42,389 bases of DNA from Bacteroidota bacterium. GTDB lineage: Bacteria; Bacteroidota; Bacteroidia; J057; JAJTIE01. Of this stretch, positions 1-42,389 are shown piece by piece. A program made the position numbers and the translations under genes. The stretch covers positions 1 through 42,389 of the forward strand of contig JAJTIE010000006.1 in assembly GCA_021300195.1 (NCBI GenBank), in the 5' to 3' direction. How positions within the stretch are numbered: the stretch's first letter is position 1; each line of letters begins with the position of its first letter. The notes below the pieces were generated by a model that worked only from the letters and a program-made list of their open reading frames with translations, did no database searches and was not told the DNA's origin.

Positions 1-81
1 CGCTAGCCTCGTGCTTGTAGAAGAGGATCTCTGGCACACTCCAGTCGTCTAGCGGCACCCGGTAGCGCCTCAGGTTGCTGC
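1..81 (-). repeat. 81-bp exact copy of an internal part of the arginase-like gene
   Basis: Bases 1-81 are identical, in the same orientation, to 39727-39807 inside the arginase-like gene. The two sequences diverge completely from base 82 (39808) onward. On the minus strand the copied segment keeps the parent reading frame (residues around YRVPLDDW and ILFYKHEA). That frame stays open upstream through unrelated sequence to possible ATG starts at 139 or 148, so a short chimeric ORF leaves the window at its left edge. It may be the end of a second, diverged paralogue, a gene fragment left by recombination, or an assembly artefact, because the repeat begins exactly at the window edge. The sequence alone cannot decide. 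Confidence 0.75.
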
Positions 82-182
82 TGTGGCCGGAGACCACCTG
101 CGCAAGCGTCCCTGCATGGGTGTCTTTTTTCCTAATCATGCTAAGCATAAAGACTAGCAATTCACCTTTCTCGATAGCCCCC

Positions 183-653
183 CTACCCTTGCGTGTAGGT
201 ACCGAAGATCTCTTCCATCCGAGCCTTTCGGTAGGCAAAGCTCCGGCGGATGTCTGCTGCCAGAAACAGGCTGTGCCCCAGCCTGCCCAGCAGGCCCAGC
301 GGAAGCTGATACTGTAGCAGATCGCGCACCTCAGTCCCCCCAGCTATGGGCACCAGTTCATGCCTGTGCACCCAGTGCGAAAAGGGGCCCTGCTCCTGTA
401 TGTCAACAAAATACTGATTGGGCACCCAGGCCTGGATACGGCTAACCCACCGCATGGGCAGGCCGTACTTGTGCACCCGATAGGTCAATACTGTGCCCGC
501 CTGTATGGGTCTTGTCGTGCTGTGCACCACCTCAAAGCGCATATGCCTGGGGGTAATGCGCGCCAGATTTTCGGGCACAGAAAAGAAATCCATCAATTCC
601 GCTGCCGAGGCAGGCAGCCGCTGAGAATCCTGTAGCGTAAATAACTTTGCCAT
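183..653 (-). CDS. SRPBCC (START/polyketide cyclase-like) domain protein
   Basis: A 156-residue soluble protein without signal peptide or membrane segment. The opening (aromatic-rich LPASAAELMDFFSVPENLARITP), a later HRHELVP strand and the long C-terminal helix with an FAYRKARMEEIF segment match the helix-grip fold of the SRPBCC superfamily, subgroup of cell-division-inhibitor/ligand-binding proteins. Members bind hydrophobic ligands in a deep cavity; the ligand here is unknown. It stands alone, divergent from the DEAD-box helicase across a 322-bp gap. A degenerate -7-like octamer (TACCTTAA, plus coordinates 657-664) lies 3 nt before the ATG, the same spacing seen for other genes here. Family assignment is fairly safe; function is not. 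Confidence 0.75.
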   Translation of the reverse strand: MAKLFTLQDSQRLPASAAELMDFFSVPENLARITPRHMRFEVVHSTTRPIQAGTVLTYRVHKYGLPMRWVSRIQAWVPNQYFVDIQEQGPFSHWVHRHELVPIAGGTEVRDLLQYQLPLGLLGRLGHSLFLAADIRRSFAYRKARMEEIFGTYTQG

Positions 654-871
654 ATATTAAGGTACAGAGTAGGAGACAAAAGCGTTCTGTAATGCAGCCA
701 GGGTAGCACAAATAGTGTGTCTTTCTGGCTCTAGTTCCGCCATGGGCCCGGCACAGGCAGTCTTATGCGGAAACGTATGCGAAAAAGCATACAGACGAGG
801 GCTGAAACCGGGAGCCTAAACCTGATACCAGATAATTTAATCAATAACCCTTTCGGATTCAGCTTTTTTTG

Positions 872-879
872 TATATTTG
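872..879 (+). promoter_or_regulatory. TAnnTTTG promoter element for the DEAD-box helicase
   Basis: TATATTTG fits the Bacteroidota -7 consensus. No clean -33 TTTG is present; a TTTC lies 17 nt upstream. It would give a leader of about 90 nt before the TTG start at 976. The rest of the 654-975 gap holds only a small hairpin (GTATGC 775-780 / GCATAC 787-792) and no convincing gene. Confidence 0.5.
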
Positions 880-975
880 CCTGTGGAAGTGTTTGCGGGG
901 AAAGTATAGCAAAACAAAACTCAAGCAAGCACAAAGTATAATTTAATCACTGGGCACCGCCCGATTCTTTTTCAC

Positions 976-2259
976 TTGAATACATTTTCAGAACTAGCGC
1001 TAGACGACCGCCTAATGCGGGCGATAGCCGACTTGGGGTATGAAACCCCAACCCCAATCCAATCACAATCTATCCCCCTGGTATTAGCCGGACGAGACCT
1101 GATGGGCTGTGCACAGACCGGTACAGGCAAGACGGCTTCTTTCAGCCTGCCTATCATCCAGCAGCTGCTGGAGGCAGACCGTGGCCCCGGAAAGGGCAAG
1201 CGTGCCACCAAGGTGCTGATCCTGGCCCCCACACGCGAGCTGGCACAGCAAATAGGCGATAACGTGCAGGACTACATCAGCAGAACCTTTCTGCGGCACA
1301 CCGTGGTATACGGCGGCAGCCCCATCTTTCGCCAGATACGGGAGCTACAGCGCGGGCGCGAGCTGGTGATCGGCACGCCAGGCCGTGTGCTAGACCTGCT
1401 GCAACAGCGCGAACTGGTGCTGGATGAGCTGACCCACTTTGTGCTAGATGAGGCAGACCGCATGCTGGACATGGGCTTCATCAACGACATCCGCAAGATA
1501 CACGGCTACATACCCGAGCATCCGCAGACGCTGATGTTTAGCGCCACCATGCCGCCTGCCATCCGCGCCCTGGCGTCCGAGCTGCTGCAGGACCCGGCAC
1601 ATGTGGAGGTAGCCCCCCAAAGCACCGCGGCGGAAACGGTAGAGCAAGCCCTCTTCCATGTAGACCGCAAGCACAAGATGCCACTGCTGAAGCACGTACT
1701 GGATGAAGAAGCCAAGGGCCAAACCCTCATCTTCACACGCACCAAGCGATGGGCCGACAAGCTGGCCGAGCAGCTAAATGACGACGGGTACTACACCGAT
1801 GCCCTGCACGGAGATGTACGCCAAACCAAGCGCCTGAAGCTGCTAAAGGACTTCAAAGAAGGAAAACTAAAGGTACTGGTAGCTACGGATGTGGCTGCCC
1901 GTGGCCTGGACGTAAAAGGCGTAGAGCACGTAATAAACTACGACATGCCCAATGAGCCCGAAAACTACGTGCACCGCATAGGGCGCACAGGCCGGGCCGG
2001 AGCACAGGGCGTAGCCTTCAGCTTCTGCGACCAGACAGAACGCGAGTATCTGCGCGATATTGAGCGTATCCTGCAGCGGGCTGTACCCGTACGGAAACCA
2101 CCCGAGGGCATGGAAGCACCCATAAGAGACGAGGCTGCACCCGGAAAAGGCAAGACAAAAGGCGCGGGCGGTAATAACCGTAGGCGCGGGGGCTTTGGCA
2201 GCAAAAGAGACAGCAAAGGAAAGGGAAGCAGTACCCGCAGGGCCTCTTCCTTCTCTTAG
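976..2259 (+). CDS. DEAD-box ATP-dependent RNA helicase (RhlE-like)
   Basis: A 427-residue helicase that unwinds short RNA duplexes, probably in ribosome assembly or cold-stress RNA metabolism. All family motifs are visible: Q motif TPTPIQ (25-30), Walker A AQTGTGKT (46-53), PTREL (85-89), TPGR (134-137), DEAD (158-161), SAT (189-191), and ATDVAARG plus HRIGRTGR (333-340) in the second RecA lobe. The tail from about 375 is rich in Arg, Lys and Gly, typical of an RNA-binding extension. The start is a TTG at 976: no in-frame ATG precedes it, and the next ATG (codon 14) would remove part of the domain upstream of the Q motif. A strong hairpin follows at 2316-2355. Confidence 0.95.
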   Translation: MNTFSELALDDRLMRAIADLGYETPTPIQSQSIPLVLAGRDLMGCAQTGTGKTASFSLPIIQQLLEADRGPGKGKRATKVLILAPTRELAQQIGDNVQDYISRTFLRHTVVYGGSPIFRQIRELQRGRELVIGTPGRVLDLLQQRELVLDELTHFVLDEADRMLDMGFINDIRKIHGYIPEHPQTLMFSATMPPAIRALASELLQDPAHVEVAPQSTAAETVEQALFHVDRKHKMPLLKHVLDEEAKGQTLIFTRTKRWADKLAEQLNDDGYYTDALHGDVRQTKRLKLLKDFKEGKLKVLVATDVAARGLDVKGVEHVINYDMPNEPENYVHRIGRTGRAGAQGVAFSFCDQTEREYLRDIERILQRAVPVRKPPEGMEAPIRDEAAPGKGKTKGAGGNNRRRGGFGSKRDSKGKGSSTRRASSFS

Positions 2260-2315
2260 CACCTAAAGGCAAGTAGGCTCTGTTTAAGAAGTCTGCTGCA
2301 TACAAGTCCAAAGCA

Positions 2316-2355
2316 GTCATGCAAAAGGGGAGCAAATGCTCCCCTTTTGCATGAC
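2316..2355. terminator. Perfect 19-bp hairpin, probable terminator after the helicase gene
   Basis: Arms 2316-2334 and 2337-2355 are perfectly complementary with only two bases (AA) between them. The stem holds a GGGGAGCA/TGCTCCCC core and an A/T stretch, but no T-run follows the hairpin, so it may act as an intrinsic or processed 3' end on either strand. Confidence 0.7.
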
Positions 2356-2508
2356 TGGCTAGCGATCTAGCGGATTCACAAGCGTGTACCCCACAAACAC
2401 CGGCGGCATACAAACAGGAAGCCAACGGGCCCAAACCACAGAGACCTCCCCCCCTGCACATACATGCCAAATTGCACATCTGCACCCGGATACTAGCACC
2501 GAGTTGCG

Positions 2509-2516
2509 TATCTTTG
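2509..2516 (+). promoter_or_regulatory. TAnnTTTG element directly before the Fur-family gene
   Basis: TATCTTTG fits the Bacteroidota -7 consensus and ends five bases before the ATG at 2522. Transcription starting 4-6 nt downstream would produce an essentially leaderless mRNA. No good -33 TTTG is seen at 19-21 nt spacing. Confidence 0.5.
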
Positions 2517-2521
2517 CGTAT

Positions 2522-3004
2522 ATGCCACAGAGCCCTGAAGCGCAAACGCTGGCCCGGATAGAGGAAGTAAAAGCCCTGTTTGCCAAATACCTGGATCAGC
2601 ATGGCCAGCGGAAAACGCCGGAACGATTTGCCATACTGGAGGAGATCTATAAGCGCAACGACCACTTCGATGTAGAAAGCCTCTACATACACATGAAGAA
2701 CCAGAAATATCGGGTTAGCCGGGCCACGGTGTACAACACACTGGACCTGCTGGTAGCCTGCGACCTGGTTGTCAAGCATCAGTTCAACAGCAACCAGGCA
2801 CGCTATGAAAAGGCCTACGGATTTCGCCAGCATGACCACCTGATCTGCATAGACTGTGGAAAAGTACTCGAGTTTTGTGATCCCAGGGTTAGTGAGATTC
2901 AGAGCATGATCGGAAATTTACTTAACTTTCGCGTCAAAAGTCATTCGCTCTTGTTATACGGAAACTGCGACCGAACAGAGTGCAATGGCAAGACCTCCCA
3001 CTAA
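2522..3004 (+). CDS. Fur-family transcriptional regulator
   Basis: A 160-residue metal-dependent repressor of the Fur/PerR/Zur group. The N-terminal winged helix includes [13 protein letters not shown] (31-43) and the recognition helix region [13 protein letters not shown] (65-77). The dimerisation half carries HDH (104-106) and two structural zinc pairs, CxxC (C109, C112) and CxxxxC (C149, C154). Which metal or peroxide signal it reads cannot be told. The frame is open upstream to 2384, but ATG 2522 gives the family-typical N-terminus and sits just behind a -7 element. It is followed after 3 nt by the STAS gene and then purA, so the three probably form an operon. Confidence 0.9.
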
Positions 3005-3007
3005 ACC

Positions 3008-4637
<1,630 letters not shown>

Positions 4638-4640
4638 TCG

Positions 4641-4671
4641 TTTGCCTGAATTAAGAAAAATTGTAGATTTG
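4641..4671 (+). promoter_or_regulatory. Full -33/-7 promoter for the tRNA gene
   Basis: TTTG at 4641-4644 and TAGATTTG at 4664-4671 are separated by 19 nt, an exact match to the Bacteroidota housekeeping promoter (TTTG-N19-TAnnTTTG). Transcription is expected from about 4675, some 45 nt before the tRNA. This is the best promoter in the window and is useful as a reference for the others. Confidence 0.8.
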
Positions 4672-4722
4672 CACCCCCTACCTGCGGTAGTAGTTGCCTC
4701 GGGCAGGGAGAATAGAAGAGAG

Positions 4723-4795
4723 GGGCTCGTGGCGCAGTGGTTAGCGCAGTTGACTCATAATCAATTGGTCGCAGGTTCGAGTCCTGCCGGGCCCA
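4723..4795 (+). tRNA. tRNA with CAU anticodon, probably tRNA-Ile2
   Basis: A complete 73-nt cloverleaf: acceptor GGGCTCG/CGGGCCC (one G-U pair), D stem GCGC/GCGC, anticodon stem GTTGA/TCAAT with loop CTCATAA (anticodon CAU at 4756-4758), T stem GCAGG/CCTGC with loop TTCGAGT, discriminator A73. CCA is not encoded. CAU tRNAs are elongator Met, initiator Met or Ile2; initiator features (three G-C pairs in the anticodon stem) are absent. The D loop AGTGGTTA, the TTGGTC variable region and C-G pairs at acceptor positions 4 and 6 resemble Ile2 tRNAs read by the lysidine synthetase TilS, so Ile2 is favoured over elongator Met by inference. Confidence 0.9.
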
Positions 4796-4796
4796 C

Positions 4797-4824
4797 AGAG
4801 ACCCACTGTACACAGTGGGTCTCT
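4797..4824 (+). terminator. Terminator hairpin after the tRNA
   Basis: A perfect 13-bp stem (4797-4809 / 4812-4824) with a 2-nt centre, followed by CGCTTTT. It begins one base after the tRNA discriminator and first C, so it is the obvious 3' end. The 4831-4973 interval beyond it holds nothing recognisable. Confidence 0.8.
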
Positions 4825-4973
4825 CGCTTTTAAACCCGATAGGATTTTCGCACGCGTACAATCGGGACAAGGTTCTGCACTGCCCCAGGTAGAGACGGAA
4901 AATCTATGTCCATCTCCTCGCACATACGATTCAGCTTATAAGTACGAGTTCCGAAAACCCGCTTTCTCCAGCA

Positions 4974-5753
4974 CTACCTACCCTTCCAGTCTGGCTTTCT
5001 TTTGTCTACAAAGGCCTGCATGCCTTCCTTCTGGTCTTCGCTGGCAAAAAGGAGGTAGAAGTTTCTCCGCTCAAAGTGCAGGGCACTCTCCAGGGGCTGC
5101 TCAAAGGCCTGTAGCACCGCCTCCTTGGCCAGGCGGATAGCGAGGGGGCTCATGGCCGCCACCTGTTCTGCCAGCTTGAGGGCCTCTTCCAGGTATAACT
5201 CTACGGGCACCACTTTATTTATTAGCCCGGCTCTGTGGGCTTCTTCGGCGGTAATGAAGTTTCCTGTGAGCACCATCTCCATGGCACGGGCCTTTCCCAC
5301 GGCACGGGTAAGGCGCTGGGTACCCCCGGCACCGGGCATCACGCCTATCTTGATTTCTGGCTGGCCAAACTGGGCGCTTGTGCTTGCTACAATCATATCA
5401 CAGATCATGCTCAGCTCGCAGCCGCCACCCAGGGCAAAGCCACTTACGGCGGCTATTAGCGGAAGCTTGCAGCGCTTGATGGCATCCCATTTGGCAAACT
5501 GGTCTATCTCCACCATGTCTATGGCTCCATTACCTGCCATCTCCTTAATATCGGCACCGGCGGCAAAGGCACGCTCATCGCCTGCCAGCACCACACAGCG
5601 GGTGTGCCCATCGGCCTGTAGGCTGGCCAGCGCATCTACCAGCTCCTCCATCACCTTTCGGTTCAGGGCATTCAGTTCCTTGGGGCGGTTCAGGCGGATT
5701 AGGGCAATGTGGGGGCGGGCATTTGCCTCTACCAGGATGTGGGTGTAAGCCAT
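4974..5753 (-). CDS. Enoyl-CoA hydratase/isomerase (crotonase family)
   Basis: A 259-residue crotonase-fold protein, probably hydrating enoyl-CoA in fatty-acid or branched-chain amino-acid breakdown. The oxyanion-hole segment (AAGADIKEM, about 64-72) and both catalytic glutamates of true hydratases are present: E113 in GGGCELSM and E133 in PEIKIG. The PGAGGTQRL segment is also typical. An in-frame ATG at 5774 exists, but ATG 5753 gives the conserved start and lies 3 nt after a TATCTTCG promoter element. It is separated from the ribosomal operon upstream by a good terminator, so it is an independent unit. Substrate is unknown. Confidence 0.92.
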   Translation of the reverse strand: MAYTHILVEANARPHIALIRLNRPKELNALNRKVMEELVDALASLQADGHTRCVVLAGDERAFAAGADIKEMAGNGAIDMVEIDQFAKWDAIKRCKLPLIAAVSGFALGGGCELSMICDMIVASTSAQFGQPEIKIGVMPGAGGTQRLTRAVGKARAMEMVLTGNFITAEEAHRAGLINKVVPVELYLEEALKLAEQVAAMSPLAIRLAKEAVLQAFEQPLESALHFERRNFYLLFASEDQKEGMQAFVDKRKPDWKGR

Positions 5754-5756
5754 GTG

Positions 5757-5764
5757 CGAAGATA
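5757..5764 (-). promoter_or_regulatory. TAnnTTcG element before the enoyl-CoA hydratase
   Basis: On the minus strand TATCTTCG ends three bases before the ATG at 5753. The element differs from consensus at one base (C for T). Its position predicts transcription starting at or within a base or two of the start codon. Confidence 0.45.
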
Positions 5765-5791
5765 GGAAAGCCATTAAGATGACGCATAAAA

Positions 5792-5812
5792 AAAGCCCGA
5801 TAGTCGGGCTTT
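5792..5812 (-). terminator. Intrinsic terminator of the thrS-infC-rpmI-rplT operon
   Basis: Arms 5792-5800 and 5804-5812 form a 9-bp stem (AAAGCCCGA/TCGGGCTTT) with a TAG loop. Reading on the minus strand, the stem runs into a seven-T tract, a classical rho-independent terminator 43 bp after the rplT stop. Confidence 0.88.
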
Positions 5813-5855
5813 ATATTTGCATGCGGGGTGGTGTATGCACCCCAAGAAAAGAGGG

Positions 5856-6245
5856 CTAGGCTGCGGGGGCGGCTTCCTTCCTGGCTGCTACGGGGGCAGT
5901 GGCAGAGGCACCTTCCTTGCTCACGGCTGCAAACACCTCGGGGTGGTTCATAGCCAGGTCGGCCAGTACCTTGCGGTTCAGGTCTATGCCTTGCGTCTTC
6001 AGGTTGTGGATCAGCTTGCTGTAGCTGAGGCCATTGAGGCGCGAACCGGCATTGATACGCTGAATCCACAGACGGCGGAAGTCGCGCTTCTTCAGTTTAC
6101 GCCCGGTATAGGCGTACTTCAGGCTCTTCTCTATCTGGTTTTTGGCGACTGTCCATACATTTTTCTTACGGCCCCAGTAGCCTTTGGCTAGCTTCAGTAT
6201 GCGCTTGCGGCGCTGATGAGAGGCAACTTTATTTACGGAACGCAT
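5856..6245 (-). CDS. rplT: 50S ribosomal protein L20
   Basis: A 129-residue rRNA-binding protein needed for early assembly of the large subunit. The basic N-terminus ([17 protein letters not shown]), the [10 protein letters not shown] turn and the globular half with [14 protein letters not shown] are diagnostic. The C-terminal tail from about 110 is an Ala-rich extension beyond the usual length of about 115 residues. It follows rpmI by 2 nt and precedes the operon terminator. In other bacteria L20 represses its own operon through the leader; no such structure was identified here. Confidence 0.97.
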
Positions 6246-6247
6246 GA

Positions 6248-6493
6248 CTATTCTGCAGATTTTTTGTGTTTGAAACTGGGCTTGCGGTGCCTGGGGGTGG
6301 CCAGGTTCAGGAGGCGGGTAACGTGTATCGTATCCACTTCGTCCATGATCATGGTACCGGTCAGAAAGCGCTTGCGCTTGGTGGTACGCTTGCGTAGCAT
6401 GTGCCGCTTGTTGGCATGCTTACCCTTAACCTTGCCGCTGGCGGTGATGCGAAAGCGCTTGGAAGCGCCGGAATGAGTTTTGACTTTAGACAT
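6248..6493 (-). CDS. rpmI: 50S ribosomal protein L35
   Basis: An 81-residue very basic ribosomal protein; [19 protein letters not shown] and the [14 protein letters not shown] stretch are characteristic. The C-terminus (about residues 65-81) is somewhat longer than in many L35 proteins, which are about 65 residues. It lies between infC (51-nt gap) and rplT (2-nt gap). A possible internal promoter sits in the gap upstream. Confidence 0.95.
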
Positions 6494-6531
6494 GAGAAAT
6501 GCTAAAAAAACGTATGCGTAAACGCGGACTG

Positions 6532-6539
6532 CAAATGTA
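6532..6539 (-). promoter_or_regulatory. Possible internal promoter upstream of rpmI
   Basis: TACATTTG on the minus strand fits the -7 consensus and lies 38 nt before the rpmI ATG, just after the infC stop. A CTTG occurs upstream but at 22-nt spacing, longer than ideal. It could let rpmI-rplT be transcribed apart from infC. Confidence 0.4.
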
Positions 6540-6544
6540 GGGAA

Positions 6545-7102
6545 TTATTTGGTTTTGGGTGCAAGGAAGAGAAACATTCTTTTCCCCTCCATTTTTGGGC
6601 CCGACTCAACCTTGGCATGCTCCTCCAGTGCTTCGGCAAAGTCTTGCAGGAGCTTTTCTCCCCGGTCCTTGTGCACAATGGTGCGGCCATGGAAGTGCAC
6701 GTAAGCTTTGATCTTATTGCCTTCTTTCAGAAATTTTTCTGCGTGGCGTGTCTTGAAGTTAAAGTCGTGCTCATCCGTATTGGGGCCAAAGCGGATTTCC
6801 TTCAGCACCACTACGTGCTGCTTGGCCTTTTGCTCCTTTTCCTTCTTCTTGGACTCGTACTTGAACTTGCTGTACTCCATCAGCCGTGTGATGGGCGGCG
6901 TAGTGTTGCCATTTATCTCTATCAGGTCTACGCCCAGCTCGCGTGCCATATCCAGCGCCTGGGCGGTGGGGAATACGCCGTTGTAGCGCTCTTCCTCATG
7001 GCCAATGATGCGTACTTCCGGAACTCTAATAAAATCGTTGATGCGGTGCTGAGGCCCTCTGGGCCGGGGGGCGGGTCTGTTTCCTGGCGACTTTTTTCTC
7101 AT
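6545..7102 (-). CDS. infC: Translation initiation factor IF-3
   Basis: A 185-residue factor that binds the 30S subunit, prevents premature 50S joining and checks initiator tRNA and start codon. The N-domain (INDFIRVPEVRIIGHE...ALDMARELGVDLIEI), lysine-rich linker (ESKKKEKEQKAKQ) and C-domain (KEIRFGPNTDEHDFNFKTRHAEKFL) are all present. The start is an ordinary ATG sharing ATGA with the thrS stop, whereas many bacteria use a rare AUU start here for autoregulation. The N-terminal extension of about 18 residues is basic and Pro-rich. Confidence 0.96.
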   Translation of the reverse strand: MRKKSPGNRPAPRPRGPQHRINDFIRVPEVRIIGHEEERYNGVFPTAQALDMARELGVDLIEINGNTTPPITRLMEYSKFKYESKKKEKEQKAKQHVVVLKEIRFGPNTDEHDFNFKTRHAEKFLKEGNKIKAYVHFHGRTIVHKDRGEKLLQDFAEALEEHAKVESGPKMEGKRMFLFLAPKTK

Positions 7103-9039
7103 GCAGGGACGTGTACGGGTTTTTTACTGTTTTCTATGGCGGATTTTATGGTTTGGACGGCATCCTCCAGGGCTAGCATGCCCCGGTCTCCCTCTGTATG
7201 CACGCGCAAAGATACAGAATTTGTTTGCGTTTCCTTTTCTCCCACAATAAACATGTAGGGAATTTTGGCTACCTCGGCATCGCGTATCTTTCGTCCTATC
7301 TTTTCGTTTCGCTCGTCCAGGGTGGCGCGCAGCCCTGCCTGCTCCAGCTGGGTGCGGATCTGGCGGGCATAGGGCATAAACTTATCGCTAATGGGTAGCA
7401 GGCTTACCTGCCTGGGTGCCAGCCAGAGGGGCAGGTTCCCGGCTGTGTGCTCCAGCAGGATGCCAAAGAAGCGCTCGAAGCTACCTAGCAGTGCGCGGTG
7501 GATCATCACGGGGCGGTGCTTGCTGCCGTCCTCGCCGGTGTACTCCAGGCCGAAGCGTTCGGGCATGCTGAAGTCTAGCTGCACGGTGCCCAGCTGCCAG
7601 CGGCGCTTCAGGCTATCGCGCACCACAAAGTCGATTTTGGGGCCATAAAATGCGCCATCTCCGGCATTGATGGTGTAGGCTACGCCCAGCCTGGTCAGGG
7701 TGTCTTGCAGGTATGCCTCGGCCTGGTTCCAGGTTTCCAGGGCGCCTACATACTTGCTCTCGGGGCGGGTGCTGAGGTATACGGCCACGTCGGTAAAGCC
7801 AAAAAGCTGGTAGATCTCGAAGATAAAGCTTACCAGCTTGCCCACCTCGGCCTGTATCTGGTCCAGCGTGCAGAAGATGTGTGCATCGTCCTGTGTAAAG
7901 GCCCGTACGCGGAAGAGGCCGGTAAGTACGCCGCTCAGCTCGTGGCGATGCACCAGGCCGTACTCAAACAGGCGCAGGGGCAGGTCGCGGTAGCTGCGGG
8001 GGGCCGTGCGGTATACAATGGTACTGCCCGGGCAGTTCATGGGCTTTACCGCAAACTCCATTTCGTCGATCTTGGTAAAGTACATGTTCTCGGCATAATT
8101 ATGCCAGTGGCCACTCTGGTGCCACAGCTTTTCATTCAGGATAACGGGGGTCTTGATCTCTTCGTAGCCCGATGCATACAGGCGCTCGCGCAGGTAGTTT
8201 TGCAGCTCGTTGAGCACAACCATGCCGTTGTGGTGCCAGAAGGGGAAGCCTGGGCCCTCCTCGTGGAAGGAGAACATGTCCAGCTCCTTGCCCAGCCTGC
8301 GGTGGTCGCGCCTTTTAGCCTCCTCCAGCAGGTGCAGATACTCTTCCAGCTCCTTTCGGCTCGGGAAGCTGATGGCGTAGATGCGGGTTAGCTGGGGGTT
8401 TTCGCTCTTGCCACGCCAGTAGGCACCGGCGGTGCTCAGCAGCTTCACAGCTTTGATAACCCTGCTGTTGTATATGTGTCCGCCCTTGCACAGGTCTGCA
8501 AACCCACCGCTGTAGCAGAAGGTAATATCTCCGTCGGTCAGCTCCTCTATCAGCTCCACCTTGTAGGGGCTACCTTTCTGGCGGTAGTAGGCCAGGGCAT
8601 CAGCCTTGCTTACAGGCTTCATTACAAAGGTCTCTTCGCTCTGGGCAAGCTCCATAAACTTGGCCTCTACGCGGGCAAAATCCTCATCGCCAAAGGCATG
8701 GTTGCCAAAGTCTATGTCGTAGTAAAAGCCCTCTTCGATAGGCGGACCAAAACCCAGCTGGATACCTGGATACAGGGCCTCCAGGGCCTCGGCCAGGATG
8801 TGGGCCGAGCTGTGCCAAAAGGCCTCCTTGCCCTCCGGATCTTTCCAGCTGTGGAGCGCCAGGGTGGCATCTGCTGCCAGGGGTGTGTTCAGCTCGGTGC
8901 GCTTGCCATTCACGGTGGCCACCAGGGCATTCCGGGCCAGGCCCTGACTAATACTTTCGGCTATCTGGTAGGGGGTAGTACCCAGGGGGTAGCTACGCTT
9001 GGCCCCATCGGGCAGGGTGATTTCAATAGACTGAGACAT
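7099..9039 (-). CDS. thrS: Threonyl-tRNA synthetase
   Basis: A 646-residue class II synthetase charging tRNA-Thr. Domains in order are TGS (about 1-62), the editing/SAD domain (with HSSAHILAEAL near its start and the CKGGH motif), the class II catalytic core with the zinc site (MNCPGS Cys, HIFC region His, MIHRALLGS His) and the C-terminal anticodon-binding domain. GTG 9048 in the same frame would add three residues; ATG 9039 is preferred because it gives the usual MSQSIEITLPDG-type start. The gene has its own -7 element and is translationally coupled to infC by a 4-nt overlap. Confidence 0.97.
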   Translation of the reverse strand: MSQSIEITLPDGAKRSYPLGTTPYQIAESISQGLARNALVATVNGKRTELNTPLAADATLALHSWKDPEGKEAFWHSSAHILAEALEALYPGIQLGFGPPIEEGFYYDIDFGNHAFGDEDFARVEAKFMELAQSEETFVMKPVSKADALAYYRQKGSPYKVELIEELTDGDITFCYSGGFADLCKGGHIYNSRVIKAVKLLSTAGAYWRGKSENPQLTRIYAISFPSRKELEEYLHLLEEAKRRDHRRLGKELDMFSFHEEGPGFPFWHHNGMVVLNELQNYLRERLYASGYEEIKTPVILNEKLWHQSGHWHNYAENMYFTKIDEMEFAVKPMNCPGSTIVYRTAPRSYRDLPLRLFEYGLVHRHELSGVLTGLFRVRAFTQDDAHIFCTLDQIQAEVGKLVSFIFEIYQLFGFTDVAVYLSTRPESKYVGALETWNQAEAYLQDTLTRLGVAYTINAGDGAFYGPKIDFVVRDSLKRRWQLGTVQLDFSMPERFGLEYTGEDGSKHRPVMIHRALLGSFERFFGILLEHTAGNLPLWLAPRQVSLLPISDKFMPYARQIRTQLEQAGLRATLDERNEKIGRKIRDAEVAKIPYMFIVGEKETQTNSVSLRVHTEGDRGMLALEDAVQTIKSAIENSKKPVHVPA

Positions 9040-9057
9040 GTGTGGCACTTAGGGGTG

Positions 9058-9065
9058 CAAATATA
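9058..9065 (-). promoter_or_regulatory. TAnnTTTG element before thrS
   Basis: TATATTTG on the minus strand ends 18 nt before the thrS ATG, in the narrow gap after gmhB. The leader would be about 12-14 nt. It implies that thrS and the downstream ribosomal genes can be transcribed apart from the regulator and phosphatase genes upstream. Confidence 0.5.
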
Positions 9066-9066
9066 A

Positions 9067-9582
9067 TCAATCCATCCGCGCCAGCAGGCTTTGCCATTGC
9101 GTATACATGTCTAGCTGATACTCGGCCTCGGGGCAGGTTTCTTCTCCCACCATCACGGTGTGCATACCCAGCTGCCGGGCAGGTATCAGGTCTCGCTGGC
9201 GATCTCCCAGCATCCAGCACTGGTGGGGGTCTAGCCTGTGCTGGGCCAGTGCCCGCTCAAACAGCAGCGAGGCGGGCTTTCGGCATAGGCAGCGGCTGCT
9301 GATGGGGTGGTGGGGGCAGTAGTAAAACTGATCGATGGTGGCACCCGCAGCGGCAAAATCCTGGGCCACCTGCCGGTGCAGCATTTCTACCTCTGTGTGT
9401 CCGTACAGCTGCTTGCCTATCCCGCCCTGGTTGGTAATCACCAGGATGCGGTAGCCCTTACTTTTTGCCTCCCTACAAAAAGGCAGAATGGTGGGTAGAT
9501 AGCGAAAATGGCGATACTCCCAGGTGTAGGCCTGGTTATCTTCGTTTATCACACCATCACGGTCCAGAAACAGGGCTTTCAT
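9067..9582 (-). CDS. gmhB: HAD-IIIA phosphatase, GmhB-like (heptose bisphosphate phosphatase)
   Basis: A 171-residue HAD phosphatase of the GmhB/histidinol-phosphatase group. GmhB removes the 7-phosphate from D-glycero-D-manno-heptose 1,7-bisphosphate in ADP-heptose synthesis for LPS core. Visible are DRDGV with D7 and D9, ITNQ (49-52), the zinc loop CPHH...CLC (C89, H91, C98, C100) that is distinctive of this group, K102, and the acidic GDRQRD motif (126-131). No other heptose gene is nearby. Its ATG follows the stop of the response regulator with no gap, so the pair is co-transcribed. Confidence 0.85.
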   Translation of the reverse strand: MKALFLDRDGVINEDNQAYTWEYRHFRYLPTILPFCREAKSKGYRILVITNQGGIGKQLYGHTEVEMLHRQVAQDFAAAGATIDQFYYCPHHPISSRCLCRKPASLLFERALAQHRLDPHQCWMLGDRQRDLIPARQLGMHTVMVGEETCPEAEYQLDMYTQWQSLLARMD

Positions 9583-10260
9583 TTATTCTTCCAGCAGGCC
9601 GTACTGTATGGCGTAGCGCACCAGGCCGGCGGTGTTTTTCACGCCTATCTTCTGCATCAGGTTTCGGCGGTGGCTGTGCACGGTGCGGGGCGAGATAAAC
9701 AGCTTGTCGGCAATCTCCTGGTTCGTCATCTCGTAGGCAATGTGGCGCAGGATTTCTACCTCGCGCGTAGTTAGCTCTATGGGGGGGGCCGCCATTTGCT
9801 TGGCCTTGTTTGGGGCTGCTTCCATGGTACCAGCCTTGCTCATAAACTGGTTCATCACCGCCGTGGTAACCTCGCGGCTGAAGTAGGTATCGCCTTCGGA
9901 AACCCGCTCCAGGGCAGAGATCAGCTCCTGCTTTCCGGTATTCTTCAGAATATAGCCGCGTGCACCGGCCTGCAGCATGCTGGTAATGTACTCGTCGTCA
10001 TCAAACATGGTGAGGGCAATGACTTTGACATCGGGCTTTTTCACGTTTATCTCTTCGGTAGCCTCTATGCCATTCATCTGGGGCATTTTAATGTCCATAA
10101 GCACCACGTCTACCGGCAGTTCCATGGCCTTCTCTACCGCCTCGCGCCCGTTGTTTGCTTCGCCCAGGATGCTGATTCCGGGTACGTCCTCCAGCATTGA
10201 GCGTATCCCGTTGATGATAATCTTGTGGTCATCCACCAGTAGAAGATTGAGTGTTTTCAT
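9583..10260 (-). CDS. LuxR/NarL-family response regulator
   Basis: A 225-residue two-component regulator. The receiver has the acidic pair D10/D11, phospho-acceptor D56 in VVLMDIKMP, T84 and K106. A short Ala/Gln-rich linker (about 140-155) leads to a LuxR-type helix-turn-helix (LTTREVEILRHIA, NQEIADKLFISPRTVHSHRRNLM). No histidine kinase is adjacent. Upstream, 10261-10359 is a short AT-rich region that probably carries the promoter, but no element clearly fits consensus. It abuts gmhB, which is an unusual partner and gives no clue to its targets. Confidence 0.93.
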   Translation of the reverse strand: MKTLNLLLVDDHKIIINGIRSMLEDVPGISILGEANNGREAVEKAMELPVDVVLMDIKMPQMNGIEATEEINVKKPDVKVIALTMFDDDEYITSMLQAGARGYILKNTGKQELISALERVSEGDTYFSREVTTAVMNQFMSKAGTMEAAPNKAKQMAAPPIELTTREVEILRHIAYEMTNQEIADKLFISPRTVHSHRRNLMQKIGVKNTAGLVRYAIQYGLLEE

Positions 10261-10359
10261 ATGAATGCTTCAGATAATTTTGTCTCTCGCCCCAGTATAC
10301 TAAAAATATTAAATAGATGCGTTTTTGGATACAATTATTGCTAAAATAATCCAGGATTT

Positions 10360-11010
10360 TCATAATTTTTCCTGCAAAGCCCGCAGGGCATCCGGCGGCA
10401 GGGTGTGCCCGCCCCGGTAGGGCAGCGGCTGGTAGCTAAGGCCCAGGGCATCCAGGGCTTGTAGTTTATCGGGCACTTGGTCGATCGGCAAGAAGGGATC
10501 CGAGTCTCCCCAGGCTACCAGGGTGTGGGGCATAGGCTTGTGGTGTATAGGCTCTGGCGGTATGCTGCCAGCCCATAGCACCAAATGATGGGGCACAATG
10601 CGGCCCTGCGAAAACCAGCGCCAGGCTGTAGCCACCCCCTGCGAGAAGCCAAACAGAACAAGCCGGGTACCAGCAGTGTACCCTGGCTGGGCCAGCACCA
10701 CATCCAGCAGCTGGTTCAGGTATACGGCCTGGTCCTGTATCTCGCTGGCCCGGTCTTCGCGGGTCATCCAGCTGGCACCCACCCGGCCACTATGCCCCTC
10801 CAGATAAAAGCGCGATAGTCCCTCGGGCGCTACTACCTGCACACTGGGCGCTGCCACGGGGGCAAACTTGCGGATCCAGTGCTGGGGGAGCATGCCATAG
10901 CCATGAAGCACGATCCACAGCTGCCGGAGGGGGGCCCCACCGCCCAGGGTGTAGTAGCGGGCTGTACGCGGCGTAAGCAGCCTATGGGCGAGGGGTTCTT
11001 CTGCGTTCAT
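10360..11010 (-). CDS. Alpha/beta-hydrolase of the phospholipase/carboxylesterase type
   Basis: A 216-residue cytoplasmic hydrolase, probably a small-molecule carboxylesterase. The oxyanion segment is LHGYGML (35-41), the nucleophile elbow GFSQG puts Ser at 123, the acid is D171 in WGDSDPF and the base H202 in RGGHTLPP. The frame is open to 11124, but ATG 11010 starts the conserved region; translation from there overlaps the 3' end of the M1 peptidase gene by 29 bp. Residues before the first strand are few, so no signal peptide is present. Substrate is unknown. Confidence 0.85.
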   Translation of the reverse strand: MNAEEPLAHRLLTPRTARYYTLGGGAPLRQLWIVLHGYGMLPQHWIRKFAPVAAPSVQVVAPEGLSRFYLEGHSGRVGASWMTREDRASEIQDQAVYLNQLLDVVLAQPGYTAGTRLVLFGFSQGVATAWRWFSQGRIVPHHLVLWAGSIPPEPIHHKPMPHTLVAWGDSDPFLPIDQVPDKLQALDALGLSYQPLPYRGGHTLPPDALRALQEKL

Positions 11011-12724
11011 ACTTGGTAGGGCGGCGGGTATGCCTGGGAATGGGGGCTGTGCGTAGCTGCAGCTGATCGGGCTCCATACGCTGGTGGGTGAACAGAAAGC
11101 GGTTGTTGGCCAGTTCCACCACACTGCCGGTATCTACCCCTTCTGGTAGGGCATGGGCCTGCAGCGCGGTGCCCACCGCTTCGTATCGGCAGGCGGTGCC
11201 ACCTACACGCAGCTCCACGGGCATGGTAAAACCCGGCTGCACACCCTGCCAGCGCAGGTACAGCTGGTTGTCCCCCAGGGCATACACCAGGTGTGGCAGG
11301 GCGCGGTAGTATAGGTAGTGCTCTAGCATGGGGCGGTGGTGCTGCCCCAGCATACCGGCGGTGTAGTCCAGCACAGCCTCTGTACTGGTTTGCTGTAGCC
11401 CAAAGCGGTGATACAGGCCCCGCAGGTAGGCCCACCACAGGCTATCCTGGTTTACGGCCGAACGCAGACTATGTAGCATCCAGCTGCCCTTGTAGTAGGG
11501 GTCGGACGAAGCCCAACCATCAAAGTTCAGCCCGCGTGGCCCCTGTATGGCATCGGCATTTTGTATTTCCCCTCGCTGAGACATCAGGTAAGCCTGGGCC
11601 TGCCCGTAGCCCGCCTGGCACTCCACAAATACAGACTCCAGATAGGTGGTGAAGGACTCATGCACCCACAGGTCGGCATGGTCGGCTACGCTTATGTAGT
11701 TGCCAAACCACTCGTGCCCACTCTCGTGGATCAGTATATAGTCCCAGCCCCATTCGTTGTTCCGAAAGGAATTGCCGTAGGCAATGGCGCCCTGGTGCTC
11801 CATCCCCCAGTAGGGAGCCTCTACCAGGGCATAGCCGTCTGTGTAGAATGGGTAGGGGCCTACCTTGTCCTCAAAGCACTGCAGCATGTGCTGTGCCTGC
11901 TCCAGCAGGGGGGTGGCCTGCTGCGCATTGCCCGCCAGCAGGTAGCAGTCTAGCACCAGCGGGCCACGCATACCTGCATACACCTGCTGCCTGTGCACAT
12001 AGTGGCCCAGGTAGAAGGTCAGGTTATAGGTGTTGATGGGTGCGTGCACCTGCCAGTGAAAGGTGTGCGTGGCACCACCTGGCTGGTGTACAATGCTCTG
12101 CAGGATGCCGTTGCTCACACAGTAGAGGTCCCTCGGCACCTCAAAATAGAGATCTGCACCCAGCTCTGGCTCATCGCTCAGGTGGTCCTTGCAGGGCCAC
12201 CAGCTACTGGCACCCAGGCCCTCGCAGGCTACGCCAGCCCAGGGCCGGCCCTGGCTATCCTGGCTCCACACAAGGCCGCCTGCCCAGGGGGGATTTTGGG
12301 CGATGGGGGGGGGTCCCTCGTAGGCTATGTTCAGGCTATAGGTATGTCCTGGCTGGCAACTATCGGGCAGCGCCACAAACACCGCATGGCCCTGCCTGCG
12401 ATACGGAAGCGCGTTGTCCGAAAGGCGCACAGACCGAAGGGTATAACCCGAGAACAAATCGAAGCGGAGCGAATCTGTATGCTGCAACAGCCGGAAGGTT
12501 ATCGTATTATCTCCCGCTATCCGCTTCTGGGTCAGATCTAGCTGAATGGCCAGGCGGTAGTGCTGCACATCGTAGCAGCTACGGGCGGCATCCAGCGTGC
12601 CCCGTAGTGTATCGGCCTGGCCGAAAGGCCCCCGGTGCAGCAGTACATCGCCGGGCGGCTGGGCAAAACCCGCACGAGTAAGACAGAACAGGAGCAGCAG
12701 ACTAGTGTATAGACACCTGCTCAT
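10982..12724 (-). CDS. Secreted M1-family metallopeptidase
   Basis: A 580-residue zinc aminopeptidase of the gluzincin M1 family with an N-terminal signal peptide (hydrophobic 5-20, AGFAQ cleavage region). The zinc site is HESGH (333-337) plus E356 in WVHESF, 19 residues on. The exopeptidase motif, usually GAMEN, reads GMEHQ (307-311), a variant common in Bacteroidota M1 peptidases. It probably trims peptides in the periplasm or outside the cell. The C-terminus is short and basic, without a type IX sorting domain. It overlaps engB upstream by 23 bp and the esterase downstream by 29 bp, so the three genes are probably translated from one mRNA. Confidence 0.93.
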   Translation of the reverse strand: MSRCLYTSLLLLFCLTRAGFAQPPGDVLLHRGPFGQADTLRGTLDAARSCYDVQHYRLAIQLDLTQKRIAGDNTITFRLLQHTDSLRFDLFSGYTLRSVRLSDNALPYRRQGHAVFVALPDSCQPGHTYSLNIAYEGPPPIAQNPPWAGGLVWSQDSQGRPWAGVACEGLGASSWWPCKDHLSDEPELGADLYFEVPRDLYCVSNGILQSIVHQPGGATHTFHWQVHAPINTYNLTFYLGHYVHRQQVYAGMRGPLVLDCYLLAGNAQQATPLLEQAQHMLQCFEDKVGPYPFYTDGYALVEAPYWGMEHQGAIAYGNSFRNNEWGWDYILIHESGHEWFGNYISVADHADLWVHESFTTYLESVFVECQAGYGQAQAYLMSQRGEIQNADAIQGPRGLNFDGWASSDPYYKGSWMLHSLRSAVNQDSLWWAYLRGLYHRFGLQQTSTEAVLDYTAGMLGQHHRPMLEHYLYYRALPHLVYALGDNQLYLRWQGVQPGFTMPVELRVGGTACRYEAVGTALQAHALPEGVDTGSVVELANNRFLFTHQRMEPDQLQLRTAPIPRHTRRPTKYERRRTPRP

Positions 12725-13301
12725 TCAGCGACTGAATATAGTCCAATAGCTCCTTTTTTCCGGTACCATCTATGGCCGAGGTAACAAAAATAGGGGGTAA
12801 CTCCTCCCACTCTTTCCGGAGCATCATCCGGTAGGCCGACACATTGGAATCGGGCCTGCCTTTCTTGTCAAACTTGGTAAATACCAGTGCAAAAGGCAGC
12901 TGCCGTACACCCAGGGTGCGGATAAACTCCAGGTCGTTGGCCAGGGGTGCGTGCCTGCTATCTACCAGCACAAAGGTGGTTATCAGGCTGGGCCGGAGGG
13001 TCAGGTAGTCGGTTATCATGCGCTCAAAATTATGGCGACTGGCCTTGCTTACCCGGGCATAGCCATAGCCAGGCAGGTCTACCATATACCAGCTGTTGTT
13101 TATCTTGAAATGGTTGATAAGCCGGGTTTTGCCCGGGGCCGAGCTGGTTTTGGCCAGCCCCCTGCGCCCTGTCAGCATATTGATCAGCGAGCTTTTGCCC
13201 ACGTTGCTTCGGCCAATAAAAGCAAACTCAGGCAGATCGGGCACAGGCAGCTCGCGGTAGGTGCTACTGCTTTTTACAAAATCGGCCTGGGTAATCAGCA
13301 T
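12702..13301 (-). CDS. engB: Ribosome biogenesis GTP-binding protein EngB/YsxC
   Basis: A 199-residue TRAFAC GTPase needed for large-subunit maturation. G1 GRSNVGKS (30-37), G3 DLPGYG (75-80) and G4 TKFD (142-145) are clear, with SAPGKTR in switch I. Length is normal. It begins an overlapping set with the M1 peptidase and esterase genes. The upstream gap 13302-13453 has no element that clearly fits the promoter consensus and no gene. Confidence 0.96.
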   Translation of the reverse strand: MLITQADFVKSSSTYRELPVPDLPEFAFIGRSNVGKSSLINMLTGRRGLAKTSSAPGKTRLINHFKINNSWYMVDLPGYGYARVSKASRHNFERMITDYLTLRPSLITTFVLVDSRHAPLANDLEFIRTLGVRQLPFALVFTKFDKKGRPDSNVSAYRMMLRKEWEELPPIFVTSAIDGTGKKELLDYIQSLNEQVSIH

Positions 13302-13453
13302 GGGTTAGGTTGAGTCGGAAGGTGAGTGCTTGGATAAAAATACGAACAATCCCTGCACCCGGGCACACAAAGCGGGGAAGTGTACCATCTGCATCGGCCA
13401 TCCCTGTTTTTTTGTAGATAAACAAAAGGATACCACAGAGCGCGGGCGGGGTG

Positions 13454-14590
13454 CTAGCTGCGGGATTTCAGGTGGCCCCAGATGCTTTCGGCAGCTTTCT
13501 CGCTGGCACCGCCGCCACCCAGGCGCTCTTTTAGCATGCGGTAGTCTTCCAGCATACTCCGCCGCCTTTCAGCATCGTACACCAGCCTGTGCAGCTCCTC
13601 GGCCACGCGGCTAGGGCGCATATCTTTCTGTATCAGTTCCGTTACTACCGGCCGATCCATAATCAGGTTTACCAGGCTGATGTACGAGATCTTTACCAGC
13701 CTGCGGGCTATCTGGTAGCTCAGCCAGTTTCCGCTATAGCACACCACCTGGGGCACCTCGTGCAGGGCTGCCTCCAGGGTAGCAGTGCCGCTGGTTACCA
13801 GGGCATAGCGTGCGGCACGCAGCACGCGGTAGGTGTCGTTATACACCACCTCTATCTGCGGGTAGGCACGGGCCAGCTGGGCATAGTAGGCTGGGGGCTG
13901 GGTGGGGGCTGCCGCCAGCACCGGCTTCAGCTCGCCAAACGTGCTGGCAGCCTGTAGCATCACAGGCAGCATGCGGGCTATCTCGTGCTTACGACTACCG
14001 GGCAGTAGGGCCAGGATCGACGGATTCTCCGGTTTATCGCCAAAGTGGCCCTCCTCTATCGCATCCAGCAGCGGGTGGCCCACATACTCGGCCTCTACCT
14101 CGTAGGGCCTGTACCATTCTCGCTCAAAGGGGAGGATGCAGTACATGCGGTCTACGTAGGCGCGTATCTGCTTTACGCGGCTCTTTTTCCAGGCCCACAC
14201 CTGTGGGGAGATGTAGTAAAACACCTGGATGCCGTGCTGGTGACAAAAGCGGGCCATACGCAGGTTGAAGCCCGGATAATCGATCAGGATAACCGCATCG
14301 GGCTTGAAGGCCAGCAGGTCGGCCTTTATCTGGCTAAACATCCGGAGGATGGTGCGCAGGTTCATCAGCACCACCAGAAAGCCCATAAAGTCGGTAGTGC
14401 GGATGTGGCGCGCCAGCTGCATACCGGCAGCCTCCATGCGGTCTCCGCCCATGCCGCGAAAGGCACAGGGACCCTTGGCCTTGAGCGCCCGGATCAGGTT
14501 GCTGCCATGCAGGTCTCCGCTGGCCTCTCCGGCTATCAGGTAGAATCTGCGCCTGCTGTCGGGCGGCGCATCTGCGGGGGCTGTGTCCAT
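13454..14590 (-). CDS. lpxB: Lipid-A-disaccharide synthase
   Basis: A 378-residue peripheral membrane glycosyltransferase (GT19) that joins UDP-diacylglucosamine and lipid X to give the lipid A disaccharide. Diagnostic segments are AGEASGDLHGSNLI, FRGMGGDRM, VILIDYPGFNLRMA, YYISPQVWAWKKSRV and LLPGSRKHEI. Its presence shows a Gram-negative outer membrane with LPS. The start at ATG 14590 gives a short Ala/Pro/Asp-rich lead of about 14 residues. A T-rich stretch resembling a distorted -7 element precedes it. Confidence 0.96.
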   Translation of the reverse strand: MDTAPADAPPDSRRRFYLIAGEASGDLHGSNLIRALKAKGPCAFRGMGGDRMEAAGMQLARHIRTTDFMGFLVVLMNLRTILRMFSQIKADLLAFKPDAVILIDYPGFNLRMARFCHQHGIQVFYYISPQVWAWKKSRVKQIRAYVDRMYCILPFEREWYRPYEVEAEYVGHPLLDAIEEGHFGDKPENPSILALLPGSRKHEIARMLPVMLQAASTFGELKPVLAAAPTQPPAYYAQLARAYPQIEVVYNDTYRVLRAARYALVTSGTATLEAALHEVPQVVCYSGNWLSYQIARRLVKISYISLVNLIMDRPVVTELIQKDMRPSRVAEELHRLVYDAERRRSMLEDYRMLKERLGGGGASEKAAESIWGHLKSRS

Positions 14591-14635
14591 TGGGTTGTTT
14601 GTGCAAAAAAATACCGGTTCTCTTGCCGCCAGCAG

Positions 14636-15292
14636 CTACTGCTTCTTTCGGTCGTTAATAAGCTTGATGAAGTTGTACACGGCTATGGGGTCTACGCCCA
14701 CATTCGTTACCGTGCCCTTGCGCTGGTAGTAGTCTATATAGCGCTGGCGGGCAACGGAAAGCCGATCTGCATCATCGGCAGGCAGGTTATTCATAAAATA
14801 GGCCATCGTCTCGGCATCCACCCGGTGATTGATGGTCTCGATAGACAGGGGCGTTTGCGTGGGCAGGTTCAGCACCGCCGTCCTCAGCTCCAGCGGGGTA
14901 TTGTAGGGCCGAACCACAATGCTGTCCAGTATAAAATCCTGGGGAATCATGTACTGAATCAGGTATAGGTACTGCTCCCCGGCATCGGGCTTGTATTCCC
15001 GTATATACTGGCGCACGCTGATCATTTCGGTAAGGAAGCCAAAGCGGGAGAAGACCAGCGTGTCCGACTCTACCACCGGGAGGCTAAAGAATCCGTTGGC
15101 ATCCGACACGGCCAGCCGGGTTTTTCGGGTGGTGGTAATGCGGCAGTAGCTGATCGGCACATGGTTATCCCTACCCAGCACCATACCACTCAGCTGGTAC
15201 ACACTCCCCGCTTTGGGGGTCGTAGCATTTTGCCCAAACAGCGGGAGCGCAGCGGTGCATAGCAGCACAATACCCAGATAGCGTACCATCAT
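14636..15292 (-). CDS. Secreted carboxypeptidase-regulatory-like domain protein
   Basis: A 218-residue exported protein. After a signal peptide (RYLGIVLLCTAALPLFGQ) comes a CarboxypepD_reg-like beta-sandwich (about 35-100: LSGMVLGRDNHVPISYCRI, SDANGFFSLPV, FSRFGFL), a domain often found on TonB-dependent receptors and exported proteins in Bacteroidota. The remaining half is not recognised. The frame is open to 15406, but the tandem ATGs at 15292/15289 directly precede the signal peptide and follow a TATGTTTG element by 5 nt. Function is unknown; a structural role at the cell envelope is plausible. Confidence 0.75.
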   Translation of the reverse strand: MMVRYLGIVLLCTAALPLFGQNATTPKAGSVYQLSGMVLGRDNHVPISYCRITTTRKTRLAVSDANGFFSLPVVESDTLVFSRFGFLTEMISVRQYIREYKPDAGEQYLYLIQYMIPQDFILDSIVVRPYNTPLELRTAVLNLPTQTPLSIETINHRVDAETMAYFMNNLPADDADRLSVARQRYIDYYQRKGTVTNVGVDPIAVYNFIKLINDRKKQ

Positions 15293-15297
15293 ATAAA

Positions 15298-15305
15298 CAA
15301 ACATA
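15298..15305 (-). promoter_or_regulatory. TAnnTTTG element before the carboxypeptidase-regulatory-like gene
   Basis: TATGTTTG on the minus strand ends 5 nt before ATG 15292. It overlaps a further in-frame ATG (15304), which argues that this more distal ATG is not the start. Confidence 0.45.
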
Positions 15306-15477
15306 CGTTTTTTCTGAAAAAAAGACATACAAAGGCTGAAACGGAGCGAGGTAGCTACCCAATAGGCGTATGTGGATAGGTATTCGATCAAAAATCTGAT
15401 TTTCAACTAGTTAAACACATTTAGCAGAAAAGAGGCAATAGAAACCACTACGGGCCAGACACATACGCCAGGTGAAG

Positions 15478-17538
15478 CTAGCGCATAAACCGTACAATCA
15501 GCACCTCGGCCAGCAGGCAGAACAAGGCTACCCACAAAAAGTAGCGCCACAGGGGCACACCAGCCGCACTCAGCTGCGCCTCTTTCCGCACCACCGCCTC
15601 CTCGCCCTTCAGTACCTTTACCTGCTCATCCAGGCCCCGGTTTTCCAGGGCTTCGCTCAGCTCGTCGGTACTGGCAGCTGCCAGCTGGCTTTCGGTATCG
15701 GAGAGGTTGAAGCTGATTCGCTCCAGCACACTGTCCTCCTGCACCACCGCGTAGGTACCGGGCTGTAGTGGCAGGCCCTCAAAGGAGAGCAGTGTCTGCC
15801 CAGCCTGCTCATACTGCTCAGGCACAAAGACCTGATCCCCCTTACGCAGCTTTACATTTCCGTTCCCCTTGGCCTGCACCCGGTGTAGCGTATAGGCCCC
15901 AATGGTTTGCGAAAAACCAGCATGCGCAGCATTATTTACCAGCATGGTGGCCCGGTACAGGATGGGCACAAAACTGCTCTTGATCGGGAAGTCGCCCCAG
16001 GCCAGGCTAGGGAAGCAGCTGAAGGTAAAGACCAGCCCGGCCTGTAGCTGTGTTTTTGTCAGTACCGCATTGCCCCGCGCATCCCGCAGAATTACGTTGT
16101 GGATGCTACCGGAATGGGGCGTAAAGTCATAAAGCTTGGAAAAGGAGGGGCTATCAAAACGTGCATCCTGCTTGCTGTCAGAAAAAACGCCCTGAAAAAG
16201 CGGATCTTGCAGGTCGGCATAGGGCAGCTGCACGGGCTCGGTATAGGTATTCAGTGTGCCAAAAGCCCCAAGCCCCATTGTCTGCATAAAACTGCGGAAG
16301 GACTGCTGCATATCTGAGGCGGGGAAGATGAGGAGCCCCCCACCCTCTTCGGCCACCCAAGACTTGATGCGAGCTGCCAAGCCGTCGCTCATCCGCGAAA
16401 CGCCTGCCAGCACAAGGGCCGAATAGTCTTGCAGCGATACATTCGAGAATCGGGTTTCATCCAGCAGTTCTACCCGGTACTGCGTCATCAGGCGGCTATA
16501 GAAGGTGCGCAGGTAGCCAGGGTCTTCCCTACCCTGCACCAGCAGGATGCGGCTACCCTCAGGTATATTGAAGCTGAAATGCCGCTCGTTGTCAAACTCG
16601 ATGGGCAGATCATCCAGGCGCACGGTGCCCTGCTGCCAGCCCCCCTGCTGGGGGGTGAAGGTAAGGGTAGCCTGCTGCTGCTGCCCGGCAGCCACGCTTA
16701 CCGACCCCACACCCACAGCCTTCCCCTCCAGCTCTACCTTCAGGGGCAGGTTCTGCACGTCTTCCGGCCCATCGTTGTGCACCGTAAGCCGCAGGTTTAT
16801 GGGCTTATCCTGCTCGATCACCACATCCTCAAAGGCCATGCCCGACACATATACATTGGGCTGGGCACGGGTTCCCACCTTGGCAAAGCGCACTTCGAGT
16901 CCCGGGGGCAGCGGGGGCAGCTTGATCGAATCCTGCATCACCGTTTTCTGTTGAAAGTCGGAGATAAAATACAGGGTGTGTACGGGATTGGCTGCGGCGG
17001 AAAAATAGAGCGGGGCGTTATTCAGCACCTCGGCGTAGCTAACCTGGCGGTCGGCATAGCCTAGCTGGTCTAGCGCTTGTATGGCCTCGCCCTGCGGCAC
17101 AAAGGGTGCGCTGAGCAACAGCCTCCCCGTGGTCTGCACCTGGTAGGTGGCATTAGGGCCATGGGCCCGCAGGATGGTATAGGCTAATTTCCGTACCTGA
17201 GACAGGTAGTCGCCCCGCTCATCCACAGCACTCATGCTCAGGCTATTGTCTATAATAATAGCGACAGAGTGGCTACCCTGCCTGCGCTGCCCTGCCTCGG
17301 TAGCCCAGTAGGGGCCCGAAAACATGAGTACAAGCGCAGCCAGCAGCAGCAGCCGGGCGGCCAGTAGCAGATAGTGCTTCAGCCTAAGCCGGCGCCGCAC
17401 CACCTGCTGCACCTCGCGGATGAACGCAAGGTTGCTAAACAGCAGCCTGCGGGGCCTGCGGAAGTGAAAGAGATGTACCAGAATGGGGATAGCAAGGGCC
17501 AGCAATGCCCACAGTACATGGGGGAATAGGAAGTTCAT
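15478..17538 (-). CDS. BatA-like membrane protein with N-terminal BatA domain and vWA region
   Basis: A 686-residue inner-membrane protein. The N-terminus (FPHVLWALLALAIPILVHLF, then RRPRRLLFSNLAF) is the BatA N-terminal domain, followed by a second hydrophobic helix (about 56-77). A von Willebrand A-like fold begins with IIIDNSLSMS, a MIDAS-type DxSxS motif. A long Gln/Gly-rich beta region follows, and the protein ends in a membrane helix close to the last residue. Large proteins of this kind are common in Bacteroidota but their role is not established. ATG 17538 is chosen over the in-frame TTG 17556; TAACTTTA, a weak -7 match, precedes it by 6 nt. Confidence 0.82.
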   Translation of the reverse strand: MNFLFPHVLWALLALAIPILVHLFHFRRPRRLLFSNLAFIREVQQVVRRRLRLKHYLLLAARLLLLAALVLMFSGPYWATEAGQRRQGSHSVAIIIDNSLSMSAVDERGDYLSQVRKLAYTILRAHGPNATYQVQTTGRLLLSAPFVPQGEAIQALDQLGYADRQVSYAEVLNNAPLYFSAAANPVHTLYFISDFQQKTVMQDSIKLPPLPPGLEVRFAKVGTRAQPNVYVSGMAFEDVVIEQDKPINLRLTVHNDGPEDVQNLPLKVELEGKAVGVGSVSVAAGQQQQATLTFTPQQGGWQQGTVRLDDLPIEFDNERHFSFNIPEGSRILLVQGREDPGYLRTFYSRLMTQYRVELLDETRFSNVSLQDYSALVLAGVSRMSDGLAARIKSWVAEEGGGLLIFPASDMQQSFRSFMQTMGLGAFGTLNTYTEPVQLPYADLQDPLFQGVFSDSKQDARFDSPSFSKLYDFTPHSGSIHNVILRDARGNAVLTKTQLQAGLVFTFSCFPSLAWGDFPIKSSFVPILYRATMLVNNAAHAGFSQTIGAYTLHRVQAKGNGNVKLRKGDQVFVPEQYEQAGQTLLSFEGLPLQPGTYAVVQEDSVLERISFNLSDTESQLAAASTDELSEALENRGLDEQVKVLKGEEAVVRKEAQLSAAGVPLWRYFLWVALFCLLAEVLIVRFMR

Positions 17539-17569
17539 GCGAGGTAAAGTTAGCAAAGCTGTGCCAACA

Positions 17570-17596
17570 AAAAAGGAGCCGCAATGGCTCCTTTTT
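17570..17596. terminator. Terminator after secDF
   Basis: Arms 17570-17580 and 17586-17596 (AAAAAGGAGCC/GGCTCCTTTTT) with a 5-nt loop. The A and T flanks let it work on either strand; it separates secDF from the BatA-like gene downstream on the minus strand. Confidence 0.82.
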
Positions 17597-17646
17597 GTTT
17601 TCGATTAGCGGGCTGCCAACATATTGGGCTGGCACGCTGCGCCTGT

Positions 17647-20544
17647 CTAGCGGACCTTGGCAGGGGCTGCCTGCCGGGCGGCACTGCGCTGCATGGATCG
17701 CTTGATGAGGTCGAGTGAGATGGGGCTGGCCACAAAGATAGAACTGATGGTGCCGATGAGAATGCCCAGAATCATAGCCAGCATGAAGCCCTGCAGCACC
17801 TCGCCCGCAAACAGGAAGAGGATAAAGGCAGAGAGTAGCGTGGTGGTACTGGTAACGATGGTTCGGCTCAGGGTATCATTCACAGCCTGGTTGAACAGCA
17901 GGGTTAGATCGCCGCGCATGCCCTCTTCCTTGATGCGCTCGCGGATTCGGTCAAACACAATCACGGTATCATTGATGGTATAACCCACAATGGTTAGGAT
18001 GGCGGCGATAAAGGTCAGGTCTACCTCTACACTAAAGGGCAGGTTATCTATTTGACCCAAGAGGCTGAATACACCCAGTACAAAAATCACGTTGAAGGTC
18101 AGGCTCACCAGTGCACCCATGCCATACTGCCACAGGTTGAAGCGGACCAGGATGTAGATAAACATGACGAGCAGGGCAAAAAACACCGACTGCTGTGCAG
18201 CATCCTTAATATCCTTTGCCACCGTGGGCCCCACTTTGTTGCTGCGGAGTATCTGCGGGTTCGCCTTTTCGCCATAGGCCTGGCTTATGGTGGTGAGGGT
18301 GGCCTTTTCCACGCGTGCATCCGCATCGGGGTCTTCCACCAGGTAGGCCGTGGTGATCATCACCTTGTTTTGGCCACTGATGGCCTTTATCTGGGGCTGC
18401 TCGCCGCCATAGCCTTTGGTAAGGCTACCACGCAGATCATTCACCACCTCGGGCGTAACGGGGGTATCCAGCTGTACAACGTACTGGCGGCCCCCCTTGA
18501 AGTCTACCCCCAGGCGGAAGCCCAGTGTGTAGATGGAAACCACGCTACCCAGGGTGATGAGCAGCACCAGGGTGTAGCTGATGCGGCGATTCTTCATCAC
18601 CTGCAGTTTGGCACGGGCAAACAGGCGGGTAGCAGCCAGCGAGCCAAAGCTCATAGGCTTGGCATCGGGCTTGCGGGTCATATAGTCTAGCAGGAGGCGG
18701 GTAACCAGCAGGCCGCTGACCATGGTGGTAAAGATGCCGATCATCAGGGTAACCGCAAAGCCCTGGATGGGGCCGGTACCGAAGATAAAGAGGATGAGGC
18801 CGGTGAGGAAGGTAGTAAGGTTTCCGTCTACAATGGAACTGAGCGCGTTTTGGAAGCCCGCGTTAATGGACCCCTTGAGGCCGCGTCCCTCGGCCAGTTC
18901 TTCGCGTATGCGCTCATAGATCAGTACGTTGGCATCTACGGCCATACCCATGGTGAGTACGATACCGGCAATGCCTGGCAGGGTCATCACCACATTCAGG
19001 GCTGCGCTCATGCCGACGAGGAAGATCAGGTTGACCACCAGGGCCACGCTGGCCACCAGGCCCGCACGGCGATAGTAGGCTACCACAAACAGGATAACGG
19101 CGATAAAACCTGCAATGAAGCTGAACAGGCCGGCATCTACAGTCTGCTTACCCAGGCTGGGGCCCACCACTTCCTCGCCCACTATGCGGGCAGGTGCGGG
19201 CAGTTTTCCGGCCTTCAGGATGTTGGCCAGGTCGGTAGCCTCCTCCAGGCTGAAGTTGCCGGTTATCTGGCTATTGCCGCCGGTTATCTGGTCTATTACA
19301 TTGGGGGCACTGTACACCAGCTGGTCTAGCACCACGGCTATGCTCTTGCCCTTGTACTCACCGGTCAGCTTGGCCCACTCGCGCGCGCCCTCGCCGTCCA
19401 TGCTCATGCTCACCATGTACTGGTTGTTCTGGTCTTGGCCGGTGCGGGTGTCCACGATGTTCTCGCCCCGTACGGTAGACTTTCCCTTGGCGCTGAAGAT
19501 GTAGAGGGCATAGAGCTCGTAGGCACTTTCGGTGCCTTCTGAGGGCTTGGCACTCCAGGCAAAGCGGAGGCTCTGGCTCTGTACCAGGTTTTTCACCACT
19601 GCAGAACGGAGCAGCTTGCCCACCTTTGCGGTATCAGCTTCTTCCACAATGCCCAGGTAGCGGGGGTCGGGGCCTGCTGCCTGGGGCATGGTCAGGTAGT
19701 CCGACAGTCCTTTGGGCTGCTTGGCAGCGGCTTGGGTCTTTGCCGTCTTGGTGTCTGCCGCAGCGGTTTCTGGCTTGGCAGCGGCGGTCTCTGTTTGTTT
19801 TTCCTGCTTCAGCGTATCGTCTGCCACGGCACCCCGGGTAGCCTGGTCTATCTGGGCCAGCAGGGGCTGCACCTCGGAAAAGCTACGCACGGGCCAGAAC
19901 TCCAGCTGGGCCGTGTTTTTCAGCAGCTTGCGTACGCGGGCTATGTCGCGCTCGCCAGGCAGCTCTATCACAATTCGGTTTGTGCCCGTTACTTTCTGGA
20001 TATTGGCACTGCTCACGCCAAACTGGTCCACCCGCTTTCGCAGTACAATCAGGGCGTTATCGATAGCAGCGTTGGCATCTGCGCGTATGCTCTCTATCAC
20101 CTGTGCGTCGGGGGTGTTGTAGCTCAGGTTTTGTCCGCCAAAGTAGGCTGCCAGCTTTACCCCAGGCTTCAGCTTGCGCAGCTCCCGGATGAAAATATCT
20201 ACAAAACCGGCATCCTGGCTGGCCTGCAGCTTTCTGGCGCTCTCTATGGCTTTGTCAAAGGTTTCGTCTACATTGTTTCCGGCCTTGGCGCGTATCAGCT
20301 CGTCTATGCCGATCTCCATCGTTATGTAGATCCCCCCCTGCAGGTCCAGGCCCAGACCCAGACTCTTGCGCACGGCGCCTTTGTAGTCGTCGTAGTGGGT
20401 CTGTAGCCATTTGGCCTTGGTCGAGTCGGGCTGCTGCTCATACTCGGCCTCCATGCCCAGTCGCTCGGTGGTGAAGTAGATATTATAGAGCGAAATGGCT
20501 GCAAAAATAGCCAGGAGCCAGAAAATCAGATTCTTTTGCTTCAT
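17647..20544 (-). CDS. secDF: Fused protein translocase subunit SecDF
   Basis: A 965-residue RND-type inner-membrane protein that uses the proton-motive force to help pull secreted proteins across the membrane with SecYEG. The SecD half has an N-terminal helix (LIFWLLAIFAAISLYNIYF), the GLGLDLQGG segment, a periplasmic domain and six membrane helices with the GMAVDANVLIYERIREEL motif. The SecF half begins near 640 and carries GFRLGVDFKGG and GYTINDTVIVFDRIRE. The fusion is normal for Bacteroidota. An Ala/Lys/Thr/Gln-rich low-complexity insert (about 245-280) lies within the periplasmic region and is unusual in composition. Own promoter and terminator are present. Confidence 0.97.
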   Translation of the reverse strand: MKQKNLIFWLLAIFAAISLYNIYFTTERLGMEAEYEQQPDSTKAKWLQTHYDDYKGAVRKSLGLGLDLQGGIYITMEIGIDELIRAKAGNNVDETFDKAIESARKLQASQDAGFVDIFIRELRKLKPGVKLAAYFGGQNLSYNTPDAQVIESIRADANAAIDNALIVLRKRVDQFGVSSANIQKVTGTNRIVIELPGERDIARVRKLLKNTAQLEFWPVRSFSEVQPLLAQIDQATRGAVADDTLKQEKQTETAAAKPETAAADTKTAKTQAAAKQPKGLSDYLTMPQAAGPDPRYLGIVEEADTAKVGKLLRSAVVKNLVQSQSLRFAWSAKPSEGTESAYELYALYIFSAKGKSTVRGENIVDTRTGQDQNNQYMVSMSMDGEGAREWAKLTGEYKGKSIAVVLDQLVYSAPNVIDQITGGNSQITGNFSLEEATDLANILKAGKLPAPARIVGEEVVGPSLGKQTVDAGLFSFIAGFIAVILFVVAYYRRAGLVASVALVVNLIFLVGMSAALNVVMTLPGIAGIVLTMGMAVDANVLIYERIREELAEGRGLKGSINAGFQNALSSIVDGNLTTFLTGLILFIFGTGPIQGFAVTLMIGIFTTMVSGLLVTRLLLDYMTRKPDAKPMSFGSLAATRLFARAKLQVMKNRRISYTLVLLITLGSVVSIYTLGFRLGVDFKGGRQYVVQLDTPVTPEVVNDLRGSLTKGYGGEQPQIKAISGQNKVMITTAYLVEDPDADARVEKATLTTISQAYGEKANPQILRSNKVGPTVAKDIKDAAQQSVFFALLVMFIYILVRFNLWQYGMGALVSLTFNVIFVLGVFSLLGQIDNLPFSVEVDLTFIAAILTIVGYTINDTVIVFDRIRERIKEEGMRGDLTLLFNQAVNDTLSRTIVTSTTTLLSAFILFLFAGEVLQGFMLAMILGILIGTISSIFVASPISLDLIKRSMQRSAARQAAPAKVR

Positions 20545-20577
20545 GGGTGTAGAAGTCGCCTCTTTTTAATGGAGCCG

Positions 20578-20585
20578 CAAATTTA
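20578..20585 (-). promoter_or_regulatory. TAnnTTTG element before secDF
   Basis: TAAATTTG on the minus strand lies 33 nt before the secDF ATG. No TTTG at ideal spacing. The rest of the 20586-20732 interval shows nothing recognisable. Confidence 0.5.
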
Positions 20586-20732
20586 AGGGAATTTCTGTAT
20601 GGAATACGGGATTTTGGCAAGCTACCAGCAATATTTTCAAACAGGTCTGTCTTTGCTGGCAGGCACCCCCTCCGGCTAAGCCTGCTGGCAAGTTCCGGAT
20701 CGGATTTGGGGTCGAAATGGGCTACTTACACA

Positions 20733-20765
20733 AAAAAAGAGAGCCCTCTACAGGCTCTCTTTTTT
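20733..20765 (-). terminator. Intrinsic terminator of groES-groEL
   Basis: A 13-bp stem AAAAAAGAGAGCC/GGCTCTCTTTTTT (20733-20745 / 20753-20765) with a 7-nt loop. Read on the minus strand it ends in seven T residues, 24 bp after the groEL stop. Confidence 0.88.
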
Positions 20766-20789
20766 GCATGTGCACGAAGCGAAGCGGGC

Positions 20790-22487
<1,698 letters not shown>

Positions 22488-22508
22488 TCAGGTAGCTACC
22501 GGGTACTG

Positions 22509-22784
22509 CTAGATAACTGCGTACAGGTCGCTTTCGCGCATAATCAGGTAATCTTTACCTCCAATGCTTACCTCCGTACCGCTGTATTTACCATACAGTA
22601 CGCTGTCGCCTACCTTTACCGTGGTGGGCTCATCCTTTTTGCCGGGTCCTACGGCCACTACCTTGCCCTTTTGGGGTTTTTCTTTGGCTGTGTCGGGGAT
22701 GATGATGCCGCCAGCGGTTTTTTCTTCGGCAGGGGCGGGCTCTACTACCACGCGGTCTGCCAGTGGGTTGATGTTAAGAGACAT
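22509..22784 (-). CDS. groS: 10 kDa co-chaperonin GroES
   Basis: A 91-residue lid of the GroEL chamber. Visible are [10 protein letters not shown], the mobile loop [27 protein letters not shown] and the terminal [12 protein letters not shown]. It is first in the operon. Upstream, the 22785-23180 region separates it from the divergent giant secreted protein gene; no element in it clearly matches the groESL promoter expectation, although an AT-rich stretch is present at 22785-22820. Confidence 0.98.
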
Positions 22785-23180
22785 AATTTGCTAAGCTTAA
22801 AAGTAAAATGAAGATTAACAGAGCGCACCGGAGCAATATTGGTGCCAAAATGATTTTTCGGCCAAAGTGACAGCTTCCAGGTAGCAGTGCTGCCAGATTG
22901 CCTAGGCTTCCTGACAGGATCGATGACCGACTGACAGTACCCAGGGAAAAAGAATTGTAGTGCTGAGAAAACGAGGGGGCGGGTACCGATACTGGAGGCA
23001 CCCGCAGCACCGACCAAAGACTGAAAATGGGTACCAGAAACGATCTTCGCGCGAATCTGACATAAAGCACTGCTTTTCATGCACTTAGCATGCCGGCTCA
23101 CATGGCCGGATGGTTCAGGCTAAGGATTTCTTCCATTTTGCCGGAATAAAATCGTCCAACTTGCGTTTAGGCATTGTGTG

Positions 23181-23188
23181 TAAATTTG
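23181..23188 (+). promoter_or_regulatory. TAnnTTTG element before the type IX-secreted giant protein
   Basis: TAAATTTG ends 4 nt before ATG 23193, with a TTG at 23161-23163 (17-nt spacer). Transcription is expected at the start codon itself, a leaderless mRNA. The upstream 22821-23160 stretch contains no gene or repeat that I can support. Confidence 0.55.
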
Positions 23189-23192
23189 TGTG

Positions 23193-26090
23193 ATGCATAG
23201 CAGGCTCCCGCTTTATTTCTTCTTTTTCATCACGCTAATCCCGCTTGTGGCGCTGGGCAGCCACAATCTGGCGGGCCAGATCTATGCCCAGCGGGTGCGG
23301 AGTGTAGACCCCACGGCAAACAGCAACCTGTACGAGATTGTACTGACTACTTATACGGACCCCGCCCCACGTGGGGTAGACCGCTGCCAGGCAATCATTG
23401 AAGTATGGAGCCTGGATGGCAACGGGCAGCTGAAGAAGGTGGCAGACCTGGGCCCCATAAACCGCGAGAACGGGCAGCCCCGCGCCTGCGACCTGGACCC
23501 CGGCACGGCCTTCATCCCCAATGGCGTATCGGTGCGCGGCACCATCAAGCGGAATATATACCGTACCCGGTTCCTCTTCCCGGGCCCGGGGCGCTATGTG
23601 CTGCGCTACTACGACGTGGCCCGGAATGCCAGCATACGCAATATGGATAACAGCGGTGCCACGGCTTTCTTTGTAGAAACCATGGTGCTGAACAGCCCCA
23701 TTACCCCCAATACCTCGCCCGAGCTGCTGAATGAGCCCTTGGACGATGCCTGCACCCGCCGCCTGTGGACGCACAACCCGGCAGCCTACGATGCCGACGG
23801 AGACATACTGCGCTATAGCCTGATACCCAACCAGCAGTATGACCCAACGGGGGGAATTATCTTCCCCACCGTAGTGCAGAATTATCGTTTCCCCAATGAA
23901 TTTGGCGGCAGCTTCACGATAGACCCCGACCTGGGCCTGGTAAGCTGGAACACCCCCCAGCAAGTAGGGATCTACAACATTGCCATCCGGATAGAGGAAT
24001 TCCGAAATGGGGTGCTGATTGGCTATGTCATTCGGGACATGGCCATATTTGTGAATCCCTGTAACAACAACCCGCCCGAGATACGCGCCCTGCGCGATAC
24101 CTGCATCCTGCCGGGGGTAAACCTCTCATTCGAGATAGAAGCGCGGGACCCCGATGGAGACATCCCCACGGTGCAAGATTATAGCCGAGACAGTGTGTAC
24201 CTGTACCTGAACAACGGCGCACAGGGCAATAACGGCCCATTCCAGCTGGCCAATGGACCCGCTACCATGAGTCCGCCGGAGTCTTCCTTCCCACTTCGCT
24301 ACCCAAATCCGAGCGGCTTCTTCAACACAGCTCCCTCCGACCCGCCCAACCGACCCGGCATAGATCCCGCCACCATTCCGCCCGATCCGGTGTTTAACTG
24401 GACCCCTCTGTGTGAGCACATACGCAGCCAGCCCTATCGGGTAGACTTTTATGCGCATGATAACCTGGGCAATGATCCCACCCTGGCGGCCAACCACATT
24501 ACCACCATCAAGGTAGTGGCCCCACCACCCCGAAACCTGGTAGTAACCCCCGGGCCCCGCCAGCTACAGCTGGCCTGGCAGCCCACCAGCTGCACCAATG
24601 CCACGGGCTACAACATCTACCGGGCCCTGGACAGCAATGCCAGCTATGTGGACACGGTATGCTGCGATGACGCGCTAACCGGCTATGAACTGATAGGCAC
24701 CACCAATGGCTGGAACCAGACCAGCTTTGTGGACAACAACAACGGGGCGGGCCTGGTGTTTCGCAGCCAGTACTGCTACCGCGTTACAGCCCGATACCCT
24801 GCCAGTATAGAGAGCTGCCCCTCGAACATAGACTGCGAAAAGATACAGCGAAATATGCCCATCATGCTGATTGACAGCATAGACTTTACCGATGCCAATG
24901 TGGGGCAGGTAAAAGTAGCCTGGCAGTCGCCAGACCTGCGCCTGATCGATCCCGTATTCTTCCCCACCCCCTACACCTACACCCTGGAGCACAGCAGCAG
25001 CCAGAACCCCGGCAGCTTTGCTACCGTGGCACAGGGCCTTGCCTTTGCCGACACCCGCTACCTGGACCTGCCCCGAAATACCCTGGACCAGGGGCACCTG
25101 TACCGGGTGCGCATGTTCGACGCTACGGGCAATGAGGTGGAAGTGTCTGACCAAGCCACCAGCATCTTCCTCCAGACCGTTGGCCAGCAGGATGCCATCC
25201 GGCTGATATGGCGCGAAAACGTGCCCTGGACCAACTTTGAATATGAAATATGGCGGCAAGACCCCGGCGAAACAACCTATAACCGAATTGCCACCGTGAC
25301 GGAGCCCGCCACGCGTGTAAATGGCTCCATCAACGAACATACCTACCTGGATACCGACCCGAAGACCCTGACCGATGCCACCATCGACAACACCTACTGC
25401 TACTACATCCTGGGCAGGGGCAGCTACTTCATCCCGGGTGTACGAGACAACCTGGTAAACGCCTCGCAGATACGCTGCGACGAGCCGATAGATACCATCC
25501 CCCCCTGCCTGCCCCCCGCCGAGGAGATAAGCATAACGGGAGACTGCGATGATTTTTCGGTGGAGATAAACTGGACCCAGCCAGAATTTGCCTGTGCGCC
25601 CGACCTCGCGTTCTTCCGCCTGTACTATGCGCCCAAGCCCGGCCTGCCCTATGTGCAGATCTGGCAAAGTGCCGATGCCAATGCCCGCCGCTACCGAGCC
25701 ACAGACCCCGACCAGCAGGGCCTGGGCGGCTGCTACGCCCTGACAGCCGTAGATACGCGCGGAAATGAAAGCGACCCAAGTGAACCCCTTTGCTTCGAAA
25801 ACTGCCCCGTAGTGAAGCTGCCCAATGTCTTTACCCCCAATGGCGACGGCATCAACGACACCTTTGTACCCATAGAGGTGCGAAATGTACTGAGGCTGCG
25901 CATCCGCATCTTCAACCGATGGGGCGAGATGATGCACGAAAGCAGGGATATTGACAAGCTGTGGGAGGGAACCGCACCCAACGGGCAGCCTGCCAATGAG
26001 GGCACCTACTTCTACGTGCTGGAGGGGGCACTGAATAACTTTGCCGAAACCACCTTTGAGCGATCTGGCTCCATTACCCTTATTCGCTAG
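23193..26090 (+). CDS. Giant secreted protein with gliding-motility/T9SS C-terminal domain
   Basis: A 965-residue extracellular protein. A signal peptide (LYFFFFITLIPLVALG) is followed by a start typical of Bacteroidota surface proteins (SHNLAGQIYAQRV). The middle has beta-sandwich repeats, including fibronectin type III-like units from about 440 (APPPRNLVVTPGPRQLQLAWQ) and near 560, 660 and 780. The final 90 residues form the CHU_C-type domain: LPNVFTPNGDGINDTF, IFNRWGEMMHES and PANEGTYFYVLEG, a type B sorting signal of the type IX secretion system. GTG 23190 is an alternative start one codon earlier. The role is probably adhesion or matrix; partner and ligand are unknown. It precedes ribE by 8 nt. 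Confidence 0.92.
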   Translation: MHSRLPLYFFFFITLIPLVALGSHNLAGQIYAQRVRSVDPTANSNLYEIVLTTYTDPAPRGVDRCQAIIEVWSLDGNGQLKKVADLGPINRENGQPRACDLDPGTAFIPNGVSVRGTIKRNIYRTRFLFPGPGRYVLRYYDVARNASIRNMDNSGATAFFVETMVLNSPITPNTSPELLNEPLDDACTRRLWTHNPAAYDADGDILRYSLIPNQQYDPTGGIIFPTVVQNYRFPNEFGGSFTIDPDLGLVSWNTPQQVGIYNIAIRIEEFRNGVLIGYVIRDMAIFVNPCNNNPPEIRALRDTCILPGVNLSFEIEARDPDGDIPTVQDYSRDSVYLYLNNGAQGNNGPFQLANGPATMSPPESSFPLRYPNPSGFFNTAPSDPPNRPGIDPATIPPDPVFNWTPLCEHIRSQPYRVDFYAHDNLGNDPTLAANHITTIKVVAPPPRNLVVTPGPRQLQLAWQPTSCTNATGYNIYRALDSNASYVDTVCCDDALTGYELIGTTNGWNQTSFVDNNNGAGLVFRSQYCYRVTARYPASIESCPSNIDCEKIQRNMPIMLIDSIDFTDANVGQVKVAWQSPDLRLIDPVFFPTPYTYTLEHSSSQNPGSFATVAQGLAFADTRYLDLPRNTLDQGHLYRVRMFDATGNEVEVSDQATSIFLQTVGQQDAIRLIWRENVPWTNFEYEIWRQDPGETTYNRIATVTEPATRVNGSINEHTYLDTDPKTLTDATIDNTYCYYILGRGSYFIPGVRDNLVNASQIRCDEPIDTIPPCLPPAEEISITGDCDDFSVEINWTQPEFACAPDLAFFRLYYAPKPGLPYVQIWQSADANARRYRATDPDQQGLGGCYALTAVDTRGNESDPSEPLCFENCPVVKLPNVFTPNGDGINDTFVPIEVRNVLRLRIRIFNRWGEMMHESRDIDKLWEGTAPNGQPANEGTYFYVLEGALNNFAETTFERSGSITLIR

Positions 26091-26098
26091 GCACCCGC

Positions 26099-26701
26099 AT
26101 GTTTACCGGTATTATAGAGGCCCTGGGCACGATAGAGGCGATAGAACCTGTGGGCACCAACCTGCAGCTGTGGGTATCGGCCCCCTTTGTACAGGAACTG
26201 AAAATAGACCAGAGTGTGGCCCACAATGGGGTGTGCCTGACTGTGGCTGAGCTGAAGGACGGCCTATATCGGCTAGACGTAATACAGGAAAGCCTGAACC
26301 GAAGCAGCCTGGGCCTGCTACAGCCGGGCGCGAGCGTAAACCTGGAGCGATGCGTGCAGGCTGGCCAGCGCATGGACGGACACTTTGTGCAAGGGCACGT
26401 GGATACTACCGGAACCATCCAGCAGATAGAAAACCAGGACGGTAGCTGGGACGTGTGGATAAGCTACCCGCCCGAACAGGCCACCCTAATTGTGCAAAAA
26501 GGATCGGTGGCCGTAGACGGCATTAGCCTGACTGTGGCCGAGGACATGGCTGGCCGCTTCCGGCTATCGCTCATCCCCTACACCTGGCAGCACACCAATG
26601 CCCACAGCTGGCGTGTGGGCAGCCCGGTAAACCTGGAGTTTGACATCCTGGGCAAGTATCTGCACAAGCACTTCCAGCAGCTGGCACCCCGACAGGCCTA
26701 G
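26099..26701 (+). CDS. ribE: Riboflavin synthase (alpha chain)
   Basis: A 200-residue enzyme that dismutates two 6,7-dimethyl-8-ribityllumazine molecules to riboflavin and a pyrimidinedione. The MFTGIIE start and two lumazine-binding repeats are clear: CLTV in the first, MDGHFVQGHVD between them and GISLTV in the second. Length is normal. No other riboflavin gene is in the window; it may be co-transcribed with the secreted-protein gene upstream. Confidence 0.97.
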   Translation: MFTGIIEALGTIEAIEPVGTNLQLWVSAPFVQELKIDQSVAHNGVCLTVAELKDGLYRLDVIQESLNRSSLGLLQPGASVNLERCVQAGQRMDGHFVQGHVDTTGTIQQIENQDGSWDVWISYPPEQATLIVQKGSVAVDGISLTVAEDMAGRFRLSLIPYTWQHTNAHSWRVGSPVNLEFDILGKYLHKHFQQLAPRQA

Positions 26702-26755
26702 CCGCTGGCTGCCCTACCCTACCCCAGCGACCTGCCGTCAAAGACTGCTCGAAGA

Positions 26756-26786
26756 ATTGAGGTTTAGCCATTTTGTGCTAGCTTCG
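26756..26786 (+). promoter_or_regulatory. -33/-7 promoter before surE
   Basis: ATTG at 26756-26759 and TAGCTTCG at 26779-26786 are separated by 19 nt, the same spacing as the tRNA promoter. The -7 element has C for T at position 7 and ends 6 nt before the surE ATG, predicting a leader of 0-3 nt. Confidence 0.5.
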
Positions 26787-26792
26787 CACTAC

Positions 26793-27569
26793 ATGGCACA
26801 CATACTGGTTTGTAACGACGATGGCATCTTTGCCCCAGGCATCAAGGCCCTGGTGGAGGCTGTGAAGGAATTTGGCACCTTGACCGTGGTAGCGCCCGAT
26901 AGTCCGCAGAGCGGCATGGGCCACGCCATCAGCGTGGGCAAGCCCATCTGGGCAGGTGTAAGCCATGACTTTGGCCCCGATGTAAAAGCCTGGGAAACCA
27001 GCGGCACCCCAGCCGACTGTATCAAAATAGCCACCGGCCAGCTGATGGACAAGCGCCCCGACCTCATCGTATCGGGCATCAACCACGGCAGCAATAGCAG
27101 CATCAGCGTCTTCTACAGCGGCACCATGAGTGCCGCCATAGAGGGCGTACTGGAGGGCATACCCTCCATAGGCTTCAGCCTGCTGGACTACAGCATGGAG
27201 GCCGACTTCGCAGCTGCCAAGCAGGTAGTACGCACCATTGTGCGCCGCGCACTGGCCCACCGCATGCCCGAGAATGTGGCCCTGAACGTAAACATCCCCA
27301 AGCTGCCAGCTGCCGAACTGAGGGGCATCAAAATAACGCGCCAGAGTGCAGGACGCTGGGTAGAGGAGTTTGACAAACGCAAAGACCCCTATGGCCGAGA
27401 CTACTACTGGCTGATGGGCCAGTTTGACCTACAGGACGACGGACAGGATACCGACGAATGGGCCCTGCGCAACGGCTACGTAAGCGTGTGCCCGGTGCAG
27501 ATAGACGTAACCGCCCACCACGCACTGGCCCGCCTGAACAACTGGGAGATGAACGAGATAGAGGGATAG
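26793..27569 (+). CDS. surE: 5'/3'-nucleotidase SurE
   Basis: A 258-residue metal-dependent phosphatase acting on nucleoside monophosphates and short polyphosphate, linked to stationary-phase survival. Metal ligands are in CNDDG (N8, D9, D10), S40 in APDSPQSG and the Asn of SGINHGSN. The frame is open to 26640 inside ribE, but ATG 26793 starts the conserved MAHILVCNDDG. The C-terminus is normal. It has its own promoter rather than depending on ribE. Confidence 0.96.
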   Translation: MAHILVCNDDGIFAPGIKALVEAVKEFGTLTVVAPDSPQSGMGHAISVGKPIWAGVSHDFGPDVKAWETSGTPADCIKIATGQLMDKRPDLIVSGINHGSNSSISVFYSGTMSAAIEGVLEGIPSIGFSLLDYSMEADFAAAKQVVRTIVRRALAHRMPENVALNVNIPKLPAAELRGIKITRQSAGRWVEEFDKRKDPYGRDYYWLMGQFDLQDDGQDTDEWALRNGYVSVCPVQIDVTAHHALARLNNWEMNEIEG

Positions 27570-27621
27570 CGGGACAACTACTTTTTCGTCAATAAAAAAA
27601 TAAAAACCTATACTAAAAGAA

Positions 27622-28512
27622 ATGAAATCCGCCTACGTATTCCCCGGCCAGGGGAGCCAAACGCCCGGAATGGGTAAAGACCTGTACGAAGCCAGCCCCG
27701 GGGCCCGCAAGTTGTTTGCCGAAGCCGATGAGGTGCTGGGCTTCAAGATCAGCGACATTATGTTTGAGGGCACGGCCGAGGAGCTGACCCGCACGAGCGT
27801 AACGCAGCCCGCCATCTACATTCACTCCGTTATTCTGGCCCTGCTGACCGATGTGCGCAGCCGCGCCCAGATGGTGGCAGGCCACAGCCTGGGCGAGTTC
27901 AGCGCGCTGGCTGCCGCCGGTAGTCTCAGCTTTGCCGATGGCCTGCGCCTGGTGCAGCAGCGGGCCGAAGCCATGCAGCGGGCCTGCGATGAGCAGCCTA
28001 GTACCATGGCCGCCATCATAGGCCTGGAAGACGAGGCCGTGGAACAGCTATGTGCCGAGGTAGCGGGCGTAGTGGTGCCCGCCAACTACAACAGCCCCGG
28101 CCAGCTGGTTATCTCCGGCGCGGTGCCAGCTGTAGAGGCAGCCGTTGCGCTGGCTAAGGAACGGGGTGCCCGCATGGCCAAGCTGCTGACCGTAAACGGA
28201 GCTTTTCACAGCCCGCTGATGCAGAGCGCCCAGGATGCACTGGCCAAAGCCATAGAGACAACACGCTTTCAGGCACCCAGCTGCCCCATCTATCAGAACG
28301 TAACGGCCAAGGCCGAGACCGACCCGGCCCGCATACAGGCCAACCTGAATGCCCAGCTGACCGCACCCGTGCGCTGGACCCAGAGTGTGCAGGCCATGGT
28401 GGCCGATGGCGCGGGCCTGTTTGTAGAGGTAGGTCCCGGCAAGGTGCTGCAGGGGCTGGTGAAGCGCATAGCCAGCGAGGCAGAAGCACAGGGGTACAGC
28501 AGCCTTACATAG
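27622..28512 (+). CDS. fabD: Malonyl-CoA:acyl-carrier-protein transacylase
   Basis: A 296-residue enzyme that moves malonyl groups to ACP to start fatty-acid elongation. FPGQGSQ (7-13), the nucleophile loop GHSLGE with S89, QQRAEAM and the catalytic His in NGAFHSPLM are present. The preceding 50 bp is A-rich, which favours initiation without a Shine-Dalgarno sequence; no good -7 element is seen. Other fab genes are not nearby. Confidence 0.96.
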   Translation: MKSAYVFPGQGSQTPGMGKDLYEASPGARKLFAEADEVLGFKISDIMFEGTAEELTRTSVTQPAIYIHSVILALLTDVRSRAQMVAGHSLGEFSALAAAGSLSFADGLRLVQQRAEAMQRACDEQPSTMAAIIGLEDEAVEQLCAEVAGVVVPANYNSPGQLVISGAVPAVEAAVALAKERGARMAKLLTVNGAFHSPLMQSAQDALAKAIETTRFQAPSCPIYQNVTAKAETDPARIQANLNAQLTAPVRWTQSVQAMVADGAGLFVEVGPGKVLQGLVKRIASEAEAQGYSSLT

Positions 28513-28597
28513 CCCCCCACCCAGAGCGGAGGCTATAGCGTAGGCGGAACAGCGCATCACCTAGTCAAAGTTGGGTGCCCTGTGTGGTATCCCCCTT

Positions 28598-28625
28598 CCC
28601 CAAAAAGCGGATCTGTTTTTTGGGG
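28598..28625. terminator. Weak bidirectional hairpin between fabD and rarA
   Basis: CCCCAAAAA (28598-28606) can pair with TTTTTGGGG (28617-28625) around a 10-nt loop. It is the only terminator-like structure in the 255-bp gap between these convergent genes; the rest of 28513-28767 is featureless. Confidence 0.45.
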
Positions 28626-28767
28626 GTCCAAAGTTTACAATGGCCCATAGGCTGTAGAGTCATTACAGGCGGATCGGGGTACAAGCGGTGGGCACCTGCA
28701 ACTCTTTCTGTGCGAGGCTGGTACCTCCGTCACCAGGGAAGTGAAATTAAACAGAGGGCTATCCCCC

Positions 28768-30072
28768 CTAGTATCCATACTCTTCGCCCCACTTCTGCTG
28801 CAGGAAGGCAAGGATTTCTTTTTCCTTGCCTATGGGCTTGGGGTTGTAGTAGCGCGTGCCCTCCAGTCCCTCGGGCAGGTACTGCTGGTTGCCCGCGCTG
28901 GCGGCGTAGTCGTGGCTGTATTTGTAGTCCTTGCCATAGCCCAGGTCTTTCATCATGCCGGTAGGGGCATTGCGCAGGTGCAGGGGTACGGGAGTGTTGG
29001 GCTGGCGGTGTACGGCCTGCTGTGCCTGGTTGATAGCCATATAGGCCGCGTTGCTCTTGGGGCAGGTGGCCAGGTAGGTAGCGCACTGGCTCAGGATGAT
29101 GCGGCCCTCGGGCAGGCCTATGCGCTCTATGGCCTGGTAGGCAGTAGTGGCCAGCAGCAGGGCATTGGGGTTGGCGTTGCCAATGTCCTCGCTAGCCAGG
29201 ATGACCATGCGGCGGGCAATAAAGCGTGGATCCTCGCCCGCCTCCAGCATACGCGCCAGCCAGTACACCGCGCCATTGGGGTCGCTGCCTCGCAGGCTCT
29301 TGATGAAGGCCGAGATAACGTCGTAGTGCTGCTCTCCGCCCTTATCATACAGCACCACCTTTTGCTGTGCCAGGGTCATTACCATTTCATTGGTAATCTG
29401 CAGGGGCTGGCTGGTGCCGGGCAGGGGGGCTGGGCTGTGGCTCAGAACCAGCTCCAGCAGGCCCAGGGCGCGTCGGCCATCTCCACCGCATAGCTGATAC
29501 AGGGCCTCTAGCTCAGTCAGCTCCACGTTTCGGGCTTTCAGTTCGGGGTCGTGGGCCACTGCCTGCTGTAGCAGCTGGCGGATCTCCTCCAGGCTCAGGT
29601 GCTTCAGTACATAGGTTTGGCAGCGGCTTAGCAGAGCGGGTATCACCTCAAAGGAGGGATTCTCGGTAGTAGCCCCTACCAGGGTAACCAGTCCTTCCTC
29701 CACGGCATGCAGCAGGGCATCCTGCTGCGCTTTGTTGAAGCGGTGGATTTCGTCGATAAAAAGCAGCATACCGGGTGCCATGCGTGCTTCTTCCAGCACG
29801 GCGCGTACCTCCTTTACCCCACTCTGCACGGCACTGAGCTGCCGCAGGGGGCGCTGTAGCTGCTGTGCCAGGATGCGCACCAGGGTAGTTTTCCCCACAC
29901 CGGGCGGCCCCCACAGGATCATGGAGGGCAGGCGGCCCTGATCCACCAGCAGGCGCAGCGGGGCCCCGGGGCCCACCAGATGCGTCTGGCCAATATAGCC
30001 TGCCAGGGTGCTGGGCCGTACACGATCGGCCAGCGGGGGCTGTGTGGCCGGAGAGGAAAAAGAGCTAGCCAT
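28768..30072 (-). CDS. rarA: Replication-associated recombination protein A (MgsA/RarA AAA+ ATPase)
   Basis: A 434-residue clamp-loader-like AAA+ ATPase acting at stalled replication forks. Walker A is WGPPGVGKTT, Walker B LLFIDEIHRFN, then the sensor ATTENPSFEVIPALLSR, the SDPNGAVYWLARML region and the tetramerisation domain (YLPEGLEG near the end). The in-frame TTG 30078 would add two residues, but that codon overlaps the -7 element; ATG 30072 is preferred. A perfect 20-bp hairpin separates it from the permease upstream. Confidence 0.95.
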   Translation of the reverse strand: MASSFSSPATQPPLADRVRPSTLAGYIGQTHLVGPGAPLRLLVDQGRLPSMILWGPPGVGKTTLVRILAQQLQRPLRQLSAVQSGVKEVRAVLEEARMAPGMLLFIDEIHRFNKAQQDALLHAVEEGLVTLVGATTENPSFEVIPALLSRCQTYVLKHLSLEEIRQLLQQAVAHDPELKARNVELTELEALYQLCGGDGRRALGLLELVLSHSPAPLPGTSQPLQITNEMVMTLAQQKVVLYDKGGEQHYDVISAFIKSLRGSDPNGAVYWLARMLEAGEDPRFIARRMVILASEDIGNANPNALLLATTAYQAIERIGLPEGRIILSQCATYLATCPKSNAAYMAINQAQQAVHRQPNTPVPLHLRNAPTGMMKDLGYGKDYKYSHDYAASAGNQQYLPEGLEGTRYYNPKPIGKEKEILAFLQQKWGEEYGY

Positions 30073-30075
30073 AGC

Positions 30076-30083
30076 CAAAGGTA
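30076..30083 (-). promoter_or_regulatory. TAnnTTTG element before rarA
   Basis: TACCTTTG on the minus strand ends 3 nt before ATG 30072. A CTTG at plus 30104-30107 (20-nt spacer) could be the -33 element, and it lies inside the arm of the neighbouring hairpin. A leaderless transcript is expected. Confidence 0.5.
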
Positions 30084-30100
30084 GTATCCCGGCAGGGCGA

Positions 30101-30142
30101 GCGCAAGTAGATTGGCACGCGTGCGTGCCAATCTACTTGCGC
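30101..30142. terminator. Perfect 20-bp inverted repeat overlapping the permease stop
   Basis: Arms 30101-30120 and 30123-30142 are exactly complementary with a 2-nt centre. The right arm includes the last codons and the TAG of the permease gene. It probably ends the permease transcript; there is no T-run. Confidence 0.65.
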
Positions 30143-31167
30143 AGGCGGATGCGGGGGTCCAGGCGGGTGTAAAGCACATCCACCCCCTCATTGATGGCAA
30201 TGAAGAGCACCGAGGTACACAGGGCCGAACCCAGCAGCAGGGGGTAGTCATTGGTCAGCAGGGCATCGATTGTAAGCTTGCCAATACCCTGCCAGTGGAA
30301 GATGTACTCAATGAAAAAGGTACCGGCCAGCAAGCTGGCCAGCCAGCCGGTCAGGCTGGTGAGCACGGGGTTCAGGCTATTGGGCAGGGCATGGCGGAGT
30401 ACCACGCGCATCGGGCTAAGGCCCTTGGCACGTGCGGTGCGGATGTAGGGCTGGCGCAGGGTCTCGATCATGCTGTCGCGGCTAATCTGAAACAGGATGG
30501 CCAGTGGGCGAATCCCCAGTGTGAGTGCAGGCAGGATGAGCAGCCGCCCCTGCCAGTGGTAGCCCATGCTAAACAGGTCGGGCTCGCGTACGTAGCCGCT
30601 GCTGGGCAGCCAGCCCAGGCTGGCGCTAAAGACCCAGATGGCCAGGATGGCCACAAAAAAGCTAGGTGCCGAAATACCCACCAGGCTTACCAGCCCCAGG
30701 GCGCGGTCCCACCAGCTGCCTGGGCGGGTGCCCGCCAGGGTGCCCAGGCCAATGCCCACCAGGGCAGCAAAGGCCAGGGCCGTGAGGGCCAGTAGGGCCG
30801 TGCCGGGTAGCCGCTCCAGATACAGGGCCAGGATGGGCCGCCCACTCTGGTAGCTATGGCGCAGGTAGGGTGCCTTTAGCACCAGCCCACCCACCAGGGG
30901 CAGGTAGCGGTAGTTTCCAGTCTGGCGGGCCGCCTCGCTCAGGTAGGCCAGGGGGCTCAGGTCGTTCAGGTAGCCCAGGTATTGCTGCCACAGCGGCTGA
31001 TCCAGGCCCAGCTCGGTGCGGATGTTCTCCAGGGTGGCTACATCCGCACGCTGGCCCGCTATCTGCTCTGCCGGGTCGCCCAGCAGGCCAAACAGTAGGA
31101 AAAGCAGCGTAACCACGCCCAGCAGGGTGGCCGCAGCCCGAGACAGGTGCAGGGCAAGCAAGCGCAT
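30133..31167 (-). CDS. DppB-type ABC transporter permease (oligopeptide family)
   Basis: A 344-residue inner-membrane subunit with about six helices. Features of the dipeptide/oligopeptide permease family are the N-terminal helix (HLSRAAATLLGVVTLLFLLFGLL), GLDQPLWQQYLGYL, the PSFFVAILAIWVF helix and the cytoplasmic EAA-type loop around YIRTARAKGLSPMRVVLRHALPNSL. The frame is open to 31278, but ATG 31167 is a family-like start 3 nt after TACCTTCG. No ATPase, second permease or binding protein is adjacent, so its partners must be encoded elsewhere. Confidence 0.88.
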   Translation of the reverse strand: MRLLALHLSRAAATLLGVVTLLFLLFGLLGDPAEQIAGQRADVATLENIRTELGLDQPLWQQYLGYLNDLSPLAYLSEAARQTGNYRYLPLVGGLVLKAPYLRHSYQSGRPILALYLERLPGTALLALTALAFAALVGIGLGTLAGTRPGSWWDRALGLVSLVGISAPSFFVAILAIWVFSASLGWLPSSGYVREPDLFSMGYHWQGRLLILPALTLGIRPLAILFQISRDSMIETLRQPYIRTARAKGLSPMRVVLRHALPNSLNPVLTSLTGWLASLLAGTFFIEYIFHWQGIGKLTIDALLTNDYPLLLGSALCTSVLFIAINEGVDVLYTRLDPRIRLRK

Positions 31168-31170
31168 GGG

Positions 31171-31178
31171 CGAAGGTA
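31171..31178 (-). promoter_or_regulatory. TAnnTTcG element before the permease
   Basis: TACCTTCG on the minus strand ends 3 nt before ATG 31167, the same sequence variant and spacing as before the enoyl-CoA hydratase. Confidence 0.42.
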
Positions 31179-31300
31179 GTAAACAGAAAGACCCAATGAC
31201 AGCCCGATGAGCTGGCCGAAATAAATTGGGTAGCCAGTCAGGTGGGGGCTGCTTTGCCCCATAAGTTCCACTACCCAACTAGCCCAAGGGCTGAATTGGC

Positions 31301-31308
31301 TATATTTG
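31301..31308 (+). promoter_or_regulatory. TAnnTTTG element before mpl
   Basis: TATATTTG ends 7 nt before ATG 31316. A 5'-UTR of about 2-4 nt is expected. No -33 TTTG at good spacing. The gap to the divergent permease is about 150 bp and includes both promoters. Confidence 0.5.
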
Positions 31309-31315
31309 CGCGCAC

Positions 31316-32734
31316 ATGAACCAGCGTCTACATTTTATCGCGATAGGAGGCAGTGTGATGCACAACCTGGCCCTGGCCCTGCAGGACGCAGGTGCGCAGG
31401 TATCGGGCAGTGATGACGAGATACACGAGCCCGCACGGGGCAGGCTAGACCGGGCCGGCCTGCTGCCGGCAGAGATGGGGTGGCACCCGGAGCGCATAGT
31501 CCCGGGGCTGGATGCCGTCATCCTGGGTATGCACGCCCGCGAGGACAACCCCGAACTGATAAAAGCCCTGTCGCTGGGCATTCCGGTCTATTCCTTTCCC
31601 GAGTTTGTGCACCGCCACTGCCAGCACAAGCAGCGGATTGTGATAGCAGGCAGCCATGGAAAAACAACCGTAACCAGCATCATTATGCACGTGCTGCGGG
31701 GGCTGGGCCGGCAGTTTGACTACCTGGTGGGGGCTCAGCTGGAGGGGTTTGACCGCATGGTACGCCTCAGCAGCACGGCCCCCTGCATCCTGATAGAAGG
31801 AGACGAATACCAAAGCAGTGCCCTGGACCACCGGCCCAAGTTTGCACACTACGACCCCCACATCTTGGTACTCACCGGCATAGCCTGGGACCACGTAAAT
31901 GTGTATCCCACCGAAGAGGAGTATCTGGCCCAGTTTGCCAACCTGCTGCAGAACCTAACCAAGGCAGGCATGTGTGTGTACAACAAGGACGATAAAACCG
32001 TGCGCGAGCTGGCCCACAAATACCTGGTCAAAGACTTCCACTTCCCCTACCCCTACACCATAGCGTACAACCCGGTGGGGCAGATCGGGTATCGCAGCAA
32101 ATACACCGTAAAGAAAATATATAAGCACAAAGACGGCCATACCGACATAAAGTTGGACGGGCACCGCTTTGGCACCAGCCTCTTTGGCAAGCACAATGTG
32201 AGCAACATAGCCGCTGCCTACGAGGTGTGCAAGCTGCTGGCCGTAAGCCCGGAGGAGTTCGCCGAGCAGCTGGCCAGCTTCCGGGGTGCCGCCCTCCGCC
32301 TGCAGCGCATTCATCAGGCTGGGAACCTTACCGTGTATCGAGACTTTGCCCACGCCCCCAGCAAGGCCCACGCCACGGTGGATGCTGTGGCCGAGGCCTA
32401 TAAGGGATACCAGCTGACGGCCGTGCTGGAGCTACACACCTATAGCAGCCTGAATCGGCAGTTCATAGAGCAATACCAGGGTACACTAAAAAAAGCGACC
32501 CACAAGATTGTGCTGGTAAACCAGCATGCACTGGAGCAGAAGAAGATGCCCCGGCTAACCGAGGCCGATGTGTTCCGGGCTTTTGGCGACCGGTCCATCG
32601 TGTTTGTGCAAAACCGCCAGGAGCTGGCCCAGGCTGTTCATCAGGCGCTTAGCCCCGGGCTTCCCTCCGTGCTGCTCCTTATGAGCAGTGGCACACTGGA
32701 CGGATACCGCTTTGAGGCCCAAGCTGTTTATTAG
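31316..32734 (+). CDS. mpl: Mur ligase of the Mpl type (peptidoglycan recycling)
   Basis: A 472-residue Mur ligase. Mpl attaches the recycled tripeptide L-Ala-gamma-D-Glu-meso-DAP to UDP-MurNAc. Motifs are the Rossmann-like start HFIAIGGSVMHNLA, the P-loop GSHGKTT (112-118), EGDEYQSSALD, the HNVSNIAAA segment and DFAHAPSKAHAT in the C-domain. The IGGSVMHNLA signature separates Mpl from MurC (which has IGIGGIGM). Next gene plsY starts 2 nt after the stop. Confidence 0.93.
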   Translation: MNQRLHFIAIGGSVMHNLALALQDAGAQVSGSDDEIHEPARGRLDRAGLLPAEMGWHPERIVPGLDAVILGMHAREDNPELIKALSLGIPVYSFPEFVHRHCQHKQRIVIAGSHGKTTVTSIIMHVLRGLGRQFDYLVGAQLEGFDRMVRLSSTAPCILIEGDEYQSSALDHRPKFAHYDPHILVLTGIAWDHVNVYPTEEEYLAQFANLLQNLTKAGMCVYNKDDKTVRELAHKYLVKDFHFPYPYTIAYNPVGQIGYRSKYTVKKIYKHKDGHTDIKLDGHRFGTSLFGKHNVSNIAAAYEVCKLLAVSPEEFAEQLASFRGAALRLQRIHQAGNLTVYRDFAHAPSKAHATVDAVAEAYKGYQLTAVLELHTYSSLNRQFIEQYQGTLKKATHKIVLVNQHALEQKKMPRLTEADVFRAFGDRSIVFVQNRQELAQAVHQALSPGLPSVLLLMSSGTLDGYRFEAQAVY

Positions 32735-32736
32735 TC

Positions 32737-33390
32737 ATGGCCCATATGCTGCTTGCACTCTTACCGATGGCTTATCTGCTCGGTGCCCTGCCCTTTTCGG
32801 TCTGGATCAGTAGGTTGTTCTATCAGGATGACATCCGGCGACACGGCAGTGGCAATGCGGGTAGCACCAATATGTACCGCACCTATGGGCTGTGGGCGGG
32901 CCTCAGCACCCAGCTACTCGACATTGCCAAAGGCAGCCTGGCCGCAGCCCTGCCCCTGCTGCTGGCCCCAGGCGTTCCGGCCTGGCTAGGCCTGCAGGGC
33001 CTACAGCTAGTGCTGGGTCTCACAGCCGTGCTTGGGCATGTATACTCCGTATTTATCAAGTTTAAGGGAGGTAAGGGGGTAAACACCATGCTGGGCATGA
33101 TGCTGGTGGTGGCCCCCTGGGGCTCGCTGGTGGCTATTGGGGCGTTTGCGCTGATGCTACTCAGCACCCGCATGGTATCAGTGGGCAGCATGGTAGGCGT
33201 GCTGGCATTCAATACCTGGCTGTGGCTGGCCCAGCCGGCTGGGCCCTACCTGCTACACGGGGTGGGGGCTGCGTTGTTCCTCTTTGTGGTGTATACCCAT
33301 CGTAGCAATATTGTGCGCATCCGCCAGGGCAGCGAGCGCCGGATTCAGTTCTCGCGAAAATCCGGGGCCGCCCGGCCCGGCCATGGCTGA
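32737..33390 (+). CDS. plsY: Glycerol-3-phosphate acyltransferase PlsY
   Basis: A 217-residue inner-membrane enzyme moving acyl groups from acyl-phosphate to glycerol-3-phosphate, the first step of phospholipid synthesis. The three conserved loops are GSGNAGSTNMYR, FKGGKGVNTMLG and, near the end, VYTHRSNIVRIRQGSERR. About five membrane helices are visible. It overlaps tgt by 8 bp and follows mpl by 2 nt. Confidence 0.96.
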   Translation: MAHMLLALLPMAYLLGALPFSVWISRLFYQDDIRRHGSGNAGSTNMYRTYGLWAGLSTQLLDIAKGSLAAALPLLLAPGVPAWLGLQGLQLVLGLTAVLGHVYSVFIKFKGGKGVNTMLGMMLVVAPWGSLVAIGAFALMLLSTRMVSVGSMVGVLAFNTWLWLAQPAGPYLLHGVGAALFLFVVYTHRSNIVRIRQGSERRIQFSRKSGAARPGHG

Positions 33391-34519
33391 GGCACCTTTC
33401 TTCGAGCTACAGGCCACCTGCCCACTCACCGGTGCCCGGGCAGGCCTACTGCACACGGCCCATGGCAGCATAAGCACCCCCATCTTTATGCCCGTGGGTA
33501 CCCAGGGCACGGTGAAGGCCCTGACCCAGGCGCAGCTGCACGAGCTGGAGGCACAGGTGATACTGGGAAACACCTACCACCTGTACCTGCGTCCGGGCCT
33601 ACAGGTGCTGGAGGCAGCGGAGGGACTCCACCGCTTGATGGGCTGGAACCGGCCTATACTGACGGACAGCGGTGGCTACCAGGTGTACAGCCTGGCCGCC
33701 AACCGGAAGATCAGCGAAGAGGGTGTAGGCTTCAAAAGCCATATAGATGGCAGCAAGCACTTCTTTACACCCAAAAACGTGGTGGATAAGCAGCGCAGCA
33801 TCGGCAGCGACATCCTGATGGTGCTGGATGAGTGCCCCCCCGCCCAGAGCGAACGAGGCTACCTGCTGCGTAGCCTGGCGCTTACCCACCGCTGGGCCGC
33901 CGAGGCCCGGCACTACTTCTTGCAGCAGCCCGAAACCTATGGGTATAGGCAGCACCAGTTTGGCATTGTGCAGGGGGGGGTGCTGGCCGACCTGAGGCGG
34001 CAGAGTGCGCAGGCCATTGTGGACCTGAACTTTGAGGGCAACGCCATAGGTGGCCTGAGCGTGGGCGAACCCACCGAAGAAATGTATGAAATGACCGAAG
34101 TGGTAACCGCCCTGCTACCCACACACAAGCCCCGCTACCTGATGGGGGTAGGCACCCCGGCAAACATCCTGCAGAGCATAGCCCTGGGCGTAGATATGAT
34201 GGACTGCGTGCTGCCCAGCCGGAACGCCCGCCACGGCCTGCTATACTACTGGGATGGCATCCGAAACCTGAAGAACCGGCAGTATGAGCAGGACTTTGCC
34301 CCCCTGGATGCCACCAGCCAGCTGCCCGCCGATGCCTATAGCCGGGCCTATGTGCGCCACCTCTTCAAGGCGCAGGAGTACCTGGCCCTCACCCTGGCCA
34401 CAGCCCACAACCTGCACTTCTACCTCCGCCTGGTAGGCGAGGCCCGCCGCCACATCCTGGCTGGTAGCTTTGCTGGCTGGTACCGCAGTGCGCTGGCCCA
34501 GCTGGAGCAGCGCCACTAG
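33383..34519 (+). CDS. tgt: tRNA-guanine transglycosylase, lacking the usual zinc cysteines
   Basis: A 378-residue TIM-barrel enzyme exchanging guanine-34 for preQ1 in GUN-anticodon tRNAs on the way to queuosine. D95 in TDSGGYQ, GIVQGG, GGLSVGE and the nucleophile D274 in MDCVLPSRNARHG are present. The zinc-binding segment, normally CxCxxC before SRAY, reads LDATSQLPADAYSRAY and has no cysteine, although the later His (H342) remains. The enzyme core is otherwise intact. The frame is open to 33284, but ATG 33383 gives the family start and overlaps the plsY stop by 8 bp. Confidence 0.95.
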   Translation: MAEAPFFELQATCPLTGARAGLLHTAHGSISTPIFMPVGTQGTVKALTQAQLHELEAQVILGNTYHLYLRPGLQVLEAAEGLHRLMGWNRPILTDSGGYQVYSLAANRKISEEGVGFKSHIDGSKHFFTPKNVVDKQRSIGSDILMVLDECPPAQSERGYLLRSLALTHRWAAEARHYFLQQPETYGYRQHQFGIVQGGVLADLRRQSAQAIVDLNFEGNAIGGLSVGEPTEEMYEMTEVVTALLPTHKPRYLMGVGTPANILQSIALGVDMMDCVLPSRNARHGLLYYWDGIRNLKNRQYEQDFAPLDATSQLPADAYSRAYVRHLFKAQEYLALTLATAHNLHFYLRLVGEARRHILAGSFAGWYRSALAQLEQRH

Positions 34520-34670
34520 CTGGTGAAAATCGGGCATTCCCCCCCTAACAAAATCTACCAGAATAAAGAGGCCCAAAAACCCGCATCACCTGTATGGATA
34601 TTGATAGGTGAAACACGCATTGTTTACATAATCATAACCCATCCTACGCTGTCTGGTAAACCTTCTGCAG

Positions 34671-34678
34671 CAAATTTG
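34671..34678 (+). promoter_or_regulatory. Probable -7 element of the signalling cluster
   Basis: CAAATTTG differs from TAnnTTTG by one base and lies 19 nt before the ATG of the binding-protein gene. The 34520-34670 stretch before it is AT-richer than its surroundings but shows no further recognisable site, and no Pho-box-like repeat was seen. Confidence 0.35.
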
Positions 34679-34697
34679 GCCCGAAGATTTACTACAC

Positions 34698-35531
34698 ATG
34701 CGCAGGCATTACCATTTGTACCTAATTCTGGCGGCCCTGGCGGTAGTGGGCTGCAAACGTCATCCGGACTATGTGCTGATCCGGGGAAGCGAAACGATAC
34801 TGCCCGTGGCCTGGAAACTGGCCGACCGGTTTACCGAACTGGACACCATGCCAGACCTGTCTGCCATAGGTGGGGGCAGCGGAAGTGGCATAGCCGCACT
34901 GATCTCGGACAGTGCAGACATTGCCATGAGCAGCCGGCCAATACAGGAGCACGAGCGATTGAAGATCCGGGAAAAAGGATACAATCTAAAGGAATGTGTG
35001 GTGGGACTGGACGCACTTGCCCTGGTTGTAAACAAGAACAATCCCATCGACAGCATAAGTATTGACGCTGTGAAGTCAATCTTCACGGGCAAGATCTACA
35101 GCTGGCACGACCTGGGGGGCGAAGAAGCAGAGATAATAGCCTACAAGCGGCCCGAAAGCAGTGGAACCCAATCTTTCTTTAGCGAGGTGGTGCTAGAAAA
35201 TGCACCCCTTGCCGATATGGAAACCCTGGAGCAAAACGCACAGATTGTAGACCATGTAAGCGCAAACCCCCATGCCATAGGCTACATTGGCATAGCCTAT
35301 GTAGACACGGCCCTGGTAAAGCCCCTGAGCATCTACAGTGGCAAGCTGCCCGCCGTGGCCCCCAGCATCGAACGAATCTCTGCCGGAGACTATCCCTGGA
35401 CACGAAAACTGTACTTCTATTATGCAGCCGAGAACGAGGACCGGGTGGGGAAAGTGATTCAATACGTCGAGTCTGAAGCAGGCAGAAAATTGGTAGAAAA
35501 AGTGGGCTACCTCGCCGTACAGAAACAGTAA
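34698..35531 (+). CDS. PstS-like substrate-binding lipoprotein
   Basis: A 277-residue periplasmic lipoprotein of the phosphate-binding (PBP-like type 2) family. The signal sequence ends in the lipobox AVVGC, with C19 as the acylated residue. RGSETILPVAWKLADRF, GGGSGSGIAALISDSADIAMSSRP and KRPESSGTQSFF match the phosphate-binding loops of PstS-type proteins. No Pst permease, ATPase or PhoU gene follows. Instead it is followed after 41 bp by a histidine kinase and two receiver proteins, so the protein probably feeds ligand information to the kinase rather than to a transporter. Ligand (phosphate or another oxyanion) is inferred from the family only. Confidence 0.87.
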   Translation: MRRHYHLYLILAALAVVGCKRHPDYVLIRGSETILPVAWKLADRFTELDTMPDLSAIGGGSGSGIAALISDSADIAMSSRPIQEHERLKIREKGYNLKECVVGLDALALVVNKNNPIDSISIDAVKSIFTGKIYSWHDLGGEEAEIIAYKRPESSGTQSFFSEVVLENAPLADMETLEQNAQIVDHVSANPHAIGYIGIAYVDTALVKPLSIYSGKLPAVAPSIERISAGDYPWTRKLYFYYAAENEDRVGKVIQYVESEAGRKLVEKVGYLAVQKQ

Positions 35532-35572
35532 AATACAATAAAAATTACGGACCCTACCATACGGATCATGCC

Positions 35573-37339
35573 ATGAAGATTACAAATCCATCCAGGCGCC
35601 TTACCATCAATTACCTGCTCTCCCTGCTCATTATCCTGGCGCTGGTGGGCACCAGTCAGTACCTGGTTCGTTCTTCGCTGGACAAACAGGTTAGCGACGG
35701 CGCACTGATAAACGCGGGTGCCAAGCAGGTATACCTGAGCCAGCAGCTGGTAAAGCAGGTACTCGTGCTACAGCAAACGAAGACAGAAAAACAGCAGGCT
35801 GACCTTGTGGAGACAATGGAGGCCACCCGTGCACGGTGGAACCAAACCCATCATCAACTATCCGAAGGCCTGGCAACCCAAAAGCTGGCAGGCAGCAACG
35901 AGGGTGAGATCATCCGAGGCATGTACAGCGCCATCGAGTATGCCCAGAGCCAGATCAACGCCTCGGTGGAACAGATCGTGTATGCGCACAAGAATGGGAA
36001 GCTGGATACGGTGCTAGCTGTGGCTGGCCGAACCCTGCTGGATAATGAAGACCGATATGCCACCGGTATGGACCGAATCGTTTACCAATACGCACTGGAG
36101 GCCAAGGAAAAGGTAAAGACCACCGAACAGACCCAGATCTTGCTCTTTATCGCTATCGTGATTACGCTGGTATTGATCGCCCTGCTGGTCTTTCGCCCGG
36201 CTGTGCGGCGCATACAGGAGGACGTGAAAATACTGAACCAAACCTACCAGAACCTGGAAAACCAGAAGGCCAAACTGGAGCAGGCATACACCGAGCTAAA
36301 AAGCACGCAGGAGCAGCTGGTGCAAAGCGAGAAAATGGCAGCACTGGGCCAGCTGATCGCCGGCATTGCGCACGAAATAAACACGCCCCTTGGCGCAATT
36401 CATGCCAGCAATGGCACCCTGGCTAAAAGTGTAGACGGCCTGGTGCATGACCTGCCCGAGATAGGGCGCGCCATGACCCCCGTGCAGCAGGCACAGTTTC
36501 ATACACTTATAGAGCTAAGCAAGAGTGCAAATAATGACCTGAGCAGCCGGGAAGAGCGCCAGATAAAGAAAGATCTTCAGCAAAAACTGGAGGATCTGGA
36601 AGTAAAAAATGCACCCGTACTGGCAAGAGAACTGGTGAAGATAGGCCTGCATGCAGATAACCTGGCAGAGGTGCAAGATGCATTTGCATCGCCCGAATCT
36701 GAGCGGATGATACATACGGCCGGCACCGTGGGCAAGATGCGTATGCACATGCAATACATTGACCTGGCAGTGTCAAAAATGCAGAAGATCGTCTTTGCCC
36801 TGAAGACCTATAACCACCGCCAGATCCATGACGAGCCCATACTGGCCGACCTGAACAAAAACATGGAAGCCGTGCTGGTAATCTACCACAACCAGCTAAA
36901 GTATGGCATAGAGCTGGAGAAAAACCTACAGCCAGACCTGCCCGAAACCTTCTGCTGGCCGGATGAGCTGAACCAAGTGTGGACAAACCTGATACACAAC
37001 AGCATACAGGCCATGGACGGTAAGGGCACCATGCGCATTGGCACCCAGCTTTCGGCAGATGGGCAGTGGATAGAAGTAGAGGTCACAGACTTTGGCCCTG
37101 GAATCCCACCCGAGGTGCAAGCACGCATGTGGGAGGCATTCTATACCACCAAGCCCGCCGGCGAGGGCAGTGGGATGGGCCTGGATATTGTGCGAAAAAT
37201 CATAACCAAGCACGGCGGAGAGATACAGGTAGATAGCCATCCTGGAAAAACCACCTTCAGGGTACGAATACCTCACCGGCCTACGTTAGCAAGTACATAC
37301 GCGCAACAGCAAGAACACTCCTTTGTCGAAATATCATGA
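35573..37339 (+). CDS. Membrane sensor histidine kinase
   Basis: A 588-residue kinase with helix 1 at about 14-32, a 150-residue all-helical periplasmic domain resembling the PilJ/four-helix type, helix 2 at about 188-207 and a coiled coil (220-255). HisKA carries the phospho-acceptor H267 in GIAHEINTPLG. The ATPase domain has the N box (NQVWTNLIHNSIQAM), G1 DFGPGIP, F box FYTTKP and G2 GSGMGLD. The distance from H267 to the N box is about 205 residues, roughly 100 more than usual; the extra polar helical stretch (about 290-390) is unexplained. It shares ATGA with the response regulator. Confidence 0.93.
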   Translation: MKITNPSRRLTINYLLSLLIILALVGTSQYLVRSSLDKQVSDGALINAGAKQVYLSQQLVKQVLVLQQTKTEKQQADLVETMEATRARWNQTHHQLSEGLATQKLAGSNEGEIIRGMYSAIEYAQSQINASVEQIVYAHKNGKLDTVLAVAGRTLLDNEDRYATGMDRIVYQYALEAKEKVKTTEQTQILLFIAIVITLVLIALLVFRPAVRRIQEDVKILNQTYQNLENQKAKLEQAYTELKSTQEQLVQSEKMAALGQLIAGIAHEINTPLGAIHASNGTLAKSVDGLVHDLPEIGRAMTPVQQAQFHTLIELSKSANNDLSSREERQIKKDLQQKLEDLEVKNAPVLARELVKIGLHADNLAEVQDAFASPESERMIHTAGTVGKMRMHMQYIDLAVSKMQKIVFALKTYNHRQIHDEPILADLNKNMEAVLVIYHNQLKYGIELEKNLQPDLPETFCWPDELNQVWTNLIHNSIQAMDGKGTMRIGTQLSADGQWIEVEVTDFGPGIPPEVQARMWEAFYTTKPAGEGSGMGLDIVRKIITKHGGEIQVDSHPGKTTFRVRIPHRPTLASTYAQQQEHSFVEIS

Positions 37340-37743
37340 TTAAACGAGCCATTCTGTGTGTAGATGACGAGAAAATGGTGCTAGACAACCTCCTGGACCA
37401 GCTCGAAAACACCTTCGGGGATACATTTGAGTACGAGGTGGCAGAAAGTGCCGAAGAAGCCTGGGAAGTGATAGAGGATCTTGTTTCGGATGGATTTGAG
37501 ATGGTCCTCGTCATTAGCGACTGGCTGATGCCACGGGTAAAGGGCGATACTTTTCTGATTGAGCTACACGCAAAGTATCCGCAGACAGTAACCATTATGC
37601 TCACCGGCCAGGCCGAACAGGACGCGGTACTTAATGCGAAGAACAACGCTAATCTGTTTGCCTATATACAAAAACCCTGGAACGAGGAGGACCTGATGGA
37701 ACGGGTAAATATAGCCTTTTCACAACTTGGTATTACTGTATAG
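37336..37743 (+). CDS. Receiver-only response regulator
   Basis: A 135-residue single receiver domain: D10/D11, phospho-acceptor D62 in ISDWLMPRVKGD, T90 and K113 in IQKPW. No output domain follows. The first 115 residues align without gaps with the receiver of the next gene (D62, T90 and K113 at the same numbers; shared ILCVDDEKM, LDNL, MLTGQA/LLTGQA, KPW), showing a local duplication. It overlaps the kinase gene by 4 bp. It may act as a phosphate sink or a branch competing with the phosphatase-linked receiver. Confidence 0.93.
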   Translation: MIKRAILCVDDEKMVLDNLLDQLENTFGDTFEYEVAESAEEAWEVIEDLVSDGFEMVLVISDWLMPRVKGDTFLIELHAKYPQTVTIMLTGQAEQDAVLNAKNNANLFAYIQKPWNEEDLMERVNIAFSQLGITV

Positions 37744-37777
37744 GCATACCGAATCACATGCTTATTTATAAGTTTAA

Positions 37778-39433
37778 ATGAAAAAATGCACCATACTGTG
37801 TGTAGACGACGAAAAAATGATCCTGGATAATCTGGAGGATCAGATACGGCAGCGCATGGGCGAAGAGTTTGATATAGAAATTGCTGAGAGTGGAGCTGAG
37901 GCATTAGAAATAATGGAGGAATTGGAGGCCGATGGGCGGCCACTAGCTGCTATTATTTCCGACCAGATGATGCCCGTAATGAAAGGAGATGAGTTCCTGA
38001 TAGAGGCGCACCGCAGACTGCCCGATACACCAAAAATCCTGCTGACAGGTCAGGCAGACCTGGAGGCAATACAGAACGCAATAAACAACTCAAAGCTATA
38101 CCGATACATAAGCAAGCCCTGGGAGGCCCATGACCTGATGATGACGGTAGAGGAGGCTGCGCGCAGCTACCTGCAGCATATACAACTGCTGGAGTACAAC
38201 GAGCTACTCCGGGCACTCAACCGCGCAAGCCAGGAGATATCCGGAGAAATGAACCTGAACATACTGGTAGAAAAACTGATAACTAGCACCATAAAAAATA
38301 CCGGTGCGCAGAAGGGCTACCTGGTGATGAAGCGAGACGGCGAACTGATGATAGAGGCCGTAAGCAGTATACTGGAAGTAGAGGCGAGCAGACTAAAGCA
38401 AGAGCTTGTTATAAATCGGAGCTTCGTAACACAGAATATCCTGGAAAAAATCAACATCACACTCAACTCTCTAGACTCGAACTACCACAGAATGGCCAGC
38501 CCGATATCCAACAAGGGGAAGCATATTGGCTATGTGTATGTAGAGTCGAGCGAGCAGGAGAAATACTTCGACAGACACCAGCGCGAGGTACTGGAGATGC
38601 TGGCATCTCAGGCAGCTATTTCGCTGGAAAATGCAAGCCTATACCGAAATCTGGAATTAAAGAATCAGGATATTCTGGATAGCATTGCCTATGCACGCCG
38701 GATACAGATGGCTATTATGCCCCAGATTTCCCTGCTGCAAGATGCCTGGCCCAGGTCATTTGTACAGTATAAGCCGAAGGCCATTGTAAGCGGAGATTTC
38801 TACTGGTTTTCTAAAAAAGAAGACCATCTTCTTGTAGCAGCAGTAGACTGCACGGGGCATGGCGTTCCGGGTGCTTTTATGAGTGTGATGGGCAGCAATT
38901 TTCTGAACCAGATTGTGAATGATTATTCCATCTATAATCCAGACACCATTCTGCGTATTCTTGACAGCAAGGTGAGAGACGGCCTTAATCAATATGAAGT
39001 AAAAAACGGATACAATCAGGATGGAATGGATATTGCGCTTATCTCAATCCATCTGCCCAGCAGAAAAGTGCAGTATAGTGGTGCCCGACGCCCTCTTTAT
39101 TTACTCAGAGACGAAGAAATCGTTGAGTTTTCGGGCACAAAAGCCAGCATAGGAGAAAGACGGGAGGAAAAAGAGGAATCGGTAGCATTTCCGGCACATG
39201 AATTCAAGGCCAAACCTAAAGATCGCGTCTATCTGTTTTCAGACGGCTTTGTAGACCAGTTTGGTGGAGTCAAAGGCAAAAAATTTGGACGTAAACGTTT
39301 CCAGAAACTACTACTGGAAACGGGCGGCAACAGTATAGATGCCCAACTGCACCTGATAGACCAGGCAAGCATAGACTGGCAGGGCGAGCAGGAGCAGACA
39401 GACGATATTCTGCTGATTGGTTTGGAATTTTAG
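37778..39433 (+). CDS. Response regulator with GAF-like and SpoIIE-type PP2C phosphatase domains
   Basis: A 551-residue cytoplasmic protein. Residues 1-125 are a receiver (D62, T90, K113), about 155-290 a GAF-like domain, 285-320 a short coiled linker, and 325-551 a PP2C/SpoIIE-type Ser/Thr phosphatase. Phosphatase metal ligands are D340 in VSGDFYWF, D357 in VDCTGHGVPGAFM, D489 in LFSDGF and the D542/D543 pair in TDDILLIG. Proteins of this build dephosphorylate STAS anti-sigma antagonists in partner-switching pathways, and phosphorylation of the receiver would set the activity. Gap to the previous gene is 34 bp. Confidence 0.94.
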   Translation: MKKCTILCVDDEKMILDNLEDQIRQRMGEEFDIEIAESGAEALEIMEELEADGRPLAAIISDQMMPVMKGDEFLIEAHRRLPDTPKILLTGQADLEAIQNAINNSKLYRYISKPWEAHDLMMTVEEAARSYLQHIQLLEYNELLRALNRASQEISGEMNLNILVEKLITSTIKNTGAQKGYLVMKRDGELMIEAVSSILEVEASRLKQELVINRSFVTQNILEKINITLNSLDSNYHRMASPISNKGKHIGYVYVESSEQEKYFDRHQREVLEMLASQAAISLENASLYRNLELKNQDILDSIAYARRIQMAIMPQISLLQDAWPRSFVQYKPKAIVSGDFYWFSKKEDHLLVAAVDCTGHGVPGAFMSVMGSNFLNQIVNDYSIYNPDTILRILDSKVRDGLNQYEVKNGYNQDGMDIALISIHLPSRKVQYSGARRPLYLLRDEEIVEFSGTKASIGERREEKEESVAFPAHEFKAKPKDRVYLFSDGFVDQFGGVKGKKFGRKRFQKLLLETGGNSIDAQLHLIDQASIDWQGEQEQTDDILLIGLEF

Positions 39434-39580
39434 GCTCCTGAAAGCTACGATACACCTGCCTACCCAGCCACTAGGCGGGCTGCAGGTACCCGCCCCCTGC
39501 TCCAGGGTTATGAGTCCGGGTACGCCGTGGGGCCAGACGGCTTTGACTAGGGTTTTGGCTCGTGTCGTACCGGGCGAGCC

Positions 39581-40744
39581 CTATCCGCGGTACTGTGCCT
39601 TCCACCAGCGGTCGGGGATTTCGCCCGCCAGTGCCTGGCTATAGTCAGCCTCGGCACAGGGCACCAGGCTTGGGCGCCGGTGTGTCGTGCCTGGCTGCTC
39701 TACCAGCACCTCCATCCACCAGCGCTCGCTAGCCTCGTGCTTGTAGAAGAGGATCTCTGGCACACTCCAGTCGTCTAGCGGCACCCGGTAGCGCCTCAGG
39801 TTGCTGCGGTCGGGCACGGGGCGGTCCTCTATCCGGTTGTAGTACCCCTCTATAAAGTACCAGGCTAGCAGGGCGGCCAGGGTGCTGGTTTGTAGCCGGT
39901 GGTCGTGCACGGGGTTTACCTCGCACAGGTGCAGCAGGTGGGGGTGGTAGCCCATGCCTGCATAGCGTGCCAGCTGGCAGGCCTCCTCTGCACTCAGGCC
40001 CGCAGGCTGGCTATTGCTGGCTGCGGGTGCATCGGCCAGGCGGATGGCGCTCAGGTCATAGCTCACCATGTGTGCGGTACGCAGCAGTGGCTCGGCCAGG
40101 CGCAGGTCTGCCTTCAGCTCGCCTATCCGCAGTATGTCGTAGTTCAGCTGCTGCATGGCATTGCGCTCCGTCTCGCTTACCAGGTGGTTTTGTGCACCTA
40201 TCACGGAGAAATGGTGCAGGTAATTAGGCTCATGCGTCAGGATTGCGTGGTTCACGCTCTCGTTTGTCAGTGCTACCTCGCTATCCCATATATCCAGTCG
40301 GGCATCTATGGCCACCAGGTCTACCTGCTGCTCGGCCTGCTCAAAGCCACGGTACAGGCCGTAGCTCAGGTCTTGCGTGCCTCCTATTACCATTAGGGTC
40401 TTGCCCCGCTTCAGGATGGCGTGGGCCACAAACTGCAGGGCATCCTGCACCTCCTCTGGCTCGGCCTTCTGTACCAGGTTTCCCAGGTCGCATATCTTTA
40501 GCGCGCGCGGCGCACTCAGCTGGTACAGGCGGTCGCGTATCTGGTCTGCCGCCCGCGCACAGCCTCTATCATCGGCAGAACCGCGGTCTTCGCGTATGCC
40601 AAAGAGCACCAGGTCTGCCTGGGTCCAATCCGGGAAGGCGGTAACAAACTTTTGCGTCAGGTTTCCCAGCGCATGCGGGTTTGGGCGGAATCGCGGATCG
40701 AACAGTTCGGGATTTAGCGCGTCGAAAAAGAAGGAGATGTCCAT
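39581..40744 (-). CDS. Arginase/formimidoylglutamase-like protein with altered metal ligands
   Basis: A 387-residue ureohydrolase-fold protein. The three metal motifs are visible but changed: GGTQDLSYG (His of GGDH/GGTH replaced by Gln), DARLD (His of DAHLD replaced by Arg) and SYDLSAI (second Asp of SxDxD replaced by Ser). The two-manganese site of true arginases should therefore not form. Proteins like this are widespread in Bacteroidota and usually called formimidoylglutamase; catalysis is doubtful. An in-frame codon at 40756 lies inside the divergent promoter, so ATG 40744 is chosen. Part of it (39727-39807) is repeated at 1-81. No histidine-degradation gene is nearby. Confidence 0.85.
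   Translation of the reverse strand: MDISFFFDALNPELFDPRFRPNPHALGNLTQKFVTAFPDWTQADLVLFGIREDRGSADDRGCARAADQIRDRLYQLSAPRALKICDLGNLVQKAEPEEVQDALQFVAHAILKRGKTLMVIGGTQDLSYGLYRGFEQAEQQVDLVAIDARLDIWDSEVALTNESVNHAILTHEPNYLHHFSVIGAQNHLVSETERNAMQQLNYDILRIGELKADLRLAEPLLRTAHMVSYDLSAIRLADAPAASNSQPAGLSAEEACQLARYAGMGYHPHLLHLCEVNPVHDHRLQTSTLAALLAWYFIEGYYNRIEDRPVPDRSNLRRYRVPLDDWSVPEILFYKHEASERWWMEVLVEQPGTTHRRPSLVPCAEADYSQALAGEIPDRWWKAQYRG
39727..39807 (-). repeat. 81-bp repeat, second copy
   Basis: This stretch, inside the C-terminal third of the arginase-like gene, is identical to bases 1-81. Here it is embedded in an intact gene, so it is presumably the source copy. Confidence 0.8.
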
Positions 40745-40751
40745 ACCTTTG
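40744..40751 (+). promoter_or_regulatory. TAnnTTTG element for the epimerase gene
   Basis: TACCTTTG lies 19 nt before ATG 40771 and covers the first base of the divergent arginase-like gene. Its -33 region would lie inside that gene; no TTTG is at ideal spacing. Confidence 0.45.
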
Positions 40752-40753
40752 TG

Positions 40754-40761
40754 CAAACGTA
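40754..40761 (-). promoter_or_regulatory. TAnnTTTG element for the arginase-like gene
   Basis: TACGTTTG on the minus strand ends 9 nt before ATG 40744. It is only 2 nt from the oppositely directed -7 element of the epimerase gene, so the two promoters interlock within a 26-bp spacer between start codons. Confidence 0.5.
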
Positions 40762-40770
40762 CGCAACTCG

Positions 40771-41757
40771 ATGATACTGGTAACCGGTGCTACGGGCTTT
40801 CTGGGCCTCCATGTGGTAGAAGATTTACTCAGGCACGGGTACAAGGTGCGGGTACTTGTGCGTAACCCACTCCACCCCCGCCTGGCCAGCGTGCGAGACC
40901 GCGTAACACTGGTGGAGGGAGACCTGCTAGATATCTCTAGCCTGGAGGTAGCACTGCGTGATATATCGGGCATTGTGCACGCGGCAGCACAGGTAAGCTT
41001 TTACCGCCCCTACCACCGGCAGATGGAACAGGTGAACCAAACTGGCACTGCCCGACTGGTGAATATGGCGCTGGAGATGGGTGTGGCCCGGCTGGTGTAT
41101 GTAAGCAGCATAGGCGCCCTGGGTCCGGCAGATAAAAACGGCATCATCCATGAGGACTGCAAGTGGGTGCCAGGCCTGCCTGGTACCCGGTACGGCTATA
41201 CCAAATATCTGGGTGAGCTGGAGGTGCACCGGGGCGTGGCCGAGGGGCTAGAGGCAGCCATCGTGAACCCCAGCCTGATCATAGGCCCGGGCGACTGGGC
41301 ACAGGGCAGCCCGGCACTCATACACCGCATAGCCAAGGGCATGCGGCTGTACCCGCCCGGCACAAATGGATTTGTGGGCGTGTGGGATGCAGCCAGGGCC
41401 GCACGCCTGCTACTGGAGAGCAATGTGCGAAGGGGCGAACGCTATGTGCTGAACAGCGAGAACCTGAGTTTCCGCGACTTCTTTGGCCGTGTAGCCGCCG
41501 AGCTGGGCAAGCCCGCACCCAAGTGGGTGGTGCCCCGCAGGCCCGCTATGGCCTACGGCTACCTAAATGAGCTAGCAGCCCACCTAAGGGGTACGCACCC
41601 ACTCATAACCCTGGAAAGCGCACGCACGAGCGGCGGTTTACGCAGGTTCAGCAGTGCACGCTTCCAGCGGGATTTTGGTTTTGTCTTTGAGCGGATGGAC
41701 ACTGTTATCCGCCGTACCGTAGAAGCGTATCGGAATGAAACTACATATCAACGGTAA
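40771..41757 (+). CDS. NAD(P)-dependent epimerase/dehydratase family protein
   Basis: A 328-residue extended short-chain dehydrogenase, close in layout to dihydroflavonol 4-reductase-like and 3-beta-hydroxysteroid-type members. The nucleotide loop is GATGFLG (6-12), the catalytic Ser is in YVSSIGALG and the Tyr-Lys pair is YGYTK (Y141, K145). The substrate is unknown. The frame is open to 40681, but ATG 40771 starts directly at the Rossmann strand. It overlaps thiS by 23 bp. Confidence 0.9.
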   Translation: MILVTGATGFLGLHVVEDLLRHGYKVRVLVRNPLHPRLASVRDRVTLVEGDLLDISSLEVALRDISGIVHAAAQVSFYRPYHRQMEQVNQTGTARLVNMALEMGVARLVYVSSIGALGPADKNGIIHEDCKWVPGLPGTRYGYTKYLGELEVHRGVAEGLEAAIVNPSLIIGPGDWAQGSPALIHRIAKGMRLYPPGTNGFVGVWDAARAARLLLESNVRRGERYVLNSENLSFRDFFGRVAAELGKPAPKWVVPRRPAMAYGYLNELAAHLRGTHPLITLESARTSGGLRRFSSARFQRDFGFVFERMDTVIRRTVEAYRNETTYQR

Positions 41758-41947
41758 CCCTAAGGAGGTGGCCGAAACCAGCCTGCCCCTGGATACCTAC
41801 CTGCTACAGTATGAGGGGATAACCCCAGATGCCAGGGGGATAGCCGTAGCTATAAACGGCCAAGTGGTGCCCAGGGGACAATGGGCCAGCCGGACGCTGG
41901 CAGAAGGCGACCGGCTGGAAGTAGTGCGGGCCTTTCAGGGGGGCTAG
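41735..41947 (+). CDS. thiS: Sulfur carrier protein ThiS
   Basis: A 70-residue ubiquitin-fold protein ending in the required GlyGly (FQGG), which is thiocarboxylated to deliver sulfur for the thiazole ring of thiamine. The EGDRLEVVRAFQGG end is typical. MoaD-like function is the main alternative; the motif and length favour ThiS. Other thi genes are not in the window. It begins inside the epimerase gene (23-bp overlap, different frame), so it is probably translated from the same mRNA. Confidence 0.9.
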   Translation: MKLHINGNPKEVAETSLPLDTYLLQYEGITPDARGIAVAINGQVVPRGQWASRTLAEGDRLEVVRAFQGG

Positions 41948-42086
41948 TCGAGCGGACGGAGCATGCTGCTGCCTACCCCACCGATTCAAATAGGCAGAAT
42001 CCTGCTTAGGCTACCTGAAGCTAACGGATGCTGACGAGCACAGGTCCCTGCCCAGAAAGATGCCAAGTACGCTGCCAGACACAAGA

Positions 42087-42389
42087 CTACCTGTTCGAAG
42101 CCGCGGTGCGGCTACTGGTGCGCCCGCCTATGTCTTGGTCTAAGTCGTGGTTCCACAATTGGTAGTAGTTGCGGCCGACCCAGATGCGGTTTACCTGGTC
42201 GATGCCGATCCTGCTGCTGCCATATAGATGGAGTTCGCTCTAGCGGTAGGTGGCACTACCCGTGCGGGGATTTGCTGCTAACACGCCCGGCGGGCAAACC
42301 CAAACAGGCGTGCGCTACCCCTTTTCATCCAATAGTCGCCAAAACCGCTTCTCCAATGTGTCTGTCAGCCCAATTAAATAGCGCGTAAC
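42087..42389 (-). pseudogene. Decayed fragment resembling an RHS/YD-repeat protein
   Basis: One minus-strand frame, running in from the right edge, is broken by TAG stops at 42315-42317 and 42240-42242. After the second stop it reads 50 residues to a TAG at 42087. That piece contains HLYGSSRIGI and GRNYYQLWNHDL, close to the pattern xHLYGSSRLG...YELSNHLGNV of Bacteroidota RHS repeat-associated core domains; the part after NH no longer matches. It looks like a remnant of a large RHS-type surface or toxin protein. Nothing else is recognised in 41948-42389. Similarity was judged from memory of the family only. Confidence 0.42.

Follow-up and report, generated by a model that had tools for sequence, protein, structure and literature searches.

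The use of a separate binding protein to feed a receptor is an established principle, with CtpL-PstS, AioX, TorT and XylFII as examples. In the CtpL-PstS system of Pseudomonas aeruginosa, phosphate-loaded PstS provides the input to a helical-bundle membrane receptor (PMC4926252); this receptor is a chemoreceptor, and PstS works for the transporter as well. In AioX-AioS-AioR and the ArxX/ArrX systems (PMC5908839), the gene for a periplasmic oxyanion-binding first component lies beside the kinase gene, with a transcriptional regulator as output, while in TorT-TorS and XylFII-LytS (PMC6321045) the kinase sensor is a helical bundle on which the binding protein docks, again with transcriptional outputs. 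CuaD and GltB are reported as further binding proteins that act as receptor input (PMC10384115, PMC7927077).

The locus presented here lies in a window of 42,389 nucleotides, the whole stretch of DNA that was analysed, which is contig C6 of a 2.67-Mb, 71-contig Bacteroidota genome (G000). It comprises four open reading frames on the same strand at 34698-39433 (+):

34698 to 35531, plus strand: P0001, PstS-like (PBP_like_2) lipoprotein, 277 aa, lipobox VVGC19, proposed separate sensor subunit
35573 to 37339, plus strand: membrane histidine kinase, 588 aa
37336 to 37743, plus strand: P0003, receiver-only response regulator, 135 aa, D62 (Response_reg 1.3e-16)
37778 to 39433, plus strand: P0004, REC-GAF-SpoIIE (PP2C) phosphatase, 551 aa, D62

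A sequence-only reading had described four consecutive same-strand genes with a 4-bp overlap between kinase and receiver, and this layout was reproduced exactly in both reading frames and domains. The intergenic spacers are 41, -4 and 34 bp: the binding-protein gene adjoins the kinase gene on the same strand across 41 bp, and the kinase stop and receiver start overlap by 4 bp. Upstream, tgt ends 178 bp from the cluster; downstream lies a convergent gene. Profile searches matched PBP_like_2 in the lipoprotein (2.9e-39), HATPase_c (2.7e-24) with a weak HisKA in the kinase, and Response_reg, GAF and SpoIIE in the regulators; each of the four is a domain protein of full length, well beyond what chance open reading frames would give. 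A scan of the cluster for promoters and terminators gave signal no better than chance; the cluster is most likely a single operon for signalling. Third-position G+C is 0.53-0.64 in the four cluster genes (34698-39433) and 0.72-0.80 in the genes just upstream.

Compared with CtpL-PstS, the window has a PstS paralogue set apart from the pst operon and, as the putative receptor, a kinase with receiver/PP2C output. It resembles the AioX, ArxX and ArrX systems in the kinase-adjacent gene for a predicted periplasmic oxyanion-binding component, but the binding protein belongs to another subfamily and the output is not a transcriptional regulator. Docking on a helical bundle, as in TorT-TorS and XylFII-LytS, is proposed for the window too, whereas the types of binding protein and the ligands differ.

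The genome contains three PBP_like_2 genes. A complete pst operon on contig C18 carries its own PstS at the head, with PstC, PstA, a PstB-like ATPase and a further gene that we take for PhoU. The PstS of that operon is a protein distinct from P0001; the earlier description of P0001 as being without any transporter holds for its cluster, in which no permease or ATPase gene was found, but not for the genome. The third PBP_like_2 protein, a lipoprotein of 337 aa (L037:1399-2412, G000:C5), has no transporter beside it in the stretch examined.

P0001 is 43-45% identical to the C18 PstS. It scores 135.9 bits against PF12849 (PBP_like_2), above the cut-off, and 198.2 against TIGR02136 (the PstS subfamily), just below the curated cut-off of 206.6. 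A tree of 75 homologues places it, with support 98/97, as the sister of the clade formed by its own order's pst-operon PstS proteins; its branch measures 1.73, compared with 0.34-0.88 for these proteins, and long branches of this kind make its exact placement less certain. Across 63 pst-operon PstS proteins, 73 alignment columns are near-invariant, of which P0001 retains 57, including GS30-31, S61, D74, S79-R80, D105, R151 and S155-G156-T157, which presumably contact phosphate or lie near it. The following motif includes several of these residues:

35148 to 35168, plus strand: oxyanion-site motif R151-P-E-S-S155-G156-T157 (residues 151-157) of P0001, near-invariant PstS columns

Judged by tree and alignment, P0001 is paralogous to the order's PstS and evolves fast. 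The conservation of the presumed ligand-site residues suggests that binding of phosphate or a similar oxyanion has probably survived its departure from the transporter. It may instead feed the kinase with a different ligand, for example arsenate, phosphonate, another oxyanion or an organic phosphate; AioX and its orthologues use one shared pocket for differing oxyanions (PMC5908839). The small shortfall against TIGR02136 and the altered residues flanking the site (E152P, K162S, P237K) point in the same direction. Every near-invariant residue presumed to contact phosphate is nonetheless retained, and a different ligand seems to us rather improbable, with phosphate or a close analogue the preferred reading.

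The features of the kinase are as follows:

35678 to 36130, plus strand: periplasmic sensor (about residues 36-186), a probable PilJ/NarQ-type four-helix bundle flanked by two transmembrane helices (sequence and model)
35708 to 35743, plus strand: degenerate N-box INAGAKQVYLSQ, residues 46-57, with V53 instead of the nitrate-binding Arg (alignment)
36371 to 36373, plus strand: codon of the phospho-acceptor H267, invariant in the kinase alignment
36962 to 37279, plus strand: HATPase_c domain, residues 464-569 (profile match)

Absent from the earlier reading was the identity of the sensor, which by its sequence appears to be a degenerate nitrate-type (PilJ) domain. All 25 members of the alignment have a PilJ match, although the window sensor itself scores 25.5 bits against PF13675 (cut-off 26.6), and its sequence relatives include McpN (6gcv, E 1.3e-4) and NarQ. 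Since the full-length AlphaFold model of the kinase is poor (pTM 0.38), the sensor was modelled alone, giving a four-helix bundle (pLDDT 93) with NarQ as the top Foldseek match. The LytS sensor that binds XylFII (5xsj_L) aligns to this model with Z 15.3, but values this high are common for helical bundles, including designed ones, and are weak on their own, so that the family assignment rests on the sequence matches. Of 395 genomes of the phylum, 44 have sensor homologues, many of them adjoining what look like nirBD and nitrate transporter genes. The nitrate N-box has the consensus [IVL]-[ND]-x-A-G-x-Q-R-M-L-[ST]-Q (PMC6381276), of which G-x-x-R reads A-K-Q-V at residues 50-53 of the window kinase; the Arg is retained in 24 of 24 homologues examined, leaving V53 peculiar to the window kinase among the 25 sequences. 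The kinase seems to share the PilJ-type sensor family of NarQ, NarX and McpN but differs from them in the lost N-box Arg and in a gene position outside any nitrate locus. With V53 in place of the Arg, direct nitrate sensing is unlikely, although loss of Arg in one protein could mean another direct ligand and not a protein partner.

In the scheme that we propose, P0001, paralogous to the order's PstS and no longer tied to the pst transporter, would first bind periplasmic phosphate or a similar oxyanion. Ligand-binding P0001 would dock on the four-helix kinase sensor whose nitrate site is lost; H267 would then donate its phosphate to D62 in both receiver proteins, the solo one and REC-GAF-PP2C, and the PP2C domain would dephosphorylate a STAS-type antagonist and so set free a partner-switching target. 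In this scheme we infer which ligand is bound, the docking, the direction in which the signal runs, the phosphotransfer and the STAS output. Alternatively, the kinase bundle may sense a small ligand directly, as NarQ/McpN-type sensors bind their own ligand (PMC6381276), with P0001 a spare PstS that merely lies upstream, serving as a phosphate scavenger or as a second PstS for the C18 pst operon, which could accept one. We regard this as unlikely: among the 25 sequences compared, the nitrate Arg is lost in the window kinase alone, and P0001 is strongly diverged yet keeps its presumed ligand site.

The search for the same gene order in other genomes bears on both possibilities. Conservation of the four-gene order with PstS was not seen in any relative examined. 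The PstS-kinase order was absent at the strong PstS matches of the order (a P0001 search of 60 relatives), in 60 further PstS-homologue loci read in context (matches from 395 genomes of the class), 51 of which lie in pst operons, and in 80 kinase loci from many phyla and 48 nearer loci. Found in one genome only, the linkage could be recent chance, which would suit a spare PstS. Against a spare PstS stands G001, the one further genome sampled from the window genome's family, with another binding lipoprotein in the same position before the same kind of triad.

This G001 locus (L330:6341-12422) encodes a UrtA-type lipoprotein, a histidine kinase, a receiver and a REC-SpoIIE protein in the same four-gene order. 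Its lipoprotein matches Peripla_BP_5 (PF13433, 1.5e-158) and is unrelated to P0001. No BPD_transp_2 permease was found in G001 (95% complete) or in G000, while 12 of 14 control genomes have one, so the binding protein seems to be without a permease of its class to serve. The likeness to the window extends over gene order, kinase family, separate receivers, SpoIIE output and a genome without a matching permease; the differences are the Peripla_BP_5 protein, a weak dCache-type sensor with HAMP and a different kinase subclade. It is this shared layout around an unrelated binding lipoprotein that most strongly supports P0001 as a kinase subunit, together with the loss of the ligand Arg from the kinase, and by this analogy we consider it fairly likely that P0001 is the input subunit of the adjacent kinase. 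The sequence-only reading had presented a binding protein used as a dedicated sensor subunit as the novel part. The role is favoured by analogy, but the novelty claim gives way, as PstS as receptor input is already known (PMC4926252, PMC5908839). What is new is the combination of PstS paralogue, kinase, receiver and PP2C, as well as a single kinase-receiver platform that has repeatedly taken on different sensor proteins.

Further cases of such recruitment come from other members of the kinase family. In Caenispirillum bisanense (L116:5786-9547), a UrtA-type Peripla_BP_5 gene overlaps a family kinase gene, followed by a receiver, and in a Myxococcales MAG (L137:4700-10165) an OppA-type SBP_bac_5 lipoprotein directly precedes a family kinase and then a REC-GGDEF-like protein. 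In G029 and G040, two genomes of the class (loci L347:634-3834 and L348:2087-5775), an H-NOX gene lies directly before a family kinase and two receivers, with SpoIIE output in one of them. The latter pair resemble H-NOX-associated kinases (HnoK networks; Shewanella HnoK, PMC6335343) in the separate upstream H-NOX gene followed by receivers; unlike the window, they have a cytoplasmic heme sensor in place of a periplasmic binding protein, and their kinases lie on long branches in another group of the tree. A 184-aa gene after Vibrio kinases was considered as H-NOX and rejected, its start resembling a signal peptide. Since the loci with other binding proteins or H-NOX fall in separate groups of the kinase tree, recruitment of sensor proteins was probably independent. 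These analogous loci were drawn from about 135 kinase genes, a sample and not an exhaustive census; the L116 and L137 binding proteins were missed by greedy ORF picking in GC-rich DNA and recovered by a six-frame look, so similar cases elsewhere may have been missed.

The core beside which these sensor genes lie is widespread. H267 lies within an AHEIN-P motif invariant in the kinase alignment, both receivers contain D10-D11, D62, T90 and K113, and the kinase core family extends over Bacteroidota, Cyanobacteriota, Pseudomonadota, Thermodesulfobacteriota and others. Among 87 family kinases in 80 loci from many phyla, a solo receiver is next in 42 and a further receiver-effector is present in 21. 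The 47 kinases in 48 loci of the order and class have a receiver next in 20 cases, with seven full triads, SpoIIE being present in six of the seven. Both window receiver proteins find their best matches in G003/G009 (67-69% identity for P0003, and 48-49% over the full length for P0004); in the L085 triad, the solo receiver is 69% identical to P0003, and the protein matching P0004 is 49% identical to it over its full length. The G003/G009 triad kinase is about 1100 aa long with an N-terminal region unlike that of the window kinase, and in the kinase tree the core of the window kinase has as its sister a G002 kinase of this long (about 1100 aa) type. From these matches, it looks as if an old triad had changed its sensor and gained a binding protein to give the window system.

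Lipoprotein-like proteins of 292-311 aa occur directly before orthologous kinase triads at L085:9468-10346 and L086:3421-4356 and could be separate sensors; their assignment to known binding proteins was rejected, and the L085 protein has no Pfam match. The window genome itself has another kinase-receiver-REC-SpoIIE triad (L079:2741-12247, G000:C58), which follows a 1547-aa protein with repeated PAS-like blocks.

We suggest tentatively, at somewhat less than even confidence, that a widespread platform of kinase, solo receiver and receiver/effector, with PP2C as the effector in this order, has independently recruited PstS-, UrtA- and OppA-type binding proteins and H-NOX as sensors, and that in the window a sensor swap has led to an Arg-less nitrate-type bundle that docks a PstS paralogue, linking periplasmic phosphate to PP2C/STAS signalling. 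If so, repeated adoption of ready-made binding proteins by a generic kinase-receiver-phosphatase module would be a route to new sensors, and SpoIIE-type phosphatase signalling would have phosphate (or an oxyanion) as an input, in a genome that encodes 16 phosphatases of this type. It would also suggest that orphan binding lipoproteins beside kinases are more likely to be sensors than parts of transport systems.

The final steps of the scheme concern P0004, which matches PF07228 (SpoIIE, 5e-20) and has the PP2C metal-binding Asp motifs SGDF, DCTGHGVPGA, SDG and TDD; a match to a SiaA-like model (5.8e-57) lies below that model's cut-off. SpoIIE-type PP2C domains commonly act on STAS antagonists, as in RsbU, SpoIIE and SiaA, making a PP2C-to-STAS output plausible. 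Neither a STAS antagonist nor an RsbW-like gene was found in the operon, and both are present elsewhere in the genome, one of them in the window:

3008 to 3367, plus strand: lone STAS-domain antagonist (PF01740) with NSTG motif, candidate P0004 substrate, 31 kb from the cluster

The module may work up to the phosphatase, with P0004 acting on a phosphoprotein other than a STAS protein and without partner switching. The genome counts fit such an output (16 SpoIIE matches as opposed to two STAS matches and one stand-alone, clear RsbW-like protein, none of them operon-linked), while the known substrates of this phosphatase type, the sub-cut-off SiaA-like match and the STAS protein with a phosphorylatable NSTG motif in the same window argue for STAS. 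A non-STAS output is accordingly a serious minority possibility, and the full chain from P0001 through to STAS, though the scheme that we favour, is about as probable and thus less likely than not. The STAS gene at 3008-3367 sits between a Fur-like gene and purA.
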